From NCBI GenBank assembly GCA_029556615.1, contig JAKQDD010000115.1:1-64000 (forward strand): 64,000 bases of DNA, read 5' to 3'. This stretch comes from Verrucomicrobiota bacterium (GTDB lineage: Bacteria > Verrucomicrobiota > Verrucomicrobiia > Limisphaerales > J093). Of the stretch, positions 1 to 64,000 are shown in pieces. The notes below the pieces were generated by a model. The model worked only from the letters and a program-made list of their open reading frames with translations. It was not told where the DNA came from and searched no databases. A program made the translations under genes and the position numbers. Position 1 is the first letter of the stretch. Every line of letters begins with the position of its first letter.

Positions 1-906
1 GGTGGTGGTGCCGTGGAAGCCGGCGGTGCCTTCGAGGCTGCAGGTGCCGGGGCCGGCGAGGGAACCGCCGTGGCCGAAGTCGGATCGGGCGGGGAGGCTC
101 AAGGTGCCGGTCTGGAGGTCGACGATGGCGCGGTTGGTGAAGGTGATGCCGCCATTGTCGGCACGGAAGGTGGTGGTGCCGCTCGAGGCGCTCTTGCGGA
201 GGGTGCCGGCGTTTTCGAACACGGGCGCGGGCGTGCCACCGGTGTATGGGAAGAGGATCTGGTTGTTGGTGATCAGGAAAGTGCCGGCGTTGCGCAGGGC
301 CGAGCCGTGGCCAAAGTGCAGTGGGCCGTCGGACCATGCGATTTCGCCGTTGTTATGGAGCGTTGTCGAGGGGCTGAACACATGCGAGTTCGAGCCGGCA
401 AAGTGGGCTCGGACGCCTCCCTGGATCTGGAACGTGCCTGAGATGGTGCCTCCGTCCCAAGTCCAGGCGTCGATTGCATTGCCGGAGAATTGGACTGTCC
501 CGCCAAGCAGGTTCCCGTTCGCAAGGGTCAGGGTGTCCACGGTAAGGGAAGTGACTGTGACAGTGGCACCACCTTGCACGGTGAGGTTGGCCAGGGTCAG
601 ATTGCCGACCGGGTCCGGATTGCCGTAGGCGGTCGAGCCGACCGAGGCGGTGTCGCCGGCGCCGGGGACGCCATGGGGCGACCAGTTTGCGGGGTTAGAC
701 CAGAGGTTGTTGTCGTTCGAGCCATTCGCGTCATAGCGCGAGCCGGCGGTCCAGGTGTAGCTGTCTGCCGATCCCTCGAAGAAGCCTGCGGCCAGGGTGA
801 CGACGGCGGCCCAGCAGAGGAATCGGAAGGGTCTGACCGCGGTATGGGTAGGCGCCGGTGTTATCAGGCGACCGGCGTGGGCGAAATCGGGTTGCATGGA
901 GAGCAT
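1..906 (-). CDS. Partial exported beta-strand-repeat (autotransporter-associated) protein
   Basis: The minus frame is open without a stop from the start region to the left edge of the window, so the C-terminus is missing. After a hydrophobic export segment (FLCWAAVVTLAAGFF) comes a Ser/Asn/Gly/Thr-rich sequence with short rising strands such as GTLSLPARS, GTFLITNNQIL and GTTTFRADNGG. This is the look of autotransporter-associated beta-strand repeat proteins (PATR/PEP-CTERM-type exoproteins), which fold as beta-solenoids outside the cell. The motif SNDNNLWSNPANWSP just after the signal peptide is typical of these proteins in Verrucomicrobia and Planctomycetes. The start is uncertain: ATG codons lie at 945, 906 and 897, none with a strong ribosome site. 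906 was chosen because a weak AGAG lies about 9 bases upstream. No anchor domain can be seen because the end is cut. Family recognition is by sequence style only. Confidence 0.75.
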   Translation of the reverse strand, partial: MLSMQPDFAHAGRLITPAPTHTAVRPFRFLCWAAVVTLAAGFFEGSADSYTWTAGSRYDANGSNDNNLWSNPANWSPHGVPGAGDTASVGSTAYGNPDPVGNLTLANLTVQGGATVTVTSLTVDTLTLANGNLLGGTVQFSGNAIDAWTWDGGTISGTFQIQGGVRAHFAGSNSHVFSPSTTLHNNGEIAWSDGPLHFGHGSALRNAGTFLITNNQILFPYTGGTPAPVFENAGTLRKSASSGTTTFRADNGGITFTNRAIVDLQTGTLSLPARSDFGHGGSLAGPGTCSLEGTAGFHGTTT

Positions 907-1294
907 GATATCCGCTCTTGGTGGGTCAAGTGAAGTCGACCGCATGGTAGTTTGCGGTTTCGGAGGTTACCGTGGCAGACTACCACGACGGACGATGGTG
1001 GGTCAACGGATTCCCGACTGAGCGACGACGCAGTGGGCCGGGTGCCATCCTGCCCGGCAGAGCTGGGGGGCATGGGCTTGCTGGCTTCGTTGTTCGTCGG
1101 TCGCAGACCGCTTCGGGTATGCTCCCCTCATGCGCGGCTCGACCGAGCTCGCCGTGGTCCTTGCCAGCGAGCCTAATCCGCTCCAGCAAGACCGGGGTTC
1201 ATCCTTGCACAGACCCTGAATCGGTGAAGGTGAAACCCGCACTGATTCGGGTCGGATCACCGATTGAGGGCGAGGATCCGCCGCGGTCAGCGCC
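907..1294. other. Intergenic region with nested-hairpin repeat
   Basis: This gap lies between the stop of the M81 gene and the start region of the beta-strand-repeat gene, both on the minus strand. It contains hairpin repeat copy A (1214-1270) about 300 bases upstream of the downstream gene. Short open frames on both strands here lack ribosome sites and any recognisable protein character. Nothing else could be supported. Confidence 0.6.
1214..1270. repeat. 57-bp nested-hairpin repeat, copy A
   Basis: This is an ungapped 57-base relative of the sequence at 4928-4984. The outer arms AATCGGTGA (1219-1227) and TCACCGATT (1257-1265) pair perfectly over 9 bp. An inner stem ACCCG (1235-1239) / CGGGT (1248-1252) is nested inside. 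Copy B has C:G where this copy has T:A in the outer stem, a compensatory change that keeps the pairing. There is no T-run after either arm, so it is not a classical intrinsic terminator. It could be a structured RNA, a protein-binding site or a small mobile repeat. Confidence 0.65.
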
Positions 1295-2806
1295 TCAGGC
1301 GGGATCGAATTGCGTATCCGGTTCGAAGGGGAAGACGGATTTCCGGCGGCGCGTGTAGGTGAGCCGCTCGATTCGCATGTCGCCTGCGCCCGGCGTGAGC
1401 AAGAGGATGTAGCGCGGAGCGATGCGGCTGAGGCCGGGATAGAGGTAGCCCTCCTTGACGACGACGAGTTTTCGGCTGAGGGGATCGATGCCGCAGGGTT
1501 CGAACTGGCGCGGGTCCGTGAACGCTGTCGGACCATCGGCCAGGATCACCTCGATCCGGCCGATGCGGCCGACCACCATCCGCGGTTGCTGGACCAGGCG
1601 CAGGATTCCGAGGTCGGCCTCGAGGGGCGGGCCGCACCGCTTCTCGATGGTCGCGCCGAGGGACAACCGCAGGGTCCGGCCCTGACCGGCCTCGAAGCAT
1701 CGGCGGGTGGCTTCCGGATCGTTAAGGCCGGCGACGACGGCACTTGGGACCTTTCGTTCCACGAGGTGCCGCAGCACGACCGGCAGATCACCGGGCGTGC
1801 TGGCCGTCACATTGTCGCCACTGTCGGTGAGGAACACGGTGGATTCCCGGGCTTCGAGGGCGCGGGTGACGCCCTCTTCGAGCTCGGCGGTCTCGCAACC
1901 GAAGGCGAACTGCCGGCGCGCGTCCCAGATCTGGCGTGCGAGGTGGATGGCGGCGGCTCGGGCGGTGGCTCTCGAGCCGTCGGCAGTGACCATCACCGAC
2001 ATGCCGGTGTCAGGGGAGTCAGTCCAGGCGCACCCGACGAAGAGGGTGGCGGCGAGGATCTTCGCCTCGTGGCCCGGGAGTCCTTCGTGTTCGAGCCGGC
2101 GCGCCTCCTCGACGAGAGATCGGAACGGCTCTGCGGTTGTCATTGCCTTCTCGCCCTGGAGGATCATGGGTATGGGCAAGACGCAGGCGACAGGCCGCGC
2201 GGTTCCCGCCAGGGTGTCCAGCAGGATGCGCTCGGCGAGCTCGGCGGTTTGGGGGCCGTCGGTGTGCGGTGCGGTTTTGAGGCCGACCAGGATATCGCCG
2301 GCCTCGGCCAGCCGGGACGGGATATTGCCATGCAGATCGAAGGTGCAAGCGATCGGCACGCCGGGTCCGACGATGGTTCGCGCCTGCCGCACGAGTTCGG
2401 TCTCGGCGGGGCCCACGCCATCGGCGTACATGGCCCCGTGCAAGCGCAGAAAGACCGCATTGACGGGCATAGCGGCGCGCAAGGACTCGAGCACGCGATC
2501 GACGGCTTCGCGGCAGGCTGCCTCGGACACGGTGCCGCCGCCGGCGGGCCGGGCGGCGACGCCACGAAGGATCGTCCACGCGGGCTCTTTCCAAACCGGA
2601 AGACGCAAATCGGTTGCGGTAGCATAAGTGAACGCCGCGGTCGGAACCGGATGGAACGTGTTGGTCTCGTGGGCGAAGAGCCCGACGAAGACACGGCGTG
2701 GGTCGCGGTCGGACGCGTGGAGGACGCGGCCCGTGGGGCTGACTGCCAGCGCGACGGTGCCGGCGGTTTGCCGGAGGAAGGCGCGGCGGGGGATAAGGCC
2801 CTTCAC
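1295..2806 (-). CDS. M81 family (MlrC-like) peptidase/amidohydrolase, Tat-exported
   Basis: This 503-residue protein opens with a twin-arginine signal (RRAFLRQTAG, residues 7-16), so it is probably exported folded through Tat. HETNTF (46-51), LHGAMYADG and TFDLHGN are hallmarks of the M81/DUF1485 family, metal-dependent hydrolases related to microcystinase C (MlrC). The full length fits the N-terminal catalytic domain followed by the MlrC C-terminal domain. The start is a GTG at 2806 that overlaps the TGA of the upstream DUF1080 gene by four bases (GTGA), which points to translational coupling. The substrate is unknown; in environmental bacteria such proteins sit among glycan and secondary-metabolite degradation genes. 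It is the last gene of a minus-strand group with the DUF1080 and BNR-type proteins. Confidence 0.85.
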   Translation of the reverse strand: MKGLIPRRAFLRQTAGTVALAVSPTGRVLHASDRDPRRVFVGLFAHETNTFHPVPTAAFTYATATDLRLPVWKEPAWTILRGVAARPAGGGTVSEAACREAVDRVLESLRAAMPVNAVFLRLHGAMYADGVGPAETELVRQARTIVGPGVPIACTFDLHGNIPSRLAEAGDILVGLKTAPHTDGPQTAELAERILLDTLAGTARPVACVLPIPMILQGEKAMTTAEPFRSLVEEARRLEHEGLPGHEAKILAATLFVGCAWTDSPDTGMSVMVTADGSRATARAAAIHLARQIWDARRQFAFGCETAELEEGVTRALEARESTVFLTDSGDNVTASTPGDLPVVLRHLVERKVPSAVVAGLNDPEATRRCFEAGQGRTLRLSLGATIEKRCGPPLEADLGILRLVQQPRMVVGRIGRIEVILADGPTAFTDPRQFEPCGIDPLSRKLVVVKEGYLYPGLSRIAPRYILLLTPGAGDMRIERLTYTRRRKSVFPFEPDTQFDPA

Positions 2807-3444
2807 GGCGTGGGGAGCGGTTCGAGGGTGATCTTGCGGTACCAGGCCTCGCTGGGCGGTCCGCCGTGGATCTGGAGACCGATGGTGCCGGCCTGCTCGA
2901 TGGTGTCATCGGCCTCGGTGTAGTCGACGGTCCGCACGCCATTGATCCAGAGTTGGATCCGCCGGCCTTCGCATCGGATGCGGTACTGGTTCCAGTCGCC
3001 GCGGCGGAGGATCCTGTTGACTGCGGCGGCGTCCGATTTTGCCAGGACACGGTTCCGGCGGGACTCGTCGTAGAGACAGCCCCACCATTCGGGGTCGCCG
3101 AGGTCGGCCTGGTAACCGATCATCTCGTGGTGGTTGGGAATCCGGCGCGATCGGATCTGGATGCCGGCGTTGGCGTTGGTGCCGAGGATCTTGAATTCGA
3201 GTTCGAGGACGAAGTTGGTATAGGCGCGTTGGGTGACGAGGAACTCGTTGCGGGGGACCGGCGCTGTGAGCGAGCCGCCCACAAAGGCGCCGTCGACGAT
3301 CCGCCACGTCCGGTTCGTGTCGCCTTCCCAGCCCGCGAAGGACCGGCCGTCGGCAAGGCGGATTGCGGAGGCGGTGTCGGCCGCCATGCCGCAGGCGAGC
3401 GTTCCGAGGATCCAGGCGGTGAGAAAGAAGAAACGTGGGTTCAT
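2803..3444 (-). CDS. Exported DUF1080 (3-keto-disaccharide hydrolase-type) domain protein
   Basis: This protein of about 213 residues starts with a signal peptide (MNPRFFFLTAWILGTLACG), followed directly by one DUF1080 domain. The signature stretches are a GWEGDTNRTWRIVDGAF-like opening, FVLELEFKILGTNANAG, YQADLGDPEWWG and the terminal IGLQIHGGPPSEAWYRKI. DUF1080 proteins have a concanavalin-like jelly roll, and characterised members act on 3-keto-glycosides. The ATG at 3444 was preferred to an upstream in-frame ATG at 3465 because the hydrophobic segment then sits at the N-terminus. The stop overlaps the GTG of the M81 gene. About 120 bases upstream lies the 179-bp repeat element copy 1, which separates it from the BNR gene read in the same direction. 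Confidence 0.88.
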   Translation of the reverse strand: MNPRFFFLTAWILGTLACGMAADTASAIRLADGRSFAGWEGDTNRTWRIVDGAFVGGSLTAPVPRNEFLVTQRAYTNFVLELEFKILGTNANAGIQIRSRRIPNHHEMIGYQADLGDPEWWGCLYDESRRNRVLAKSDAAAVNRILRRGDWNQYRIRCEGRRIQLWINGVRTVDYTEADDTIEQAGTIGLQIHGGPPSEAWYRKITLEPLPTP

Positions 3445-3567
3445 GGTTGTGGGATGTGGCAGCACTCCAGCAGGCCACGCATCGGATGGATCCGGTATGG
3501 TCCAAGCTCTGAGTCCGCCGACATGGTGTGTACTATGCGAGTCAGGGCCCGGTTGACAAGCTGACAG

Positions 3568-3746
3568 TAGCGAGGCGCGCCTTCAGACCGATGAAACATG
3601 CAGTCCCAAGGAACCATGGGGGCAGCGGGGCTCCCTGCCTCCGCGCCTCGCTAATGGAGAGTCCTCGACGGAAGGTGGGGAGGTCTGGAACGGCAGGGGC
3701 CAAACTTGACCTGTTGACCAGACAGTCCACAAGTCGAGGACTCTAG
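3568..3746 (-). repeat. 179-bp two-hairpin element, copy 1
   Basis: The element has two inverted-repeat units joined by the tetranucleotide ATGG. Unit 1 (3568-3653, 86 bp) is bounded by TAGCGAGGCGCG and CGCGCCTCGCTA. Unit 2 (3658-3746, 89 bp) is bounded by AGAGTCCTCGAC and GTCGAGGACTCT, followed by AG. Copy 3 at 56124-56302 has exactly the same unit lengths. Inside unit 2 the core TGGTCAACAGGTCA (minus strand) is shared by all copies. Read on the minus strand, the element begins at CTAG, whose TAG is the stop codon of the BNR gene. It carries no open frame of note. Its nature (mobile miniature element, REP-like sequence or structured 3' end) is not known. Confidence 0.85.
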
Positions 3747-4846
3747 TGCAGGGCGAGTTCCGCCAGGTAGATGGCGGTGATGATCGTGCCGGCGGCGTCC
3801 TTCTCGTGGCTCGAATAGTAGGAGATGAGGGCGCGGTCTGGACCTAGCTCGACAAAGCCGGGGTAGGAGGTATCGCCTCCGCTGGGGAGCTCGGCGGCTT
3901 CGTGCAAGCGGTTGCCGACCAGCCACCAGAAGGCTGTCTTGGGGCCGCGGTCCGGGGTCGAGTGACGGCCGCCGACGAGGTAGCGGCTGCCCCATTGCAC
4001 GAGCAAGGGGCCGCCGACGGATCGGTCCAGGTCGAGCCGATCCCATGCCGTGTAAGGGGGCGGGGACCGGAGCAGTTGGGCGGTGCCGCTTCGCCGGCCG
4101 ACCCCCAGGACCCGGCCATCGGGTTCGAACAGGAAGGCGGTTTCGTCCCCGGCCACCTCCTGAAACACGGCCTTCTTGTGCCAGATCAAGCCATCGTCGC
4201 TTTCGAGCATCAAGGATTCGACCTGCCGTCCCTCGCCCTTGGGTCCGACCGCGAAGCCAGTCTTGCGTCGGGCGCACAGGTAGGCCTTGCCGCCGAACGC
4301 GGAAGCGCGCCAGATGTAGTGGCCGAAGGTCCCTTCGAGCAGGATGGGGCCATGCCATGTTGTGCCGTCGTCGGACCAGGCGGCGTAGCCGAGGTGCTGG
4401 TTGAGGTCCCACTCCTTGGGGGGCAGCGACGTGGGCCCGCTGTACCACGTGCCCGTGTAAACGAAGAGCTTGCCCTGGAACGCCAGGAAATGTGGATCGC
4501 GGGTATCGCGGTGGGTGACGGCGAACCGATGGACGGGGCGCCACTCCTGGGCGTCGTCGCTGACGAGGATCAGGATCGACGCCGTGGGATGGACGGCGTG
4601 TCCATCGGGGCAACTGCGGAAGGTGAGATAGAACCGGCCGCGGAACCGGATCAGGTCGGTGAACGCGTTGTGCTCGCCGTTGTGGAAGGCGCGGCGGACG
4701 GCGGAGACCTCGATTCGAGGCGGGGTCGTCGGACCCGCAGGGTCGAACGGCCCGTTGCTATCGGCGCCGAGGGCGACGAGGGCCACGGGGAGAACGGCAA
4801 TCCAGCGGGCGCAGCCGTGGCGGCGCAGTTGCATCATGGCGTGCAT
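3743..4846 (-). CDS. Exported BNR/sialidase-like beta-propeller protein
   Basis: This protein of about 367 residues has an N-terminal signal segment (ARWIAVLPVALVALGA) and a repeated beta-propeller body. Asp-box-like motifs are visible as SDDAQEW, SDDGTTWHG and SDDGLIWHK, each in a blade-like context, as in exo-alpha-sialidases and related BNR-repeat glycosidases. The conserved sialidase FRIP arginine motif was not found, so catalytic sialidase activity is not assured. A role in binding or cleaving extracellular glycans is the most likely one. The stop TAG at 3745-3743 is also the end of repeat element copy 1. The upstream region holds hairpin copy B and one of the two CusR-like palindromes, but this gene points away from the envelope locus. 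ATG codons at the first, third and fourth residues make the exact start uncertain. Confidence 0.72.
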   Translation of the reverse strand: MHAMMQLRRHGCARWIAVLPVALVALGADSNGPFDPAGPTTPPRIEVSAVRRAFHNGEHNAFTDLIRFRGRFYLTFRSCPDGHAVHPTASILILVSDDAQEWRPVHRFAVTHRDTRDPHFLAFQGKLFVYTGTWYSGPTSLPPKEWDLNQHLGYAAWSDDGTTWHGPILLEGTFGHYIWRASAFGGKAYLCARRKTGFAVGPKGEGRQVESLMLESDDGLIWHKKAVFQEVAGDETAFLFEPDGRVLGVGRRSGTAQLLRSPPPYTAWDRLDLDRSVGGPLLVQWGSRYLVGGRHSTPDRGPKTAFWWLVGNRLHEAAELPSGGDTSYPGFVELGPDRALISYYSSHEKDAAGTIITAIYLAELALH

Positions 4847-4927
4847 TCTGCCCCAGGGTCGGCGGCAGCGTGAAGCGGATTCGACCGGCGCACCCCGCTG
4901 CGCTTCCGCCTCCCAATCTGTTCTCCG

Positions 4928-4984
4928 CCCTGAATCGGCGAGGAACTGCCCCGCGCAGATTCGGGACGGATCGCCGATTGACCC
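4928..4984. repeat. 57-bp nested-hairpin repeat, copy B
   Basis: Second copy of the hairpin at 1214-1270, the same length without gaps. The outer arms AATCGGCGA (4933-4941) and TCGCCGATT (4971-4979) form a perfect 9-bp stem. The inner pairing is CCCG with CGGG. Relative to copy A both partners of one outer pair have changed together (T:A to C:G). The copy lies in the divergent gap between the BNR gene and the methyltransferase gene, about 80 bases upstream of the former. Confidence 0.65.
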
Positions 4985-5023
4985 ACGCGCTCATTCGCGC
5001 CGACGTGGCCGGCTGCTGGCAGA

Positions 5024-5039
5024 ATGACAGGATTGTCAT
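5024..5039. promoter_or_regulatory. CusR/CopR-box-like palindrome upstream of the methyltransferase
   Basis: The 16-base sequence ATGACAGGATTGTCAT has half-sites ATGACA and TGTCAT separated by four bases. It differs from the second copy at 8557-8572 by one base. The known CusR box of Escherichia coli (ATGACAANNTTGTCAT core) has the same half-sites and spacing. It lies 29 bases before the GTG start of the methyltransferase gene. The local response regulator (7697-8371) is of the CusR/ColR type, so it is the natural candidate to bind here. Binding is inferred. Confidence 0.6.
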
Positions 5040-5068
5040 TGGGGTGATCAGCGAGGGGTCATCCTGAT

Positions 5069-5887
5069 GTGCAAGGATTCTGCTGCATGGATACGACCAG
5101 CAATGCTGAGAGCCTCTCCGAAGCGTGGAGGCCGGCGGGAGCAGCGAACCGGGAGCGGCGGCATGGCGCGGGCCCATGCTTGGTGGACGCAGGGGATTCG
5201 AGTGGGGAGGAGGACTCCGCGGCACGGACGCGGCGGCGATTCGCCAGCGAGGCTGCAGCGCGGAAGTACGCCGGTTCGCTGGGAGGCACGGCAACGCACT
5301 GGCGTGAAGTGTCCTGCATTCGGGCGGGGCTCAGTGGGGTGTCGGCCGGATCGAGGGTCCTGGACCTCCCTTCGGGCACGGGGCGGCTGTTGCCGCTTCT
5401 TGTGGCGATGGGCTTTCGAGTCACCGAAGCCGATTCATCCCCGCACATGGTCGAGTTGGCACGGGCTCATGCTGAGGCCCAGGGCCTCGGCCAGGGTACC
5501 GAGTTTCGGGTGGCGGACGCCTTTGCCACAGGTTTCCCGGATGGGGCTTTCGATGCGATTCTCTCGAATCGTCTCTTTCATCATTTCAGCGAAGCGGCCG
5601 TGCGCCGTCGCTGCCTGAGCGAGTTGAGCCGGATTTGCCGGGGACCGATCGTGGTGTCGTTCTTCTGCACCGCTTCTCTGGATGCCGTGATGTTTCGGTT
5701 CCGGCACTGGCTGAGCCGCAGGACGCCGAGCGACCGGATCCCGATCCCGCTCGACCGCTTTGGCGCGGATGCGAGGGCCTGCGGGTTGCGGGTCGTGCGG
5801 ATCCTGCCGACGCGGGGTGGAGTGTCGAAGCAGTGGTATGGGGTCCTGGAGAGAGCGGAGGCGAAGGCAGGTCCGTTTCCGGCCTGA
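5069..5887 (+). CDS. Class I SAM-dependent methyltransferase (orf222/WarA-like)
   Basis: The core is a class I methyltransferase fold: motif I is VLDLPSGTGRLLPLL, followed by motif II VTEADSSPHMVELAR and later AILSNRLFHHF. The N-terminal 80 or so residues are polar and poorly recognisable. The start is most likely the GTG at 5069 with GAGGGG about 10 bases upstream; an ATG at 5087 is an alternative. It is followed after 27 bases by a WapQ/InaA-like kinase gene and faces a ColRS-like two-component system. That arrangement resembles colRS-orf222-wapQ of Pseudomonas, where the methyltransferase and kinase act on lipopolysaccharide. Methylation of an envelope glycolipid is therefore a reasonable but unproven role. 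A CusR-like palindrome just upstream suggests control by the neighbouring regulator. Confidence 0.8.
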   Translation: MQGFCCMDTTSNAESLSEAWRPAGAANRERRHGAGPCLVDAGDSSGEEDSAARTRRRFASEAAARKYAGSLGGTATHWREVSCIRAGLSGVSAGSRVLDLPSGTGRLLPLLVAMGFRVTEADSSPHMVELARAHAEAQGLGQGTEFRVADAFATGFPDGAFDAILSNRLFHHFSEAAVRRRCLSELSRICRGPIVVSFFCTASLDAVMFRFRHWLSRRTPSDRIPIPLDRFGADARACGLRVVRILPTRGGVSKQWYGVLERAEAKAGPFPA

Positions 5888-5914
5888 GAGTGGATACCGC
5901 CCAGCCAGTCCTTC

Positions 5915-6670
5915 ATGGAGACACGACGATACAGTGTTGAGCATGCGGGCGCCTTGCTGGCTGGAGCGGTTTGTCTCTGCCGGGATGCCCATGGGGAGAA
6001 GGTGTTCGAGTTGCCGGGCGGCCGGATCGCGAAGCTCTTTCGTCGGAAGCGGTGGCTTTCGTCCAACACGTTCCTTCCCTATGCGAAGCGCTTCGCCCAT
6101 GTGGCGGAGGAGATGGCGCGGCGAGGCATTGCGACCGTCGATGTGTTGGGAGTGTATCAGCTTCCCGAGATTGCACGGCAAGCGGTTGTGTACCGCAAGG
6201 TCGAGGGCGACACACTGCGCGAAGCGCTGACCCGGCCCGGCGCCGCCGGTCTCCTTGTCGGACAACTGGCGGATCTTCTGGCGATGCTCCATGACCGGGG
6301 CGTGTACTTCCGGTCGCTGCACTTCAGCAATCTGGTGTGCAGCCCATCCGGGCTGGTGTTGATCGACATTCTGGACACGACCTTTCGTCGCGGGCCCCTG
6401 CGTTCGGGCTTGCGGGTGCGCAATTTCCGCCATCTGCTGCGGTACGACGCCGACCGGCGAGCCCTGGCGGTCTATGGTGCGAACGCGTTCGTCGAGCGCT
6501 ACGGGGCGGCGACGGGCTGGTCGGCGCGGGCTCAGTCGCGGTTCGTAGAGCGTCTGGTGCGTATCGAGGACTTCTGGGCCGGGCGCGGGTCTGGCGTGTC
6601 GCAGCCCTCCGGCGTGTTCAAGGTGTTTTCGCAACATCCGGTGCCACGGCGAGCGGCAGGCGGACGGTGA
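5915..6670 (+). CDS. Lipopolysaccharide kinase-like protein (WapQ/InaA/'toluene tolerance' type)
   Basis: This 251-residue protein kinase-fold protein has an AKLFRRKRW nucleotide-lobe segment around residue 39, a catalytic-loop region LHDRGVYFRSLHFSN (125-139) and a metal-binding DILD (151-154). These are features of the RIO/WaaP/InaA group that phosphorylates lipopolysaccharide core heptose. The position where an HRD-type catalytic Asp would be expected reads R-S-L-H, a Ser, which may be family-specific or point to altered activity. The gene follows the methyltransferase by 27 bases and is probably cotranscribed with it. Its 3' end overlaps the 3' end of the convergent histidine kinase gene by 53 bases. 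A role in envelope phosphorylation is inferred from the family and the neighbourhood. Confidence 0.75.
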   Translation: METRRYSVEHAGALLAGAVCLCRDAHGEKVFELPGGRIAKLFRRKRWLSSNTFLPYAKRFAHVAEEMARRGIATVDVLGVYQLPEIARQAVVYRKVEGDTLREALTRPGAAGLLVGQLADLLAMLHDRGVYFRSLHFSNLVCSPSGLVLIDILDTTFRRGPLRSGLRVRNFRHLLRYDADRRALAVYGANAFVERYGAATGWSARAQSRFVERLVRIEDFWAGRGSGVSQPSGVFKVFSQHPVPRRAAGGR

Positions 6671-7700
6671 CGGTGGTCACGATGCCCGGTTGGGAGGCGA
6701 GGTGGATTTCGCCGCCATGCGCCCGGACAATCCACTGGGCGATGCTCAATCCGAGGCCGCTGCCCTCGATCGTGCCGCTGTGGGCAGGATCGCCGCGGAA
6801 GAAGCGGTCGAAGATCCGGGTGAGGTGCTCGCGGGCGATGCCGGGGCCGCCGTTGGCGATTCGCAACTCGGCCAGACCGCCGTCACGCCGGAGAGCGAAC
6901 TTCACAAAGCCGCGGGGTGCATTGTACTTGATGGCGTTGTCGGTGAGGTTGAGAAGGAGTTGACGCAACCGGTGACAATCACCCTGGACGACGGCTTCGT
7001 CGCAGGCTTCGAGTTCGACGGTGATCTGACCGGGGCCGGCGAGTAGTTGGGCATCGGCGACACTGTCGCGCACGAGATCATCGAGGCGGACCGGCGCCTG
7101 CGCGAGCGTGAGTTGGCCGGCATCAGCTTTGGCGAGCAACGTCAGCGAGTCCACGATCTTGGCGACGTGGGCCACTTGCTCGAGTTGATCCGCAAAGACC
7201 TCGCGCTGGGCGGGGGGGGTGGCGGGGTCGCGGAGCGCGGTTTCGATCTCGAGTCGCATGACGGTGAGGGGCGTCTTGAGCTCATGCGAGGCGCCGAGGG
7301 TGAATTCGCGGATGTGAGTGAACGACTCCTCGAGTCGGGCCACCATCGAGTTGAAGACCACGGTGAGCCGATCGAGTTCATCGCCCGTGCCCCGCATTGG
7401 GAGTCGCTCATGGAGATTGTGGATGTGAATGCGTTCTGCCGCGCGGGTCAGGGAGGTGATCGGCGCGAGGGATTGGCCCAGCAGCCACCACGTGCCGACG
7501 AGCAACAGGACCGTGGTAGGAAGCCCGTAGAAGAGGATGATCTCCCCCACTTCCTCCCAAGCCGGCATGGGTTGGTTGCGGGGGTCCTTCAACAACCGCT
7601 GTTGTTCGACCCACTCGTAGTGAATGACGCCCGATAACACGACGAGCGACGCGAGCAGAATGCCGCCGATCCACAGTGCGAGCCTGTTGCGGATCGTCAC
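6618..7700 (-). CDS. Heavy-metal/ColS-type sensor histidine kinase
   Basis: This 360-residue sensor has two membrane segments (about residues 8-26 and 54-74) around a very short periplasmic loop. It continues with a HAMP linker (75-125), a dimerisation domain with phospho-accepting His139 in ASHELKTPL, and a HATPase domain with N (NLTDNAIKYN), G1 and GSGLGLSIA motifs. The loop holds two ExxE motifs, EWVE (29-32) and EVGE (50-53). ExxE motifs in ColS and PmrB/BqsS sensors bind iron or zinc, so a metal signal is plausible. Its start overlaps the stop of the response regulator by four bases (ATGA). The gene is convergent with, and overlaps, the kinase gene 5915-6670. Confidence 0.9.
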   Translation of the reverse strand: MTIRNRLALWIGGILLASLVVLSGVIHYEWVEQQRLLKDPRNQPMPAWEEVGEIILFYGLPTTVLLLVGTWWLLGQSLAPITSLTRAAERIHIHNLHERLPMRGTGDELDRLTVVFNSMVARLEESFTHIREFTLGASHELKTPLTVMRLEIETALRDPATPPAQREVFADQLEQVAHVAKIVDSLTLLAKADAGQLTLAQAPVRLDDLVRDSVADAQLLAGPGQITVELEACDEAVVQGDCHRLRQLLLNLTDNAIKYNAPRGFVKFALRRDGGLAELRIANGGPGIAREHLTRIFDRFFRGDPAHSGTIEGSGLGLSIAQWIVRAHGGEIHLASQPGIVTTVTVRLPLAVAPDVAKTP

Positions 7701-8371
7701 GGCGACTCCTTCAGCACGTAGCCGACCCCGCGCACGGTATGGAGCAGCTTGGGCTCGAACCCCGCGTCGATCTTCTCGCGCAGGCGCATGATGTAGACGT
7801 CCACAAGGTTGGTACCGGGATCGAAATCGTAATCCCAGACCTTCTCGACAATCGCCATCCGACTGCAGATGCGGCCGGCGGAGCGCATCAGGAACTCGAG
7901 CAGGAGATACTCGCGGCGGGCGAGGTCAATCGGGGTGGCGCCACGCGTCACAGTGCGGCTCACGGAGTCGAGGGTGAGGTCGCCGACGCGCAGGACGGGC
8001 GACTTGGTTTCACCGTGACGGCGTCCCAGCGCCCGGACCCGGGCGATCAGTTCCTCGAGGGCAAACGGTTTGGGCAGGTAGTCGTCCGCCCCGGCGTTCA
8101 AGCCTTCGACGCGCTCTCCGATCTCTCCGCGTGCGCTGAGCAGCAGGACGGGCGTGGTGATCTTCCGCTCCCGCATCTGGCGCACGACGCTGAGGCCGTC
8201 GCGGCCGGGCAACATGATGTCGAGCACGATGACGTCGAAGGGCGTGGCACCCACGGCGGCGAGCGCCTCGGAGCCGTCGTGCAGCAGGTCGACCGCGTGG
8301 CCCTCCGCCCGGAGTGCTTTCCGGATGAAGGAACCGGTCTTCTTCTGGTCCTCGACAACGAGCACGCGCAT
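7697..8371 (-). CDS. OmpR/CusR-family response regulator
   Basis: This 224-residue regulator has a receiver domain (phospho-acceptor Asp51 in VIVLDIMLPGRDG, acidic pocket VVEDQ, Lys in LPKPF) and a C-terminal winged helix of the OmpR/PhoB type ending TVRGVGYVLKESP. ATG 8371 (MRVLVVEDQ) was chosen; upstream in-frame codons would add a Pro-rich tail with no domain character. It forms an operon with the sensor kinase by ATGA overlap. The CusR/CopR/ColR subgroup binds ATGACA-N4-TGTCAT palindromes. Two such sites occur here, one about 185 bases upstream of this gene and one before the methyltransferase, suggesting autoregulation and control of the flanking envelope genes. Confidence 0.9.
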   Translation of the reverse strand: MRVLVVEDQKKTGSFIRKALRAEGHAVDLLHDGSEALAAVGATPFDVIVLDIMLPGRDGLSVVRQMRERKITTPVLLLSARGEIGERVEGLNAGADDYLPKPFALEELIARVRALGRRHGETKSPVLRVGDLTLDSVSRTVTRGATPIDLARREYLLLEFLMRSAGRICSRMAIVEKVWDYDFDPGTNLVDVYIMRLREKIDAGFEPKLLHTVRGVGYVLKESP

Positions 8372-8556
8372 TACCCCGAGGTTACCGGGCCCTGCGGGGG
8401 GTGGCAATGCGGGAGTGGGCCCGGGTGTCGGAGGATTCACAAGCGCGTAGCGTTCCGACCGGACTCAAGAGTATCCCGGGCGGCTTCGCCCGTCGGGAGT
8501 GTGGCGCTCATGGGGACACTTTCCGCAACCCACGGTGGCGCCACGATGAACGGGCG

Positions 8557-8572
8557 ATGACAGAATTGTCAT
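8557..8572. promoter_or_regulatory. CusR/CopR-box-like palindrome in the divergent promoter region
   Basis: The sequence ATGACAGAATTGTCAT lies in the 310-bp gap (8372-8681) between the response regulator gene (minus) and the LAB_N gene (plus). It differs by one base from the palindrome at 5024-5039 and matches the CusR-box half-sites and spacing. Its position between divergent genes would allow one bound regulator to act on both. The rest of the gap shows no gene and no convincing terminator. Confidence 0.62.
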
Positions 8573-8681
8573 TCGGCCGTCATCAGGCGGCCATGTCGCG
8601 TGGCCAGAATGCGCGGATGAATGCATCGGGAGTTCTTGGCGGCGCGGCTGGCAATTGCCAACCGCGGAACCGGTCCTGCAA

Positions 8682-9119
8682 ATGAACGACGTCTTGCTCA
8701 GAGTCGAGCTGCGGGACTGGATGCTGGTGGTGACGCCCTGGAAGTTGATCGGTTATGGCGGAGTGGTCGTTTTTACGGGGCGCTGGTTGGTTCAGGTCAT
8801 CGCGTCGCACCAGGAGCGTCGATCTCACTTTCCACGGTTGTTCTGGTATATGTCGCTTCTGGGCAGCTTGCTGTTGCTCTCGTATTTCAGCCTGAGTGAC
8901 AAGAGTGATTCCGTGGGCGTGCTCTCCAATCTGTTTCCGGTCGCCATTGCTGGGTACAACCTGTTCTTGGAAGCACAACACGACGGACGCAGGGCGGGCT
9001 TGGGCGAATCCAAGACAGGCGTTTCACGCCCAAGGGATGAGGTGGGCCCTGTGGACGAGATGCCACCGGAACCCAGCGCGAGCGATCCTCGGCGCAGAGT
9101 TGCGGGGTCGGCACGATGA
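8682..9119 (+). CDS. LAB_N domain membrane protein (lipid A biosynthesis N-terminal-like)
   Basis: This 145-residue protein has hydrophobic segments around residues 23-40, 48-62 and 75-92. The pattern KLIGYGGVVVFTGRWLVQVIASHQERRSH... followed by FWYMSLLGSLLLLSYF is that of the LAB_N family: a Gly-rich first helix, R-x-LVQ-x-IAS, and a WY-S-LLG-x-LLLL helix. LAB_N occurs alone in small membrane proteins and fused to lipid-A or lipid-glycan enzymes. The charged C-terminal tail of about 45 residues looks disordered. ATG 8682 was preferred to an upstream TTG. The stop overlaps the start of the phosphatase gene (ATGA). The context (ColRS-like regulators, phosphatase, ArnT-like remnant) supports a role in lipid A or undecaprenyl-lipid modification. 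Confidence 0.8.
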   Translation: MNDVLLRVELRDWMLVVTPWKLIGYGGVVVFTGRWLVQVIASHQERRSHFPRLFWYMSLLGSLLLLSYFSLSDKSDSVGVLSNLFPVAIAGYNLFLEAQHDGRRAGLGESKTGVSRPRDEVGPVDEMPPEPSASDPRRRVAGSAR

Positions 9120-9712
9120 CCGCGCCACTCCCCGAACGCCGTCCCGTCCGCAGCGCTGCTGTCGTTGGCGTGCTGATCCTGTTGCTGCTCGGGGCCTATC
9201 CGGGTTGGCTGTTGTGGACCGACAACTTTCACGAGGTGCTACCAGGAGCGCTGTACCGGGCCGGCCAGTTGGATCGTGACGAGCTGACGACGGCGATCCG
9301 ACGCCACCGGATTCGTGCCGTGTTAAACCTGCGCGGGCCGAACGGAGGCAAGCGGTGGTACGACGACGAAACGAGGGCGTGTCGTGATCTTGCCGTCGAG
9401 CACGTTGATTTCCGGATGTCGGCACGGAGCGAATTGACGTCGGAACAAGTCCGTGATCTCGATGAACTGCTTTGCGGTTTGCCTCAACCCGTGCTGATCC
9501 ACTGCAACGGGGGCAGCGACCGCACCGGTCTGGCTGCCGCGCTCCACGTGTTACGAAGGAAGGGCGGCACGCCGGAGGAAGCACGGCGACAGTTGTCGTG
9601 GCGCTATGGCCATGTTCCAATCCTCTGGTGGTCTTCCACCGCGGCGATGGATCGTTCCCTCACCCGCATTGTGGAGGAAGCGGAGGCGCGGATCAATACG
9701 GTGTGCAAGTGA
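9116..9712 (+). CDS. Membrane-anchored dual-specificity phosphatase-like protein
   Basis: This 198-residue protein has one N-terminal membrane segment (about residues 13-34) and a tyrosine/dual-specificity phosphatase domain. The P-loop HCNGGSDRTG places the catalytic Cys at 130 and Arg at 136, matching HCxxGxxR. An upstream LYRAGQL...IRAVLNLRG stretch is usual for bacterial DSP/Tyr-phosphatase-like proteins. The anchor suggests that the domain sits in the periplasm, where relatives dephosphorylate phospholipids or isoprenyl phosphates as well as proteins. The start overlaps the LAB_N stop by four bases, so the two are translationally coupled. The ArnT-like pseudogene follows after about 130 bases. 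Confidence 0.85.
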   Translation: MTAPLPERRPVRSAAVVGVLILLLLGAYPGWLLWTDNFHEVLPGALYRAGQLDRDELTTAIRRHRIRAVLNLRGPNGGKRWYDDETRACRDLAVEHVDFRMSARSELTSEQVRDLDELLCGLPQPVLIHCNGGSDRTGLAAALHVLRRKGGTPEEARRQLSWRYGHVPILWWSSTAAMDRSLTRIVEEAEARINTVCK

Positions 9713-9840
9713 AGATGACTCCTGCTGCCCGAAGAGGAGGTCAGCCACGGTCACAAGGCGCCCTCACTCACCAGACCAACATCACATCCGACTGGAAACA
9801 TAGGCAAGACGTCGGACAATCGCCGTTCAGGTGTCAAACG

Positions 9841-10897
9841 GTGAACTTCGGCGGACGCCAGCGTTGGTCGTGGCTTGTGTTGGCCGCGTTGGTCCTGCTG
9901 AGCAGCTTTGCGTTACTCGGTTCCCGGGGGCTGAACGAGCCGGACGAGGGGCGCTACGCAGAGATCAGCCGGGAGATGCTGGCGAGCGGGGAGTGGATGA
10001 TCCCGACGCTTCACGGGTTTCCCCATCTCCAGAAGCCCCCGGTCATCTACTGGCTTGTCGCCGGGGCCTACGGCCTGTGGGGGCGGACGGAATGGGCTGC
10101 GCGATTCCCTTGTGCTCTGGCTGCGCTGGGGACCGCCTGGCTGACGTTCCTGATGGGGCGATGGGCATTCGGGCGGCGTGCGGCCGTCGCGGCGACCGTG
10201 TGCTTGGCAACATCTCTCGGGTTCTTCGCCCTCGCTCGAACGCTGACACCCGATATGGTGTTCACCTTTTGGATTACAGCGGCGATGGCCGCGTTTGTAC
10301 GATGGACCCGGCGCCCGCAGGCCAGGGGCTGGATCTGGTTGTTCTTTGTCACCCTTGGGGTGGGCTTCATGACCAAGGGGCCGCTGGTCGTGCTTTCGTT
10401 GAGCGGTTCCAAGCTGGTGACGTACGTGCTGCCCCTCTTTCCCGCTCTGGCCTTGGCGGTCGGAGCCTGGTGGGATCAGGTCGGAAGCCGAAGGGACCTC
10501 ACGGGGCATGCGGTGGCCATCGTTGGCCTGTTCGGGGGGTTGGCCATGGCGCTGCTGTCCGCGATGCGGTTTGGCCCGGAGACCCTGCCGGCAGTGCCGG
10601 TCTGGGTTTGGGGACTCTTGATGGGGATATGGGGTCAACGTCCTCGGCATCGAGTGGTACCTCGCCCGTCTTGTCCCTGTTTCGAAGGGCCAAGCCGACG
10701 AGATACTGCCGGGGGCCGCTGCCCCCGAGGCGCGGCTGCTTGCGTCGCCGGAGCAGTGCACTGAGCTTGCACCGCCGGGGCAGTCCGTGTATGGCGTGGT
10801 CAAGTCGAAGCGGGTGGGGTTCGACTGGCCTACCAATCGGTGGCATTGTGTTGCAACCACAGGATCGTTTGCGTTGATTCAGCGCAGGGACGAATGA
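9841..10897 (+). pseudogene. Decayed ArnT-like (GT39/GT83-type) lipid glycosyltransferase
   Basis: The frame from GTG 9841 gives a clear ArnT/PMT-type N-terminus: a first membrane helix, then GLNEPDEGRYAEISREML with the catalytic-type DE pair, LQKPPVIYWL, and GFMTKGPLV. Directly after TKGP it jumps to LSLSGSKLVTYVLPLFPALA, a motif that in full-length ArnT lies roughly 150 residues later, so a large internal piece has been deleted in frame. Near 10620 the reading frame changes. From 10622 another frame continues with a plausible C-terminus (YGVNVLGIEWYLARLVPVS ... FDWPTNRWHCVATTG) to TGA at 10895-10897. Deletion plus frameshift argues for a dead gene. The intact ancestor would have transferred a sugar to lipid A from a lipid carrier. 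Confidence 0.75.
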
Positions 10898-10947
10898 CAG
10901 TCCCGACGCCAGCCCGGAATGAAACCTGCTCTTGATCGAATCCTTAT

Positions 10948-13900
10948 ATGCTGAGCTGTTCTCGACGGTGTCTTCTCTTCCTGCTGCTCTCACTCTCTGT
11001 GTCCAGCGTGTCGTTACGCGGGGCGGGGGTGATCGTGAACGAGATCATGTATCATCCGGCCAGCACGAATCGTCTCGAGGAATGGTTCGAGCTGCACAAT
11101 GCCAGTGCGGAGTCCGTCGACCTGTCCGGCTGGAGGACGAGCCAGGGCGTGACGTTCACTTTCCCGGCGGGCACCCGGTTGGCGGCGGGCGGCTACCTGG
11201 TCGTGGCGGCCGACGTCCCCACGTTTGCGGCCGGGCATCCGGGAATTGGCAACGTGGTCGGCGGCTGGACCGGGGTGCTGAGTCATGACGGGGAGGACCT
11301 GGAGATCGAGGACGCGGAAGGCAACGCCGCGGATCATGTTGCCTACGCGCCGGAGGGGGAGTGGGCGGTGCGTCGTCTGGGGCCCGTGGACCGGCTGAAC
11401 CGGCGGGGGTGGGAATGGTATGCCGAACACGGCGGCCTGGGGAAATCGCTCGAGCTGGTGAATTCGGAGTTGCCGAATGAACTCGGCCAGAACTGGGGTT
11501 CGAGCAGCGTGGCGGGCGGGACGCCGGGCGGGCCGAACTCGATTGCGAGCGACAACATGGCTCCGTTGATTCTCGACGTGGCGCACGCCCCGGTGGTGCC
11601 GCGCTCCTCCGACCCGGTGACCGTCACGGCGCGGCTGATGGACGAGCAGGCGGGCGGCCGGGAAGTGATGGTGCACTGGCGGTTGGATGGGGCCCCAGAG
11701 TTTGCCGTGGCGCCCATGGTCGATGACGGGGCGCATGGCGACGGGCTCGAGGGCGACGGCCTGTATGGGGCGATCCTGCCGCCACAGGCCAGCCGGACGA
11801 TCGTCGAGTTTTACCTCACCGCCCGGGATGCGGAGGGTCATGCGCGGCGGTACCCGAACGTCGAGCCGTCCGGCGGGGCGCGGACGGCGGATCTCGCCTA
11901 CCAGGTCGACGACTCCGTGTATGCGGGGGATCAGGCGTTGTTCCGGCTCATCATGACGGCGGCGGAGTATGACTATCTCTCGAGCGAGATTTGGGGCGGC
12001 GAACCCCGGAGCGACGCGGCGGTCAACGGCACGTTCATCAGCACCGACGGCATCCTGGACGGCGGCAGCACGACGCATCTGCGATACCAGTGCGACTTTC
12101 GGAACCGCGGGCATGGGACGCGCACGACGGTTCCCCACAATTTCCACGTGGGCTTTGCGGAGGACCGGGCCTGGAAAGGCCGTTTCGGGATCAACCTGAA
12201 CACGCACTACACGCACTCGCAGCACCTGGGGAGCGCCGTCTTCCGGCGTGCCGGGGTCGCCGCAGCGGACTCGCGGCCGGTGCAGGTGCGGGTCAACGGG
12301 GCGCAGCTCGCGAAGCCGGGCCAGGCACAGTTCGGGTCGTATGTGGCGAACGAGGTGGTGGACGATCTGCTGGTGCAGCGCCAGTTCCCGACGGATCCGG
12401 GAGGCAACCTGTATCGCGGCGTGCGCGACATGATTCCGGGCATCAGTTCCGAGGCCGACCTGCTGTGGCGGGGGGCGTCCTATTCGAGCTACACCAATGC
12501 CTATGCCAAGGAGAACCATAGGGCGGCGAACGACTGGTCGGACTTCATCCGTCTGCTGAACGTGCTCAACTGGGAGCCCGACAGCACGTATGTGGCCGCC
12601 ATGACACACACGGTCAATGTGGAGGAATGGATGCGGTATTTCGCGGTCAACACCCTCCTCGACAACCAGGAGAACAGCCTGGGCATTGGCGAAGGGGATG
12701 ACTTCGCGCTGTACCGGGGCGAGCACGACCGGCGGTTCGTGCTGTTGGCCTACGACCTGGATGCGGTGATGGGCCGCGGGTTGCGGACCGCGAGCTATGC
12801 GGACGGCATCTGGCGGATGAACGATCTGGCGGTGATCAGCCGGTTCATGAAGCGCCCGGAGTTCGCGCCGGTCTACTTCAAGCAGCTCGAGCAGCTGGCG
12901 GCGACGATCTTCGCGCCGGCGCAGATGAACCCGATGCTCGATCATCTCCTGGGGAGTTACGTCGAGGCTGCGACGATCGCCAACTACAAGGCGTTCAACT
13001 CGAATCATGTCGCCCATGTGCTCTCGCAGTTCCCGCGGGCGCTGACCGTGGCGCACGATTTGCCCATGGTCAGCGGGTATCCGTGGGCCACCACCGGGAC
13101 GATCGCCCTGTCGGGCCTTGGGAACGCGATCGAGACCCGCCGGGTCCTCGTCAATGGCGAGGAGGCCGAGTGGACCGCATGGCAGGCCTCGTGGACGAGC
13201 CCGGCGGTTTCACTCGAACCGGGGCTCAACCGGGTGCTGGTGCGGGCGTTGGGCGAGGAGGACCGCGACGTCGGGCGCACGACGCTCGAAGTGTGGTATG
13301 ATGACGGTTCGATCCAGACCGTGAGCGGCGCGATCACGGCCGACGCGCTCTGGACGGCGTCAGGCGGCCCCTATCACGTCACGGGAGATCTCACGATCCA
13401 CGCCGGCGCAACGCTGACGATCGAGCCGGGCACGTCCGTGGTGCTGGGTTCGGGGGTGGACGTGACCGTCGCCCACGGCGGGCGGTTGGTTGCCGAGGGG
13501 ACGGCCGCGGCGCCGATCTCTTTCGGCGTCCTGCCGGGCGTGACGGCAAGCTGGGGCGGCCTGATCATCGAGGGCGCCGGCGATTCGCCGGAGACGCGGA
13601 TTGCCTACGCGCATTTTGAAGGCAACGGGAGCACGTGCATCGAGGTCGAGGGCGGCACGCTGCGGCTCGATCACGCCACGTTCGGGACCCTGTCGGAGCG
13701 ATACGTCTCGCTGGACGACAGCTCGTTTGTGATCAGCCATTGTCATTTCCCGGCAACGACGGCGGCGATCGAACCGCTGCACGGGACCGGGGGCATCAAG
13801 GCCGGGGGGCGCGGCGTGATCCGCGACAGTTACTTCGGATCAAGCACGGGCTACAGCGACATCCTGGATTTCACCGGCGGAAACCGCCCCGGCGGCCCCA

Positions 13901-16900
13901 TCATCGAGCTTTACAACAACGTGTTTGCCGGGTCGACGGACGACATCTTGGATTTCGACGGCACGGATGCGTGGATCGAAGGGAACGTGTTCCTGCATGT
14001 CCACCGGAACGGCGCGCCAGACAGCTCGGCGGCTGTCTCGGGCGGCAGCAGCGGATCGGCAACGTCGGAGATCACGCTGATCCGGAACCTGTTCTTCGAC
14101 TGCGACAGCGCGGTGACGGCCAAGCAGGGCAATTTCTACACCCTGCTCCACAACACGATCGTTCACACGACCAGGATCGGCGGCGAGGATTTCGGTTCCG
14201 GAGTCGTCAACCTCCGCGATACCACGCCGGATATCACGACCTTCGGCCGCGGGGTCTATCTCGAAGGCAACATTGTCATCGATGCGGAGGCCCTGGTCCG
14301 GAACTATGAGGCCGGGCAGAGCACGGTGACGTGGGTGAACAATCTGCTGCCGGTCTCCTGGACCGGGCCGGGGGCGGGGAACTCGACGGCGGACCCGCTG
14401 CTGGTGCGCCTGCCGGAGGTTGCGGAAGCCACGTTCAGCACGTGGGAGGAAGCGCAGGTGATGTGGCAGTGGTTCAGCCTCCAGCCGGGATCCCCGGCGC
14501 GCGGAGCCGGATCTGGCGGACGCGACCTGGGTGGGGTGATCCCGGCGGGCGTGAGCCTGTCAGGCGAGCCCGCGGGAACGACCCGTCGGACGTCGGCGCT
14601 GCTGTCCGTGGGGATCAACCGCACCGGCGCGGGAATGCCGGCCTCAGGGTTTCCGGACGGCTCGGGCTACACGCATTACCGGTGGCGGTTGGATGGCGGC
14701 GCGTGGAGTGCGGAGACGCCGATGGCGGAGCCGCTGGCGCTCGACGGTCTCGCCGAGGGTCCGCACCAGGTGGCCGTGGTGGGGAACAGCGACGCCGGCG
14801 TCTACCAGGACGATCCGGAATTGGGCACCAACGCTGTGGTTACGCTCTCCCGCGTCTGGACCGTCGACTCGGCCTACGTGGAACCGCCGGCCCCCCCTAC
14901 GATCCGGCTCAACGAGATCCTCGCGGGCAACAACGGCATCGTGACCGCGCTGGGCACGACGCCGGACATGATAGAACTGCACAACTATGGGGCGGAACCG
15001 GTGGACCTGATGGGCATGGGACTCTCGGACAACGCGGATGAACCGTACAAGTTCACCTTCGGTGTCCCGACCGTGGTGCCGGCGGGGGGCTTGCTGGTTC
15101 TTTGGGCGGACGATCCGGTGCCGGGGCCGGTGCTGTGCACCGGGTTCAAGCTCAAGCAAGCCGGGGACGACCTGGTCCTGACCGACAGCGCGGCGCGGGG
15201 CGGCGGCGTGCTGGACGCGGTTCAGTTTGGGGTGCAGGTGGCCGATCTCTCCCTGGGGCGTCTGGCGGAGGACGTTTGGGGGCTGTGTTCGCCGACGTTT
15301 GGCGCTGCCAACCGGCCGCAGCGCACGGGCGACCCTCGAGCCCTGCGCATCAACGAGTGGCTTGCCGACGCTCAGTTCTCAGCCCGGAGTGATTTCGTCG
15401 AGCTCTACAATGCCGACGTGCTGCCGGTGGCGCTCGGGGGTCTCCATTGGTCCGACGCCGCCGGGGCTCTGGCGCGGCATCAGATCGCTCCGCTCAGCTT
15501 TGTTGCGGGCAAGGGCTGCGTCCCGTTCATCGCCGACGCCGATCCGGAGCAGGGGCCGGATCACCTGAGTTTCAAGCTGGCGCCGGACGTCGGGCTGATC
15601 CTGCTGCTCTCGGCCGACCTGGAGTTGATCGATGCGGTCAATTACGGCGCGCAGCGGACGGACGTGTCCGAGGGCCGATCGCCCAACGGCGGGACGGCCT
15701 TCACGGCGTTCGAGCAACCCTCGCCCGGCGGCGGCAATCCCGGAGTCTCGCCGGGTGACTGCACCCTGGGGACGACGACCATGAGCCTGCTGTCGCTCGG
15801 GGCGTCCTGGAAGTACAACCAGACCGACAACCTGGACGGCACCGGCTGGCATCAGCCGGCCTACGATGACAGCGCGTGGCCGTCCGGGCCGGCCCTGCTC
15901 GCCGTCGAGACCAGCGCGTTGCCGTCGCCCGGCAAGGTCACCTCCCTCACCCTGGGTCGCCGCACGTATTACTTCCGGGCCCAGTTCACGGTGGACACCA
16001 ACCTGGACGGTTTCAATCTCAACCTGAAGGTTGCGGTGGACGACGGCGTGCTGGTGTACTTGAACGGCAGGCCGCTGTTGACGAACGGCCTGAGCACGGG
16101 CACGCCCAGCTACTCGACCTTTGCGTCTCGCACGGTGGGCAACGCCGCGCTCGAGTACTTCACCGTGCCGGGTACGGCGCTGGTGCCGGGCACCAACGTC
16201 ATTGCCGCCGAGGTGCACCAAATCAACGCGGACAGCACTGACATTGTCTGGGGTCTCGAGATGGACGCGTCGTCAACCGCCACGAATTGCGCCCCGGGCG
16301 CCCTCGCGACCCTGATGTTGAACGAGGTCCTGGCCGCAAGCCGGTCTTTCGCCCTGTCCGAAGAGACGGTCCCGGATTTCATCGAGCTCTACAACACCGG
16401 AACCGGGGTCGTGAGCCTCGCGGGGCTCACGCTCACCGACGATTTGTTGTTCCCGGCAAAATGGGCATTTCCGGACGGGGCGACGCTCGAGGCGGGGGCG
16501 GCCTGCGCGGTGCGCTGCGATTCGGGGCAGCCGGCTTCCGCCGACAACACGGGCTTTGGTCTCAGTGCGCGGGGGGGCGGCGTGTTTCTGTTCAATGCCG
16601 CCGCGCGCGGGGGCAATTTGATCGATGCGGTGCGCTACGGCCTGCAGACGCCCGGCTTCTCGATCGGGCGGCTGCCGGCGGGGACGGGGGTGTGGAATCT
16701 GGCGGTGCCGACCCCGGGCGCGGCCAACGAGGCGGCCGGCCTTGCCAGCATCTCTGCGTTGCGCATCAACGAGTGGATGTCGAATCCGGCCGGCGGCAGC
16801 GACTGGCTCGAGCTGCACAATCGCGCCGATCAACCGGTGGCGCTCGGGGGGCTTTGCCTCACCGACGACCTGGCGGACCGGACGCGCTCGCCGGTTGCGC

Positions 16901-18585
16901 CGCTCTCGTTCGTCGGGGCCGGCGGCAACGGCTTCGTGCGGTTCATCGCCGACGGCGACCGTGGGGCGGGGGCGGATCACGTGGCATTCTCGCTGAGCAA
17001 GGGAGGGGAGGACCTGGGCTTGTTTTCCGCCAGTGGCATGATGCTGGACGGGCTCACCTTCAGCGCGCAACTCGAAGGCGTGTCGCAGGGACGCTTCCCG
17101 GATGGAGCGGCTGCGTTCGCGAGTTTCATGGAAACGGCATCGCCGGGCGGATCGAACTACCTTCCGCTGTCAGGGGTGGTGATCAACGAAGTGCTGACGG
17201 CGGCGGGTCCGCGGGTCGAAGACGCCGTGGAACTCCACAACCGCAACGCGGTGCCAGTTGAGATCGGCGGGTGGTACCTGAGCAATTCCCGGGAGAACCT
17301 CAGGAAGTTCCGGATCCCCGCCGGGACGGAGATCCCGGCGAACGGATTTGTGGTGTTCTATGAGGCCGATTTCAACCGCGGGCCGACGGCTTTCAGCTTC
17401 AACGCCGTCCGGGGGGATGCTGCGATCCTCTCGGAGGCGGATGCGCAGGGGACGCTGACAGGGTATCGCGATGAGGTGACCTTGGGCGCGGCGGAGGACG
17501 GGGTTTCTTTGGGCCGGGTGACCACCAGCGTGGGATCGGACTTCGCGGCGCTCAGCCGCCGCACCTTCGGCGAGGACAATCCCCAGAGCGTCGAGCAGTT
17601 CCGGTTAGGGACCGGCCTGCCCAATGCCGGGGCGAAGATCGGTCCGCTGATTCTGAGCGAGATCCTGTATGCCCCTGCGGCCGGCGGTGTCGAATCGGCC
17701 GAGGATGAATTCCTCGAGTTGGAGAACATCAGTGGCGGCCCGGTGACGCTCCACGATCCGGCGCACCCCGAGAACCGCTGGAGCGTGCGCGAAGCCGTCG
17801 ATTACGCATTCTCCCAGGACCTGACGATTCCGGCCGGCGGCCGTGTGTTGCTGGTGGGTTTTTCCACATCCGACGGGGAACGGCTTGCGGCATTTCGCGC
17901 GTGGTTTGACGTCCCGGCGGACGTGCCGGTGCTGGGGCCATGGACGGGTCGTTTGTCCAACGAACAGGATCGTATCGAGTTGGTGAGGCCGGGGGTGGTG
18001 CCAGTGCCGCCGGATCCGGACGCCGGTTGGGTGCCGCAGGTGCTCGTCGATGCGGTCCGCTACCGAGCGTCGGCCCCCTGGCCCGCGCTGCCGGCAGCGG
18101 CCGGCTATTCGCTTCAACGGATTGCACCCACGGCCTACGGCAATGATCCCGCCCATTGGCGCGCGGCGCCCCCTACGGCGGGCCGGGCGAACGCCAGCGA
18201 GGTGGGGGATGGCGATGGTGACGGCATCGAGGACGCCTGGGAGCTGGCGTGGTTTGGGACATTGACGCGAGATGGCACGGGAGACTATGACGGGGACAGC
18301 ATGAGCGATCGGGATGAGTTCGCTGCCGGCACGAACCCGGCGCTGGCCACGGATCGGCTCGCGTTCCTGCCCATGGCGTCGGAACAGCCCAACACCCTCC
18401 GATTCCAGGGGGTTGCGGGGAAGAGCTATACTGTTCTTTACTGCGATGGCCTGGACACAGGTTTTTGGTACAAGCTTGCCGACGTACCGGCGCTCTCCGA
18501 GACCGGGGTCGTCGCCGTGGTCGATCCCGCACCCGCCGCGGCCTCGAGATTCTACCAGGTGGTCACACCCGCTTTGGCTCCGTGA
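10948..18585 (+). CDS. Giant secreted lamin-tail (LTD)/CotH/beta-helix protein
   Basis: This 2545-residue exported protein has a signal peptide at 1-26. Domains in order: an LTD domain (about 29-150, IVNEIMYHPAS); a CotH kinase-like domain (about 325-690, with DFALYRGEHDRRFVLLAYDLDAVMG); a right-handed beta-helix (about 790-1120); an LTD at about 1312; an LTD at about 1466; a jelly-roll-like segment (about 1610-1780, HQPAYDDSAWPSG); then LTDs at about 1788, 1939, 2078 and 2232. The C-terminus has a Ca-binding DGDGDGIEDAWE...DYDGDSMSDRDE repeat (thrombospondin-3-like) and a final beta domain. LTD domains recur as LRINEW or LNE(I/V)L openings. CotH relatives are protein kinases in spore coats; in PVC bacteria CotH-LTD proteins are large surface proteins of unknown role. 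The next gene overlaps its stop. Confidence 0.85.
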   Translation: MLSCSRRCLLFLLLSLSVSSVSLRGAGVIVNEIMYHPASTNRLEEWFELHNASAESVDLSGWRTSQGVTFTFPAGTRLAAGGYLVVAADVPTFAAGHPGIGNVVGGWTGVLSHDGEDLEIEDAEGNAADHVAYAPEGEWAVRRLGPVDRLNRRGWEWYAEHGGLGKSLELVNSELPNELGQNWGSSSVAGGTPGGPNSIASDNMAPLILDVAHAPVVPRSSDPVTVTARLMDEQAGGREVMVHWRLDGAPEFAVAPMVDDGAHGDGLEGDGLYGAILPPQASRTIVEFYLTARDAEGHARRYPNVEPSGGARTADLAYQVDDSVYAGDQALFRLIMTAAEYDYLSSEIWGGEPRSDAAVNGTFISTDGILDGGSTTHLRYQCDFRNRGHGTRTTVPHNFHVGFAEDRAWKGRFGINLNTHYTHSQHLGSAVFRRAGVAAADSRPVQVRVNGAQLAKPGQAQFGSYVANEVVDDLLVQRQFPTDPGGNLYRGVRDMIPGISSEADLLWRGASYSSYTNAYAKENHRAANDWSDFIRLLNVLNWEPDSTYVAAMTHTVNVEEWMRYFAVNTLLDNQENSLGIGEGDDFALYRGEHDRRFVLLAYDLDAVMGRGLRTASYADGIWRMNDLAVISRFMKRPEFAPVYFKQLEQLAATIFAPAQMNPMLDHLLGSYVEAATIANYKAFNSNHVAHVLSQFPRALTVAHDLPMVSGYPWATTGTIALSGLGNAIETRRVLVNGEEAEWTAWQASWTSPAVSLEPGLNRVLVRALGEEDRDVGRTTLEVWYDDGSIQTVSGAITADALWTASGGPYHVTGDLTIHAGATLTIEPGTSVVLGSGVDVTVAHGGRLVAEGTAAAPISFGVLPGVTASWGGLIIEGAGDSPETRIAYAHFEGNGSTCIEVEGGTLRLDHATFGTLSERYVSLDDSSFVISHCHFPATTAAIEPLHGTGGIKAGGRGVIRDSYFGSSTGYSDILDFTGGNRPGGPIIELYNNVFAGSTDDILDFDGTDAWIEGNVFLHVHRNGAPDSSAAVSGGSSGSATSEITLIRNLFFDCDSAVTAKQGNFYTLLHNTIVHTTRIGGEDFGSGVVNLRDTTPDITTFGRGVYLEGNIVIDAEALVRNYEAGQSTVTWVNNLLPVSWTGPGAGNSTADPLLVRLPEVAEATFSTWEEAQVMWQWFSLQPGSPARGAGSGGRDLGGVIPAGVSLSGEPAGTTRRTSALLSVGINRTGAGMPASGFPDGSGYTHYRWRLDGGAWSAETPMAEPLALDGLAEGPHQVAVVGNSDAGVYQDDPELGTNAVVTLSRVWTVDSAYVEPPAPPTIRLNEILAGNNGIVTALGTTPDMIELHNYGAEPVDLMGMGLSDNADEPYKFTFGVPTVVPAGGLLVLWADDPVPGPVLCTGFKLKQAGDDLVLTDSAARGGGVLDAVQFGVQVADLSLGRLAEDVWGLCSPTFGAANRPQRTGDPRALRINEWLADAQFSARSDFVELYNADVLPVALGGLHWSDAAGALARHQIAPLSFVAGKGCVPFIADADPEQGPDHLSFKLAPDVGLILLLSADLELIDAVNYGAQRTDVSEGRSPNGGTAFTAFEQPSPGGGNPGVSPGDCTLGTTTMSLLSLGASWKYNQTDNLDGTGWHQPAYDDSAWPSGPALLAVETSALPSPGKVTSLTLGRRTYYFRAQFTVDTNLDGFNLNLKVAVDDGVLVYLNGRPLLTNGLSTGTPSYSTFASRTVGNAALEYFTVPGTALVPGTNVIAAEVHQINADSTDIVWGLEMDASSTATNCAPGALATLMLNEVLAASRSFALSEETVPDFIELYNTGTGVVSLAGLTLTDDLLFPAKWAFPDGATLEAGAACAVRCDSGQPASADNTGFGLSARGGGVFLFNAAARGGNLIDAVRYGLQTPGFSIGRLPAGTGVWNLAVPTPGAANEAAGLASISALRINEWMSNPAGGSDWLELHNRADQPVALGGLCLTDDLADRTRSPVAPLSFVGAGGNGFVRFIADGDRGAGADHVAFSLSKGGEDLGLFSASGMMLDGLTFSAQLEGVSQGRFPDGAAAFASFMETASPGGSNYLPLSGVVINEVLTAAGPRVEDAVELHNRNAVPVEIGGWYLSNSRENLRKFRIPAGTEIPANGFVVFYEADFNRGPTAFSFNAVRGDAAILSEADAQGTLTGYRDEVTLGAAEDGVSLGRVTTSVGSDFAALSRRTFGEDNPQSVEQFRLGTGLPNAGAKIGPLILSEILYAPAAGGVESAEDEFLELENISGGPVTLHDPAHPENRWSVREAVDYAFSQDLTIPAGGRVLLVGFSTSDGERLAAFRAWFDVPADVPVLGPWTGRLSNEQDRIELVRPGVVPVPPDPDAGWVPQVLVDAVRYRASAPWPALPAAAGYSLQRIAPTAYGNDPAHWRAAPPTAGRANASEVGDGDGDGIEDAWELAWFGTLTRDGTGDYDGDSMSDRDEFAAGTNPALATDRLAFLPMASEQPNTLRFQGVAGKSYTVLYCDGLDTGFWYKLADVPALSETGVVAVVDPAPAAASRFYQVVTPALAP

Positions 18586-21500
18586 TGCGGGGTATGAACT
18601 CACGTCTAAGACTCGGAATCGCGGCGATAGGGATTGGCTGCTGGTTGGGGGTGCTCCCCCTCGGGGCTGCGTCGCTGGTCAGCCACGATGCGCTCTGGCG
18701 ATACCAGAGAGGCACCGGCGCTCCGCAGGCCAACTGGAAGACCGCGGCCGATTCGGACCTGGACGACTCGTGGCTCGAGGGTCCCGGGGGATTCGGGTAT
18801 GCGGACTCGAGTCCCGAGACGGTTCACTGCCGGACCCTGCTCGAGGACATGAAGGGTCTCTACACGACCGTGTATTTCCGAAAGGTCTTCACCGTCGATG
18901 CCCCGTCGGATCCCGACCATCATCTGTTTCTGACTATGGACTGGGACGACGGATTCGTGGCGTGGCTGGATGGCCGTTATGTGGCTGGGGCCAACAACCC
19001 CGACGGCACCAATGAACCGCCCGTTACGGCCACCGCCTCCCGGACCCATGAACACTCCGCCAGCACGGATGCCCCGCCGAACCCGCCGGTGACCTACGAT
19101 CTCGGTCCTGCCCGCCTCGGTCCCGGCGATCACGTCCTGGCGGTGATGGGCCTCAATGGATCCAGGAGCAGCCGGGATTTCGTCATGGTCGCCGACCTGA
19201 CGCAGGGGCGGCCGCCGACGCCGTTGACCATCGAGGGGGTCGAGGATCGCCGCTACGGCGCTTACACGGATCAAGTCTCGTTTCGCGTGCCCGCGGCGCG
19301 CGGGTACACCTACCAGGTGCAGCTGGACGGTGAGCCGGTTCCGGCCGACGTGACCCACGTCGTGAGCGCGGTGGACTATCACGAGCTCGATGTTTCGCGA
19401 ACGAATGTGGCCACGGGCGACGTCACCAACAGACTGGTGCGATTCATCGTTCGCTCCTCGGAACGGAGCGCCAAACAGAGCGTCGAGGATGGTCTTCCGC
19501 CCTGGACACCGTGGCCGGTGATCCCCTCCTCGTCCGCCGAACTCGAGGGGGCCAGCCTGCAGTTGCTGGTGCCGTCGGCGTTTCCGTCCGGCCACCCCAT
19601 CCCGGTGGTGGTGCGGGTGGTCAACGACCAGGGAAGCATGGTCCGGGCCAACGGGTGGATCGAGGCCGGCGGCCAGGAGCCAATCCTGATCAAGCGCGGC
19701 GTGGGCTCGGGTTTCCTGAGGGCCGGCGGCTCTCCCGGGCCGGTGGCCTACATCCCGAGGCTGCGGCAGGTGTCGGGCAGCGCTGTCATCACCATCGAAG
19801 GTGCGACCGACTGGCGCTCGGTTTCGGGCACGCTCGATGTCAACACGGCATGGCCGGCCGGGTCCCGAATCGCGGTGACAGGGGACCTGACGCTGCCAGC
19901 AGCGGGCGTGCTGACGATAGGGGAGGGTACCGTCGTGCGGCTCGATCCCGGGGTGAACCTCCACCTGGACGGCCGGATCGAGGCGAACGGCACGGTCCAG
20001 CAACCCATCGTGTTCATGCCGAGTCAATCCTCGCAGCCGTGGGGCGGTTTCTTCCTGCGGACAGCGGCCTCCGAGATCCGTGCCACCGGCACCCTGTTCA
20101 CGGGGAGCGGCGCCGATCCAGCGGGAACACCGGACAGCCATCGGAGGGAACAGAGCCTGTTCCATTGCAGCAACGGGGGTCGTGTAACGTTGACCGACTG
20201 CGCGGCGATCGCGTTGAAGGGGCAGCTGGGGCACTCCGTCGGCGTGGATGGCGCGGCCCGGTACTTCTTCACGTTCGAGCGGTTTCTGATGCAGGGCGGC
20301 TGCACGGGAGGCGAATACGAGGATGCAGTGTTCGCCGTGAACGACAGCGCGTTTGTGGACTGTCACCTGGCTGCCCCGCCGTTTCCGCAATTCAGCGACA
20401 ATGATGAGGATGGACTGTACCTGAAGAACATCCCGGCCGGGTACACCAGCGGCTTCACCAACACGTTGATCGGGTGGGTCCGGGACGATGGCGTCGATTC
20501 GGGCGCGAGCGGCGGCGGCGAACTGCATTTCCAGAACTGCTGGTTCGAGGCGGTGTATCACGAGGCCAACTCGCTGTCCGGCACGGGCAAGAACGTGCGG
20601 CACTCCGACGGCGTGTTTCTGGGATGCGGACAGGCTCTCGAGACCGGCTACGGATCGCCCAGAGGCACGGTCGAAGGCTGTCTGGTGGCCGGCGGTGTGG
20701 TTGGTGTCCGGTTCGGTGACAATTACGATTGGAGCTATGACGGACGGGCCATTGTGACGAACTCGATCCTCATCCACAACCATCGGGACGTCTGGGGGAT
20801 GAACTGGCAGGATTGGACCTATCGGGTGAGCGCCATGGACATCCGCAGCAATTGGCTCAGCGCTCCGAATCCGCTGCATCCGGCCAACCGGGTCTGGGAT
20901 CCGGCGAGGGAGGGATGGCGTCTGGCATCGTTCATGGGGACAAGAGCCGGTGCCGATGTGGGCCTGGGGTTCGCGGTGTGGACCACCCGCCTGGCGATGC
21001 CTGCGTTGTTCGAAGGGGTCCCGGTCGGGCTGAGCACGTTCACGACGAACGCCGTCAGCGTCGGCTACGCCTTCGTCTCTGCCGCGGAGGAGATCGTCGC
21101 GACGGGGACGCTTGTCTTTGCGCCCGGAGAGATCGTGAAACGCATCCCCTTGCCCCCGGCGGGTCTGGGGGCGGGGGAACGGGTGCGAGTGGTCCTGCGC
21201 GATCCAGTCGGCGCCGAGCTCACGGGCGAGACTGTCGTGGACTGCGCAGGGACGCTCGCGCCGGTCGAGGTGTCCCTGGCCGTCGCCCGGGGGCAGTTGC
21301 CGGCCTACCGGTCGGTCGAGGGCTTGGCGATCCGGCTGAGCGGACCGAGCACGCAGCCGGTGAGCGTGAAGTATCAGATTGACTCCTCGGACGGCGTTCT
21401 GGTCCGTGGGACAGCAGTGTTCCTGCCGGGCGAGCTGATGCAGCACGTGGAGATTCCGGCACCGGAACCGGGTTCGGCGGCGGTGCTTCGCGTGACACTT

Positions 21501-21752
21501 CTGGAAGCGACGCACGCAGTTGTCGGGGGCTTCGGGGGCGTCTACTACCTGCCGGACTCCGGCGACCAACGGCTGATCGCGTGGCGTGGCGTGAGTGGCG
21601 GACTGCAGGTCGGTTGGTGGGAGAGCGGGGGCGTCCTGGAGCGGGCGACGGATGTCCTCGGTCCGTGGGAGGGCATGGCGGACACAGGCGCGGGGCCGGT
21701 GGCGGTTCCCGCAACTGCGGCATGCGAGTTCTTCCGGTTGCGCATTCCTTGA
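18585..21752 (+). CDS. Secreted beta-helix protein with N-terminal jelly-roll domain
   Basis: This protein is about 1055 residues from ATG 18585, which shares one base with the preceding TGA; ATG 18594 (MNSRLRLGIAAIGIGCWLG) is an alternative that starts right at the signal peptide. Residues about 35-215 form a galactose-binding-like or jelly-roll module (DHHLFLTMDWDDGFVAWLDG, GPGDHVLAVMGLN). About 425-770 is a right-handed parallel beta-helix (VTGDLTLPAAGVLTIGEGTVVRLDPG and similar rungs). About 795-985 are two Calx-beta/Ig-like strands-and-loops modules. The architecture matches the middle of the upstream giant protein. Translational coupling and shared architecture suggest that the two work together at the cell surface. 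No catalytic motif was recognised. Confidence 0.8.
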   Translation: MRGMNSRLRLGIAAIGIGCWLGVLPLGAASLVSHDALWRYQRGTGAPQANWKTAADSDLDDSWLEGPGGFGYADSSPETVHCRTLLEDMKGLYTTVYFRKVFTVDAPSDPDHHLFLTMDWDDGFVAWLDGRYVAGANNPDGTNEPPVTATASRTHEHSASTDAPPNPPVTYDLGPARLGPGDHVLAVMGLNGSRSSRDFVMVADLTQGRPPTPLTIEGVEDRRYGAYTDQVSFRVPAARGYTYQVQLDGEPVPADVTHVVSAVDYHELDVSRTNVATGDVTNRLVRFIVRSSERSAKQSVEDGLPPWTPWPVIPSSSAELEGASLQLLVPSAFPSGHPIPVVVRVVNDQGSMVRANGWIEAGGQEPILIKRGVGSGFLRAGGSPGPVAYIPRLRQVSGSAVITIEGATDWRSVSGTLDVNTAWPAGSRIAVTGDLTLPAAGVLTIGEGTVVRLDPGVNLHLDGRIEANGTVQQPIVFMPSQSSQPWGGFFLRTAASEIRATGTLFTGSGADPAGTPDSHRREQSLFHCSNGGRVTLTDCAAIALKGQLGHSVGVDGAARYFFTFERFLMQGGCTGGEYEDAVFAVNDSAFVDCHLAAPPFPQFSDNDEDGLYLKNIPAGYTSGFTNTLIGWVRDDGVDSGASGGGELHFQNCWFEAVYHEANSLSGTGKNVRHSDGVFLGCGQALETGYGSPRGTVEGCLVAGGVVGVRFGDNYDWSYDGRAIVTNSILIHNHRDVWGMNWQDWTYRVSAMDIRSNWLSAPNPLHPANRVWDPAREGWRLASFMGTRAGADVGLGFAVWTTRLAMPALFEGVPVGLSTFTTNAVSVGYAFVSAAEEIVATGTLVFAPGEIVKRIPLPPAGLGAGERVRVVLRDPVGAELTGETVVDCAGTLAPVEVSLAVARGQLPAYRSVEGLAIRLSGPSTQPVSVKYQIDSSDGVLVRGTAVFLPGELMQHVEIPAPEPGSAAVLRVTLLEATHAVVGGFGGVYYLPDSGDQRLIAWRGVSGGLQVGWWESGGVLERATDVLGPWEGMADTGAGPVAVPATAACEFFRLRIP

Positions 21753-21821
21753 ACTCGCGCGGTCCGCGAGGGGATGGTTTGCGATTGCAGAGGGGTGGGA
21801 TCGACGGAACACTACCGGGCC

Positions 21822-23051
21822 ATGGGGCGAAGTGGTCGGGTGGCCTTCCTGATGGGCGTGGTGCTCGAGATGATCCTCCGGGTCTCGGCGCAGATTGACC
21901 CGACGGCGCGGGAGCTGATTCAGATGGGTTACACCCAGCCCTTCGAAGGTCGGGGGCCGCTTGCCGCTTACGGCTACTACTACCGCAACAAGCCGGACTG
22001 GCTCGACCACACGAACCTGACACTGCGCCTGGTGGTGGCCCCTGTGTACCTGGACTCGGAGCTGGGGTTCAAAGGTCTGCTGGGGCCGGGCACGGATGTT
22101 GGAGTGGGCGTGGCGGGGGGCGGGTTTGCGGACAGCTACTCGGAGGTCCGGCATGGAAAGTACCACCGAGACGAGTCCTTCTTGGGCCACGGCGGCGAGT
22201 TGTCCGCGAGCGTCTATCACCTCCTCAACCCGACCGCGCGCATTCCCCTGTGCGCCATGCTCCGGGGGTCCGCCCACGGCAGCGTCTTCACGGACGATGA
22301 GAAGACCGCCGATGACTTTGAACTGCCGGACGACCAATTCAGTTTCAGGGTGAGGACGGGACTGCGCTGGGGGGGACGCGAGCCCGTCTTGACACCCGAG
22401 CTGGCGATGGAGGTGTCCGTCTGGTACGAGGGCTTCTTCCGTCTGCAGCCGGGTCGGTACGGATACAACGGCGACCGGGAGCTGCAGTCGAGGTCTCATT
22501 GGGTCTGGGGGCGCGCACTGCTCGACTATACGCTACCGGAGCTGAAGCACGGCTTCGGCGTGGCCGTGACCGGCGGCACGGGTTTCGACCTCGACCGCCT
22601 GAGCGCCCACCGACTGGGCGGCGATCTGCCGCTGTGCTCGGAGTTTCCGCTCATGCTGCCGGGGTACTACTTCGAGGAACTCAGCGCCGAGTCCTTCGTG
22701 TTGTTCGGGGGCAACTACCATTTGCCCCTTGATTCCCGCCAGTGCTGGCAGGTCGGTGCCAGTGCGGCGACGGCCTGGACGGACTACCTGGCGGGCTTCG
22801 AGCTCTCGAACCGATGGAACACGGGGGTCGGCGGCGGCCTCCTTTACCGTTCGCCGACGGGTTCGTGGCAACTGGCCCTGCAATACGGCTACGCATTCAA
22901 CGCCGTTCGGGATCACAGTCGGGGAGCGCAGAGTCTCACATTCCTGCTCCAGTTCGACCTGGGCCGCACTCGCGAGCGATTCTTCGCCCCCAACATCGAC
23001 CTGAACCGCGCGCGCGGGCTTCAGTCGATCCTCAAGACGATCTTCCAATAG
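21822..23051 (+). CDS. Putative outer-membrane beta-barrel protein
   Basis: This protein is about 409 residues from ATG 21822, with a hydrophobic leader ending near VSAQ. The body alternates amphipathic strands with aromatic residues (YGYYYRNK, LTLRLVVAPVYLDSELG, GSWQLALQYGYAF, QSLTFLLQFDLG), as expected of an outer-membrane barrel. The terminal residues ILKTIFQ end in Phe-Gln rather than the classical final Phe. No named family was recognised. It follows the two beta-helix/LTD genes in the same direction with a 69-bp gap, so it could belong to the same transcription unit and serve as anchor or exporter; that is inference. Confidence 0.6.
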   Translation: MGRSGRVAFLMGVVLEMILRVSAQIDPTARELIQMGYTQPFEGRGPLAAYGYYYRNKPDWLDHTNLTLRLVVAPVYLDSELGFKGLLGPGTDVGVGVAGGGFADSYSEVRHGKYHRDESFLGHGGELSASVYHLLNPTARIPLCAMLRGSAHGSVFTDDEKTADDFELPDDQFSFRVRTGLRWGGREPVLTPELAMEVSVWYEGFFRLQPGRYGYNGDRELQSRSHWVWGRALLDYTLPELKHGFGVAVTGGTGFDLDRLSAHRLGGDLPLCSEFPLMLPGYYFEELSAESFVLFGGNYHLPLDSRQCWQVGASAATAWTDYLAGFELSNRWNTGVGGGLLYRSPTGSWQLALQYGYAFNAVRDHSRGAQSLTFLLQFDLGRTRERFFAPNIDLNRARGLQSILKTIFQ

Positions 23052-23173
23052 TCCGGGTTCGCGTTTCCGTCTTTACATTTGTCACCTCTCACGGTTCGAA
23101 TCGGGCTGTGAACACTCTTGGCAACCTCGGCAAGGGGGCTTTGGCATCATCGGGCTCGGATGTGGTTTCTCGG

Positions 23174-24607
23174 ATGGCCTGGAACCGACGGAGCTTCTTG
23201 CTGCGCTCGGCGACGGTCGCCGGAGGGTGTGCCTGTTGCGGGGGCGGCTTGTCGGTGCTGGGGGGCCGCACCCCGCTCAAGGGCTCGCCGCTGGTCAGCC
23301 CTGGTTGCCGGCGTTCCCCGGTGAAAGTCGCGCGGGTCTATCTGGGCAAGCCGGATGCCCACTGGCCAACGCCGAAGCTGGACCTCGGAGCGGAGCGCGG
23401 AACGTACGAGGCGGAGTTCGTGAAAGAACCGGGCGCGTTTTCGGATGTCGCCTTCACGGTGGACGAACTGGTCAGCGACCCGAAGCAGGTCGAGGGCTTG
23501 AAGGATCGGTTGAGCGCCGCGGACGGCATTCTGCTGATCCATCTTTCGATGGGGATGCGGGAGACGATCGAGGCGATCCTGGCCTGTGGCCGGCCGACGG
23601 CGTTGTTCGCCGCGCCCTACTCGGGACACGAGTGGTCCCAGTTCGGCGCCATTCGGCAGAAGCCGGTGGGTGCGCATCTCGAGTGTTTCCTGACGAGCGA
23701 CCGCTCTCAGCTTGCCGCAGCGGTTCGTCCGTTCCGGGCGATCCACCATCTCCGCGAGGCGAAGATCCTCAATATCAACGCGCGGGCCCGGCAGGACGAG
23801 ACGATCCCGGCCTGGCAGGCGAAGTTCGGCACGGAGTTCAAGACCGTGGATCGCGAGCGGGTGCTGGCGGCCTACGAAGCGGTGAGCGTGAGGGACGCCG
23901 AAGCCGAGGCCCGGCGGTGGATTGCGGACGCGGCGAAGGTCGTGGAACCGTCCCGGGACGAGATTGTGCGGTCGTGTCGGCTGGCGTTGGCGTTCGAGAC
24001 GCTGTTGGCGGAGGAGGACGCGACTGTCATCACGGCGGACTGTTACGGCACCATGTATGGGAAGCTGCCGGCGTTTCCGTGCGTGGGCTTCGTGCGGTTG
24101 AACGACATGGGCCTGGGCGGGATCTGCGAATCCGATCTCAAGAGCGCGATGACCTACATCCTGTTGCAGGGACTCAGCGGCCGCCCGGGGTTCATCAGCG
24201 ATCCGACCGTGGACGAATCGGCGCGCAGCATCATTCTGGCGCACTGTCTGGGCACGCGGAAGATGGACGGGCCCGAAGGCAGGGCGGCGAAGTACCGTCT
24301 CCGGTCGATCATGGAACGACAGGAAGGCTGCGTGCCGCAGGTGTTCATGCGGCGGGGTCAGAAGGTGACCCAGGCCTTGCTCGCCACGCCGGATTCAATC
24401 CTCTATTTCACCGGGGACATCATCGGCGTCCCCGACTCGGATCGGGGCTGTCGCACCCAGATCCAGGTCCGGGTGGACGGGGACATCGGGAAGGTCTGGC
24501 AACATTGGGCGCACGGCCTGCATCGGGTGACGTGCTACGGCGATCTTGCGGACGATCTTCAGCGGTTCTGCCGCTACAAGGATCTGACATGGGTCAACGA
24601 GGCGTAG
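23174..24607 (+). CDS. Tat-exported L-fucose/L-arabinose isomerase-like protein
   Basis: This 477-residue protein begins with a twin-arginine signal (NRRSFLLRSATVAGG). The body resembles the fucose/arabinose isomerase superfamily, with an N-terminal Rossmann-like half (AADGILLIHLSMGM, TALFAAPYSGHEWS) and a C-terminal half with GGICESDLKSAMTYILLQGLSGRPGFISDP. Export through Tat suggests a cofactor-loaded folded protein working in the periplasm, unlike the cytoplasmic true isomerases. Proteins of this kind are frequent in PVC bacteria and their reaction is not established. An ATG at 23174 was chosen because it places the RR motif five residues in. It is convergent with the GH51-like gene. Confidence 0.75.
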   Translation: MAWNRRSFLLRSATVAGGCACCGGGLSVLGGRTPLKGSPLVSPGCRRSPVKVARVYLGKPDAHWPTPKLDLGAERGTYEAEFVKEPGAFSDVAFTVDELVSDPKQVEGLKDRLSAADGILLIHLSMGMRETIEAILACGRPTALFAAPYSGHEWSQFGAIRQKPVGAHLECFLTSDRSQLAAAVRPFRAIHHLREAKILNINARARQDETIPAWQAKFGTEFKTVDRERVLAAYEAVSVRDAEAEARRWIADAAKVVEPSRDEIVRSCRLALAFETLLAEEDATVITADCYGTMYGKLPAFPCVGFVRLNDMGLGGICESDLKSAMTYILLQGLSGRPGFISDPTVDESARSIILAHCLGTRKMDGPEGRAAKYRLRSIMERQEGCVPQVFMRRGQKVTQALLATPDSILYFTGDIIGVPDSDRGCRTQIQVRVDGDIGKVWQHWAHGLHRVTCYGDLADDLQRFCRYKDLTWVNEA

Positions 24608-24637
24608 ATCGCAGAGAAGTCGGCTGTTCCGGTCTTG

Positions 24638-24653
24638 CGCGACGTCCGTCGCG
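24638..24653. terminator. Possible bidirectional terminator hairpin
   Basis: The 16-base palindrome CGCGACGTCCGTCGCG sits in the 76-bp gap between two convergent genes and can fold with a 6-bp stem and 4-base loop on either strand. There is no T-run, so factor-independent termination is uncertain. Confidence 0.35.
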
Positions 24654-24683
24654 GCGGCTGACGGTCTGAGCTCAGGGCCCGTG

Positions 24684-27095
24684 TCACGGCCGGCCCAATT
24701 CGAGCCGGTACCGGGTGAGACTGAAGGGGCCGAATTCGAGATCGAACCTCCGCGACCGGATCCGGGCCGGACTGACGATCACGCGCACACGCTCGGGGTC
24801 GTCGCGATGGTTCATGACCTCGGCGGTGCCGCTGCCTTGGGTGTCCTGCAACACGGCCTTCTCGGCGGATTTGACGCCCCGGCCGAATCCGGCCAGCTCG
24901 GTTGTGACCGCGATGGGTTGGGCGGTCGAGTTGACGCCGTAGATGCGCAGCACCCGCCCGTCGGGACTGAGCACCGCGCTGAGGTCGGGTTCTTCCAGCA
25001 CCCAGGGAACTGGTGCCGCGGGGCTGGAGTCCTCGGGCTCGATGCACAGCGGGTGGGATCCGGCGGCCTCAGCGTAGAGGCGCTGCGCATGGTAGGTGGG
25101 GGCAAGGTAGAGCCAGCCCAGTCCGGTCTGGATGACGCCCGAGCCGAACGAATCAATCAGGTTCGAGCGGATCGCGATCTCGACGGCATCGGCGTGTCGG
25201 TGCATCAGGTGATGGTAGCGGGCGCAGGCGAGTGCGTTCGCGAGAGTCTGAAGGGTGGCCCGTCCCAGCCCCCAATCGCCGGCGGTCGTGTTCCATTCGG
25301 TGACGGCGATGCGGACGTCACGGGTCCCGCCCAGCCGGCGGATCTGGTCTTCGAGGGCCAGGAAATCACGATCCACGGCTTCGAGATCGGCGCAGCCGTA
25401 GTGATGCGGGCACAGGTAATCGACCTGCCCCGCCGCGGCGGACAACGTCGCCGCGGAAGGGAATGCAGAGAGGATCTTGATTGAAGGATCGACCTGGCGC
25501 ATCGCCGCCGCGAACGCCGGCAGGGAACGTTCGTAGTCAGCGCCCCCCACTTCATTGCCGATCTGCCAGTATTTGATGGCCCACGGTTGGGGGTGCCCGT
25601 TCTGCGCGCGTCGCCGGCCCTGCGGCGTCGAGGCAGGGCCGTTGAAGTACTCGACCTGCGCGGCGGCGTCCTCCGGGCGCTTGCCCGTCCAGCGCAGGCA
25701 GACGAGGGGCTCGGCGCCGACTTCCCGGCACAGGGCGGCGAATTCCTCGAGGCCGACGAAGTTCTCTTCGAGGCCGCCCCAATAGCGGACGGGAAAGGGG
25801 GCCCGTGAGTCCCACGGTCCCACCGACTGGTCCCATTCGTAGTCCTCGGTGGTCGAACCACCAAAGCGGATCACGGCCGGCTTGAGCGCGCGCAAGGCCT
25901 CGACCACATCCGGTCGCCACAAGCCGAGGACAGCGTCGTCGGCCATGGCCGTCACGCGATCGAGCCATAGGGTACCGGGTCCCTCGAAATCAAAGGTGAG
26001 CGTGGCGTTGTCGAGGGTGGTGTCGGGGGTGACGCGGCCTTCGAGAGTTCGCCATTGTGGTCCGACGGTTCCCAAGTCGAGGGGCAGGGCGATCCGCCGG
26101 CCGCCGCCGTGCAGCGTGGCGCGGATGCGGGGGGGGCCATGGCCGCGCGCGTGGAGCCGCACACGAAAGGCACGCCTGGCTTGAACATGAAAGCCCTCCT
26201 GTGAGATGCCGGCTCGGGCGGACTGGGCCGGGAGCTCAATGCGCAGAGCGCGGGCGCCGTTGAACGGCTGGTTGGTGTCGAACTCATAGCGGGCAAGATG
26301 CACAGCCCCGTCGGGGTACCATGGACGGTTCGGCCGGTCCGTTTCCCGGCGGAAGGCCACTTTCCAGGCGGGGTCCAGCTCGAAGCTGGTATTAGCGACT
26401 TGCTGGGCGAGCATGCTGGGGATGAGGCCGCACAACAACTCGATGAACTGCCCTCCCTGTTTCGCGTCCACGGCGCGCCGGGTCAGGCGTTCGTTGGCGA
26501 CACGGACCCTCCGCCCGCCGGGGGTGTCGATCGGCTCGAGTCGCAGGGCGTCGAAGCCGACAGAACCCGTGCCCTTGCCGTAGCCGATCGAAAACAGCAC
26601 GATCTTGACCCGGCCGTTGATTGGCACGCGGAAGGGAACCGCCAGTTCGTGCCAGGGGGACGTGCCGAACGTGCTGGGGCCGCGCGCCAGCGTGGTTCCC
26701 TCGGGGGCTTGCACGTGGATGGACCCCCCGGTCTCCGTTCGATCGCGGGCCACGAGGTTTGTGGTCCGCACCCAACCGCGCACCCGCCAGATCGAGCCGG
26801 CGGGCAGGGACACTTCCTGGCCGAGAGCAACATCCGCCGGGTCCTCGGCATGGATCAGGAGCGACTGTCGTCCCTCATGCGGTTCCTGCGGGTCGGTCCG
26901 GATCGTTGGCTCCTTTCCCTCGGCGTAGACCCACGTTCTCCACGCGGTCAGGGGATCCCGATCCTCAAAGCCGGGATTCCGCAGGTCCGGCGGTGGGCCG
27001 GCGGGGGCGGCGTGCAGAGGGGCAACCGGGAGTAAGGTCACCAAAGCGGCGAGCAGAAGTCTGCCCAACAGCGTCCTTCGCAGCGCAGCATGCAT
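24684..27095 (-). CDS. Secreted GH51-like alpha-L-arabinofuranosidase with N-terminal carbohydrate-binding modules
   Basis: This protein is about 803 residues from ATG 27095, with a signal peptide (RLLLAALVTLLPVAPLHA). A first CBM4/9-like module (NPGFED...) spans about 40-180, a second jelly-roll module about 225-385, then a TIM-barrel domain and a C-terminal beta-sandwich. The barrel shows KYWQIGNEVGG with the acid/base Glu near 515 and IAVTEWNTTAG with the nucleophile Glu near 600, the clan GH-A pattern seen in GH51. FGGSTTEDYEWDQSVGPWDSR also fits GH51. It probably removes arabinose side chains from plant or algal polysaccharide outside the cytoplasm. A longer form starting at 27200 is open but would bury the signal peptide. 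It follows the broken formylglycine enzyme gene by about 180 bases on the same strand. Confidence 0.82.
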   Translation of the reverse strand: MHAALRRTLLGRLLLAALVTLLPVAPLHAAPAGPPPDLRNPGFEDRDPLTAWRTWVYAEGKEPTIRTDPQEPHEGRQSLLIHAEDPADVALGQEVSLPAGSIWRVRGWVRTTNLVARDRTETGGSIHVQAPEGTTLARGPSTFGTSPWHELAVPFRVPINGRVKIVLFSIGYGKGTGSVGFDALRLEPIDTPGGRRVRVANERLTRRAVDAKQGGQFIELLCGLIPSMLAQQVANTSFELDPAWKVAFRRETDRPNRPWYPDGAVHLARYEFDTNQPFNGARALRIELPAQSARAGISQEGFHVQARRAFRVRLHARGHGPPRIRATLHGGGRRIALPLDLGTVGPQWRTLEGRVTPDTTLDNATLTFDFEGPGTLWLDRVTAMADDAVLGLWRPDVVEALRALKPAVIRFGGSTTEDYEWDQSVGPWDSRAPFPVRYWGGLEENFVGLEEFAALCREVGAEPLVCLRWTGKRPEDAAAQVEYFNGPASTPQGRRRAQNGHPQPWAIKYWQIGNEVGGADYERSLPAFAAAMRQVDPSIKILSAFPSAATLSAAAGQVDYLCPHHYGCADLEAVDRDFLALEDQIRRLGGTRDVRIAVTEWNTTAGDWGLGRATLQTLANALACARYHHLMHRHADAVEIAIRSNLIDSFGSGVIQTGLGWLYLAPTYHAQRLYAEAAGSHPLCIEPEDSSPAAPVPWVLEEPDLSAVLSPDGRVLRIYGVNSTAQPIAVTTELAGFGRGVKSAEKAVLQDTQGSGTAEVMNHRDDPERVRVIVSPARIRSRRFDLEFGPFSLTRYRLELGRP

Positions 27096-27277
27096 CCTGA
27101 ACCACCGGAATGCTCCTGTCCTCGGGCGGGGATCGTGTGTGGTTTGCAGGATGGCCAGCTCCGGCATCTGCGATGGTGAAGGAGAGCGCAGGTTGAGCAC
27201 GCCGACAGCGTGGTCAGGCGGTGCTTCTTGCGCAAGCCGCTTCTGTCAGGCGGGGGGGCCGCCGGCGGGTCGTCCCG

Positions 27278-27869
27278 TCAAGGGGTAGCGGTCAGGACGA
27301 CGCGGAATCCGACATGGCTGATTCTGAACTCCGGCCAGTACCCATAGCGGCTTGCGGACCGGAGGTCCCGTCCGGTGTCGCCCCAACTCCCCCCGCGGTA
27401 CACATGCCAGGCGCCCGAACTCGGTCCCTGCGGATCGGTCACGCTCCATCCCGGACCGGGGTCGTGGAGGGCAGGCATGGGCCTGGGGCCCGCTCCATCA
27501 TTCGGAGCGGCATCATCGAAGTCCGACTGCGTTGAACTGAAGCCATCGCCGAAGGACGTTGCCGTCGTCGTGCCCGCCCGAGAGGCGTATTCCCACTGGG
27601 CCTCGGTGGGGAGACGGTATTCGTATCCCGTCGGCAACCGGCCGGCCGTGCGCTCCTGGGCCGTCAGTTGTGCGCAGTCATTGATGGCCTCATCCCAGGT
27701 CACTTGCTCGACCGGCCGATCGTGGTTTCTCGACAGGACGGCGGTCTGGCTCACTGCCCGGGCTGCCCATGAGGGATCTTCCGGACGGCACCCATACCAT
27801 GCCCTCGGGCAGGGGCGGTTTGTGCTCGCCCCGAACCAGGTAGAACATGGGCACGGTCACACGGATCAT
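27278..27869 (-). pseudogene. Broken formylglycine-generating enzyme (FGE/SUMF1) gene
   Basis: Two reading frames are needed. From ATG 27869, which overlaps the TGA of the giant CotH gene (ATGA), the frame gives the usual FGE opening PEGMVWVPSGRSLMGSPGSEPDRRP and then drifts to a stop. A second frame resumes with NHDRPVEQVTWDEAINDC, YEYRLPTEAQWEYASRAGT, and the C-terminal VYRGGSWGDTGRDLRSASRYGYW ... GFRVVL. Segments normally present between the opening and DRPVEQV (the VT-x-x-Y region) and around the NVWEW motif with its active-site Cys are missing. Deletions and a frameshift together mean that no functional enzyme can be made. The ancestor would have converted a sulfatase Cys to formylglycine, or had a related oxygenase-like role. 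Confidence 0.8.
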
Positions 27870-30800
27870 AGCACACGTTCGAGGCGATAGTATTGGCTCG
27901 TCTTCTGCGGGGCCAAGGGCTCCTCGAATCGGATCTCGCCTTCGGTCGTTGCGCGGAGGAGGCGGACCGGTGTCCAGTGGAATAGATCGGTCGAGGTCAT
28001 CAGACGCACCAATTCCCCTGGGATTGCCTGGAATCGTCCCTCGACCCGGTGGCCGGCCACTGCCCGCCACGAGAGCAACGCGAGAGGGACGCGTGCGCCG
28101 TCGGCGGTGACGCGGATGTCATCCAAGCGCAGGGCGGCGCGGGCACCGGAGGCGCCGGTGGTGACGTAGTAGTATTTCCAGCGCAACTGGACGAGCGATT
28201 GATCGCTGGTTTCGGCGGGCAACCGCGTGGGTCCGACGATCAGGGCATCGCCCACGACCGGGCTGCGCGTGTATTCAACAGGTTGATCTTGGGCGTCGGG
28301 CACGTCGCGGAACTCGCCTTTCGGGTCGATGCGGTACTGCAGGCGGAGGGCATAAACGCGGTTGTTGGGCTGGACGGTTCCCGCCGTCCAGGTGACGGTC
28401 ACATTGGACATGCCCCGGGTTTGGAGGGCGAGGACCGCGGCACCGAGGTGTCCGGCGCCCGGTTCGGGTTGGGGATCACCGGTATTGAGAAAGCACATCC
28501 CCCATTCGCCCAGGCCGATGATACGGCTTCGGCTGCCTCGATTGTAGGGGAGGGTCCATTCATTAGTCATCTCGGCGGTCAGGCCGGGGTCCTTGACGCT
28601 CGTTTGGAGAAAGAGCATGTGCGGGGGGAAGGAACCGGCCGGGGAATCGGACGGCCAGGCGCTGAGGGCGAAGTCGCCCCGGGCCAGGTCATGGGGCGTG
28701 GGTCGGAGATGGGACGGGTCGTAGTCCGGGTCGGGCTCGAACCGTGGGGTCAAGCGCGTATCCAGGCTCGGGGTGAGCAGCAGACTGGGCTCGGTTTCCA
28801 GGCGTCCCAACCATCCCTGGAATCGGTAACCGGGGGCCGGGATCGCCTCGACTTGCAGCGGGACAGTCTGGAAGTAGGTGCCCGACCACGGCATTTGCTC
28901 CGTCGAGAACGCCAGGGAATTGAGATGAATCCAGCCGCCGACCGGAGTCTCGCTGTCGAGTTCGATACGGACGGTGCCGCCGAGGGAGAACTGATCGACG
29001 AGATGCCGGCGGACGGCGTCGGGCCGGGCTCGTGCGAAGGCGCGCATGGACTCGACCAGACCCTCCCATTCCTCGAGGCTCTGGATGGGAGTCCAGGCCA
29101 GGTTGGGCACGGCGCGCCAGCGCTGGATTTGTCGGAGCGCCTCGGGCCTCAGGACATCGGCGATGGCATTGATGTGCGCGATGACGGCGTCCGTCGAGAA
29201 CCGGGTGTTGAGGTAATCGGCGAACCGGTTGATGAACTCGTGGCGGAACGCGGTGTTCGTGAGAAGCTGCCGCAGCAGCAAGCAGTCCAGGGCGCCTCCG
29301 ACCGGCGGGCAGCTGACGGCTCGGGCGAGCGTGTTGTTTTCCGGGCCGGGACCGCTCATGTCGAACGTCCAATCGACGTCCTTGAGCAGCCAGCGCCAGA
29401 CCCCACCCTGGTGTTGCGGCCGCCAGTTCATGACGTTGTGGCCGAACCAATCCCGGTTATCGGCAAAGATCTCGATGAGCTGGTAATCGATGAAATTGTC
29501 GATGTCCATCCTCTGGGCTGCGCCGGCGTATCCCTCCGGTGTGGTGAGATTGGCCCGCTGGACGTAGTTGTAGAGCTCCCTGAGGCTGCGCGCGTCCCCG
29601 TTCTTTGGGTCATGCCCGTCCTCGATCAAGTCCGCGGGATTGGCCTCGGAACCGTGATGCCGGGCGAGGTAGGTCGAGTTGATCTTCTCCTGGAGATAGT
29701 ACGAGCCCCAGTACTGTCCGTTGAGGTAGAGGTGAGCCGGACGGCCGGCCAGGACGTCGAGCGCGGTGCCCGTCATCAGGCTGTGAACCAGGGGATCATG
29801 AAACACGATCCCGCGCTGGCCAAGAACCAGGCAGTCGAAGACGTCCGCCTCGAGGTCCGGGAACACGCGGTGACGCATGTTGCTGCTGCCATACTTGCGC
29901 CGGGCCTCGAACTCGACGGATTTCTGGGCGGAAGAACGCGACCAGGCACCGCGGACGAGCAGGCCCACATCCTGACTGAAGCCGCGCTGGCCATCGGGCT
30001 CGAAGAACTCGGCCTGGGCGCGGCGTTCCCACGGAGCCCAGAAGTTCGCGCCGTAGTAAGGAGGATGAGGGTAGGCGTTGGTCCCCATGACGAAGATGCC
30101 GTCGGTCTGGCTCCACAAGCCCTCGGGTGGCGTCGCCACGGCGACCACGGGGATCGTCGAGGGCGGATCGAACCAGTAATGGCGCGTGACGATGGCGCTG
30201 GGCAGGCACTCGGGCCCCGTGGACGTGAATCGGAGAACGACATTCGAGGAAACGGGGAACGGGCCCGTGTAGAGCCGGCTGTCGCCGTCATGGAGTGTCG
30301 AGCGCCCGACGCAATCCCACCAGACACGACCCTCGGACAGGACGACGGAGAAACCGGTGACCGACTGGTCCTCGAGATGGACGGCGGCGGCGGGCACCTC
30401 GAGTCGGATCCATCGGCCCGCTTCGGGCAGGGGACCGATGCGCCGCCGGCCGGCGGTTTCGCTTGCTCCATAAGGGATCAGGTCCTCCCCCCAGAAGGCG
30501 CGATGCTCCCAGTGGCTGGCCTGCCACTGGAACATGATCTCGCGGGGCGGATGCGCCGGATCGAGATAAACGTGGGCGAACAGCCGATCCCCGGTTCGCA
30601 CGGCGAGCGGGTACTGGCTTCCCTGGATGCTATCCGAGTGGACTCCCGGTCCGAGTGGCGAACGGATCGAGTATCCGCCGGAGGCGGGACTGGGCATGGC
30701 CACCCACTCGATCGGGGCAGGCGGTTCTGCGAGATAGGTGGCGCCTTCGGGGAGGCAATCATCCATCCAGACCACATCACGGGGGGACGCGAAGGGCGCG

Positions 30801-32794
30801 CCGGGTTCACTGCCGTCCTTGGTATAGAAGACCGGGCCCGGCCAGTCATGAGGGGCTATCGCGACCTCGATGGGGGTGTCGTAACGGCCGCTCGGGGGTT
30901 CGACGACCGGATCGGGGGCGAGGCGATTCAGGCCGGCGGCGGGATTCGGTCCACCTGGGGAGGGTGCAAGAAATGCGCCCGGCGAGTTCGGGTCTCCGGC
31001 GGGCCGCCCGAAGGCCGTGTCCTGGGGCATGGGCGGAAGGGTCAACGCATCCGCCCGGGTGCCGTCAGGCCATGTCAACAGGAGGGTGGGGGAACCCTCA
31101 TCGAGGGTGAAGCTCGCGTGGAGAAACCGTTGTGGCAGGGCCCACTTTCTCTCGAGATACTCGATCACCGCCGCGATCTCGGTGTCCGTCAGGGTTCGAT
31201 CGTAGAGGAGCACCTCGGCGAAATCGCCATCCCAGACACCGCCTCGCCGCTGGCGGTCGAAGGAGAGCGTGCTGACCTGGGTTGCGGAGCCCAATCGTGT
31301 TGCGAGGGAGACGAGTCGATCGGGGAGGCGAGTGACCAAGGGGTCGACGCGTTGTCCTTCCAGGAAAGTCGCCGAAGGAGCCGATTCTGCAGCGACATTC
31401 TGCAAGTACAACAGCCCGTCGGGTCCGCGCCCGAACCCGTTGGCGGTTGTATCAGCCAGCCAGGGCCGCGCGTTCTGGTCGTCCGCACCCGGCCGTTCGC
31501 GGAGCACGCCGAAGGCGGTGAGGACGCCGCTCATTCGCGGGAAGGCGAGGTAATCATCGACGCCATCGAAGCGGACGAGGGGCAAGAGGGTGAGTGGATC
31601 GGCGATGAGGCGGGGGCGCGACTCGGGGAGGTCTTGGGCAGCCTGCCGGTATCCCTGGCGTGGCGGGCGTGGCGGATTCCATTTCGCGATGAGGTAGGCT
31701 TCGATCGCGCCGTATTCGTCCGGACTGAGGACGCGGTCGAACACGATCACCTCGGCGACATTGCCCTGCCAGAACGTGCCATAGGGCCCCCGGGCGGATC
31801 CGATCGTGTCAACGGCAACGCGGGTCGACGTGACGGTGGTGACGACGACGGTCTGGCGGGGCAGGGGGGTGAGGACGGGGTCGACCATCTCCCCGTTGTA
31901 TCGGACCGCCGAGGTCCACGCAGCGACTCCTCCTCCATCGGTGGGCAGGTAGAGGCAGCCCAATCGGCCGCGATCCCAGCGGATGCCTTTGCTATCGCCC
32001 ACGACGGTGCCGTATCCCAGCGCGGCGGCAGCGTCCTCCGCGCCCACCCAGAGGATCGTCTGTCCCGCCGTGGGAGTGGCCAGCTCGAGTCGATCGTTCG
32101 CACCGTCGAAACGGAGCATCGGCAAGCCGGAGCGGGAATCCTGGACCGTGACAGGTCTTCGGGCGGGGGTGTCCTGTTGGGCGTGAGCACCGGAGGCGGA
32201 GCGATCGTTCCATTGTTGCACAGCGCCTTGGTTTAGAAGGACATCATCAGCGATCGACGCATCGAGCCATAGAACGAGGTCTGGGAACTGAGATGGGGAA
32301 GTGGATGGGGGGTCTGTGAAATCGAAGCGTTGCCCGCTTCGATCCCGCCATTCCGCGACCCACGTTCCATCCAGGACGAAAGTGTTCTGCTGAGCGGCGT
32401 CGAGCCAGAGGCCGAGCCCCTCAGTCACGCTCAGCGCGGGCGGATCCTGATCCGGCCGGAGCTGGGGCAGTCCTGCGGGGTCACTCCGGTTCTTACCCGA
32501 GGCGAACACGACCAGCCGGCCCCCCGGAGGCAGAGTCAGGTCCGGGAACGTCCACCGGAAGGGTTGCCCCGGATCGTTGCTGAGACCGACGCGGTTCAAG
32601 CCGACGGCTTCGGAGCCGGTGTTCTCGATCTCGATCCAGCCCGTGTACTCGGCGTCTTCGTCCGGCAGCAGACCGGTGTCGACAGGCATCACCTCGCTGA
32701 GGCGAAGTCCGGCCGCTCGCAGGGGGATGGCCAGAACCACCGCCGCGGCGAAACCGATTAGTGGGAGGAAACGGCGGCGCCCAAGGCTCACCAA
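27866..32794 (-). CDS. Giant exported LTD/LamG/CotH protein
   Basis: This 1642-residue protein has a signal peptide at about 7-27. Domain order: LTD (about 30-120, LRLSEVMPVDTG); two LamG/concanavalin-like modules (about 165-370 and 395-550, both containing VLWLDAS/RFDGVDDYL and ending AEV(I/L)(V/L)(F/Y)DR-L); a chitobiase-C-like strand (about 630-670, YTKDGSEPG); a jelly-roll module; a CotH kinase-like domain (about 900-1290, VWRWLLKDVDWTFDMSG); an InlB-B-like beta module (GGTVRIELDS...GYRFQGWLG, about 1310-1370); and C-terminal beta modules ending SQYYRLERVL. It shares LTD and CotH parts, but not their order, with the plus-strand protein at 10948-18585. Its stop overlaps the start of the broken FGE gene. 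It is probably a cell-surface or secreted protein; substrate and partners are unknown. Confidence 0.85.
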   Translation of the reverse strand: MVSLGRRRFLPLIGFAAAVVLAIPLRAAGLRLSEVMPVDTGLLPDEDAEYTGWIEIENTGSEAVGLNRVGLSNDPGQPFRWTFPDLTLPPGGRLVVFASGKNRSDPAGLPQLRPDQDPPALSVTEGLGLWLDAAQQNTFVLDGTWVAEWRDRSGQRFDFTDPPSTSPSQFPDLVLWLDASIADDVLLNQGAVQQWNDRSASGAHAQQDTPARRPVTVQDSRSGLPMLRFDGANDRLELATPTAGQTILWVGAEDAAAALGYGTVVGDSKGIRWDRGRLGCLYLPTDGGGVAAWTSAVRYNGEMVDPVLTPLPRQTVVVTTVTSTRVAVDTIGSARGPYGTFWQGNVAEVIVFDRVLSPDEYGAIEAYLIAKWNPPRPPRQGYRQAAQDLPESRPRLIADPLTLLPLVRFDGVDDYLAFPRMSGVLTAFGVLRERPGADDQNARPWLADTTANGFGRGPDGLLYLQNVAAESAPSATFLEGQRVDPLVTRLPDRLVSLATRLGSATQVSTLSFDRQRRGGVWDGDFAEVLLYDRTLTDTEIAAVIEYLERKWALPQRFLHASFTLDEGSPTLLLTWPDGTRADALTLPPMPQDTAFGRPAGDPNSPGAFLAPSPGGPNPAAGLNRLAPDPVVEPPSGRYDTPIEVAIAPHDWPGPVFYTKDGSEPGAPFASPRDVVWMDDCLPEGATYLAEPPAPIEWVAMPSPASGGYSIRSPLGPGVHSDSIQGSQYPLAVRTGDRLFAHVYLDPAHPPREIMFQWQASHWEHRAFWGEDLIPYGASETAGRRRIGPLPEAGRWIRLEVPAAAVHLEDQSVTGFSVVLSEGRVWWDCVGRSTLHDGDSRLYTGPFPVSSNVVLRFTSTGPECLPSAIVTRHYWFDPPSTIPVVAVATPPEGLWSQTDGIFVMGTNAYPHPPYYGANFWAPWERRAQAEFFEPDGQRGFSQDVGLLVRGAWSRSSAQKSVEFEARRKYGSSNMRHRVFPDLEADVFDCLVLGQRGIVFHDPLVHSLMTGTALDVLAGRPAHLYLNGQYWGSYYLQEKINSTYLARHHGSEANPADLIEDGHDPKNGDARSLRELYNYVQRANLTTPEGYAGAAQRMDIDNFIDYQLIEIFADNRDWFGHNVMNWRPQHQGGVWRWLLKDVDWTFDMSGPGPENNTLARAVSCPPVGGALDCLLLRQLLTNTAFRHEFINRFADYLNTRFSTDAVIAHINAIADVLRPEALRQIQRWRAVPNLAWTPIQSLEEWEGLVESMRAFARARPDAVRRHLVDQFSLGGTVRIELDSETPVGGWIHLNSLAFSTEQMPWSGTYFQTVPLQVEAIPAPGYRFQGWLGRLETEPSLLLTPSLDTRLTPRFEPDPDYDPSHLRPTPHDLARGDFALSAWPSDSPAGSFPPHMLFLQTSVKDPGLTAEMTNEWTLPYNRGSRSRIIGLGEWGMCFLNTGDPQPEPGAGHLGAAVLALQTRGMSNVTVTWTAGTVQPNNRVYALRLQYRIDPKGEFRDVPDAQDQPVEYTRSPVVGDALIVGPTRLPAETSDQSLVQLRWKYYYVTTGASGARAALRLDDIRVTADGARVPLALLSWRAVAGHRVEGRFQAIPGELVRLMTSTDLFHWTPVRLLRATTEGEIRFEEPLAPQKTSQYYRLERVL

Positions 32795-33135
32795 GACAAC
32801 CTAAAAAGCGGCCTGCCGCCGGTCAAGGGAATTGGCCCTCCCGGATCCTCGCCTAACGCGTGTGGCGCGAACGTTCGCCATCGGCTCCGGGTGGGTTTTC
32901 GCCTTGAAGGCGCGTGGGGTGTCGGCTCCGGGGCGGCCCGCCCGCTCGCGGGCGGGTTCTCTAGGAGTTGGAGGGAATGGGGCAGCCCTGAGGGCGGGCA
33001 TCCAAATCCGCGGACACAGGCCCCTCCTCTCCTCCGCCTTCGCCAAGGCTACGGCGGACAGGCCTGCCCTCTCCCCCGAGCGCAGTCGAGGGGGCGAGGG
33101 AGAGAACATGTTGGTAGGTATTTTCTGACAAGAGC
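32795..33135. other. Intergenic region with palindromic (REP-like) hairpins
   Basis: This 341-bp gap lies between the giant CotH gene and the candidate selenoprotein gene, both on the minus strand. It contains the hairpin pair annotated at 33033-33104 and otherwise shows G/C-rich spacer without a supported gene or promoter. Confidence 0.55.
33033..33104. repeat. Two adjacent imperfect palindromes, REP-like
   Basis: The first palindrome (33033-33058) has outer arms TCCGCC/GGCGGA around GCCTTCGCCAAGGC. The second (33069-33104) pairs CTCTCCCCCGAG with the CGAGGGGGCGAGGGAGAG side. Sequences of this style are common as dispersed intergenic repeats in environmental genomes. They lie just downstream of the candidate selenoprotein gene on the minus strand and could also serve as a 3'-end hairpin. 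Confidence 0.5.
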
Positions 33136-34695
33136 TTACTCGATGGTGACATCGAGGGTCCCGACGAGGGCTCCGGCGAGCGGGCCGGTCTCCTGGGTCA
33201 TGGTGACGTGGTAACGGCCGGGTTTTAAGGATGGGTCTCCCCATGAGACCCCGCAGGTGCCGCCTCAGCCATACTCCATCGACTGGGCGAGGAGTTCCTT
33301 GCCCTCGGCGTTCGTGATCCGGATCCTGGGTGGAGTGTCCACGGTCCTGCCGTGTTCGCCCTCAAGCCGGCCGAACCGGGAGAGGATCTCCTTCTGGGCG
33401 CAAGCGATCTTTGGTTCGAGGTAGATTCGTGTTCCCTTGGAAAATGCGGTCGCGGTCTTGGCGTCGGAGTTGTAGCGATCCTGCTCGCGCACGGCGCGGA
33501 CTTCGAGTTTGGGCTGGTTAAGAACAACCTCGACGGTTTGGTTTTCGAGGAGCGTTGTCACGGGGCCTTGGGAGAACGAGACAGTCCAGTTGGTTTCGTC
33601 TTCCTTTCCGTAAGTAAGGTAGCCGCGGCTGAGGTTGTACCGGGCGACGGGCAACTTGCCGATGGGATCATTGACGGAAAAGAAAACGGTCTTGTTGTCC
33701 GCGCCCTGGAGGGAGAGGTTCCGAACGCGGGTCGGCACGGGCTGGGCACACGCGAGTTTCACGGCCAATGTGCCGACCGGAGACGTGTCGGGGATCAGGA
33801 CGGCGCGGGCGGGATGACCGGTGGCGCGGCGGCCGTCGAGCTTGACCTGATAGAATCGGCCGTTGTAGGGCATCAGGCTGCTCAAGATCTCGCGCGGGAT
33901 GTACACGGATGGAGGAGGCGTTCCCGGCTGTGGGTCCTTGGGCAGGAGAGCGCATTGCGAGCTGCCGAAACGGTCAAACTGGCCGCCGAAGCCGTCGGCG
34001 AAGAGGATGATGCGGACCGGCTTGCCTTCAACGGCCGCGGTGCCCTCGAGCATGGCGGCCGGGCTCCACATGAAGTTGGGTTCATCGCCGTTTCCGTAGA
34101 AAGCCACGCGGAGCAACACGCGGAACGTGACCCGTTCGGCGGTCGCGTTGTCAACGGAGACGTTCCCCCGGGTGTACGAATGCTGGAAGTCCGGAGTGAT
34201 GAACTCGACAGAGCGGTCATCGGCCTTTCGCGTGGGCGGGATGCGCTCGTTGTCCTCGAGTTGGCCGTTGGCATTGAGATCGAAGTAAAGCGCATCGACG
34301 TGTCGGCGGTGATGCGCGAGCGCCGACCATTGGCGTCCCTCGAGCATGGCGTGGTGAACGGGAGTTACGAGGGCAGCCTTTTTGCGAACGCTCTGGAGGA
34401 AGGAGTTGTCCGCTTCGTTGTTTCGCCCGAAGCCCCAGTAGGAGTGGTATTGGAGGTCGTCCGACTGGCCTGTTTGGGGGCGGTACTTGAGGTCAAAGGC
34501 GATGGCGCCGGGGGGGAGCTCGGTGAGCCCTGTCGGAGGCGCGTTGTCCTCGACGGCGGGGGGCGCGGGCACACACGCGGCCATCTCGATCGGCGGTCCC
34601 ATGGAGACGTCGTGTCCGGGTCGGCGAAGGAGATAGAAGGCCGCAATCAACAGCGCGAGGGAGACCGCCAGAACCAGTCCGGTTTTTCGTTTCAT
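33136..34695 (-). CDS. Membrane-anchored protein with in-frame TGA; candidate selenoprotein
   Basis: Starting at ATG 34695 (MKRKTGLVLAVSLALLIAAF, one membrane or signal segment), the frame runs 476 codons to a TGA at 33267-33265, then continues open in the same frame for 42 codons to TAA at 33138-33136. The junction reads EYG-[TGA]-GGTCGVSWGDPS, followed by KPGRYHVTMTQETGPL and a terminal LVGTLDVTIE strand: protein-like sequence that completes a beta-domain. A Cys lies four residues after the TGA. Thirteen bases after the TGA begins a perfect 7-bp hairpin (33233-33251). Either TGA is read as selenocysteine or the gene has a recent nonsense change. The rest of the protein has an EF-hand-like FDLNANGQLEDNE near residue 140 and periplasmic beta-rich character; no named family was recognised. 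Confidence 0.6.
33233..33251 (-). promoter_or_regulatory. SECIS-like hairpin downstream of the in-frame TGA
   Basis: On the minus strand GGGTCTC (33251-33245) pairs perfectly with GAGACCC (33239-33233) around the loop ATGGG. The apical loop begins 20 bases after the TGA, within the distance expected for bacterial selenocysteine-insertion elements. The loop has G at its third position but not in its first two, so it does not fully meet the published consensus. The pairing could also be chance within coding DNA. Confidence 0.45.
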
Positions 34696-34860
34696 CGGCG
34701 TGCGGGGCTCGAGTCTGCGAACGGGGGCGGACATTACCGAGCGTTATGATGGAGGTCAAGGCTTCGGCGTGACAGGCCGACGCACCGCACCGATGCTCCG
34801 TTGTCTGTCTCGTGCCGCCCTCGGCGAGGGCGGGTGTACAGGGCGTGATCGCGCACGGCC

Positions 34861-35259
34861 TCAGCGACCGCGGCCGGTGTTCTTGGCGTCGGCCTCGCGC
34901 AGCTCCGAGTAGCGGGTTTGCCATTGGCCGGCGGCGTCGCGCGTCTGGACGGTGACCGTGCCCTGATGGGTCCACCAGACGAGTTCCCGGTCGTCGGTGT
35001 ATCGCGCCCCGGAGGCGGATACGACTTGAGGCAGGGTGAAGTGGCGTCCGTCGGGCATCTGCACTTTGACAAAGTGCAGGGTGCCATCGGACAGGGATCC
35101 GTAGTTGGCGACAAAGCGCGCCCCGTCAGGTCCCTGATAGTGCACGGGGGGGCCGATATGGGTGCCGAGGCGGCTTGGCCGTGAGTTCGTGGTGCAACTG
35201 GCGAGGGTGAGTGCGGCGACAACGCTGAGGAGGGAGAGGACAACGGATTGCGGGAGCAT
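34861..35259 (-). CDS. MliC/PliC-type lysozyme-inhibitor lipoprotein
   Basis: This 132-residue protein has a lipoprotein signal peptide with lipobox LASC (Cys about 22), so it is probably lipid-anchored. The C-terminal half carries the MliC signature: HFTLPQVVSASGARYTDDRELVWWTHQGTVTVQ, with the SGARY and WWT-x-G motifs that contact the lysozyme active site in known inhibitors. The usual pair of Cys residues in longer MliC proteins is not obvious. It would protect peptidoglycan from host or environmental C-type lysozymes. It lies upstream of the candidate selenoprotein gene on the same strand with a 165-bp gap, and is divergent from the toxin-antitoxin pair. Confidence 0.8.
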   Translation of the reverse strand: MLPQSVVLSLLSVVAALTLASCTTNSRPSRLGTHIGPPVHYQGPDGARFVANYGSLSDGTLHFVKVQMPDGRHFTLPQVVSASGARYTDDRELVWWTHQGTVTVQTRDAAGQWQTRYSELREADAKNTGRGR

Positions 35260-35431
35260 GAGGATGTGTATGTTAAGCGGAACGGTTCGTGGTGGGTGAG
35301 GCCAACGCTTTGAACGCGCCAGCAGGTTCGTGGAATCCAGGACTTGGCGACGGAATCACCGTCATTAGGGGACTGTAAAGCCAATCGGGTCCGAAGGCAA
35401 GGCGTGTGCGGGAGGGGCCAGAAAATTCCGG

Positions 35432-35464
35432 TTGACACCTCCTCGGCTCCATTGTACATACAAT
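35432..35464 (+). promoter_or_regulatory. Promoter with overlapping palindromic operator for the toxin-antitoxin/pilin operon
   Basis: A TTGACA -35 hexamer (35432-35437) is followed, within a suitable window, by the 14-base palindrome ATTGTACATACAAT (35451-35464), which would overlap a -10 element (TACATA at 17-base spacing or TACAAT at 21). ACAAT recurs just downstream. An operator over the -10 region is typical of autoregulated type II toxin-antitoxin genes whose antitoxin is a CopG/ribbon-helix-helix protein. The 253-bp divergent gap (35260-35512) shows nothing else. Confidence 0.5.
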
Positions 35465-35512
35465 GTAAAGACAATGCATTGGCGATGGCAATACACGAAT
35501 TGAGTCGTTGAG

Positions 35513-35800
35513 ATGGAATTCGACTGGAACAACCCGGCTTTTGAGATCGACGGGCTGATGACGCAGCGCGACATCGAGGAATCGTTCGAAGATCCTTTTG
35601 CTGTGAGACTTATGCCAGACAGCCCGAGGTTTTCCGTGCAGGCACGCTTTTTCAATTTGGGGCGTTCGGCCTCGGGAACGGGGATTATGAGCGTGTATCG
35701 AACGAACGGGAAGATGGTGAGGGTCATTCTGGCGCGGGGGTTTACGGCGGAGGAGCAGTTCTTTTACCAACGGAAACTGAATCAGATGTTGGCCCAGTAA
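35513..35800 (+). CDS. BrnT-like type II toxin
   Basis: This 95-residue protein resembles the BrnT family of RelE-fold ribonuclease toxins: an opening MEFDW, IEESFEDPFAVRL (cf. FEEA-x-x-VFDDP), ARFFNLGRSASGTGIMSVYRTNGKMVRVILARGFTAEE and a final aromatic helix. In BrnT the Arg and Lys residues of the VRVI-AR strand and the following helix form the nuclease site; the Arg residues are present here. The partner gene starts seven bases downstream. Unlike most such pairs, this one leads into a pseudopilin operon. Confidence 0.75.
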   Translation: MEFDWNNPAFEIDGLMTQRDIEESFEDPFAVRLMPDSPRFSVQARFFNLGRSASGTGIMSVYRTNGKMVRVILARGFTAEEQFFYQRKLNQMLAQ

Positions 35801-35807
35801 TTGCCAC

Positions 35808-36083
35808 ATGACGGTGGTAAGTCATTGGGAAGAAGTGCCGCTGTTTGACAGCGAGGAAGCGGAGGCGGCGTTCTGGGCGGAGGCGCAGGTGGACCTGCGG
35901 TTGATGGACTCGGCGGTGGCGCCGAGCACCGAGGGGGCGGAGTCGGTGACGATCACGCTGCGGATGGATCCGCGGATGTTATCGAAGATCAAGCGGATGG
36001 CGCGGTCGCGGTATTTGAACTACCAGAGCATGATCAAGCAGTGGTTGAGCGAGCGATTGGAGCACGAGGTGCGGGAGCGATGA
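35808..36083 (+). CDS. BrnA/CopG-like antitoxin
   Basis: This 91-residue protein has an acidic N-terminal half (LFDSEEAEAAFWAEAQ) of the kind that clamps BrnT, and a C-terminal ribbon-helix-helix: VTITLRMDPRMLSKIKRMARSRYLNYQSMIKQWLSERLEHE. It would neutralise the upstream toxin and repress the promoter at about 35432-35464. Its TGA overlaps the ATG of the first prepilin gene by four bases (ATGA), so antitoxin and pilin operon are likely cotranscribed and coupled. Confidence 0.78.
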   Translation: MTVVSHWEEVPLFDSEEAEAAFWAEAQVDLRLMDSAVAPSTEGAESVTITLRMDPRMLSKIKRMARSRYLNYQSMIKQWLSERLEHEVRER

Positions 36084-36817
36084 CAACGACGATGAACTGG
36101 CGAACGAGCAGGGGGCCGGAGGGTGGGCGTGGCTTGCCCTGGCCCGGGTTGGGGGGATTCACGCTGATCGAGGTGCTGACGGTGATCTCGGTGATTGGGC
36201 TCCTGGCGGCGGTGGGGGCGGGTCTGGCGGGGGTGGCGAACCGGAAGGCGAAGGAGGCGGCGGTGACTTCCGAGTTGAACAAGCTGGTGACCGCGATCGA
36301 GGCGTACCGGGTGGATTTCAACCAGTATCCTCCGGACAATGCGTTGAACGGGGTGAACTCGGACCCGGTATTGAACCCGTTGTACTACGAGCTGATCGGG
36401 ACGGTTTCGAGCAACCAGGGCCGGCTCTATCACACGTCGGACCGGGAAGAAACACTGAGGACGGAGTCGATCCAGCAGGCGTTCAAGGTGCAGGGGTTTG
36501 TGAACTCGGCGGTGCCGCCGGATCGGGCGAAGAACTACCTTCCGAACCTGAAGGGAACACAGCGGGCGGAAGTGAGTCTCGGAGGGACGGCGACCGACAT
36601 CGAATTGCTGACGGTGCCGGTGGCCTGGCCGGCGAAGTACGCGACGACGGCGCCGATGGCGTCGAGGCTGCCGACGACGGCGCCGCTGCAGCAGCGGCTG
36701 GTGAATCCGTGGCAGTATGTGTCGACGCGTCCGACGAACAACGCGACCTCGTTTGATCTGTGGGCGGAGTTCATGATTGGAAAGGAACGGAAGCTGATTG
36801 GCAACTGGCGGCCTTGA
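36080..36817 (+). CDS. Type II secretion-type major prepilin (GspG-like), cassette gene 1
   Basis: This 245-residue prepilin has a leader of about 26 residues ending in GG, then FTLIEVLTVISVIGLLAAVGAGL with the conserved Glu at +5, the pattern cut by prepilin peptidase. After the hydrophobic helix come the GspG-style KAKEAAVTSELNKLVTAIEAYRVDFNQYPPDN and a C-terminal DLWAEFMIG Ca-loop-like end. The start is fixed by the ATGA overlap with the antitoxin gene. It opens a tightly packed run of five prepilins and the cassette-A protein. Confidence 0.85.
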   Translation: MTTTMNWRTSRGPEGGRGLPWPGLGGFTLIEVLTVISVIGLLAAVGAGLAGVANRKAKEAAVTSELNKLVTAIEAYRVDFNQYPPDNALNGVNSDPVLNPLYYELIGTVSSNQGRLYHTSDREETLRTESIQQAFKVQGFVNSAVPPDRAKNYLPNLKGTQRAEVSLGGTATDIELLTVPVAWPAKYATTAPMASRLPTTAPLQQRLVNPWQYVSTRPTNNATSFDLWAEFMIGKERKLIGNWRP

Positions 36818-36838
36818 AAGGCGCAACGCAAGCAACGT

Positions 36839-37714
36839 ATGAAGAATCGATCCAACGACGTCTCCGGCGCGGGCCGGGGTTTCACGCTCATCGAACTCCT
36901 GACGGTGATCGCCATCATCGGGGTTCTGGCCGCCATGATACTGCCGGCGGTGACCAAGGTGAAGGAGAAGGCGCAAGTGGGGGTGGCGAAGAAGGACCTG
37001 CAGGTGATTTGCGGCGCGGTGAGCTCGTACAACACGACGTACGGGCGGTTTCCGGCGCCGAAGCAGGCGCAGAACGCGGTGAACGACACCTGTCCGGACT
37101 TCACGTTTGGGACGTCGGCGGCTGGGGGGGGTACGCTGCTGGACCGGCGTGGGGCGGCGTTGCCGGGCGTCTCGAATGCGGGGGTGAACTTCCAGGCGAA
37201 CAACTCGGAGCTGGTGGCGATCCTGCGGAACTGGACGACGTTCCGGAGCGGCGCGGTGCCGTTGTACATGCAGGTGCCGCAGCCCGCCTCGCTGAATCCT
37301 CAAAAGACGGACTATCTGGATGGGTTTAAGGATGTGGACTGGGTGAAGGTGGGGGTGGGCAAGCCGGGGGGGATCGGGCCTGATGGCGTGCTGCGGGATC
37401 CGTGGGGGAATCCGTACATTGTGTCGGTGGACTTGAACTATGACGGCCGTGTGCGGGACGCGTACTACCGGCAGGAGGCGGTGTCGCGGGATGCGGGGAC
37501 GAGCTCGGCGGATCAGGGGTACAACGGGCTGCGGCGGGTGCCGGCGGTCGGGCCGGGGGACACCACGGCGAACCGGTTCGAGGCGAACAGCGGGGTGATT
37601 GCCTGGTCGTTGGGTCCTGACGGTGCGATTGGCAAGGGGCAGGGCGGCACCTACAACCCGGTGGCGCGCGCCAACGAGGGATACAACCGGGACAACGTGT
37701 TGAGCTGGAAGTAG
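36839..37714 (+). CDS. Type II secretion-type prepilin (GspG-like), cassette gene 2
   Basis: This 291-residue prepilin has the cleavage site GRG|FTLIELLTVIAIIGVLAAMI and the Glu at +5. The globular part has KVKEKAQVGVAKKDLQVICGAVSSYNTTYGRFP, GVLRDPWGNPYIVSVDLNYDGRV (a GspG/major-pseudopilin Ca-site-like segment) and a Gly-rich end. It is much longer than the usual GspG of about 150 residues because of loops between helix and sheet, a common feature of Verrucomicrobial pseudopilins. The gap to the preceding gene is 21 bases. Confidence 0.85.
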   Translation: MKNRSNDVSGAGRGFTLIELLTVIAIIGVLAAMILPAVTKVKEKAQVGVAKKDLQVICGAVSSYNTTYGRFPAPKQAQNAVNDTCPDFTFGTSAAGGGTLLDRRGAALPGVSNAGVNFQANNSELVAILRNWTTFRSGAVPLYMQVPQPASLNPQKTDYLDGFKDVDWVKVGVGKPGGIGPDGVLRDPWGNPYIVSVDLNYDGRVRDAYYRQEAVSRDAGTSSADQGYNGLRRVPAVGPGDTTANRFEANSGVIAWSLGPDGAIGKGQGGTYNPVARANEGYNRDNVLSWK

Positions 37715-37726
37715 GAGGAGGTTGCC

Positions 37727-38557
37727 ATGCCGCCCCATGCGTCGCTCTTGAACCGGCCCGTTGCCGACCGCGGGGGCCGGGCGTTCACGCTGATCGAGTT
37801 GCTGGTGGTGATCGCGATCATTGGGATTCTGGCGGTAAGCGCCGTGCCCGCGATCCGCGGGTTGACGTCGGCGAACACGGTGGCTTCCGGGAGCCGGCAG
37901 ATGCTGGATGATCTGGCCTATGCGCGGCAGTTGGCGATCAGCAGTCGGCGGACGGTGTACATGGTGTTTGTGCCGCCGACGATTCAGAGTCATCAGGCGG
38001 AACTGCAGCGGGTCAAGCCGCCCGAGCGCCAGAGGCAGTTGTTGCGGCAGTACACGAATCTGGTCGGGGCGCCCTACACGACGTATGCGCTCTTCAGCTG
38101 GCGGACGGTGGGCGACCAGCCGGGGCGCAAGACCCCGCGGTACTTGACGGAGTGGCGGCAATTGCCGGAGGGCATGTTCCTGGCGACGAACCGGTTCGAG
38201 GATCTGGGGGATGTCTGGTGGAAGGCGGCGACGAACCAGGCGACGGCGATGACGAACCTGCCGTTGCCGCAGGCCTGGTTCCCGTTCCCGGCCTCGGACG
38301 CCCCGCCGTTGCGGATGCCGTACCTGGCGTTTGATCCGGCGGGCCGGGTGACGTACGAGGGGTTCAACCGGCAGGCGGCCTTTCGCATTCCGGAGGCGTC
38401 AGTGACGTTGTCCCGGGGGAGCGTGATGCCGATGCGGGACACCCAGGGCAGGCCGCTGCCGCCGGACGTGGTGGCGACGCCGCGGGGCAATCGGACCGAC
38501 ATGGTGATTCATCCGCTGACCGGGCGGGCGCGGGTGGTTGAACTGAAGCTCCCATGA
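37727..38557 (+). CDS. Prepilin, Verru_Chthon cassette protein D-like (GspH type)
   Basis: This 276-residue prepilin has the site GRA|FTLIELLVVIAIIGILAVSAVPA (Ala, not Gly, before the cut). It is followed by SGSRQMLDDLAYARQLAISSRRTVYMVFVPP, the GspH/FimT and cassette-D pattern with the conserved ARQ-A. The C-terminus carries FDPAGRVTYEG and TDMVIHPLTGRARVVEL. The stop overlaps the next start by ATGA. It probably acts as a minor pilin subunit. Confidence 0.82.
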   Translation: MPPHASLLNRPVADRGGRAFTLIELLVVIAIIGILAVSAVPAIRGLTSANTVASGSRQMLDDLAYARQLAISSRRTVYMVFVPPTIQSHQAELQRVKPPERQRQLLRQYTNLVGAPYTTYALFSWRTVGDQPGRKTPRYLTEWRQLPEGMFLATNRFEDLGDVWWKAATNQATAMTNLPLPQAWFPFPASDAPPLRMPYLAFDPAGRVTYEGFNRQAAFRIPEASVTLSRGSVMPMRDTQGRPLPPDVVATPRGNRTDMVIHPLTGRARVVELKLP

Positions 38558-39384
38558 AAACAAGGCGGCAACTGGCTGACGAGCGCGGACGCGGTCGAGG
38601 GCGTGACGTCCGGAGGGCGGCGGCGTTCACGATGGTGGAGATCGCGATCTGCATTGCGATCGTCGCGTTTGCGATGGTGGCGATCATCGGGGTGATGCCG
38701 ACGGGCTTTCAGGTGCAGAAGCAGAACCGCGAGGACACGATCATCAACCAGGAGGGCAACTTCTGGCTGGACACGCTGCGGAGCGGGGCCGTGGGCTTGG
38801 ACTATCTGACGAACTACGTCGAGATGATCCACAGCGAGACCCTGCACAAGCGGCCTCAGGACACGAAGTTCCGGCAGATGATCGCGGACTTCAGCTATGG
38901 GCCGGGGTATCGGAACGGGCGGGACATTGTGGGGCTGCTGAGTCTGCCGCGGTTCTACGAGGTGGGCGGGCACGTGGTGCGGACGCCCTCCTTGTACGCG
39001 TATGTGCGGGCCTTGAGCGGATCGGCGGCGGAGAAGACGCCACGGAACGATTTTGCCTTCATGTACCGGCTGACACCGGAGCTGACGCAGTTCAATCCGG
39101 CGGCGGGGTTGAACACGAATTTCGCGGAGCGCAACATCGCGGCGGCGGAGGCGGCGGCCCGGTCGAACCTGTTTGTGCGGGCGAATGCGTTGAAGGCGAA
39201 TCTCTACGAACTGCGGCTGACGCTTGAGTGGCCGGTGTACACGCGGAACGGACGGCTGACGGTGGGGGGCCAGCGGAAGGTGTTTCGGACGCTGGTGGGG
39301 GGGAGTTACTGGATGACGAACGTGGATTATCTGGCGAGGCGGGACCTGTTTTTCCTGCAACCCTCCGAGTACGTGGGCGACTGA
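38554..39384 (+). CDS. Prepilin, Verru_Chthon cassette protein B-like (GspI/PilV type)
   Basis: This 276-residue prepilin has the cleavage site AAA|FTMVEIAICIAIVAFAMVAIIGVMPTGF (Ala at -1, Glu at +5). The IIGV-PTGF end of the helix is typical of cassette-B/GspI-type pilins. It starts inside the stop of the preceding gene (ATGA), and its own TGA shares one base with the next ATG. TN pairs occur three times. Confidence 0.82.
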   Translation: MKTRRQLADERGRGRGRDVRRAAAFTMVEIAICIAIVAFAMVAIIGVMPTGFQVQKQNREDTIINQEGNFWLDTLRSGAVGLDYLTNYVEMIHSETLHKRPQDTKFRQMIADFSYGPGYRNGRDIVGLLSLPRFYEVGGHVVRTPSLYAYVRALSGSAAEKTPRNDFAFMYRLTPELTQFNPAAGLNTNFAERNIAAAEAAARSNLFVRANALKANLYELRLTLEWPVYTRNGRLTVGGQRKVFRTLVGGSYWMTNVDYLARRDLFFLQPSEYVGD

Positions 39385-40361
39385 TGAAGACATTTCGAAG
39401 CAATCGAAGCCGGGGGCCGGGGATTGGGCGGCGGGCGTTTTCGCTCATGGAGCTGCTCCTGGCGGTGGGGATCATGACGGTGATCGTGGCGGCGCTCTAC
39501 GGCATGTTTCACCACACCCAGCGCGCGTTGCGGTCGAATGTGACGCAGGTGGATGTGCTCGAGGTGGGTCGGGCGACGATGGACGTGCTGACGCGGGAGC
39601 TGGCGCAGATGTGCGCATCGCGGGCGCGTGGGGAGACGAATTTCCACACGGCGCTGAGTCCGCTCCTGGGGTTTGGCGGGCGCAGCGTCGCGGAGGTGGC
39701 GGCGATGTACTATGTCACGAATCCGCCGGCGGACCTGTCGCATTACCAACCGGTGGTACAGACGCTGATGACGGGGAGCGACAAGCGGACGAACCGGCTG
39801 CAGGAGGTGTATTACCTGTCCCGGTACGGGGAGCGGTTCATCGGGACGAGCTACCGGGTGGTTGGGGCGACCAACGGCGTGGGGACGCTGGCCCGGTTTT
39901 CGCGCGAGTTGCCGGTGAAGGAGCTGGTGTACGGCCAGCTGAGCTCGAACGTGCTGGCGGCGGCGGCGGCGAATTACGCCCCGCTGACGGAGGGTGTGAT
40001 TCACTTTCGGGTGCAGCCGTACGACACGGACGGCTTTCCGCTCGAGTGGCAGACGGCGGACCGGCTGACGAACCGGGTGTTGTATCCGGCGGTCCTGATG
40101 CGGACGAATCTGTTCCTGTACCAGGACCGGCTGGCTTCAGAGACCACGAGCGCGTTTCTGAGCAACGCGTTGCCGTCGTACGTCGAGATCGAGTTGGCGG
40201 TGGTCGAGCCGAGGACTCTTGACCAATTGCGGGCGTTTGCGCCGGGTTCGGCGATGGCGGAACGGTTTCTGGCCAATCACGCGGCCCAGGTGCATTTGTT
40301 CCGGCAGCGGGTTGCGATCCGTCAGGCTCCTCCGATTCAGGCAGTGCAAGCCCTCCCATGA
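39384..40361 (+). CDS. Prepilin, Verru_Chthon cassette protein C-like (GspJ type)
   Basis: This 325-residue prepilin has the cleavage site RRA|FSLMELLLAVGIMTVIVAALYGMF (Ala at -1, Glu at +5). It is followed by HHTQRALRSNVTQVDVLEVGRATMDVLTRELAQM, matching the GspJ/cassette-C pattern in which a polar helix ends with a D-L-RE-AQM-like segment. The ATG at 39384 was chosen from the one-base overlap with the preceding stop; its stop overlaps the next start by ATGA. Confidence 0.82.
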   Translation: MKTFRSNRSRGPGIGRRAFSLMELLLAVGIMTVIVAALYGMFHHTQRALRSNVTQVDVLEVGRATMDVLTRELAQMCASRARGETNFHTALSPLLGFGGRSVAEVAAMYYVTNPPADLSHYQPVVQTLMTGSDKRTNRLQEVYYLSRYGERFIGTSYRVVGATNGVGTLARFSRELPVKELVYGQLSSNVLAAAAANYAPLTEGVIHFRVQPYDTDGFPLEWQTADRLTNRVLYPAVLMRTNLFLYQDRLASETTSAFLSNALPSYVEIELAVVEPRTLDQLRAFAPGSAMAERFLANHAAQVHLFRQRVAIRQAPPIQAVQALP

Positions 40362-43300
40362 AGCCTCATTCCCAACGCGGCGTTGCTCTTGTCATCACGC
40401 TGGTCATGCTGGCGGTGGTGACCTTGATGGCCATCACGTTTCTCGCGGTGAGCCGGCGGGAGCGTTCCTCGGTTTCGGTGACCGAGGAGCAGACGACGGC
40501 CCGGCTGATGGCGCAGGCTGCGGTCGAGCGGGCGACCACGGAAACGCTGGCCAGCATGCTGATCAACAACAGCTTTCAAGCCTATGGCATGGCGGTTTCA
40601 ACGAACTACTCGAATCCCCTGGGGTTCGATCCGAGCCAGCCGCCGGGCACGGTGATTCCGACCAACGTGAATTTCGATTTCGTGCGGGGCAGTGGCCTGG
40701 CGATGAGCAACGCCTCGGAGGCGATCCGGTTGCAGAACCTGGCCAACCTGCTGATCAACCCGAGGGCGCCGGTCTACGTGCCTGAGGGCGCCTACCTGGA
40801 CTTCCGGTTTTACCTGGACCTGAATCGGAACCGCCGGTTTGAGACGAACGGTCTGGCGCTGCCGCTGGCGGGCACGGGGCGTCCGGCGCCGGGGGTGACG
40901 AATGCGGTCTGGTTCGTGGGGGATCCGGAGTACATCGGCGTGCTGCAGCAGACGTCGCTGCCGCATTCGTCGACGAACCGGTTTGTGGGGCGCTACGCGT
41001 ATCTCGTGCTGCCGGCGGGGAAGAGTCTTGACTGGAATTTCATCCACAACAACGCGCGGCTGGGCATCAGCGATCGCGAGCTCGGGGGCCTTGGGTACTA
41101 TCGGAACCAGGGGGTGGGGTCCTGGGAGCTGAATCTGGGGGCCTTGCTCCACGATTTGAACATCAACGCCTGGCCGCAGCATGCCTATGACGGGCTGAAC
41201 AACGTGCCGCTGACGGCGGCGGGGGAGGATGCGCTCGGCTTTCTCCGCTACCGCTACGCGACGAACTACGGGCTGTTGGCGCCGGCGACGCGGTGGTTCA
41301 TCGACACCAACGGTGTGAATCGCGCGGTGGGGCTCGAGCGGGACTACACGGACAGCTACGCCGACGGTCCGGCGTTCAGGGACTGGCTGGCGCTGACGGC
41401 GGACAACGACTTGCGGGACCGGCCCTGGCCGGGGAGCGACAATCCGAACACGTATTTCGAGCTGAACGATCTGTTCGACACCAACCGGGTGCCGGCGGGC
41501 TGGCTGACACGGCTGCGCACGGTCCAGCAGGGTGAGGCGAGCTACGATCGGTACACGTACTATCGGATGCTGGACCAGATCGGGACGGACTCGAGCCCGG
41601 CGTCGGCGGGCCGGATCCATTTGAACTACGACAACCAGTGGCCCTATCACGAGACGAACATGGTGGCCTGGACGCCCGAGCGGTTTTTCGTGGCGACGGC
41701 CAGCCGGCTGATCGAGGCGTCGCGCCTGACGAACATCCAGCTGCGGGCGAACGGGCAGCGGTACACGAATTTCTACCTGGGCGAGCATCTGATCCGGAAC
41801 ACGCTGTCGGTGACGAACATCCGGATCTACCCGTACAACGAGTACTCGCCGGTGCTGCATCGTCTGCTGCAGTTGGCGGTGAACCTGTACGACGCGACGA
41901 CCAACCGGCCGGCGACGGCCTATCCGCAACTGCCGACCGTCTTTCGTCCGACATTTGCGGCATCCGGGACGAACCTGTTCATCAGCGGGTTTGTGCAGGT
42001 GACGAACACGGCGTTCCTGAACAGCCTGGCGCCGCTTGATTTGAATGTGCCGGCGGACCGGGCACGGCTGGCGACGCATCCCAACCCGGTGGTGTACAAC
42101 GTGCCGTTCCTGATCGGGGCGAAGAAGGGCTTTCCGAACTTCAACGAGGTGGCGTTGCAGAACGTGGCGCAGGTGACGCGCAAGGTGCAGGTCCGGAAGC
42201 GGCTCCCGACGGAGACGCGGCCGACGCAGACGAACCTGATGTACATGCTGAGCGTGTCGAACCAGTTCGGGATCGAGACGTGGAACTCGTACACGCAGGA
42301 CTATCGCCGTCCGTTCCGGGTGACGGCGGCGGGTCTGCTGACGGTGGCGCTGACGAACACGGCCCAGGCGAACTCGATGCTGCGGCTGACCAACGTGTTT
42401 TACGGGATCAACTTCACGAACAACCTCTGGCCGGCCGGCCAGTTCCGGCTCCCCATCTTCCGGTCGGCGGTGGTGGTCTCGAACGAGGTGTACCAGCCGC
42501 TGCCGGTGCCGCACTTCATCCGGGGCGGGACGAACGTGAACTTCACGCCCGGGCTGGGCTTTCCCGTGCCGCAATGGGGCATGATGGTGACGAACCGCTT
42601 CTACTATGCGCTCACGGATCCGGACGCGGACCGCGTCATTGATTTTGTCTGTCTGGGGAACATGACAGCGTCGCTGGACATCAGCCGCGAGATCGCGGGG
42701 GTGTTGCAGGCGCCGGCGGTGGCGGGGGCGGTCTCGGAGCCGGCGAACGTCTGGGTGACGAATCGTGTGGACGGCAGCACCAACGTCCAGATGGCGACCT
42801 GGGGTGTCGTGAACCAGATGGACATCTCGCTGGGCAACGCGTCGATCAGCGACCAGCAGTGGCGCAGCTGGAGCGCGGACGCCGCGTCGGGCCGGGACAA
42901 GGACAAGGCGATCGATCTGTTCCGGCAGTTCTGCGGTCTGACGCCCTTGGTCTACGTGACGCCGAACGATCTGCGGCGGTTGCAGAGCGAGCTGGCGGGC
43001 AAGGTGGCGTACCAGGCGCCCTATTCGCCCACGCGGAAGATCTACATGGACTTGAGCTGGCAGGCCAACGATCCGCTCGTTCATTACATCCTGGGCGACC
43101 TGCTGGATCCGTACAACCGGCCGAACGATCCGAACCGGACCAACGCGGTGCGGTTTGCGGTCCCGCCGCAGATCCAGCTCACGAACGTGAACCTGGGTCG
43201 GCTCAACGAGCGGTACCGCCCGTGGGGGGGCAACCCGAACCAGTCGTCGGACAGCCTGGCGAGAGACCTGAGGGTCAAGGATCCGATGATCGAGAAATCG

Positions 43301-44122
43301 GACGACTGGGAGTTTCCGACCAACAAGTTCCCGTCCCTGGGCTGGATAGGCCGGGTGCACCGGGGGACGCCGTGGCAGACGGTCTACTTGAAGGCGGACA
43401 TGGCGGAGACCAACGCCTGGTACAACTGGGCGGGGAACCACGGGACGCATCCGACGAACGACTGGCACCTGGTGGATCTGTTTACGACGGCGCCGACGGA
43501 GAACGCGGCGCGGGGGTTGCTCTCGGTGAACCAGACCAACACGGCGGCCTGGGCGGCGGTGCTCAGCGGGGTGACGGTGCTGGTGCCCACCAACACACCG
43601 GCCGGGTATCGGCTCGAGTATCTCGAGAACGTGGACCCGGCCTTGTTCGGGCCGAACGCGGCGGGGACGACGATCGAGCGGATTGTGGACGGGATCAACC
43701 GGACGCGGCAATGGGAGACGAACCGCGTCGCGGGGGGTCTGGGGGTACCGTATTTCAGCCGGATGGGACGTTTGCTGGCGACGCCGGAGCTGACCTACGG
43801 GTTCCCGCTCACCGCGCCCCGGACCGACCGGTCGTACGACCGGCTGGTCGAGCTGCGCCGCGACGAGGTGATCGAGCGGATCCCGCAGCAGATCCTGTCG
43901 CTGGTGCGCGAGGACACGCCGCGGTTTGTGGTCTATGCCTTCGGGCAGGCGCTGAAGGAGGCGCCGAGTTCGGTCTATCTGGGGGCGGGCCCTTTCAACC
44001 GAATGTGCACGAACTACCAGGTCAAGAGCGAGTTCATCTCGAAATCGGTCATCCGGATCGAAGGCACCCTCGCGCAGCCGCGGGCGGTGGTCGAGAGCTA
44101 CAACGAACTGTTCTCCGAATGA
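40358..44122 (+). CDS. Verru_Chthon cassette protein A-like (PilX/GspK type, giant)
   Basis: This 1254-residue protein has a PilX/GspK-like N-terminus, RGVALVITLVMLAVVTLMAITFLAVSRRERSS, that lacks the +5 Glu, as GspK does, and is followed by AQAAVERATTETLASML. The remainder is a long extracytoplasmic domain with no motif that I could name. Such a giant PilX-like member at the end of a prepilin row is the defining trait of cassette protein A (TIGR02600 type). Thr-Asn pairs are very frequent (about 33), far above expectation. The subtilase gene begins 19 bases after its stop. Likely role: tip or scaffold subunit of a pseudopilus-like export device. Confidence 0.82.
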   Translation: MKPHSQRGVALVITLVMLAVVTLMAITFLAVSRRERSSVSVTEEQTTARLMAQAAVERATTETLASMLINNSFQAYGMAVSTNYSNPLGFDPSQPPGTVIPTNVNFDFVRGSGLAMSNASEAIRLQNLANLLINPRAPVYVPEGAYLDFRFYLDLNRNRRFETNGLALPLAGTGRPAPGVTNAVWFVGDPEYIGVLQQTSLPHSSTNRFVGRYAYLVLPAGKSLDWNFIHNNARLGISDRELGGLGYYRNQGVGSWELNLGALLHDLNINAWPQHAYDGLNNVPLTAAGEDALGFLRYRYATNYGLLAPATRWFIDTNGVNRAVGLERDYTDSYADGPAFRDWLALTADNDLRDRPWPGSDNPNTYFELNDLFDTNRVPAGWLTRLRTVQQGEASYDRYTYYRMLDQIGTDSSPASAGRIHLNYDNQWPYHETNMVAWTPERFFVATASRLIEASRLTNIQLRANGQRYTNFYLGEHLIRNTLSVTNIRIYPYNEYSPVLHRLLQLAVNLYDATTNRPATAYPQLPTVFRPTFAASGTNLFISGFVQVTNTAFLNSLAPLDLNVPADRARLATHPNPVVYNVPFLIGAKKGFPNFNEVALQNVAQVTRKVQVRKRLPTETRPTQTNLMYMLSVSNQFGIETWNSYTQDYRRPFRVTAAGLLTVALTNTAQANSMLRLTNVFYGINFTNNLWPAGQFRLPIFRSAVVVSNEVYQPLPVPHFIRGGTNVNFTPGLGFPVPQWGMMVTNRFYYALTDPDADRVIDFVCLGNMTASLDISREIAGVLQAPAVAGAVSEPANVWVTNRVDGSTNVQMATWGVVNQMDISLGNASISDQQWRSWSADAASGRDKDKAIDLFRQFCGLTPLVYVTPNDLRRLQSELAGKVAYQAPYSPTRKIYMDLSWQANDPLVHYILGDLLDPYNRPNDPNRTNAVRFAVPPQIQLTNVNLGRLNERYRPWGGNPNQSSDSLARDLRVKDPMIEKSDDWEFPTNKFPSLGWIGRVHRGTPWQTVYLKADMAETNAWYNWAGNHGTHPTNDWHLVDLFTTAPTENAARGLLSVNQTNTAAWAAVLSGVTVLVPTNTPAGYRLEYLENVDPALFGPNAAGTTIERIVDGINRTRQWETNRVAGGLGVPYFSRMGRLLATPELTYGFPLTAPRTDRSYDRLVELRRDEVIERIPQQILSLVREDTPRFVVYAFGQALKEAPSSVYLGAGPFNRMCTNYQVKSEFISKSVIRIEGTLAQPRAVVESYNELFSE

Positions 44123-44141
44123 CGATCGACTTTGCTGGCCT

Positions 44142-47100
44142 ATGAAGACGCGAACATGGACGTTGATCAGCCTGGCCTGCGCTTTGGGGGCGATCCTCTG
44201 TTGGCTGCTGGGGAACGAGCGCGCAGCCCGGCAGTCCGGGTCGGCGGCGACGAATGCCGCCGGGGCGACCTCGCGTGCGGACCGGCTGGCGCCTCCGGTT
44301 CGCCTGCTGACGCGGGTGCCGGCCGCGGCGCCGGATACCGCGGGAGGAGCTTCGGCGGGGGTGTCGTCGGCTGGATTGGCCCGGGTGGAGCCGGTGGATC
44401 CGGTGCGGCCGCTGCGGTTGCGCAACACGGCGGCGCGGCTTGACGCGCTGGTGCGGAGTGAGACGGCGGTTCTGTTGGAGAACGCGCTGATCGACACCGC
44501 GGCGGGGCCGGCGCCGGCGGTTCCGGAGCCTCTGCGGTCGGCGGGCGATCCGGGCAGCTACGTGGTGCAGTCGCGGGGGATGATCACGCCGGCGTTTCGC
44601 GCCCTGCTGGCGGCGCAGGGGGCGGCTATCGTGTCGTACCTGCCGAACAACGCGTTTCTGGTGCGGGCGGGTGCGGCGGAGGCGGCGATGCTGGCGTCGT
44701 CGCCGTTGACGGCTGCGGTGCTGCCGTTCGAGCCGTACTACAAGCTGCAGGGGGAGTTGTTGTCGCTGGCGGTGGAGCAGCAACCGCTCGAGGCGGGGGC
44801 GCGGCTGATGGTGACGGCTTTTCCGGGCGAGGGGGAGCGGGTGGCGGCGGCGGTGGGGGCATTGGGGGGTCGCGTGTGCGGCCAGGGCCGGAGTCCGTTT
44901 GGGCCGCAGTACGTGGTGGAACCGGGGACGGCGGATTGGGTGGCGCTGGCGCTGTTGCCCGAGGTGCAGTTGGTCGAGGCGCACGCGGATCGGGTGATGG
45001 CGAACGACCTGACCCGGGTGCGGGTGGGGGTGGCGGAGGACGCGACGAACACGGCGAATTACTTTGGGCTCACGGGCAGCAACGTCTGGGTGAACGTGAA
45101 CGACACCGGGATTGACGCTCAGCATCCGGACCTGCTGGGGCGGGTGTTCGGGGATACGCCGCTGACGCTGACCGACACGAACGGCCACGGCACGCACGTG
45201 GCGGGGACCATCGCGGGCAGCGGCGAGCACAGCCCAACTGTGACCAACGTGGTCGGGAGCCCGACGAACGCGAATTTCCGGGGGATCGCCCCGGCGGCGC
45301 AGTTGTTCGCGCTGCCGGTGGATCTCGTCCTGGGGCCGCTGCAATCGGATGCGTACCTGCAGGAGACGGCGGCGCGGACGAACTACGGGGTGTTGGGCCG
45401 GACCAACGCCTTGATTTCGAACAACAGCTGGGGGTATTTGCGGCAGTTCGACTACACCTCGGCGGCGGCGAGCTATGACGCGGCGGTGCGGGATGCGGTT
45501 CCCGAGATGCAGGGGCCCCAGGCGATGGCTTACGTCTTTGCCGCGGGCAACCACGGCGCCGGCAATGACATCGGCACGGGGGGCGAGCCCGGCAGCATTG
45601 TGTCGCCGGCCACCGCAAAGAACGTGATCACCGTCGGGGCGATCGACAGTCCGCGGGCCATCGCCTACGACATCGTCCTCACCAACCAGGTGACGAACAT
45701 TGTCGAGGACGAGTTTGTGGTGACCAACGTCACGGAGACGAACAAGGTCTACCTGGGCGAGGCCGACAGCTCGGACGAGGTCACGGCCTTCTCGAGCCGC
45801 GGCAACGTCGGGATCGGCCAGGAGAGCGAGACCGGCCGGTTCAAGCCGGACGTGGTGGCGCCGGGGGCCTTTGTGATTTCGACGCGATCGACCGGCTGGG
45901 ACGTAAGCCGGCTGCTGACCAACGCGGTGGTCGAGGTTTACCCGGAACAACTGGTGTCGCCCGACGAATGGAACCGGTACTCGATCACGGTGCCGACGAA
46001 CGCAATCCGGCTGGTGATCGAGACCCTGCCGGACGCGGCGTCGCCGTCGCCGTTCCCGCCGCTGGCGATCTACGCCCGGCTCGGGGACTTTCCGGCCGCG
46101 GCGGATTTCGTGGCGGAGACGAATGCGGTGGTGACGACGAACGGCGTGCCGGCGCTCGAACCGGGGACGTGGTATTACAGCGTGGGGAATCCGACGAACC
46201 TGCCGGTGAGCTACACGCTGCGGACGACGCTCGAGGTTTCGGTGGGGCTGGACAGCCTGATGGCGACGCTGACGAACATCAACGAGGCATTGGCGCCGGA
46301 CTACCGGTATGACTCGGGCACGAGCGCCTCGGCGGCGGCGGTTTCGGGCTTGCTGGCGCTGGTGCAGGAGTATTTCGAGCAGCAGCTGCAGCGGCCATAC
46401 AGTCCGGCGCTGCTGAAGGCGTTGCTGATCAGCGGGGCGCGGTCGTTGGGGCCCCAATACAACTACCAGGTGCAGAACCACATCAATTACCAGGGCTGGG
46501 GGCTGGCGCAGCTGCCGACGATGCTGCCCGGGTCGCTGACGAACTCGACGGACGAAGCGACCTGGCCGATCCGGTGGATTGACCAGAGCCCGACCAACGC
46601 CCTGGCGACGGGGGAGAGCCATCGTTACGAGCTGGGGCTGCCGGAGGACGTGGGCTTGGCGGATCTGCGGGTCACGCTGGTCTGGACCGATCCGCCGGGG
46701 AATCCGGCGGCGTCGGTGAAGCTCGTGAACGACCTGGACCTGGTGGTGTCGAACGCGGTCACCGGCGAGGTCTACGCCGGGAACCAATTCCCGGCGGGCA
46801 GCGACTACACGGAGCTGACCGGCACGAACGCGGCGCCGGACTTCGACCGGGTGAACAACGTCGAGAACGTGATTCTGCGGCAGCCGGCGGCCACGAACTA
46901 CGTGATCGAGGTGATGGGGCGCCGGGTGAACGTGAACGCGGTGACGGCGCACACCAACGGCATTGTGCAGGACTACGCGCTGGTGGTCTCGCTGGGGTCG
47001 ACGAATGCCATCAGCCTGCGGCAGGTGGCGGCCACGAACGCGCTGCCCGTGGTCCCGGACAACGTGACCAACGGGGTGCCGATGTTGCAGCAGCGGGTGG

Positions 47101-50100
47101 GGGCGAACTCGCCGCTCCAGGCCTACCCGGTGGGCACGACCAACCAGTGGCATTTCTACGTCTTCACCAACATTCAGCAGCCGGAGGTCACGCTGCTGAC
47201 CAACGGGCAGTACGTGTTCTTTGCCACGTTCGTCCCGCCGAACCTCTCCGTGCCGCGCAATGAGGAATCGGACATCGACCTCTACGTGGCGCGGAACGAC
47301 GATCGGTTGCTGCAGTTGGACCCGGCGGCACTGGCCGGCGCGTACCGGTCGGTCTTGCGCGGGGGAACCGAGGTCGTGTCCTTCACCAACAGCACCCTCG
47401 GCGAGGTCTTCTACATCGGCGTCAAGTCCGAAGACCAGATGGCGGCCGAGTACGGATTCGTCGGGATCTCGACCGACACGCCGTTCGAGACGATCGATCC
47501 GTACGGGAACCACCTGCTCCAGGGTCTGCCGCCGCGGGTGCCGATTCCGGACGGGTCGCCGGTGACGCCGGGCCATGTGCTGCAGTTTGCGGTGGGCATC
47601 ACGCCGATCGAGGTGGGCCGGGCGGTGGTGGCGACGGGGATTGCGCACGAGCGGCCGGGGGATGTGTGGGTCAATCTGGATCACTACAGCGACTGGGCGG
47701 TGTTGTTGAACCACAACGACGGCGACGGCGAGCCGCCGGGGTGGGTCGGGGGGCTGTTCGATGACACCGGCGGGGGCCGCAACATCGACTCGGTGCCGAC
47801 AGACGGGCCGGGCAGTCTCAACAACTTCATCGGGAATGAGGGCGCCGGCCTCTGGATGATGACCACGGTGGACAACACCCTGGGCCATACGGGGTACGTC
47901 GAGAACCTGGTGATCCGTCTCGAGCCGAATCCGGATCTGCTCATGGGCGTGGCGGGCACGGTGTTGGCGAACCAGTTCAACTACTACTTCTTCGACGTGC
48001 CGGCGGATGCGAGCCGGTTCACGGTGGTGTTGTCCTCGATGACCGGACCGCTGAACCTGTATCTGCGGTGGGAGGCGCTTCCGACCCTGACCGAGTACGA
48101 CCACTACCGCGCGATCGCGGCGCCGGGCGGGTCGCTGAGCATCACGCCGACCAGCACGCCGCCGCTGACGCCGGGCCGGTATTACATCGGGCTGTACAAT
48201 CCGACCGCCAACCCGGTGGATTACTTCCTTCAGGTCCGGCTGGAACGGGACTTGTCGGCCGCCTATCGGCGGAGTTACACGACCACGAATGTGACGGTGA
48301 TTGGCGATGACGTCCTCACCCTGTCCACGAACGCGGTCGACGAGACCCGGACGATCACGGATGCGCGCGTCGGGTTGCGGATCGGCCACGAGCGGCTGTC
48401 GGATCTGGACGTTTACGTGGTCAATCCGCAGGGGGAACGGGTGCTCGTGAACGAGAGCCGCGGGGGGACCAACCGGACGCAGTACGGCTTTGACCAGCGG
48501 TTCACGAATTATCATCACGTCGCGCTCACGTACGCGACGAACAGCGGTGTTGCCGCCCTCTATCTGGACGGCAACCTCCTGATCGAGCGGGATGTCGGAC
48601 GATCGGTCTGGCAGACGGCCTACGATCTATTCCTCGGCTACAAGCCGGCGACAAACGGAACGGCGACCCAGTATCTCGGTGGCCTGGACGAGGTCGAGGT
48701 TTATGGGCGGGCGCTGGCGGCGTCGGAGATTCGGGCGCTCTACAAGTACGGCGGGGCGGGAAGGCCGACCAACGATTTGATCAGCCTCTGGCCCTTCGAG
48801 GGCAGCGGAGAGGATGTCCTGAGCAACCATGTCGCCTGGGTGGACGGCCCGGCGTATGAGGCGGGGCGGTTTGGCCAGGGCCTGCAATTCGTGAATCCGG
48901 GAAGCCGGGTGCAGGTGACGAACAGCCCGCTGCTGGATCTGGGGCGGACGCCCGGGTTTACCCTGGACGCCTGGATCAACCCGGCGGATCTGACCGTCGA
49001 ACGGCCGCTGGCAGTCTGGAGCGACGGCACGAACGCCGCGGGCCTCGAGTGGTATCTCCAGCCGGGGTCGGATACGAATCGGGCGTGGGGCTTGTTAAGC
49101 GCCCGGTTTGTCAGCGTCGCGGGTGTCACCAACGAACTCGTCGGCCAGCCCCAGGGCCTGATCCAAACCAACGGGATCCTGACCAACGTCATGTACACCA
49201 CGTTCACCGAGGACACGAATCTGGCCTTTGTGCCGATCAAGTTCGGAGATCCGGCCACGAACCTGAGTCTTACGGCGACGAACCGGTTGGTGAGCGGGTT
49301 CGAGCCGATGCTGGCGCTGCCGCGCACCAATCTGACGGCGGGCCAGGCGATCGAGGGGTGGCAGGTGTTGACGGGTCAGGTGACCGTATTGTGGGCGCCG
49401 CCGATCGCGCACACGGGAACGAACCTGCTGGTGCTCGGGGACGGTCGGATGGAGATGACGCTGCCGACGGTGGCGGGCCGGATCTACCGGTTGCAGTTTG
49501 TCAGCCGCACCCAGCCGCAGCCTGGCGAGATGGTGAGCTGGTGGGCGGCGGAGCGGGACACGCAGGATCTGATGGGCACGAATCACGGGAGCGAGGTGGG
49601 CAGCGTGGCGTACGGCGGCGGCTGGGTGGGCGACGCCTTCCAATTCGCGGCCGGCGGCGGCTACGTCGAGGTGCCCGCCAGCGGCACCCTGGATTTCACG
49701 AACGAAGCCACGGTCGAGTTTTGGTTCCGGCCGTGGACCGTTGGCGGTGCGCCGCTGGGTGTTCTGAGCCGGGGCACGGCGGGAGGGGCGGCAAACTACG
49801 GGGTGAGCGTGTCGGCACAGGGTCTGTCGTGGTGGTTCAACGACCCGACGACGTCGAGCCCGCTTTCGGATGATGGTTCGGGTCTGGAGTTGGCAAGGCT
49901 CGCGGAGGTTCCCGCGCTCGGGCGCTTCCATCATTTTGCCGGCACGCTGAAGCAGGTGAGCGACACGCAGGTCGAGCTCCAGATGTACCTCGATGGTGTG
50001 CTGCGGCGGTCGAAGGTGCTGCCGGGGGTGTTGAGCAACGCCGTCACCGGAGAACCGCTCCTGCTCGGGCGGTTGGCGCCCGGGGATCCGGCGTTCGAGG

Positions 50101-52280
50101 GCGATCTCGACGAGGTCAGCGTTTACCGGCGCGTGCTCACGGGCGGTGAGATTGGAGAACTTTATTGGATGAATACCGTGGGGAAGGCCCGGCCGCCGCG
50201 ACTGGCCCAGAGCCGGGTCGTGATCGACAACGTCAGCTCGAACACGTTCACCGCCGGAGCGGAATGGGCGACCAACTCGATCCTGTTCCAGGCGGCGACC
50301 GATGGCACGCCGCTGCGTCTCGAGTCGGTGGCGCGGGGCGCGCTGTTCGATTCGTTCGAGCTGCAGGAGCAGGCGGCGACCTACTTCCTGGCCGAGGAAT
50401 CGCTCAAGCCGTTGATCGGCCAGAGCGGGATCGGGGAGTGGCGGCTCGAAGTCGTGGACCGCCGGACGGGAGCGACGAATGCGATCGATCCGGAGCTGCT
50501 GAGCTGGCAGCTCGAACTGACATTCGCGCCGCTGCGGATTCCCTTTGTCCGCCTCACGAACGGGGTGCCCTACGCGAGCCGGTTGCCCAATGGCCAGGCC
50601 CGGTATTTTGCCGTGGACGTTCCGCGGATTGCGACCCAGGCGACGAACACGCTCTTGAGCGCGGCCGGGCTCGACCTGTGGTACAACGCCGCGACGCTGC
50701 CCGGCGTGCATCCCGGGGTGGGCAGTGACGAGTGGCTGCTGGCCAACGCCACGGCGATGGCGGCGGTGGTGGCAACCAATGGCACCACGCAGGTCGACAC
50801 GAACGGTGTGGCGCAGACGCCGCTGTCCCTGGTGCCGCAGCTGCAGCCGGGCCAGACGTACTATCTCATGGTGACGAACCCGGGTCCGATCCAGGATTTC
50901 AGCCTGCAAGTGGATTTCGATGCGCTGGACACCAACGTGACGGGGCTGACGCTGCTTGGTTTCGGAGAGACGGTGACGACCAATCTTGTGGTCACCAACG
51001 CCCTCCAGTACTACCGCTATGACGTGACCACCAACGCCGTCGCGGCGACCTTCGAAGTGCACCCGGCGGATGGCAACGTGCAGCTTTACATCCGCAAGGC
51101 GCAGCCGGTGCCGGCTCCGCTCCCCACGCCCTGGGTCTACGATTACGCGAGCGAGAACCCGGGCACCAACGCCGAGATCATCCTTGTCACCCAGGATTCC
51201 CTGGTGCCGCTGGGATCAGGTCCGTGGTACCTCGGCGTGCTGAACGTGGACACCAACGACGTCGATTACGCCATCCGCGTCGTCGAGTACACGGACCCGC
51301 TGGCCGGCGTGATCCGCCTGGCCGAGGGAGTGGCCGTTGCGGGCCAGGTGGGTGCGGGAGGCCTTGCGGATGATTATGTATTCACATGCTCGAATGATCC
51401 GCCGGCTGTGCAGTTCGACCTGTTCAACCTCTCTGCCAATGCGTCGCTGGCCGTCCAGCTCAATCGTCGCGCGGTTCCGGACGACGCCCTCGTCTGGGAT
51501 CCGGGCACGCCCGAGGCGCCTGCGCGTATCACGTTGCGCACCAACGACGCGCTGCCCAGCCTGAATGGCGACTGGTTCCTTGCGGTCGCGAGCGACGAAC
51601 CGGCTGGCTCCCCGGACGTCACCTACAGCGTCCGCGCAGTGTATCCGCCGGCAACGGTGCCGGTGATCGACCTCGCCGCAGGCGTGGCTGTGACGGGAAC
51701 GCTGGCAGCCGACACCTTCGGAGCCGCGCGGGTCCCGGATTATTATCGGTTCCCAGTCGGGGACACCGTGACGAATCTCGAAGTCGTGTTGACGCCCGTG
51801 GATGGAAACGTCGACCTCGTGTTGCGGCGTTTGTTGCCGCTCCCGGATTGGTACCAGTTTGACTACCTGGGGGTGAATCCGGATCTCACGCCGGAGTACC
51901 TGTACCTCGACGCCTCGAGTGCGCCAGTGCCGCTTGCTCCCGGTGATTGGTACCTCGGCATCTACAACCAGACCATGAACTCGGCAACCTACCGGCTGCG
52001 CGTGCGTGCGGCGGGTTCGGGGGGCGCGGGAGGCTGGGTGATCAATCCTGCCGTGGTCGCGAGCGACGGCGCCGTGACATTCACGTGGGACGCGGCTCCG
52101 GGCGAGATGTTCCAGGTCCAGTACGCCACGTCCATTCCCGCGGAAGGGGCGATCCTCTGGGAGACCGTGCCTGGCGTGGTCGGGTCCGGAAGCGGCCGGT
52201 TCAGTTTCGTGGACGACGGCACGCAGACGGGAGGCATCACACCGTTCAAGATCTACCGGTTGGTGGCCATCCGGCCCTAG
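44142..52280 (+). CDS. Giant S8 subtilisin-like protease with P-domain, LamG and PPC modules
   Basis: This 2712-residue exported protease has a hydrophobic leader (about 5-22) and a long prodomain. The catalytic triad is Asp321 (VNVNDTGIDAQHPD), His349 (NGHGTHVAGTIAG) and Ser728 (GTSASAAAVSG), all intact. About 380 residues separate His and Ser, roughly twice the normal distance, owing to a TN-rich insertion carrying TNQVTNIVEDEFVVTNVTET. Downstream come proprotein-convertase-like P-domain segments (about 880-950, 1160-1270), two LamG modules (about 1447-1626 and 1800-2010) and several PPC-like beta modules (about 2230-2600). The same-direction placement 19 bases after cassette A suggests that it is a cargo of, or processed by, the pilus-like machine. 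The stop TAG is the first element of repeat copy 2. Confidence 0.88.
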   Translation: MKTRTWTLISLACALGAILCWLLGNERAARQSGSAATNAAGATSRADRLAPPVRLLTRVPAAAPDTAGGASAGVSSAGLARVEPVDPVRPLRLRNTAARLDALVRSETAVLLENALIDTAAGPAPAVPEPLRSAGDPGSYVVQSRGMITPAFRALLAAQGAAIVSYLPNNAFLVRAGAAEAAMLASSPLTAAVLPFEPYYKLQGELLSLAVEQQPLEAGARLMVTAFPGEGERVAAAVGALGGRVCGQGRSPFGPQYVVEPGTADWVALALLPEVQLVEAHADRVMANDLTRVRVGVAEDATNTANYFGLTGSNVWVNVNDTGIDAQHPDLLGRVFGDTPLTLTDTNGHGTHVAGTIAGSGEHSPTVTNVVGSPTNANFRGIAPAAQLFALPVDLVLGPLQSDAYLQETAARTNYGVLGRTNALISNNSWGYLRQFDYTSAAASYDAAVRDAVPEMQGPQAMAYVFAAGNHGAGNDIGTGGEPGSIVSPATAKNVITVGAIDSPRAIAYDIVLTNQVTNIVEDEFVVTNVTETNKVYLGEADSSDEVTAFSSRGNVGIGQESETGRFKPDVVAPGAFVISTRSTGWDVSRLLTNAVVEVYPEQLVSPDEWNRYSITVPTNAIRLVIETLPDAASPSPFPPLAIYARLGDFPAAADFVAETNAVVTTNGVPALEPGTWYYSVGNPTNLPVSYTLRTTLEVSVGLDSLMATLTNINEALAPDYRYDSGTSASAAAVSGLLALVQEYFEQQLQRPYSPALLKALLISGARSLGPQYNYQVQNHINYQGWGLAQLPTMLPGSLTNSTDEATWPIRWIDQSPTNALATGESHRYELGLPEDVGLADLRVTLVWTDPPGNPAASVKLVNDLDLVVSNAVTGEVYAGNQFPAGSDYTELTGTNAAPDFDRVNNVENVILRQPAATNYVIEVMGRRVNVNAVTAHTNGIVQDYALVVSLGSTNAISLRQVAATNALPVVPDNVTNGVPMLQQRVGANSPLQAYPVGTTNQWHFYVFTNIQQPEVTLLTNGQYVFFATFVPPNLSVPRNEESDIDLYVARNDDRLLQLDPAALAGAYRSVLRGGTEVVSFTNSTLGEVFYIGVKSEDQMAAEYGFVGISTDTPFETIDPYGNHLLQGLPPRVPIPDGSPVTPGHVLQFAVGITPIEVGRAVVATGIAHERPGDVWVNLDHYSDWAVLLNHNDGDGEPPGWVGGLFDDTGGGRNIDSVPTDGPGSLNNFIGNEGAGLWMMTTVDNTLGHTGYVENLVIRLEPNPDLLMGVAGTVLANQFNYYFFDVPADASRFTVVLSSMTGPLNLYLRWEALPTLTEYDHYRAIAAPGGSLSITPTSTPPLTPGRYYIGLYNPTANPVDYFLQVRLERDLSAAYRRSYTTTNVTVIGDDVLTLSTNAVDETRTITDARVGLRIGHERLSDLDVYVVNPQGERVLVNESRGGTNRTQYGFDQRFTNYHHVALTYATNSGVAALYLDGNLLIERDVGRSVWQTAYDLFLGYKPATNGTATQYLGGLDEVEVYGRALAASEIRALYKYGGAGRPTNDLISLWPFEGSGEDVLSNHVAWVDGPAYEAGRFGQGLQFVNPGSRVQVTNSPLLDLGRTPGFTLDAWINPADLTVERPLAVWSDGTNAAGLEWYLQPGSDTNRAWGLLSARFVSVAGVTNELVGQPQGLIQTNGILTNVMYTTFTEDTNLAFVPIKFGDPATNLSLTATNRLVSGFEPMLALPRTNLTAGQAIEGWQVLTGQVTVLWAPPIAHTGTNLLVLGDGRMEMTLPTVAGRIYRLQFVSRTQPQPGEMVSWWAAERDTQDLMGTNHGSEVGSVAYGGGWVGDAFQFAAGGGYVEVPASGTLDFTNEATVEFWFRPWTVGGAPLGVLSRGTAGGAANYGVSVSAQGLSWWFNDPTTSSPLSDDGSGLELARLAEVPALGRFHHFAGTLKQVSDTQVELQMYLDGVLRRSKVLPGVLSNAVTGEPLLLGRLAPGDPAFEGDLDEVSVYRRVLTGGEIGELYWMNTVGKARPPRLAQSRVVIDNVSSNTFTAGAEWATNSILFQAATDGTPLRLESVARGALFDSFELQEQAATYFLAEESLKPLIGQSGIGEWRLEVVDRRTGATNAIDPELLSWQLELTFAPLRIPFVRLTNGVPYASRLPNGQARYFAVDVPRIATQATNTLLSAAGLDLWYNAATLPGVHPGVGSDEWLLANATAMAAVVATNGTTQVDTNGVAQTPLSLVPQLQPGQTYYLMVTNPGPIQDFSLQVDFDALDTNVTGLTLLGFGETVTTNLVVTNALQYYRYDVTTNAVAATFEVHPADGNVQLYIRKAQPVPAPLPTPWVYDYASENPGTNAEIILVTQDSLVPLGSGPWYLGVLNVDTNDVDYAIRVVEYTDPLAGVIRLAEGVAVAGQVGAGGLADDYVFTCSNDPPAVQFDLFNLSANASLAVQLNRRAVPDDALVWDPGTPEAPARITLRTNDALPSLNGDWFLAVASDEPAGSPDVTYSVRAVYPPATVPVIDLAAGVAVTGTLAADTFGAARVPDYYRFPVGDTVTNLEVVLTPVDGNVDLVLRRLLPLPDWYQFDYLGVNPDLTPEYLYLDASSAPVPLAPGDWYLGIYNQTMNSATYRLRVRAAGSGGAGGWVINPAVVASDGAVTFTWDAAPGEMFQVQYATSIPAEGAILWETVPGVVGSGSGRFSFVDDGTQTGGITPFKIYRLVAIRP

Positions 52281-52365
52281 AGTCCTCGACTTGTGGGATG
52301 TGTGGTCAACAGGTCAAATTGGGTCCCTGTCGTTCCAACCCCACCCCCCTGCCTTCGAGAACTCT
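52277..52365 (+). repeat. Two-hairpin element, copy 2 (89-bp unit 2 only)
   Basis: Only unit 2 of the element at 3568-3746 is recognisable, again exactly 89 bp. It starts CTAGAGTCCTCGACTTGTGG, where TAG is the stop of the subtilase gene. It contains TGGTCAACAGGTCA and CGTTCCA and ends with the decayed arm TTCGAGAACTCT. Unit 1 is absent or unrecognisable. The remaining gap to 52586 contains no supported gene. Confidence 0.8.
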
Positions 52366-52586
52366 ACCTGCAGAGCCAGGCCTGTCCTGCCCCGGAAGAA
52401 CCGCCGCGGTCACCGTCGGCGGCTACAGGGCCACCGCCCGCGGGCACGGGCGAGGCTCCGAGCCCGGCCTCAGACACTGAGATTACGAAGTCTAATACAC
52501 AGTATCGTAAGGCTTCGGATTTCACTGGAGTTCAGATCCCGGGAGCGGGAACATGAGTCAGGGCGGGCTGAGGCTTGCCACAAGCG
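52366..52586. other. Intergenic spacer before the zinc-ribbon gene
   Basis: Together with the repeat this makes a gap of about 306 bp after the subtilase stop. An A/T-richer stretch near 52480-52515 could contain the promoter of the zinc-ribbon gene, but no convincing hexamer pair was identified. Confidence 0.4.
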
Positions 52587-52997
52587 ATGAAAGTCATTGA
52601 GCGTTTGTTTGAGCTGCAGGAACTGGAACTCGGAGCCGCGGCTGGATCGGCGGAAGGAAAGAAGGCCGCGGAAGCGCTGAAAAAGGAGATCCCGGAGCCG
52701 ATTCTGGGACACTATCGTCGGTTGATGGATCGGGGCAAGAAGGGGGTTGCGCTGGTGCGGCACGGCGTTTGCAGCGGCTGCATGATGCGATTGGCGACGG
52801 GGATCCACGCGGCCCTGCGTCGGGACGAGGATATCGCGATGTGCGACACTTGCGCGCGGTATCTTCTGTTGGCCCCGGAGGAGGCGCATGGGGCGGCGGA
52901 GGCGCCGGCCCCGGCGGGTTTCGCGGCGAAGGTTCCCAAGACCTCGGTGCGCCGCGGACGGCGCAAGAATCCGCCGGCGGCTGGGACCGGAGCGTAG
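52587..52997 (+). CDS. Short C4-type zinc-ribbon protein
   Basis: This 136-residue protein has four Cys in two CxxC pairs: VCSGC (62, 65) and MCDTC (86, 89), in the context CSGCMMRLATG ... IAMCDTCARYLL. This is the zf-RING_7 (PF02591-type) pattern. The usual long N-terminal coiled coil of that family (about 150 residues) is reduced to about 55 residues of charged helix (VIERLFELQELELGAA). The basic C-terminal tail RRGRRKN may bind nucleic acid. The function of the family is poorly known. ATG 52587 was preferred to an in-frame TTG at 52575. The gene is convergent with the sulfatase gene. Confidence 0.72.
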   Translation: MKVIERLFELQELELGAAAGSAEGKKAAEALKKEIPEPILGHYRRLMDRGKKGVALVRHGVCSGCMMRLATGIHAALRRDEDIAMCDTCARYLLLAPEEAHGAAEAPAPAGFAAKVPKTSVRRGRRKNPPAAGTGA

Positions 52998-53081
52998 CCT
53001 GGATTCCGCGACGGGTGGGGCTTGGGTCCGACGGGCCGGTGGCGCTCCCGCCGAAATCGGAAGTAATAATTGCACAGACCC

Positions 53082-54521
53082 TTAACGGGCCGATCGGTTC
53101 ACATCGGCGGGAGCCGTTGGCGGCCAATCGGGCGAGTCCCGATGGGACCGGGTCATGAGTCGGGCCAGTTTGCGGGCGACGGTCGGGTGGGTACTGGCGA
53201 GGTCGCGAGTTTCTCCGGGGTCCTCTTCGAGGTCATACAGCTCGAGGGGCCGGCTGGGAGCGAGCCGCACGGCCTTCCATCGGTCGAGCCGGACCGCCTG
53301 TTTGAAGCCGCCCTCATGGAATTCCCAGTAAAAGGGCGGGTGGGGTTGGTGTTGGCGTTGGCCGAGGAGGACGGGCAGCATCGAGATGCCGTCGATGGCC
53401 TTCGGGGTTGGGGCGTCGGCCAGTTGGGCGACGGTGGGGAGGAGATCCCAGAAGGCCCAGGGCTGGTTGTTCACCGCGCCGGCGGGGACGTGTCCGGGCC
53501 AGCGGACGATCATGGGCACGCGGATTCCGCCTTCGTACAAGTCGCGTTTGATGCCGCGCAGGGGGCCGTTCGAGTCATTGAACTCCGGGTTATTGCCGCC
53601 TTCCCGATGCGGGCCGTTGTCGGAGGTGAAGAAGACGAGGGTATGGCGGTCGAGGTCGAGTTCCTCGAGGAGATCGAGCAGGGAGCGGACGTCGCGATCG
53701 AGGCGGGTGATCATGGCGGCGTGGCCTTTTTGTGGAGCGGGCCAGTCGAGGGCGGCGTAGGGGCCGGTGTCGGGGATTTCCATTCCGGCCTTGCCGGCCT
53801 CGTTGTTGGCGTGGGGGAGTGTCGAGGCGAAGAAGAGGAAGAAGGGGCGATCGCGGGTCCGGCGGATGAAATCGAGGGCTTCGCGGAGGATGAGGTCGGG
53901 GCTGTAGTCGAGGCGGTTGGTCGAGACGCCGCCGCCTTGGGGGTCCTCGTTGGGAACGATGTTGCGGAGGGCGACCTTTGTTTCGTTGCGCCAGAGAAAG
54001 GTGGGATAGTAATTGTGGGCGTGGCGCTGGTTGAGGTAGCCAAAGAAGAAATCGAAGCCCTGTCGCCGGGGCAGACCGACGTCGGCGGCTCCGGCGTCGC
54101 CGAGGCCCCACTTGCCCGTGAGCGCGGTGGTGTAGCCGGCGTTTTGGAGGATGCGGGCGACGGTGAGATCCTCGGGGCGGAGGGCTTGGGCGAGGGGATT
54201 GGCGCGGCCGGCATTGCCGCGGACGCGCGCGTGGCCCATGTGATACCCGGTCATCAGGGCGCAGCGTGACGGGGCGCAGACGGTGGATCCGGCGTAGAAC
54301 TGGGTGAAGCGGGTGCCTTCCGCCGCGAGCCGGTCGATGTGGGGTGTTTGAATTCGCTTTTGGCCCTGACAGCCGAGGTCGCCGTAGCCGAGGTCATCGG
54401 CGACGATCAGGATGATGTTGGGAGGTTGTGATGCCGGGGTGCGGGGCGAGGCGCCGAGGGCGACGCACGACAGCGTGAGGATCGAGAGCGCGAGGCGAAG
54501 TTCGCGTGTCAGTGCCGGCAT
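53082..54521 (-). CDS. Secreted S1-family arylsulfatase
   Basis: This protein is about 479 residues from ATG 54521, with a signal peptide (LALSILTLSCVALGA). It has metal-binding DD at 42-43 (IVADDLGYGDLGC), the formylglycine motif STVCAPSRCALMTG with Cys82, GKWGLGD, a DRDVRSLLDLL helix and TSDNGPH with the second metal site. The C-terminus ends with LYDLEEDPGETRDLA, the usual S1 finish. It removes sulfate esters from polysaccharide or glycoconjugates outside the cytoplasm. Activity needs conversion of Cys82 by a formylglycine-generating enzyme; the only such gene in this window (27278-27869) is broken. A longer reading from 54566 places the signal peptide too deep. Confidence 0.9.
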   Translation of the reverse strand: MPALTRELRLALSILTLSCVALGASPRTPASQPPNIILIVADDLGYGDLGCQGQKRIQTPHIDRLAAEGTRFTQFYAGSTVCAPSRCALMTGYHMGHARVRGNAGRANPLAQALRPEDLTVARILQNAGYTTALTGKWGLGDAGAADVGLPRRQGFDFFFGYLNQRHAHNYYPTFLWRNETKVALRNIVPNEDPQGGGVSTNRLDYSPDLILREALDFIRRTRDRPFFLFFASTLPHANNEAGKAGMEIPDTGPYAALDWPAPQKGHAAMITRLDRDVRSLLDLLEELDLDRHTLVFFTSDNGPHREGGNNPEFNDSNGPLRGIKRDLYEGGIRVPMIVRWPGHVPAGAVNNQPWAFWDLLPTVAQLADAPTPKAIDGISMLPVLLGQRQHQPHPPFYWEFHEGGFKQAVRLDRWKAVRLAPSRPLELYDLEEDPGETRDLASTHPTVARKLARLMTRSHRDSPDWPPTAPADVNRSAR

Positions 54522-54725
54522 GGGACCGCGTTCGGGGGTGCATCCGGTGGGTTGCATGGCCTTCATGGAAGCCTGAGAGCTGGTCGTGTTTCAACGGGAA
54601 TCTGACAGGCGAGTGCAGGCTGCGGGGGGCGTGGATAACTCTCGATTACGCTCGAAATAAATGACTTGTGTTTGGGCGAGCGGTTTCCTACCATCGGTCT
54701 TCGCACAGAAGACTCCTTGGCTTAC

Positions 54726-56126
54726 ATGAGCACACGGTACCTGCCGGCGTCTGGAACATCGTCGGGCACGAAGAGCCGGGTATTGGTTGTTGACGACGAT
54801 CCGGACACGTTGGACCTTCTCAGCGAGTTGCTTTGCGGGGAGGGTTACGAGTTGTGTTTGGCGATGAGCGCCAAGGACTTACGTTCCTACTTCAAGGCCC
54901 CCGAGCCGGATGTTGTCCTGCTCGACCTGCGATTGCCGGATGCCAACGGACTGGACCTGATTGCCGACATCAAGACGCAGTGGCCGGCCTGTGAAGTGGT
55001 CGTACTAACGAATTACGGATCGATTGACTTGGCGGTGGAGGCTGTGAAGCGCGGGGCGTTTCACTTCCAGTCGAAGCCGTTCCGGATCGAGTCCTTGTTG
55101 CTTCTGGTGCAGCGGGCGGCGGAGCACAAGCACCTTTCGGCCCGGACGGAGACGCTTCAGCAGGCGGTGACGGCGCTGAGCCAGGGCGCGTCGCCGGTGT
55201 TTCGCAGTCCGGCGATCAAGGCGGTGCTGCGGGTTGTGGAGAGGGTGGCGCCGAGCGATGCCGCCGTGTTTCTGACCGGGGAGAGTGGGACGGGCAAGGA
55301 AGTGTTGGCGGACCTGATCCATTCTCTGAGCCAGCGTGGTCGGGGGCCGTTGGTGAAGGTGAACTGCGCGGCTTTGCCTCGGGAATTAATTGAGAGCGAA
55401 CTGTTTGGGGCGGTGAAGGGCGCTTACACGGGGGCGCACAGCGACCGCGAGGGCCTGTTTGGGCAGGCTGAAGACGGCAGCATTCTCCTGGACGAGATCA
55501 CGGAGATGCCCCTGGAGACCCAATCGAAGCTCCTTCGAGTTCTCCAAGACAAGCAATATCGGCCCGTGGGCGGCAAGGCCACGTGTCAGGCGAACTGCCG
55601 GATCATCGCCTCGACGAACCACCACACGGAGGACGCCCTGCGCCAAGGCAAACTGCGGGCCGACCTGTACTATCGTATCAGCACGGTCACCATTCATTTG
55701 CCGCCCTTGCGGGATCGGCGCGAGGACATCATGCCGTTGGCGTCGAGTTTTCTGAAGCGCTTTGCGGCCCAAGCGGATCGGCCGATCGCTGGATTCAGCG
55801 AGGCCGCTGCGGGCATGCTTCAGGCTTTCGATTGGCCGGGGAACGTCAGGCAGCTTGAGAACGAGATTCAGCGGGCGGTTTTGATCGCCGAGGGGAGTAC
55901 CATCGATCTCACGGACTTGTCGATTGGGGATGGTGGCGGTGGTGGGCGCGAGTGTGGCTTTGAAGTCCCGGTTGTGGGTCTGCAGGGGCTGCAGGGGGTC
56001 GAGCGGGATGCGATTGTCAAGGCGCTTGCCCGTGCTGGGGGCAACAAGACTATTGCGGCCCGCGAGCTCGGGGTGACCCGGCAGACGCTCTACAACAAGA
56101 TCCGGCATTTCGGATTGGTCGACTAG
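54726..56126 (+). CDS. NtrC-family sigma-54-dependent response regulator
   Basis: This 466-residue regulator has a receiver domain (Asp67 in VVLLDLRLPDANG), an AAA+ domain with Walker A GESGTGKE, sigma-54-contact motif GAYTGA (the usual GAFTGA with Phe replaced by Tyr), Walker B LLDEIT and the R-finger region. The C-terminal Fis helix-turn-helix is AIVKALARAGGNKTIAARELGVTRQTLYNKIRHFGL. ATG 54726 was chosen because residues before it lack domain character. No cognate histidine kinase is adjacent. The stop TAG is at the same time the first three bases of repeat copy 3. It stands upstream of the ABC operon but separated from it by that repeat. Confidence 0.9.
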   Translation: MSTRYLPASGTSSGTKSRVLVVDDDPDTLDLLSELLCGEGYELCLAMSAKDLRSYFKAPEPDVVLLDLRLPDANGLDLIADIKTQWPACEVVVLTNYGSIDLAVEAVKRGAFHFQSKPFRIESLLLLVQRAAEHKHLSARTETLQQAVTALSQGASPVFRSPAIKAVLRVVERVAPSDAAVFLTGESGTGKEVLADLIHSLSQRGRGPLVKVNCAALPRELIESELFGAVKGAYTGAHSDREGLFGQAEDGSILLDEITEMPLETQSKLLRVLQDKQYRPVGGKATCQANCRIIASTNHHTEDALRQGKLRADLYYRISTVTIHLPPLRDRREDIMPLASSFLKRFAAQADRPIAGFSEAAAGMLQAFDWPGNVRQLENEIQRAVLIAEGSTIDLTDLSIGDGGGGGRECGFEVPVVGLQGLQGVERDAIVKALARAGGNKTIAARELGVTRQTLYNKIRHFGLVD

Positions 56127-56302
56127 CGAGGCGCGCCTCAGACCCAACCAAGTCCGCGACCCCATGAAGCCTTCCTGCCCTTCTGAACCCTCTGTTCCGC
56201 GCCTCGCTAATGGAGAGTCCTCGACGGAAGGAGGGAAGGCGTGGAACAGCAGGCACCAAGCATGACCTGTTGACCACGAGTTCTGGAGGTCGAGGACTCT
56301 AG
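56124..56302 (+). repeat. 179-bp two-hairpin element, copy 3
   Basis: A full copy in the opposite orientation, relative to upstream transcription, to copy 1. Unit 1 is 56124-56209 (TAGCGAGGCGCG ... CGCGCCTCGCTA, 86 bp), then ATGG, then unit 2 at 56214-56302 (AGAGTCCTCGAC ... GTCGAGGACTCT plus AG, 89 bp). TAG at its left end is the stop of the response regulator. Both ends are followed by the direct repeat CTAGCGAGGCG, the right-hand one running into the start of the binding-protein gene nine bases further on. The repeat could be a target duplication or the relic of a further tandem unit. Confidence 0.85.
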
Positions 56303-56310
56303 CGAGGCGA

Positions 56311-57387
56311 ATGTCGAAACCGAACGTGACAGAAAAAGAGCGGGCGAGATTGGAATGGGCGAGGGGCGGGCGGTTGCCGTGTTGGCTGGCGTTGGGGCTG
56401 GGGATTGTCTTTGGGGTCTTAATGGCCCGGGGCGTCCTGGCGGCAGTGGGCGGGTCCACGCCGCCGGTCAAGCGCTACACCGTGGCCGTGATCCCGAAGG
56501 GAGCCACGCACAGTTTCTGGAAGTCGATCCACGCCGGCGCGCGCAAGGCGGCTCTGGAACTGGGCAATGTGGACATTGTCTGGAAAAGCGGTCTCAAGGA
56601 GGACGATCGCGACTCGCAGATCAAGGTGGTCGAAGACATGGTGATTCGCAAGGTGTCGGGCATCGTGTTGGCGCCGTTGGACGACGTGGCGCTCCGGCCG
56701 CCCGTCAACGATGCAGTCCGGCGGGGCATTCCGGTGGTGATCATTGACTCGGATCTTAAGAGCGACAAGTACACGAGCTTTGTCGCGACGGACAACTACC
56801 AGGGGGGGGTGAAGGCGGGGGAGCATCTTGGCCGCCTGTTGGGAGGGCGGGGGCGGGTGGTGATGCTCCGGTGCATGGAGGGATCGGCGAGCACGATGCA
56901 GCGGGAGCGTGGTTTTCTGGATGCGATGGCCCGGCAAGCGGGGATTCAGGTGCTGAGCTCGAATCGGTTTGGCGGGGCCACCGCCGAGGAGGCGTACAAG
57001 GTGAGCGAGAATCTCTTGGCCCCTCATCGGCGTCCTGATGGTTCCCTGGCCTTGGACGGCATTTTCAGCTCGAACGAATCGACGACCTTCGGGATGCTGC
57101 GGGCTCTCCAGGACAGCCAGTGGGCGGGCACGGTGAAGTTCGTCGGCTTCGACAGTTCGCCGGTGCTTGTGCGGGCGCTCGAGAATGGCGAGTTGCAGGG
57201 ATTGGTCCTGCAGGATCCGATGGCCATGGGGTATTTGGGGGTCAAGACGCTGGTCGCGCATCTTCGGGGAGAGCCGGTGGTGCGGCGCATCGACACCGGT
57301 TCAGCCCTGGCGACGCCCGAGAACCGGGACGATCCGGCGATCCGCAAGTTACTGGAGCCTGACCTCCGGCAGTGGCTTCAGGAATGA
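56311..57387 (+). CDS. Sugar ABC transporter substrate-binding protein (RbsB-like)
   Basis: This 358-residue protein has an N-terminal membrane or signal segment (CWLALGLGIVFGVLMARG, about 24-41) and a type-1 periplasmic-binding fold: YTVAVIPKGATHSFWKSIHAGARKAA, VSGIVLAPLDD, VVIIDSDLKS, IFSSNESTTFGMLRAL and TVKFVGFDSSP. This is the Peripla_BP_4 pattern of ribose/xylose/allose carriers. The start codon lies only nine bases after the repeat element, with GAGG of the duplicated repeat end as the only Shine-Dalgarno-like sequence. The stop overlaps the ATPase start (ATGA). The ligand is unknown. Confidence 0.85.
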   Translation: MSKPNVTEKERARLEWARGGRLPCWLALGLGIVFGVLMARGVLAAVGGSTPPVKRYTVAVIPKGATHSFWKSIHAGARKAALELGNVDIVWKSGLKEDDRDSQIKVVEDMVIRKVSGIVLAPLDDVALRPPVNDAVRRGIPVVIIDSDLKSDKYTSFVATDNYQGGVKAGEHLGRLLGGRGRVVMLRCMEGSASTMQRERGFLDAMARQAGIQVLSSNRFGGATAEEAYKVSENLLAPHRRPDGSLALDGIFSSNESTTFGMLRALQDSQWAGTVKFVGFDSSPVLVRALENGELQGLVLQDPMAMGYLGVKTLVAHLRGEPVVRRIDTGSALATPENRDDPAIRKLLEPDLRQWLQE

Positions 57388-58952
57388 GCGAAGCGCCCTC
57401 GAACGTCCGCCTCGAGATGTGCGGCATCTCGAAGCGGTTCGGGGCCACGGTGGCCCTGGCCGGTGTGGATCTCCGGGTGCGTTCCGGCGAAGTGGTGGCG
57501 TTGGTGGGCGAGAACGGGGCGGGCAAGAGCACGCTGATGAAGGTCCTGTCGGGGGCGCACCGGCCGGATGCGGGTCGGATGTGGGTGGATGGGAGGCCGT
57601 TTGCGCCGACGCATCCCATCGAGGCCCGCCGGCGGGGCGTGGCGATGATCTATCAGGAGCTCTCCTTGAGCCCGCATCTGACGGTTCAGGAGAACATCCT
57701 GCTCGGCCTCGAACCAACGATCTGGGGGTGGATTGACCGACGGGAGTCGCGTCGGCGTGTCCGACGGGCGCTCGAGCCGTTCGAGCATGCGGGGATTGAT
57801 TCTGACCGGCGGGTGGGGGAGCTGACGGTGGCCTGTCAGCAGATGGTCGAGATTGCGCGGGCCCTGGCGGTTGGCTGTCGGATCCTGGTGTTGGACGAGC
57901 CGACGAGCACTCTGACGCAGCCGGATGTGGATCGCCTGTTCGCGTTGGTCCGGCGTTTACGCAGCGAGGGCCTTGCGGTGGTGTACATCTCGCATTTCCT
58001 CGAGGAGGTGAAGGCGGTGGCGGACAGGATTGTGGTGTTGCGGGATGGGCAGGTGGCGGGGGAAGGAGCGGCGGCGGACCTGACGGCGGCGGCGATGGTC
58101 TCGCTGATGGTGGGCCGGGAGGTGCGCAGTTTGTACCCCCGATCCTTGCGATCTCCGGGGGAGGTGGTCCTTGAAGTCAGCGGCCTTGGGGGTCTGGTCA
58201 AGCCGGTGAGCGCGACCCTCGAGCTGCGTCGGGGCGAAGTGTTTGGCGTGGCGGGGTTGCTGGGTGCGGGCCGGACGGAGTTCCTGCGGTGCCTTTTTGG
58301 TTTGGATCCGGTCCGATGCGGCACGGTACGGATCGGGGTGTATTCGGGTCCGGCTTCTCCGCGGCGTCGGTGGCGGCAGGGGGTGGGCTATTTGAGTGAG
58401 GACCGGAAGCGGGAAGGGTTAGCCGGGGCGCTCAGTCTGGCGGACAATCTGACGCTGAGCCATTTGGAGGACCTGGGGCCCTGGGGGATGGTTTTGCCGG
58501 GCCGACAGCGGGCTGCGGCCCGGAACTGGATCGAGCGCCTTCATCTGCGGTGCCAGAGCGCCGACCAGCCGGCGGCGAGTCTTTCGGGCGGGAACCAGCA
58601 GAAGGTCGCGCTGGCGCGGTTGCTGCATCACGGCGCCGACGTTCTCTTGCTTGACGAACCGACCCGCGGGATTGATGTGGCGTCGAAGGCGGCGTTGTAC
58701 GCGGTGATTGACGAATTGGCAGTGGGTTCTCCGTCCGAGGGCCGGCCCCCGAAGGCGGTGGTGATGGTGAGCAGCCACCTGCCGGAGCTGTTGGGTGTGT
58801 GCGACCGGGTGGCGGTGATGTGCCGGGGCCGGCTTGGCATGCCGCGGCCGGTGGCGGAGTGGGATGAGCACGCGTTGTTGCTTGCCGCCACCGGGCAGGC
58901 CGCGGCGGAAGAGGGGAAGGGCTCGAACGGTGGGGCGGAAGATTCAACATGA
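57384..58952 (+). CDS. Sugar ABC transporter ATPase (RbsA/MglA type)
   Basis: This 522-residue ATPase has two ABC domains. The first has an intact Walker A GENGAGKST (42-50), the degenerate signature VACQQMVEIARAL and Walker B ILVLDEPTS. The second has a reduced Walker A GLLGAGRTE, as is usual in this group, with signature LSGGNQQKVALARLL and Walker B LLDEPTRGID. That pair of patterns is characteristic of CUT2 (ribose/galactose-type) ATPases. It is coupled to the binding-protein gene by ATGA overlap. Confidence 0.92.
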   Translation: MSEAPSNVRLEMCGISKRFGATVALAGVDLRVRSGEVVALVGENGAGKSTLMKVLSGAHRPDAGRMWVDGRPFAPTHPIEARRRGVAMIYQELSLSPHLTVQENILLGLEPTIWGWIDRRESRRRVRRALEPFEHAGIDSDRRVGELTVACQQMVEIARALAVGCRILVLDEPTSTLTQPDVDRLFALVRRLRSEGLAVVYISHFLEEVKAVADRIVVLRDGQVAGEGAAADLTAAAMVSLMVGREVRSLYPRSLRSPGEVVLEVSGLGGLVKPVSATLELRRGEVFGVAGLLGAGRTEFLRCLFGLDPVRCGTVRIGVYSGPASPRRRWRQGVGYLSEDRKREGLAGALSLADNLTLSHLEDLGPWGMVLPGRQRAAARNWIERLHLRCQSADQPAASLSGGNQQKVALARLLHHGADVLLLDEPTRGIDVASKAALYAVIDELAVGSPSEGRPPKAVVMVSSHLPELLGVCDRVAVMCRGRLGMPRPVAEWDEHALLLAATGQAAAEEGKGSNGGAEDST

Positions 58953-58986
58953 TCACCACGTCGCACCCGGGTCGAGGAGTCCGGTG

Positions 58987-60015
58987 ATGAGCCTCCTTAT
59001 TCGAACATCAAGACTGGGGGCCTCGTTACGCGAGTCGCTGGCGCGGTCTTTGGGTTGGCTGGGGCCGATTGCGGGGCTGTGCGTGGTGTTCGGGTTGTTC
59101 GCGTTGCTGGCGCCGGAGAGTTTTCGGTCGGGGCGGAATCTCGAGACGATCGCGCGGCAGACGACGATTGTGGGGTTGGGCGCATTGGGGATGACGCTGG
59201 TGATCATCCTTGGGGGGATAGACCTATCGATCGGCTCGATGGTGGCGTTGGCGACGGTGGTGATTGCGTGGTCGATGCAGGTGGAACCGCTGGGTTGGGG
59301 GCCATGGGCGGCGGCGGCGCTGGCGGTTGCGGTGTGCGGGGGGTGTGGTTTTGCGAACGGGCTGTTGATCACGCGGCTGCATGTGGTTCCGTTCATTGTG
59401 ACGCTGGGCATGATGCTGGTGGTGCGGGGTGCTGCGAAGGGGTTGTCCCGCGAGCAGAAGATTGACGCGCCCGAGACATGGCTGAACGACCTGTTGGCGT
59501 CGCTGGGGCCGGATGACCGGGGGTGGCTGATGCCGCCTGGGGTATGGTTGTTGGTGGGGATGGCGGTGCTGGTGGCGGGGGTATTGCGGTACACCCGTTT
59601 CGGACGGCACACGGTGGCCATTGGGTCGAATGAACTGACCGCCCGGCTCTGCGGAGTGGCGGTCGATCGCGTGAAAGTGTTCGTGTACACGCTGGGCGGG
59701 TTGTTTGGCGGGCTGGGGGGGGTGATGCAGTTTTCGAGGCTGACGGTGGGGGACCCGACGGTGGCCGTGGGCCTCGAACTCGACGTGATTGCGGCGGTGG
59801 TCATTGGCGGGGGGAGTCTGTCCGGCGGGGAGGGGTCGGTGCTTGGGACGCTGGTGGGGGCGTTGATCATGTCGGTCATCCGGTCCGGCTGTTCCCAGAT
59901 GGGGTTGTCCAACTGGGTGCAGGAGATCATCACCGGCTCCATCATCATCGTGGCGGTCGCCCTGGACCGGTTGCGCCATCGGCGCCTCTGGACAGGGTCG
60001 CCCGGCACGGTTTAG
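58987..60015 (+). CDS. Sugar ABC transporter permease (RbsC type)
   Basis: This 342-residue permease has about nine to ten membrane segments. The RbsC/BPD_transp_2 signature TLVIILGGIDLSIGSMVALATVV sits near 67-89, and the permease loop VFVYTLGGLFGGLGGVMQFSRL later. It probably functions as a homodimer with the upstream ATPase. ATG 58987 was chosen because the first membrane region follows closely. The seryl-tRNA synthetase gene starts nine bases after its stop, which may be readthrough arrangement rather than functional linkage. Confidence 0.92.
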   Translation: MSLLIRTSRLGASLRESLARSLGWLGPIAGLCVVFGLFALLAPESFRSGRNLETIARQTTIVGLGALGMTLVIILGGIDLSIGSMVALATVVIAWSMQVEPLGWGPWAAAALAVAVCGGCGFANGLLITRLHVVPFIVTLGMMLVVRGAAKGLSREQKIDAPETWLNDLLASLGPDDRGWLMPPGVWLLVGMAVLVAGVLRYTRFGRHTVAIGSNELTARLCGVAVDRVKVFVYTLGGLFGGLGGVMQFSRLTVGDPTVAVGLELDVIAAVVIGGGSLSGGEGSVLGTLVGALIMSVIRSGCSQMGLSNWVQEIITGSIIIVAVALDRLRHRRLWTGSPGTV

Positions 60016-60024
60016 CATCCCCCG

Positions 60025-61335
60025 ATGCTGGACATCCGACGGATCCGGGAACATCCGGAAGAGGCCCGCGAGCGGTTGGCGGCGCGCGGGGCGGGGGACG
60101 AGGCGAAGATCGCTGACGTGCTCGCGCTGGACGAGCAGCGGCGCCGGATGCTGGGCGAGGCGGAATCGCTGAAGGCGCAACGGAACCGGGTTTCGAAGGA
60201 GATCGGGGCTCTCATGGCTCAGAAGCGAGCCGACGAAGCCGCGTCGCGCAGGGCGGAGATGCGGGAGATCGGCGACCGGATCAGTGCCCTGGACCGTGAG
60301 GCCACCGAGGCGGAAGCGTCGCGGGACCAGCTGTTGCTGAGGATTCCGAACTTGCCGCATGCGACCGTGCCGGCGGGGCGGACGGCGACGGAGAATCCCG
60401 TGGTGCGGACGTGGGGGGAGATGCCGTCGTTCTCGTTCGAGCCCAAGGATCACGTGGCGCTCTGCGAGGCGGGGCGCTGGATCGACTTCGCGCGCGGCGC
60501 GAAGCTGTCGGGCAGCGGCTTTCTGTTATACACGGCGTGGGGGGCGCGGCTTGAGCGGGGGCTGATCCAATTCCTGCTGGATCTGCACGTGCGAGAGCAC
60601 GGTTACACGGAAGTATCGCCTCCGTTCATCATCAGCCGCGACTGCATGATCGGGGTGGGCCAGTTCCCGAAGTTCGAGGATCAGGCGTATGCGGTCCAGG
60701 AGGGATTGGATGCCGCGACGCTGGGGAAGCTCTTTCTGTTGCCGACTGCCGAGGCGCCGGTGGCGAACATCCACCGGGACGAGGTCCTGCGGGAGTGCCA
60801 ATTGCCGATCCGGTACGTGGCGTACAGCCCGTGTTTCCGGGCGGAAGCCGGCGCGGCGGGTGTTGGGACTCGAGGGATGATCCGGGTTCACCAGTTTGAC
60901 AAGGTCGAGTTGATCAGCGTGGTGCAGCCGGAGCAGGGTTATCTCGAGCACGAGAAGCTGGTGGGGGACGCGGAGCGGGTGCTGCAGAAGCTGGGACTGC
61001 ACTATCGCGTCGTGCTGCTCTGCACTGGGGACATGGGGTTCACGAGCGCCAAGACATACGACATCGAGGTGTGGGCGCCGGGACAACGGCAGTACCTCGA
61101 GGTCTCGAGTTGTTCGAATTGTGAGGACTACCAGGCCCGCCGCATGAACTGCCGGTACAAGGCCGAGACGGGAGAGAACCGGTTCCCGCACATACTCAAC
61201 GGCAGTGGCACGGCGCTGGCGCGGTTGTTTGTGGCCTTGGTCGAGCGATATCAGCAGGCGGACGGTTCCGTGGTCTTGCCGGAAGCGCTGCGGCCGTACG
61301 TGGGGGCGGACCGGTTGCCGCCGGTGGCGTCGTGA
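60025..61335 (+). CDS. serS: Seryl-tRNA synthetase
   Basis: This 436-residue class II aminoacyl-tRNA synthetase charges tRNA-Ser in the cytoplasm. An N-terminal long coiled-coil arm (about 30-100, ESLKAQRNRVSKEIG) grips the tRNA. The catalytic core follows with motif 2 (SPCFRAEAGAAGVGTRGMIRVHQFDKVE) and motif 3 (NGSGTALARLFVALVE), and with LPTAEAPVANIHRDEVL near 240. Length and motifs are those of an ordinary bacterial SerRS. It is the clearest housekeeping gene in the window. Confidence 0.97.
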   Translation: MLDIRRIREHPEEARERLAARGAGDEAKIADVLALDEQRRRMLGEAESLKAQRNRVSKEIGALMAQKRADEAASRRAEMREIGDRISALDREATEAEASRDQLLLRIPNLPHATVPAGRTATENPVVRTWGEMPSFSFEPKDHVALCEAGRWIDFARGAKLSGSGFLLYTAWGARLERGLIQFLLDLHVREHGYTEVSPPFIISRDCMIGVGQFPKFEDQAYAVQEGLDAATLGKLFLLPTAEAPVANIHRDEVLRECQLPIRYVAYSPCFRAEAGAAGVGTRGMIRVHQFDKVELISVVQPEQGYLEHEKLVGDAERVLQKLGLHYRVVLLCTGDMGFTSAKTYDIEVWAPGQRQYLEVSSCSNCEDYQARRMNCRYKAETGENRFPHILNGSGTALARLFVALVERYQQADGSVVLPEALRPYVGADRLPPVAS

Positions 61336-61350
61336 ACCGTCGTTGGAGTC

Positions 61351-62829
61351 ATGAGGATCCTCCTGGCCAGCAGCGAAGTCTACCCCTACTCGAAGAGCGG
61401 GGGACTGGCGGACATGGTGGCGGCACTGGGCAAGTTCCTGGCGCGCGCGGGCCATGATGTGGGGTTGGTGACGCCGCTCTACCGGGGCATTCGCGAGCGA
61501 TTCCGATTGCTTCAGCCGTTTCGGTACCGGCTCGAGGTGCCCTTGGGCCATGCGACGGTCAGCGCCACGCTCTGGACGACGGCGGCTCCCGACGGGCTCC
61601 GGCTGTATTTCGTCGATCAACCGGCGTTTTTCCAGCGGCGCGGTCTTTATGGGGAAGACGACGTCGCGTACGCGGACAACGCGGCGCGTTTCATTTTCCT
61701 GTCGAAAGCGGTGGCGCATTTGGCGCGGCACCTGACCCCGCCGCCCGAGGTGGTTCATGTGCACGACTGGCATGTGGGCCTGGTCCCGCTCCTGATCCGG
61801 GATGCGGCGGTCCGGGGCGGCTGGCGGGAAGCGCCCGGCACGTGTCTGACCATTCACAACCTGGCGTACCAGGGTGTTTACCCGCGGGCGATCTACGAGG
61901 CCACCAACCTGCCGTGGTCGTACTTCACGCACGAGGGCCTCGAGTTCCATGGCCACGTGAGCCTGCTGAAAGCCGGCGTTGCCTATGCCGACGCGCTGAC
62001 TGCCGTAAGTCCCCAATACGCGCAGGAGATCCAGACCCCCGAACAGGGGTGCGGGCTCGATGGGCTGCTCCGTGCGCGGGCGGGTCGGCTGTCAGGGATC
62101 CTCAATGGCGTGGACTACGAGGAATGGCGGACCCGGAACAACCCGAGTCTGGTCCACGGGTACGACTTGGCGGACCCGGACGGCAAGGCGGCCAACAAGG
62201 CGGCGTTGCAGCACGAGTTGGGGTTGCCGGCCCGGCCGGAGGTGCCGCTTTTTGGCATCGTGTCGCGGTTGGTTGATCAGAAGGGGATTGACATCGAGCT
62301 GACGGCCCTGACCGAACTGCTGGCATCGGACATTCAGGTGGCGGTGCTCGGGGCGGGTCAACCGGAGTTCGAGGAGGGGTTCCTGAGGCTGGCGGATCTG
62401 CATCCGGAGAAGGTGGGCGTGCGGCTGGGGTACAACCACGGGCTCGCCCACCGGATTGAAGCCGGCAGTGATTTCTTCCTGATGCCGTCGAAGTTCGAGC
62501 CGTGCGGGCTGAACCAGATGTACAGCCTGCGCTACGGGACGATCCCCGTCGTGCGGGCAACGGGTGGTCTTGACGACAGCGTGATCGACATCCGCGAAGA
62601 CCCGGCTCGCGCCAATGGGATCAAGTTCCATGAGTACTCGAGCGCCGCGCTCGCCAAAGCGATCCGGAAAGCCCTGGCGCTGCATGGGGACCCCGAGCTG
62701 GTCGCCCACTACCGCTTCAACGGGATGACGGCTGATTTCTCCTGGGACCGGACGGCGGCCGAGTACGTGGCGGTGTACGAGAGGATCCGGCGGGCGGCCC
62801 GGGAAGCGGTTCCCGGCGCCACGCGATGA
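61351..62829 (+). CDS. glgA: Glycogen synthase (ADP-glucose type, GT5)
   Basis: This 492-residue protein has the N-terminal KSGGLADMVAAL motif that binds the nucleotide sugar, VHVHDWHVGLVPLL, TIHNLAYQGV and the C-terminal SKFEPCGLNQMYSLRYG with its catalytic Glu, all diagnostic of GlgA. It extends alpha-1,4-glucan from ADP-glucose for glycogen storage. It follows serS by 15 bases and is followed by a rhomboid gene after nine bases. Confidence 0.96.
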   Translation: MRILLASSEVYPYSKSGGLADMVAALGKFLARAGHDVGLVTPLYRGIRERFRLLQPFRYRLEVPLGHATVSATLWTTAAPDGLRLYFVDQPAFFQRRGLYGEDDVAYADNAARFIFLSKAVAHLARHLTPPPEVVHVHDWHVGLVPLLIRDAAVRGGWREAPGTCLTIHNLAYQGVYPRAIYEATNLPWSYFTHEGLEFHGHVSLLKAGVAYADALTAVSPQYAQEIQTPEQGCGLDGLLRARAGRLSGILNGVDYEEWRTRNNPSLVHGYDLADPDGKAANKAALQHELGLPARPEVPLFGIVSRLVDQKGIDIELTALTELLASDIQVAVLGAGQPEFEEGFLRLADLHPEKVGVRLGYNHGLAHRIEAGSDFFLMPSKFEPCGLNQMYSLRYGTIPVVRATGGLDDSVIDIREDPARANGIKFHEYSSAALAKAIRKALALHGDPELVAHYRFNGMTADFSWDRTAAEYVAVYERIRRAAREAVPGATR

Positions 62830-62838
62830 GGGGGGACT

Positions 62839-64000
62839 GTGATCCTGCCGATTAGCGACACGCCGAACCCGCGCGGGTTTCCGGCGGTGACCTACCTGTT
62901 GATCGCGCTCAATGTGGCGGTCTATCTCGGCATCACCCTGCCGCTGAGCGGGCGCCCGCCGGATTACGAAGACCCGGCACTTCGGGAGTACCTCCAGGTG
63001 GTGCGGCAGAGCGCGCCGCCGGGCGTGTCGCTGCGCGCCCTCGTCAGCCAGGTCTCCGCCTACGACCTCGTGGTGTTCAAGCACGGGTATCAGCCGGGGC
63101 AACCCCGTGTCGTCGACCTGTTCACTTCCATCTTCCTGCATGGGGGCTTCATGCACCTGTTCGGGAACATGCTGTTCCTTTGGATCTACGGCGACAACGT
63201 CGAGCACCGTTTGGGTCGGGTGCGGTATCTTCTGTACTACCTCCTCACGGGCGTGGCGGCGACGCTGGCCTTCAGCCTCTTTGCCCGGGGTTCCCGGGTG
63301 CCGCTCGTGGGCGCGTCCGGCGCGATCTCGGGGGTTCTGGGTTTCTATTTCCTCTGGTTCCCGCGCAACAAGGTCCGGCTGCTCGTGCTGTTCTTCCCGT
63401 TCTTCATGAACGTGGTGGCGATTTCGGCGCGGCTGGTCTTGGGGTTCTACCTGGTGATTGACAACCTGCTGCCGTTCGTCCTTAGCCGGGGCGGGGCGGC
63501 GGGGGGTGTTGCCCACGGCGCGCACTTGGGCGGGTTCCTTGCCGGTCTGCTCGTCGCCTGGCTCGAGGACCGCCGGGAATATGCGCCGGTCGAGGCGACG
63601 TTCCGGGACGCGGCACAGGCGCCCGCGCGCCCCGATACGCCGGCGGCGGCGATTTCAAGGGCGCTCGAGGCCGGCGACATGCCTGAAGCTGCCCGGCGGT
63701 ATTTCGCGGTCGAGGGTGAGGCGTCGCGGCGCCTGCTGGCGCCGGGCCAACTGCTGGCGCTGGGGAACTGGCTGGCCGGACAGCGGCATGCGCACGCCGC
63801 CCTGGCGGTTTACCGGCGGCACCTGAGGGACTATCCCACCGGACCCGGGCTTGCCGAGGCGCACCTTGGCGCGGGCCGTGTCCAGCTCGAACAGCTCGAT
63901 CAGCCCGCCGCGGCGTACCAGCATTTCCTCGAAGCCATCGAGCTGGCGACGTCCGAAGCGGTTGCGCGCGAGGCACGGGTTGGCCTCGATCAAATCGCCC
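62839..64000 (+). CDS. Rhomboid-family intramembrane serine protease with TPR-like tail (partial)
   Basis: The frame from GTG 62839 (after AGGGGGG) is open to the right edge, so the C-terminus is missing. Rhomboid features: N-terminal FPAVTYLLIALNVAVYLG helix, HGGFMHLFGNMLFLWIYG, the catalytic serine in VGASGAISGVLGF (Ser160) and the histidine in HGAHLGGFLAGLL (His229). An extra soluble loop sits between the first helix and the HGGFMH region, as in the larger bacterial rhomboids. After about residue 245 the sequence becomes a helical repeat region (AAAISRALEAGDMPEAARRYF, LGAGRVQLEQLDQPAAAYQHF), probably TPR-like, as in several PVC rhomboids. The substrate is unknown. Confidence 0.88.
   Translation, partial: MILPISDTPNPRGFPAVTYLLIALNVAVYLGITLPLSGRPPDYEDPALREYLQVVRQSAPPGVSLRALVSQVSAYDLVVFKHGYQPGQPRVVDLFTSIFLHGGFMHLFGNMLFLWIYGDNVEHRLGRVRYLLYYLLTGVAATLAFSLFARGSRVPLVGASGAISGVLGFYFLWFPRNKVRLLVLFFPFFMNVVAISARLVLGFYLVIDNLLPFVLSRGGAAGGVAHGAHLGGFLAGLLVAWLEDRREYAPVEATFRDAAQAPARPDTPAAAISRALEAGDMPEAARRYFAVEGEASRRLLAPGQLLALGNWLAGQRHAHAALAVYRRHLRDYPTGPGLAEAHLGAGRVQLEQLDQPAAAYQHFLEAIELATSEAVAREARVGLDQIA

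Follow-up and report, generated by a model that had tools for sequence, protein, structure and literature searches.

A probable selenocysteine-encoding UGA in an apparently undescribed, widespread family of putative envelope proteins

The 64,000-nucleotide stretch of DNA analysed here (the window) carries on its minus strand, at 33136–34695, a gene whose in-frame TGA at 33265–33267 is very probably read as selenocysteine (Sec). Read in this way, the gene would encode a selenoprotein of 519 residues with Sec at position 477. It would belong to an apparently undescribed, widespread family that spans Planctomycetes, Verrucomicrobia and their relatives and whose proteins would lie at the envelope; comparison across genomes suggests that the family keeps Sec nearly always at this site and almost never replaces it by an ordinary Cys. 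An earlier note, made from the letters of the window alone, had proposed that the TGA encodes Sec; a TGA present in nearly all homologs, a covarying hairpin behind it, and tRNA-Sec together with selA, selB and selD in the genome all favor that proposal.

The frame starts with an ATG at 34695, runs for 476 codons to the TGA and continues for 42 codons to a TAA at 33138–33136, and the coordinates came out as claimed when they were re-derived. An alternative start lies upstream (ATG 34734), the one at 34695 being favored by the homolog L018. The junction does read EYG-TGA-GGTCGVSW, with the codon for Cys481 at 33253–33255 (minus strand); a Cys four residues past Sec holds for the window gene and is usual in the family, but is not universal. 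As the genome has a G+C content of 66%, 42 open codons alone are weak evidence. The extension (33136–33264, minus strand, including the TAA) had also been described as protein-quality sequence, and the comparison with L018, the closest homolog, bears this out: 33 of the 42 residues past the TGA are identical (25 of 42 in the case of L019), compared to 25 of the 50 residues before it. Correspondingly, dN/dS is about 0.19 after the TGA (dN 0.129, dS 0.693) and about 0.72 over the 50 codons before it (dN 0.428, dS 0.593). Judging from these substitution patterns, the extension is protein under purifying selection, better conserved than the codons upstream of the TGA, and in the predicted structure it completes the C-terminal β-sandwich. 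An extension of 40–43 residues is found in 49 of 126 members, while others have longer tails past Sec, of about 270–350 residues in many and 512–572 in a few.

Could the TGA simply be a stop after all, either an ordinary one or one made by a recent nonsense mutation, with the extension decaying behind it? A similarity search of 146 relatives from the window's own order returned ten homologs, with 25–55% identity or shorter C-terminal matches. Nine of these have a TGA at the same place, one per frame. The tenth, L020, lacks both motif and TGA; its genome keeps SelB and a TGA-bearing paralog (with the same contig coordinates in G047 and G146), which points to a loss in one paralog. We then consider a motif scan of GTDB genome DNA that accepted any TGN at the Sec position, so that Cys and Trp were allowed. 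It yielded at least 117 family members, all with TGA among the matches listed and none with Cys at the Sec position; since the motif itself was the query, the conservation of its other residues in this set is not independent evidence. Ten further TGY or TGG matches of the scan were dismissed as chance, being unrelated, mostly short frames with far lower family-profile scores.

A profile search, which is blind to the codon at the Sec position, gave TGA in 15 of 15 cases in the window's own phylum (388 genomes; two of the 15 are the window genome's own genes). In the phylum of the Sedimentisphaerales (Planctomycetota) genome G164, which holds locus L068, it gave TGA in 56 of 60 (392 genomes), where weak matches near E 0.001 were in part read by eye. 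Of the four exceptions, one is an alpha-2-macroglobulin-like domain from outside the family, two have lost the motif and one has Cys. In total, more than 80 genomes from several phyla share the TGA. The members come mostly from metagenome-assembled genomes, and the contamination estimate for the window genome is 7.45%. A scan of genome contigs with back-translated peptides for a single protein gave no match, the sequence being too divergent outside the motif. The one homolog with Cys, L260 (G949 contig 53), is lone and distant; it shows Cys-Cys at the Sec position without the presumed partner Cys, and no SelB above cut-off was found in the available contigs of its genome. The homologs thus neither end at the TGA nor carry unrelated residues there, and the recent nonsense mutation that the earlier note had kept as its alternative is refuted by the same TGA in so many genomes. 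Reading the codon as a stop of either kind is exceedingly improbable, also because the extension is better conserved than the region preceding it. What might still speak for a stop lies in the hairpin: its unremarkable single-sequence energy and a loop that violates a published rule.

This hairpin (33233–33251, minus strand) was present exactly as described before, starting 13 bases past the TGA with a perfect 7-bp stem and a 5-nt loop (GGGUCUC-AUGGG-GAGACCC); the loop begins 20 nt past the UGA. No RNA family in Rfam matched in the window. Taken by itself, the window hairpin has a folding z of −1.09, which is within chance, and its energy (−15.9 kcal/mol for the 39 nt following the UGA) was set aside as evidence because it is not significant and comparative tests decide. 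These tests oppose a stop. The six central pairs form in 97–99% of the 126 genes when G-U is counted. Among 32 diverse sequences, 92.7% of cells are paired, 34 cells are changed on both sides and five of the six pairs show such double changes. Their covariation score was reached by none of 500 shuffles, and slid controls all scored far lower, although the tested structure was read from the same 32 sequences, which favors it somewhat. When synonymous codons were permuted among the 126 genes, pairing dropped (z 4.8). The choice of codons and residues follows the helix as well: Ser is always TCG or TCA and its partner column mostly holds CGA-type codons; Thr, as ACG or ACA, goes with CGT or AGT, Leu with Glu (CTC/GAG), and Tyr or His with Val. 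By this comparative measure the hairpin is a real SECIS, with covariation at six base pairs over 126 genes, in part through synonymous changes. This agrees with the earlier suggestion that it is the stem-loop which bacterial Sec insertion uses just downstream of UGA.

The machinery for Sec is also in place. The earlier note had proposed looking for selA, selB, selC and selD in the same genome; tRNA-Sec was found there, selA and selB adjoin on contig 148, and selD (L148, G000 contig 117) has an in-frame TGA of its own, in the context SCAG-U-ASKLG. In the family at large, SelB scores above curated cut-offs in 32 of 35 family-bearing genomes and SelD in 34 of 35, and in G080 a family gene directly adjoins selB. 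The UGA could alternatively be read by means other than Sec, such as a suppressor tRNA, a reassigned code or a programmed bypass. We regard this as very unlikely given the presence of tRNA-Sec, SelA, SelB and SelD, the hairpin at the spacing expected for a SECIS, and the finding that the sole plain-codon homolog aligning at the site carries Cys, its genome showing no SelB above cut-off. Under the preferred reading, for which sequences alone could hardly give better support, SelB would bring Sec-tRNA to the UGA by recognizing the downstream hairpin with its loop RUGG(C/G/A).

The apical loop deserves a closer look. According to PMC13188914, the published bSECIS model (bSECISearch) requires that one of the first two positions of the apical loop be G and allows a loop of 3–9 nt, a stem of 4–16 bp, 16–37 nt from UGA to loop and at most −7.5 kcal/mol. 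With its 5-nt loop, 7 bp, 20 nt and −15.9 kcal/mol, the window hairpin lies within these ranges, but its loop AUGGG (33240–33244, minus strand) fails the rule on G. That neither of the first two positions is G had been noticed before and is true of the window hairpin; an A-first loop also occurs in 46 other genes. The family consensus is RUGG(C/G/A), and the 126 genes divide into 79 with G first and 47, including the window gene, with A first (GUGGC 75, AUGGC 40, AUGGG 5, GUGGA 3, AUGGA 2, GUGGG 1). The family therefore resembles the model in its short stem, small apical loop and 20-nt UGA-to-loop distance, with GUGG-loop members fitting the G rule, whereas AUGG-loop members have no G at the first two positions.

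Which base comes first appears to be a property of the genome: of the 29 genomes that contain at least two members, 28 use a single first base throughout. A SelB tree shows two groups of A-first genomes, of 10 and 4 rows, and one group of 15 rows with G-first genomes, two further G-first rows lying outside it; the sole mixed-loop genome branches off basally in one of the A groups. The loop follows SelB better than taxonomy, since G017, from the window's own order but with G loops, has its SelB inside the G group, and the Planctomycetota genomes G149, G153 and G158, with A loops, have A-group SelBs. Sequence comparison suggests a correlation of the first loop base with genome and SelB lineage, albeit one with few independent switches, a claim that concerns the new family only. 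A genome-wide SelB dialect was considered and rejected, as the selD loops in three A-type genomes read AAGA, AGAA and CGAC. WH4 residues that separate the A and G lineages of SelB were listed and left uninterpreted because Moorella SelB (PDB 1wsu) also has the RD pair seen in the A group. The window genome also encodes a second, very divergent SelB-like protein above the cut-off (L011, G000 contig 202, 43685–47845), which is unplaced in the SelB tree and could be a paralog or, with contamination at the level given above, a contaminant.

The predicted structure of the window protein starts with a helix (residues 4–23, encoded at 34627–34686 on the minus strand) that is hydrophobic and fits the membrane anchor claimed earlier. 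It is followed by several β domains, the C-terminal one being modelled with high confidence. The N-terminus would anchor the protein in the membrane, and the model thereby suggests that the remainder faces the outside of the cytoplasm, that is, the periplasm or cell surface. In the C-terminal β-sandwich, a tight β-hairpin is predicted to expose Sec at its tip. This domain may be weakly likened to the alpha-2-macroglobulin domain MG2 (PF01835), a macroglobulin-type likeness and not a membership: 10 of 56 members match MG2 weakly in their C-terminal domain (best E 0.001), and the window sequence alone has no Pfam match, MG2 included. Searches of PDB folds returned weak multi-domain β matches only, complement and A2M domains among them. 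MG2 differs in having no Sec, while the loop of the new family carries U-G-G-x-C; the one unrelated profile match, an A2M-like protein (identity judged by eye), has YGADSTVSGMWRVP at the Sec loop. Equally, the family differs from thioredoxin-fold selenoproteins with UxxC: its model is all-β and its motif is U-x3-C.

The family signature reads [FLM]-x-[FY]-G-U-G-G-x-C-x-x-[ST]-W-x-x-P. Three members, L216, L217 and L218, keep the TGA without the downstream Cys (UGGYSFSG, UGGSLSYSG and UGSGAGYSW), which makes Sec the better conserved residue of the presumed pair. The forms of the family include short anchored proteins of about 214 residues, proteins of 430–560 residues such as the window's, proteins with membrane segments after Sec, and very long ones.

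What might such a site do? The answer is much less certain than the Sec decoding. In an extracytoplasmic site for redox chemistry or for a metal or metalloid, the working group would be the selenol at the exposed tip of the MG2-like β-sandwich, usually with Cys four residues on and in many cases acting as a Sec-Cys pair; Cys could seldom take over this chemistry, and of the two roles redox is slightly ahead. An extracytoplasmic selenol redox enzyme with a Sec-Cys selenylsulfide cycle, for example a peroxidase or disulfide reductase, is a possibility to which we give a little less than even weight. It agrees with the Sec-x3-Cys of most members, the exposed position of Sec in the model and the fact that known selenoproteins are mostly redox proteins (PMC13188914), but it sits uneasily with the TGA members without Cys, the absence of a thioredoxin fold and redox partner genes that are not consistently nearby.

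Binding of a soft metal or metalloid, or of a small substrate, by the selenol at the envelope is conceivable but more doubtful. The near-absence of Cys replacements would suit this function, as would gene neighborhoods of the short form. In L093 these include an outer-membrane-barrel-like protein, an NMT1-like binding protein, an ABC permease with ATPase and an HGD-D protein; a SAM methyltransferase adjoins in L064 and L079, and HGD-D proteins in L030, which possibly amounts to an uptake and conversion pathway. Such a neighborhood is restricted, however, to the short-form subfamily, and there is no conserved second ligand besides the optional Cys. A CarboxypepD_reg repeat protein follows in 19 of 60 downstream neighbors scanned, and no operon conserved across the whole family was seen. 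The surroundings of the window gene include an MliC protein and a CotH/LTD protein, neither with an evident link to its function; downstream, at 27866–32794 (minus strand), lies a protein of 1642 residues that has a CotH kinase domain as well as lamin-tail and laminin-G-like ones. As a third function, a selenium-dependent switch would use termination at the UGA under scarce selenium to yield a truncated protein. The UGA is near the C-terminus in many members, where truncation spares most of the protein, but 270–570 residues, membrane segments included, follow it in others, so it is not placed for mild truncation and we consider a switch improbable.

That the family is unnamed, as the earlier note had it, still holds: seven members have no match above cut-off in NCBIfam 20.0 or Pfam-A. 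A 2026 table of 119 prokaryotic selenoprotein families (PMC13188914), compared by eye and with the NCBIfam scan, contains no match in motif or domain; the families of Haft and Tolstoy 2025 are included in it. No description of the family was found in the literature searched. Two known cases come to mind for comparison. GrdA, according to PMC12013277 the only selenoprotein family previously without Cys homologs, is a possible parallel in being essentially free of them, but it is a CxxU protein that serves in amino-acid reduction, whereas the new family is a sequence-unrelated, predicted envelope β-sandwich and has one distant Cys homolog. Hypothetical selenoprotein DG (NF049953, GUxG; PMC12013277) is also of unknown function and has a G-U-x-G motif; in contrast it has Cys homologs, was described from Desulfosediminicola and did not emerge as a match of the new family in the NCBIfam scan.

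Selenoprotein finders based on homology need Cys homologs and a loop that obeys the G rule, and the method of PMC12013277 (deep-Sep) may miss families without Cys homologs. Near-absence of Cys homologs, together with a break of the G rule in about a third of members, would explain why the family was missed, its genes presumably being annotated as truncated proteins. It would add an envelope β-sandwich to a field in which redox proteins of the thioredoxin fold predominate, and a second near-obligate Sec case beside GrdA, and the natural pairs of SelB and SECIS loop offer material for testing how SelB reads RNA. We tentatively propose, as a view nearly as likely to be right as wrong, a non-thioredoxin, MG2-like Sec superfamily for a chemistry that Cys almost never performs, with GUGG and AUGG SECIS elements that have co-evolved with distinct SelB lineages and a specificity naturally switched more than once.

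Several observations concern genomes with more than one copy. The window genome holds a second member, L142 (G000 contig 31, 58357–58389, minus strand), with an AUGGC loop and about 284 residues including membrane segments after Sec. A second Sec further upstream in short members was considered and rejected, as their frames open after ordinary stops with a start and a hydrophobic anchor. Tandem pairs of TGA-bearing members occur at L021, L023, L061, L066, L094, L097, L117, L126 and L134, usually with a membrane form beside a secreted form.
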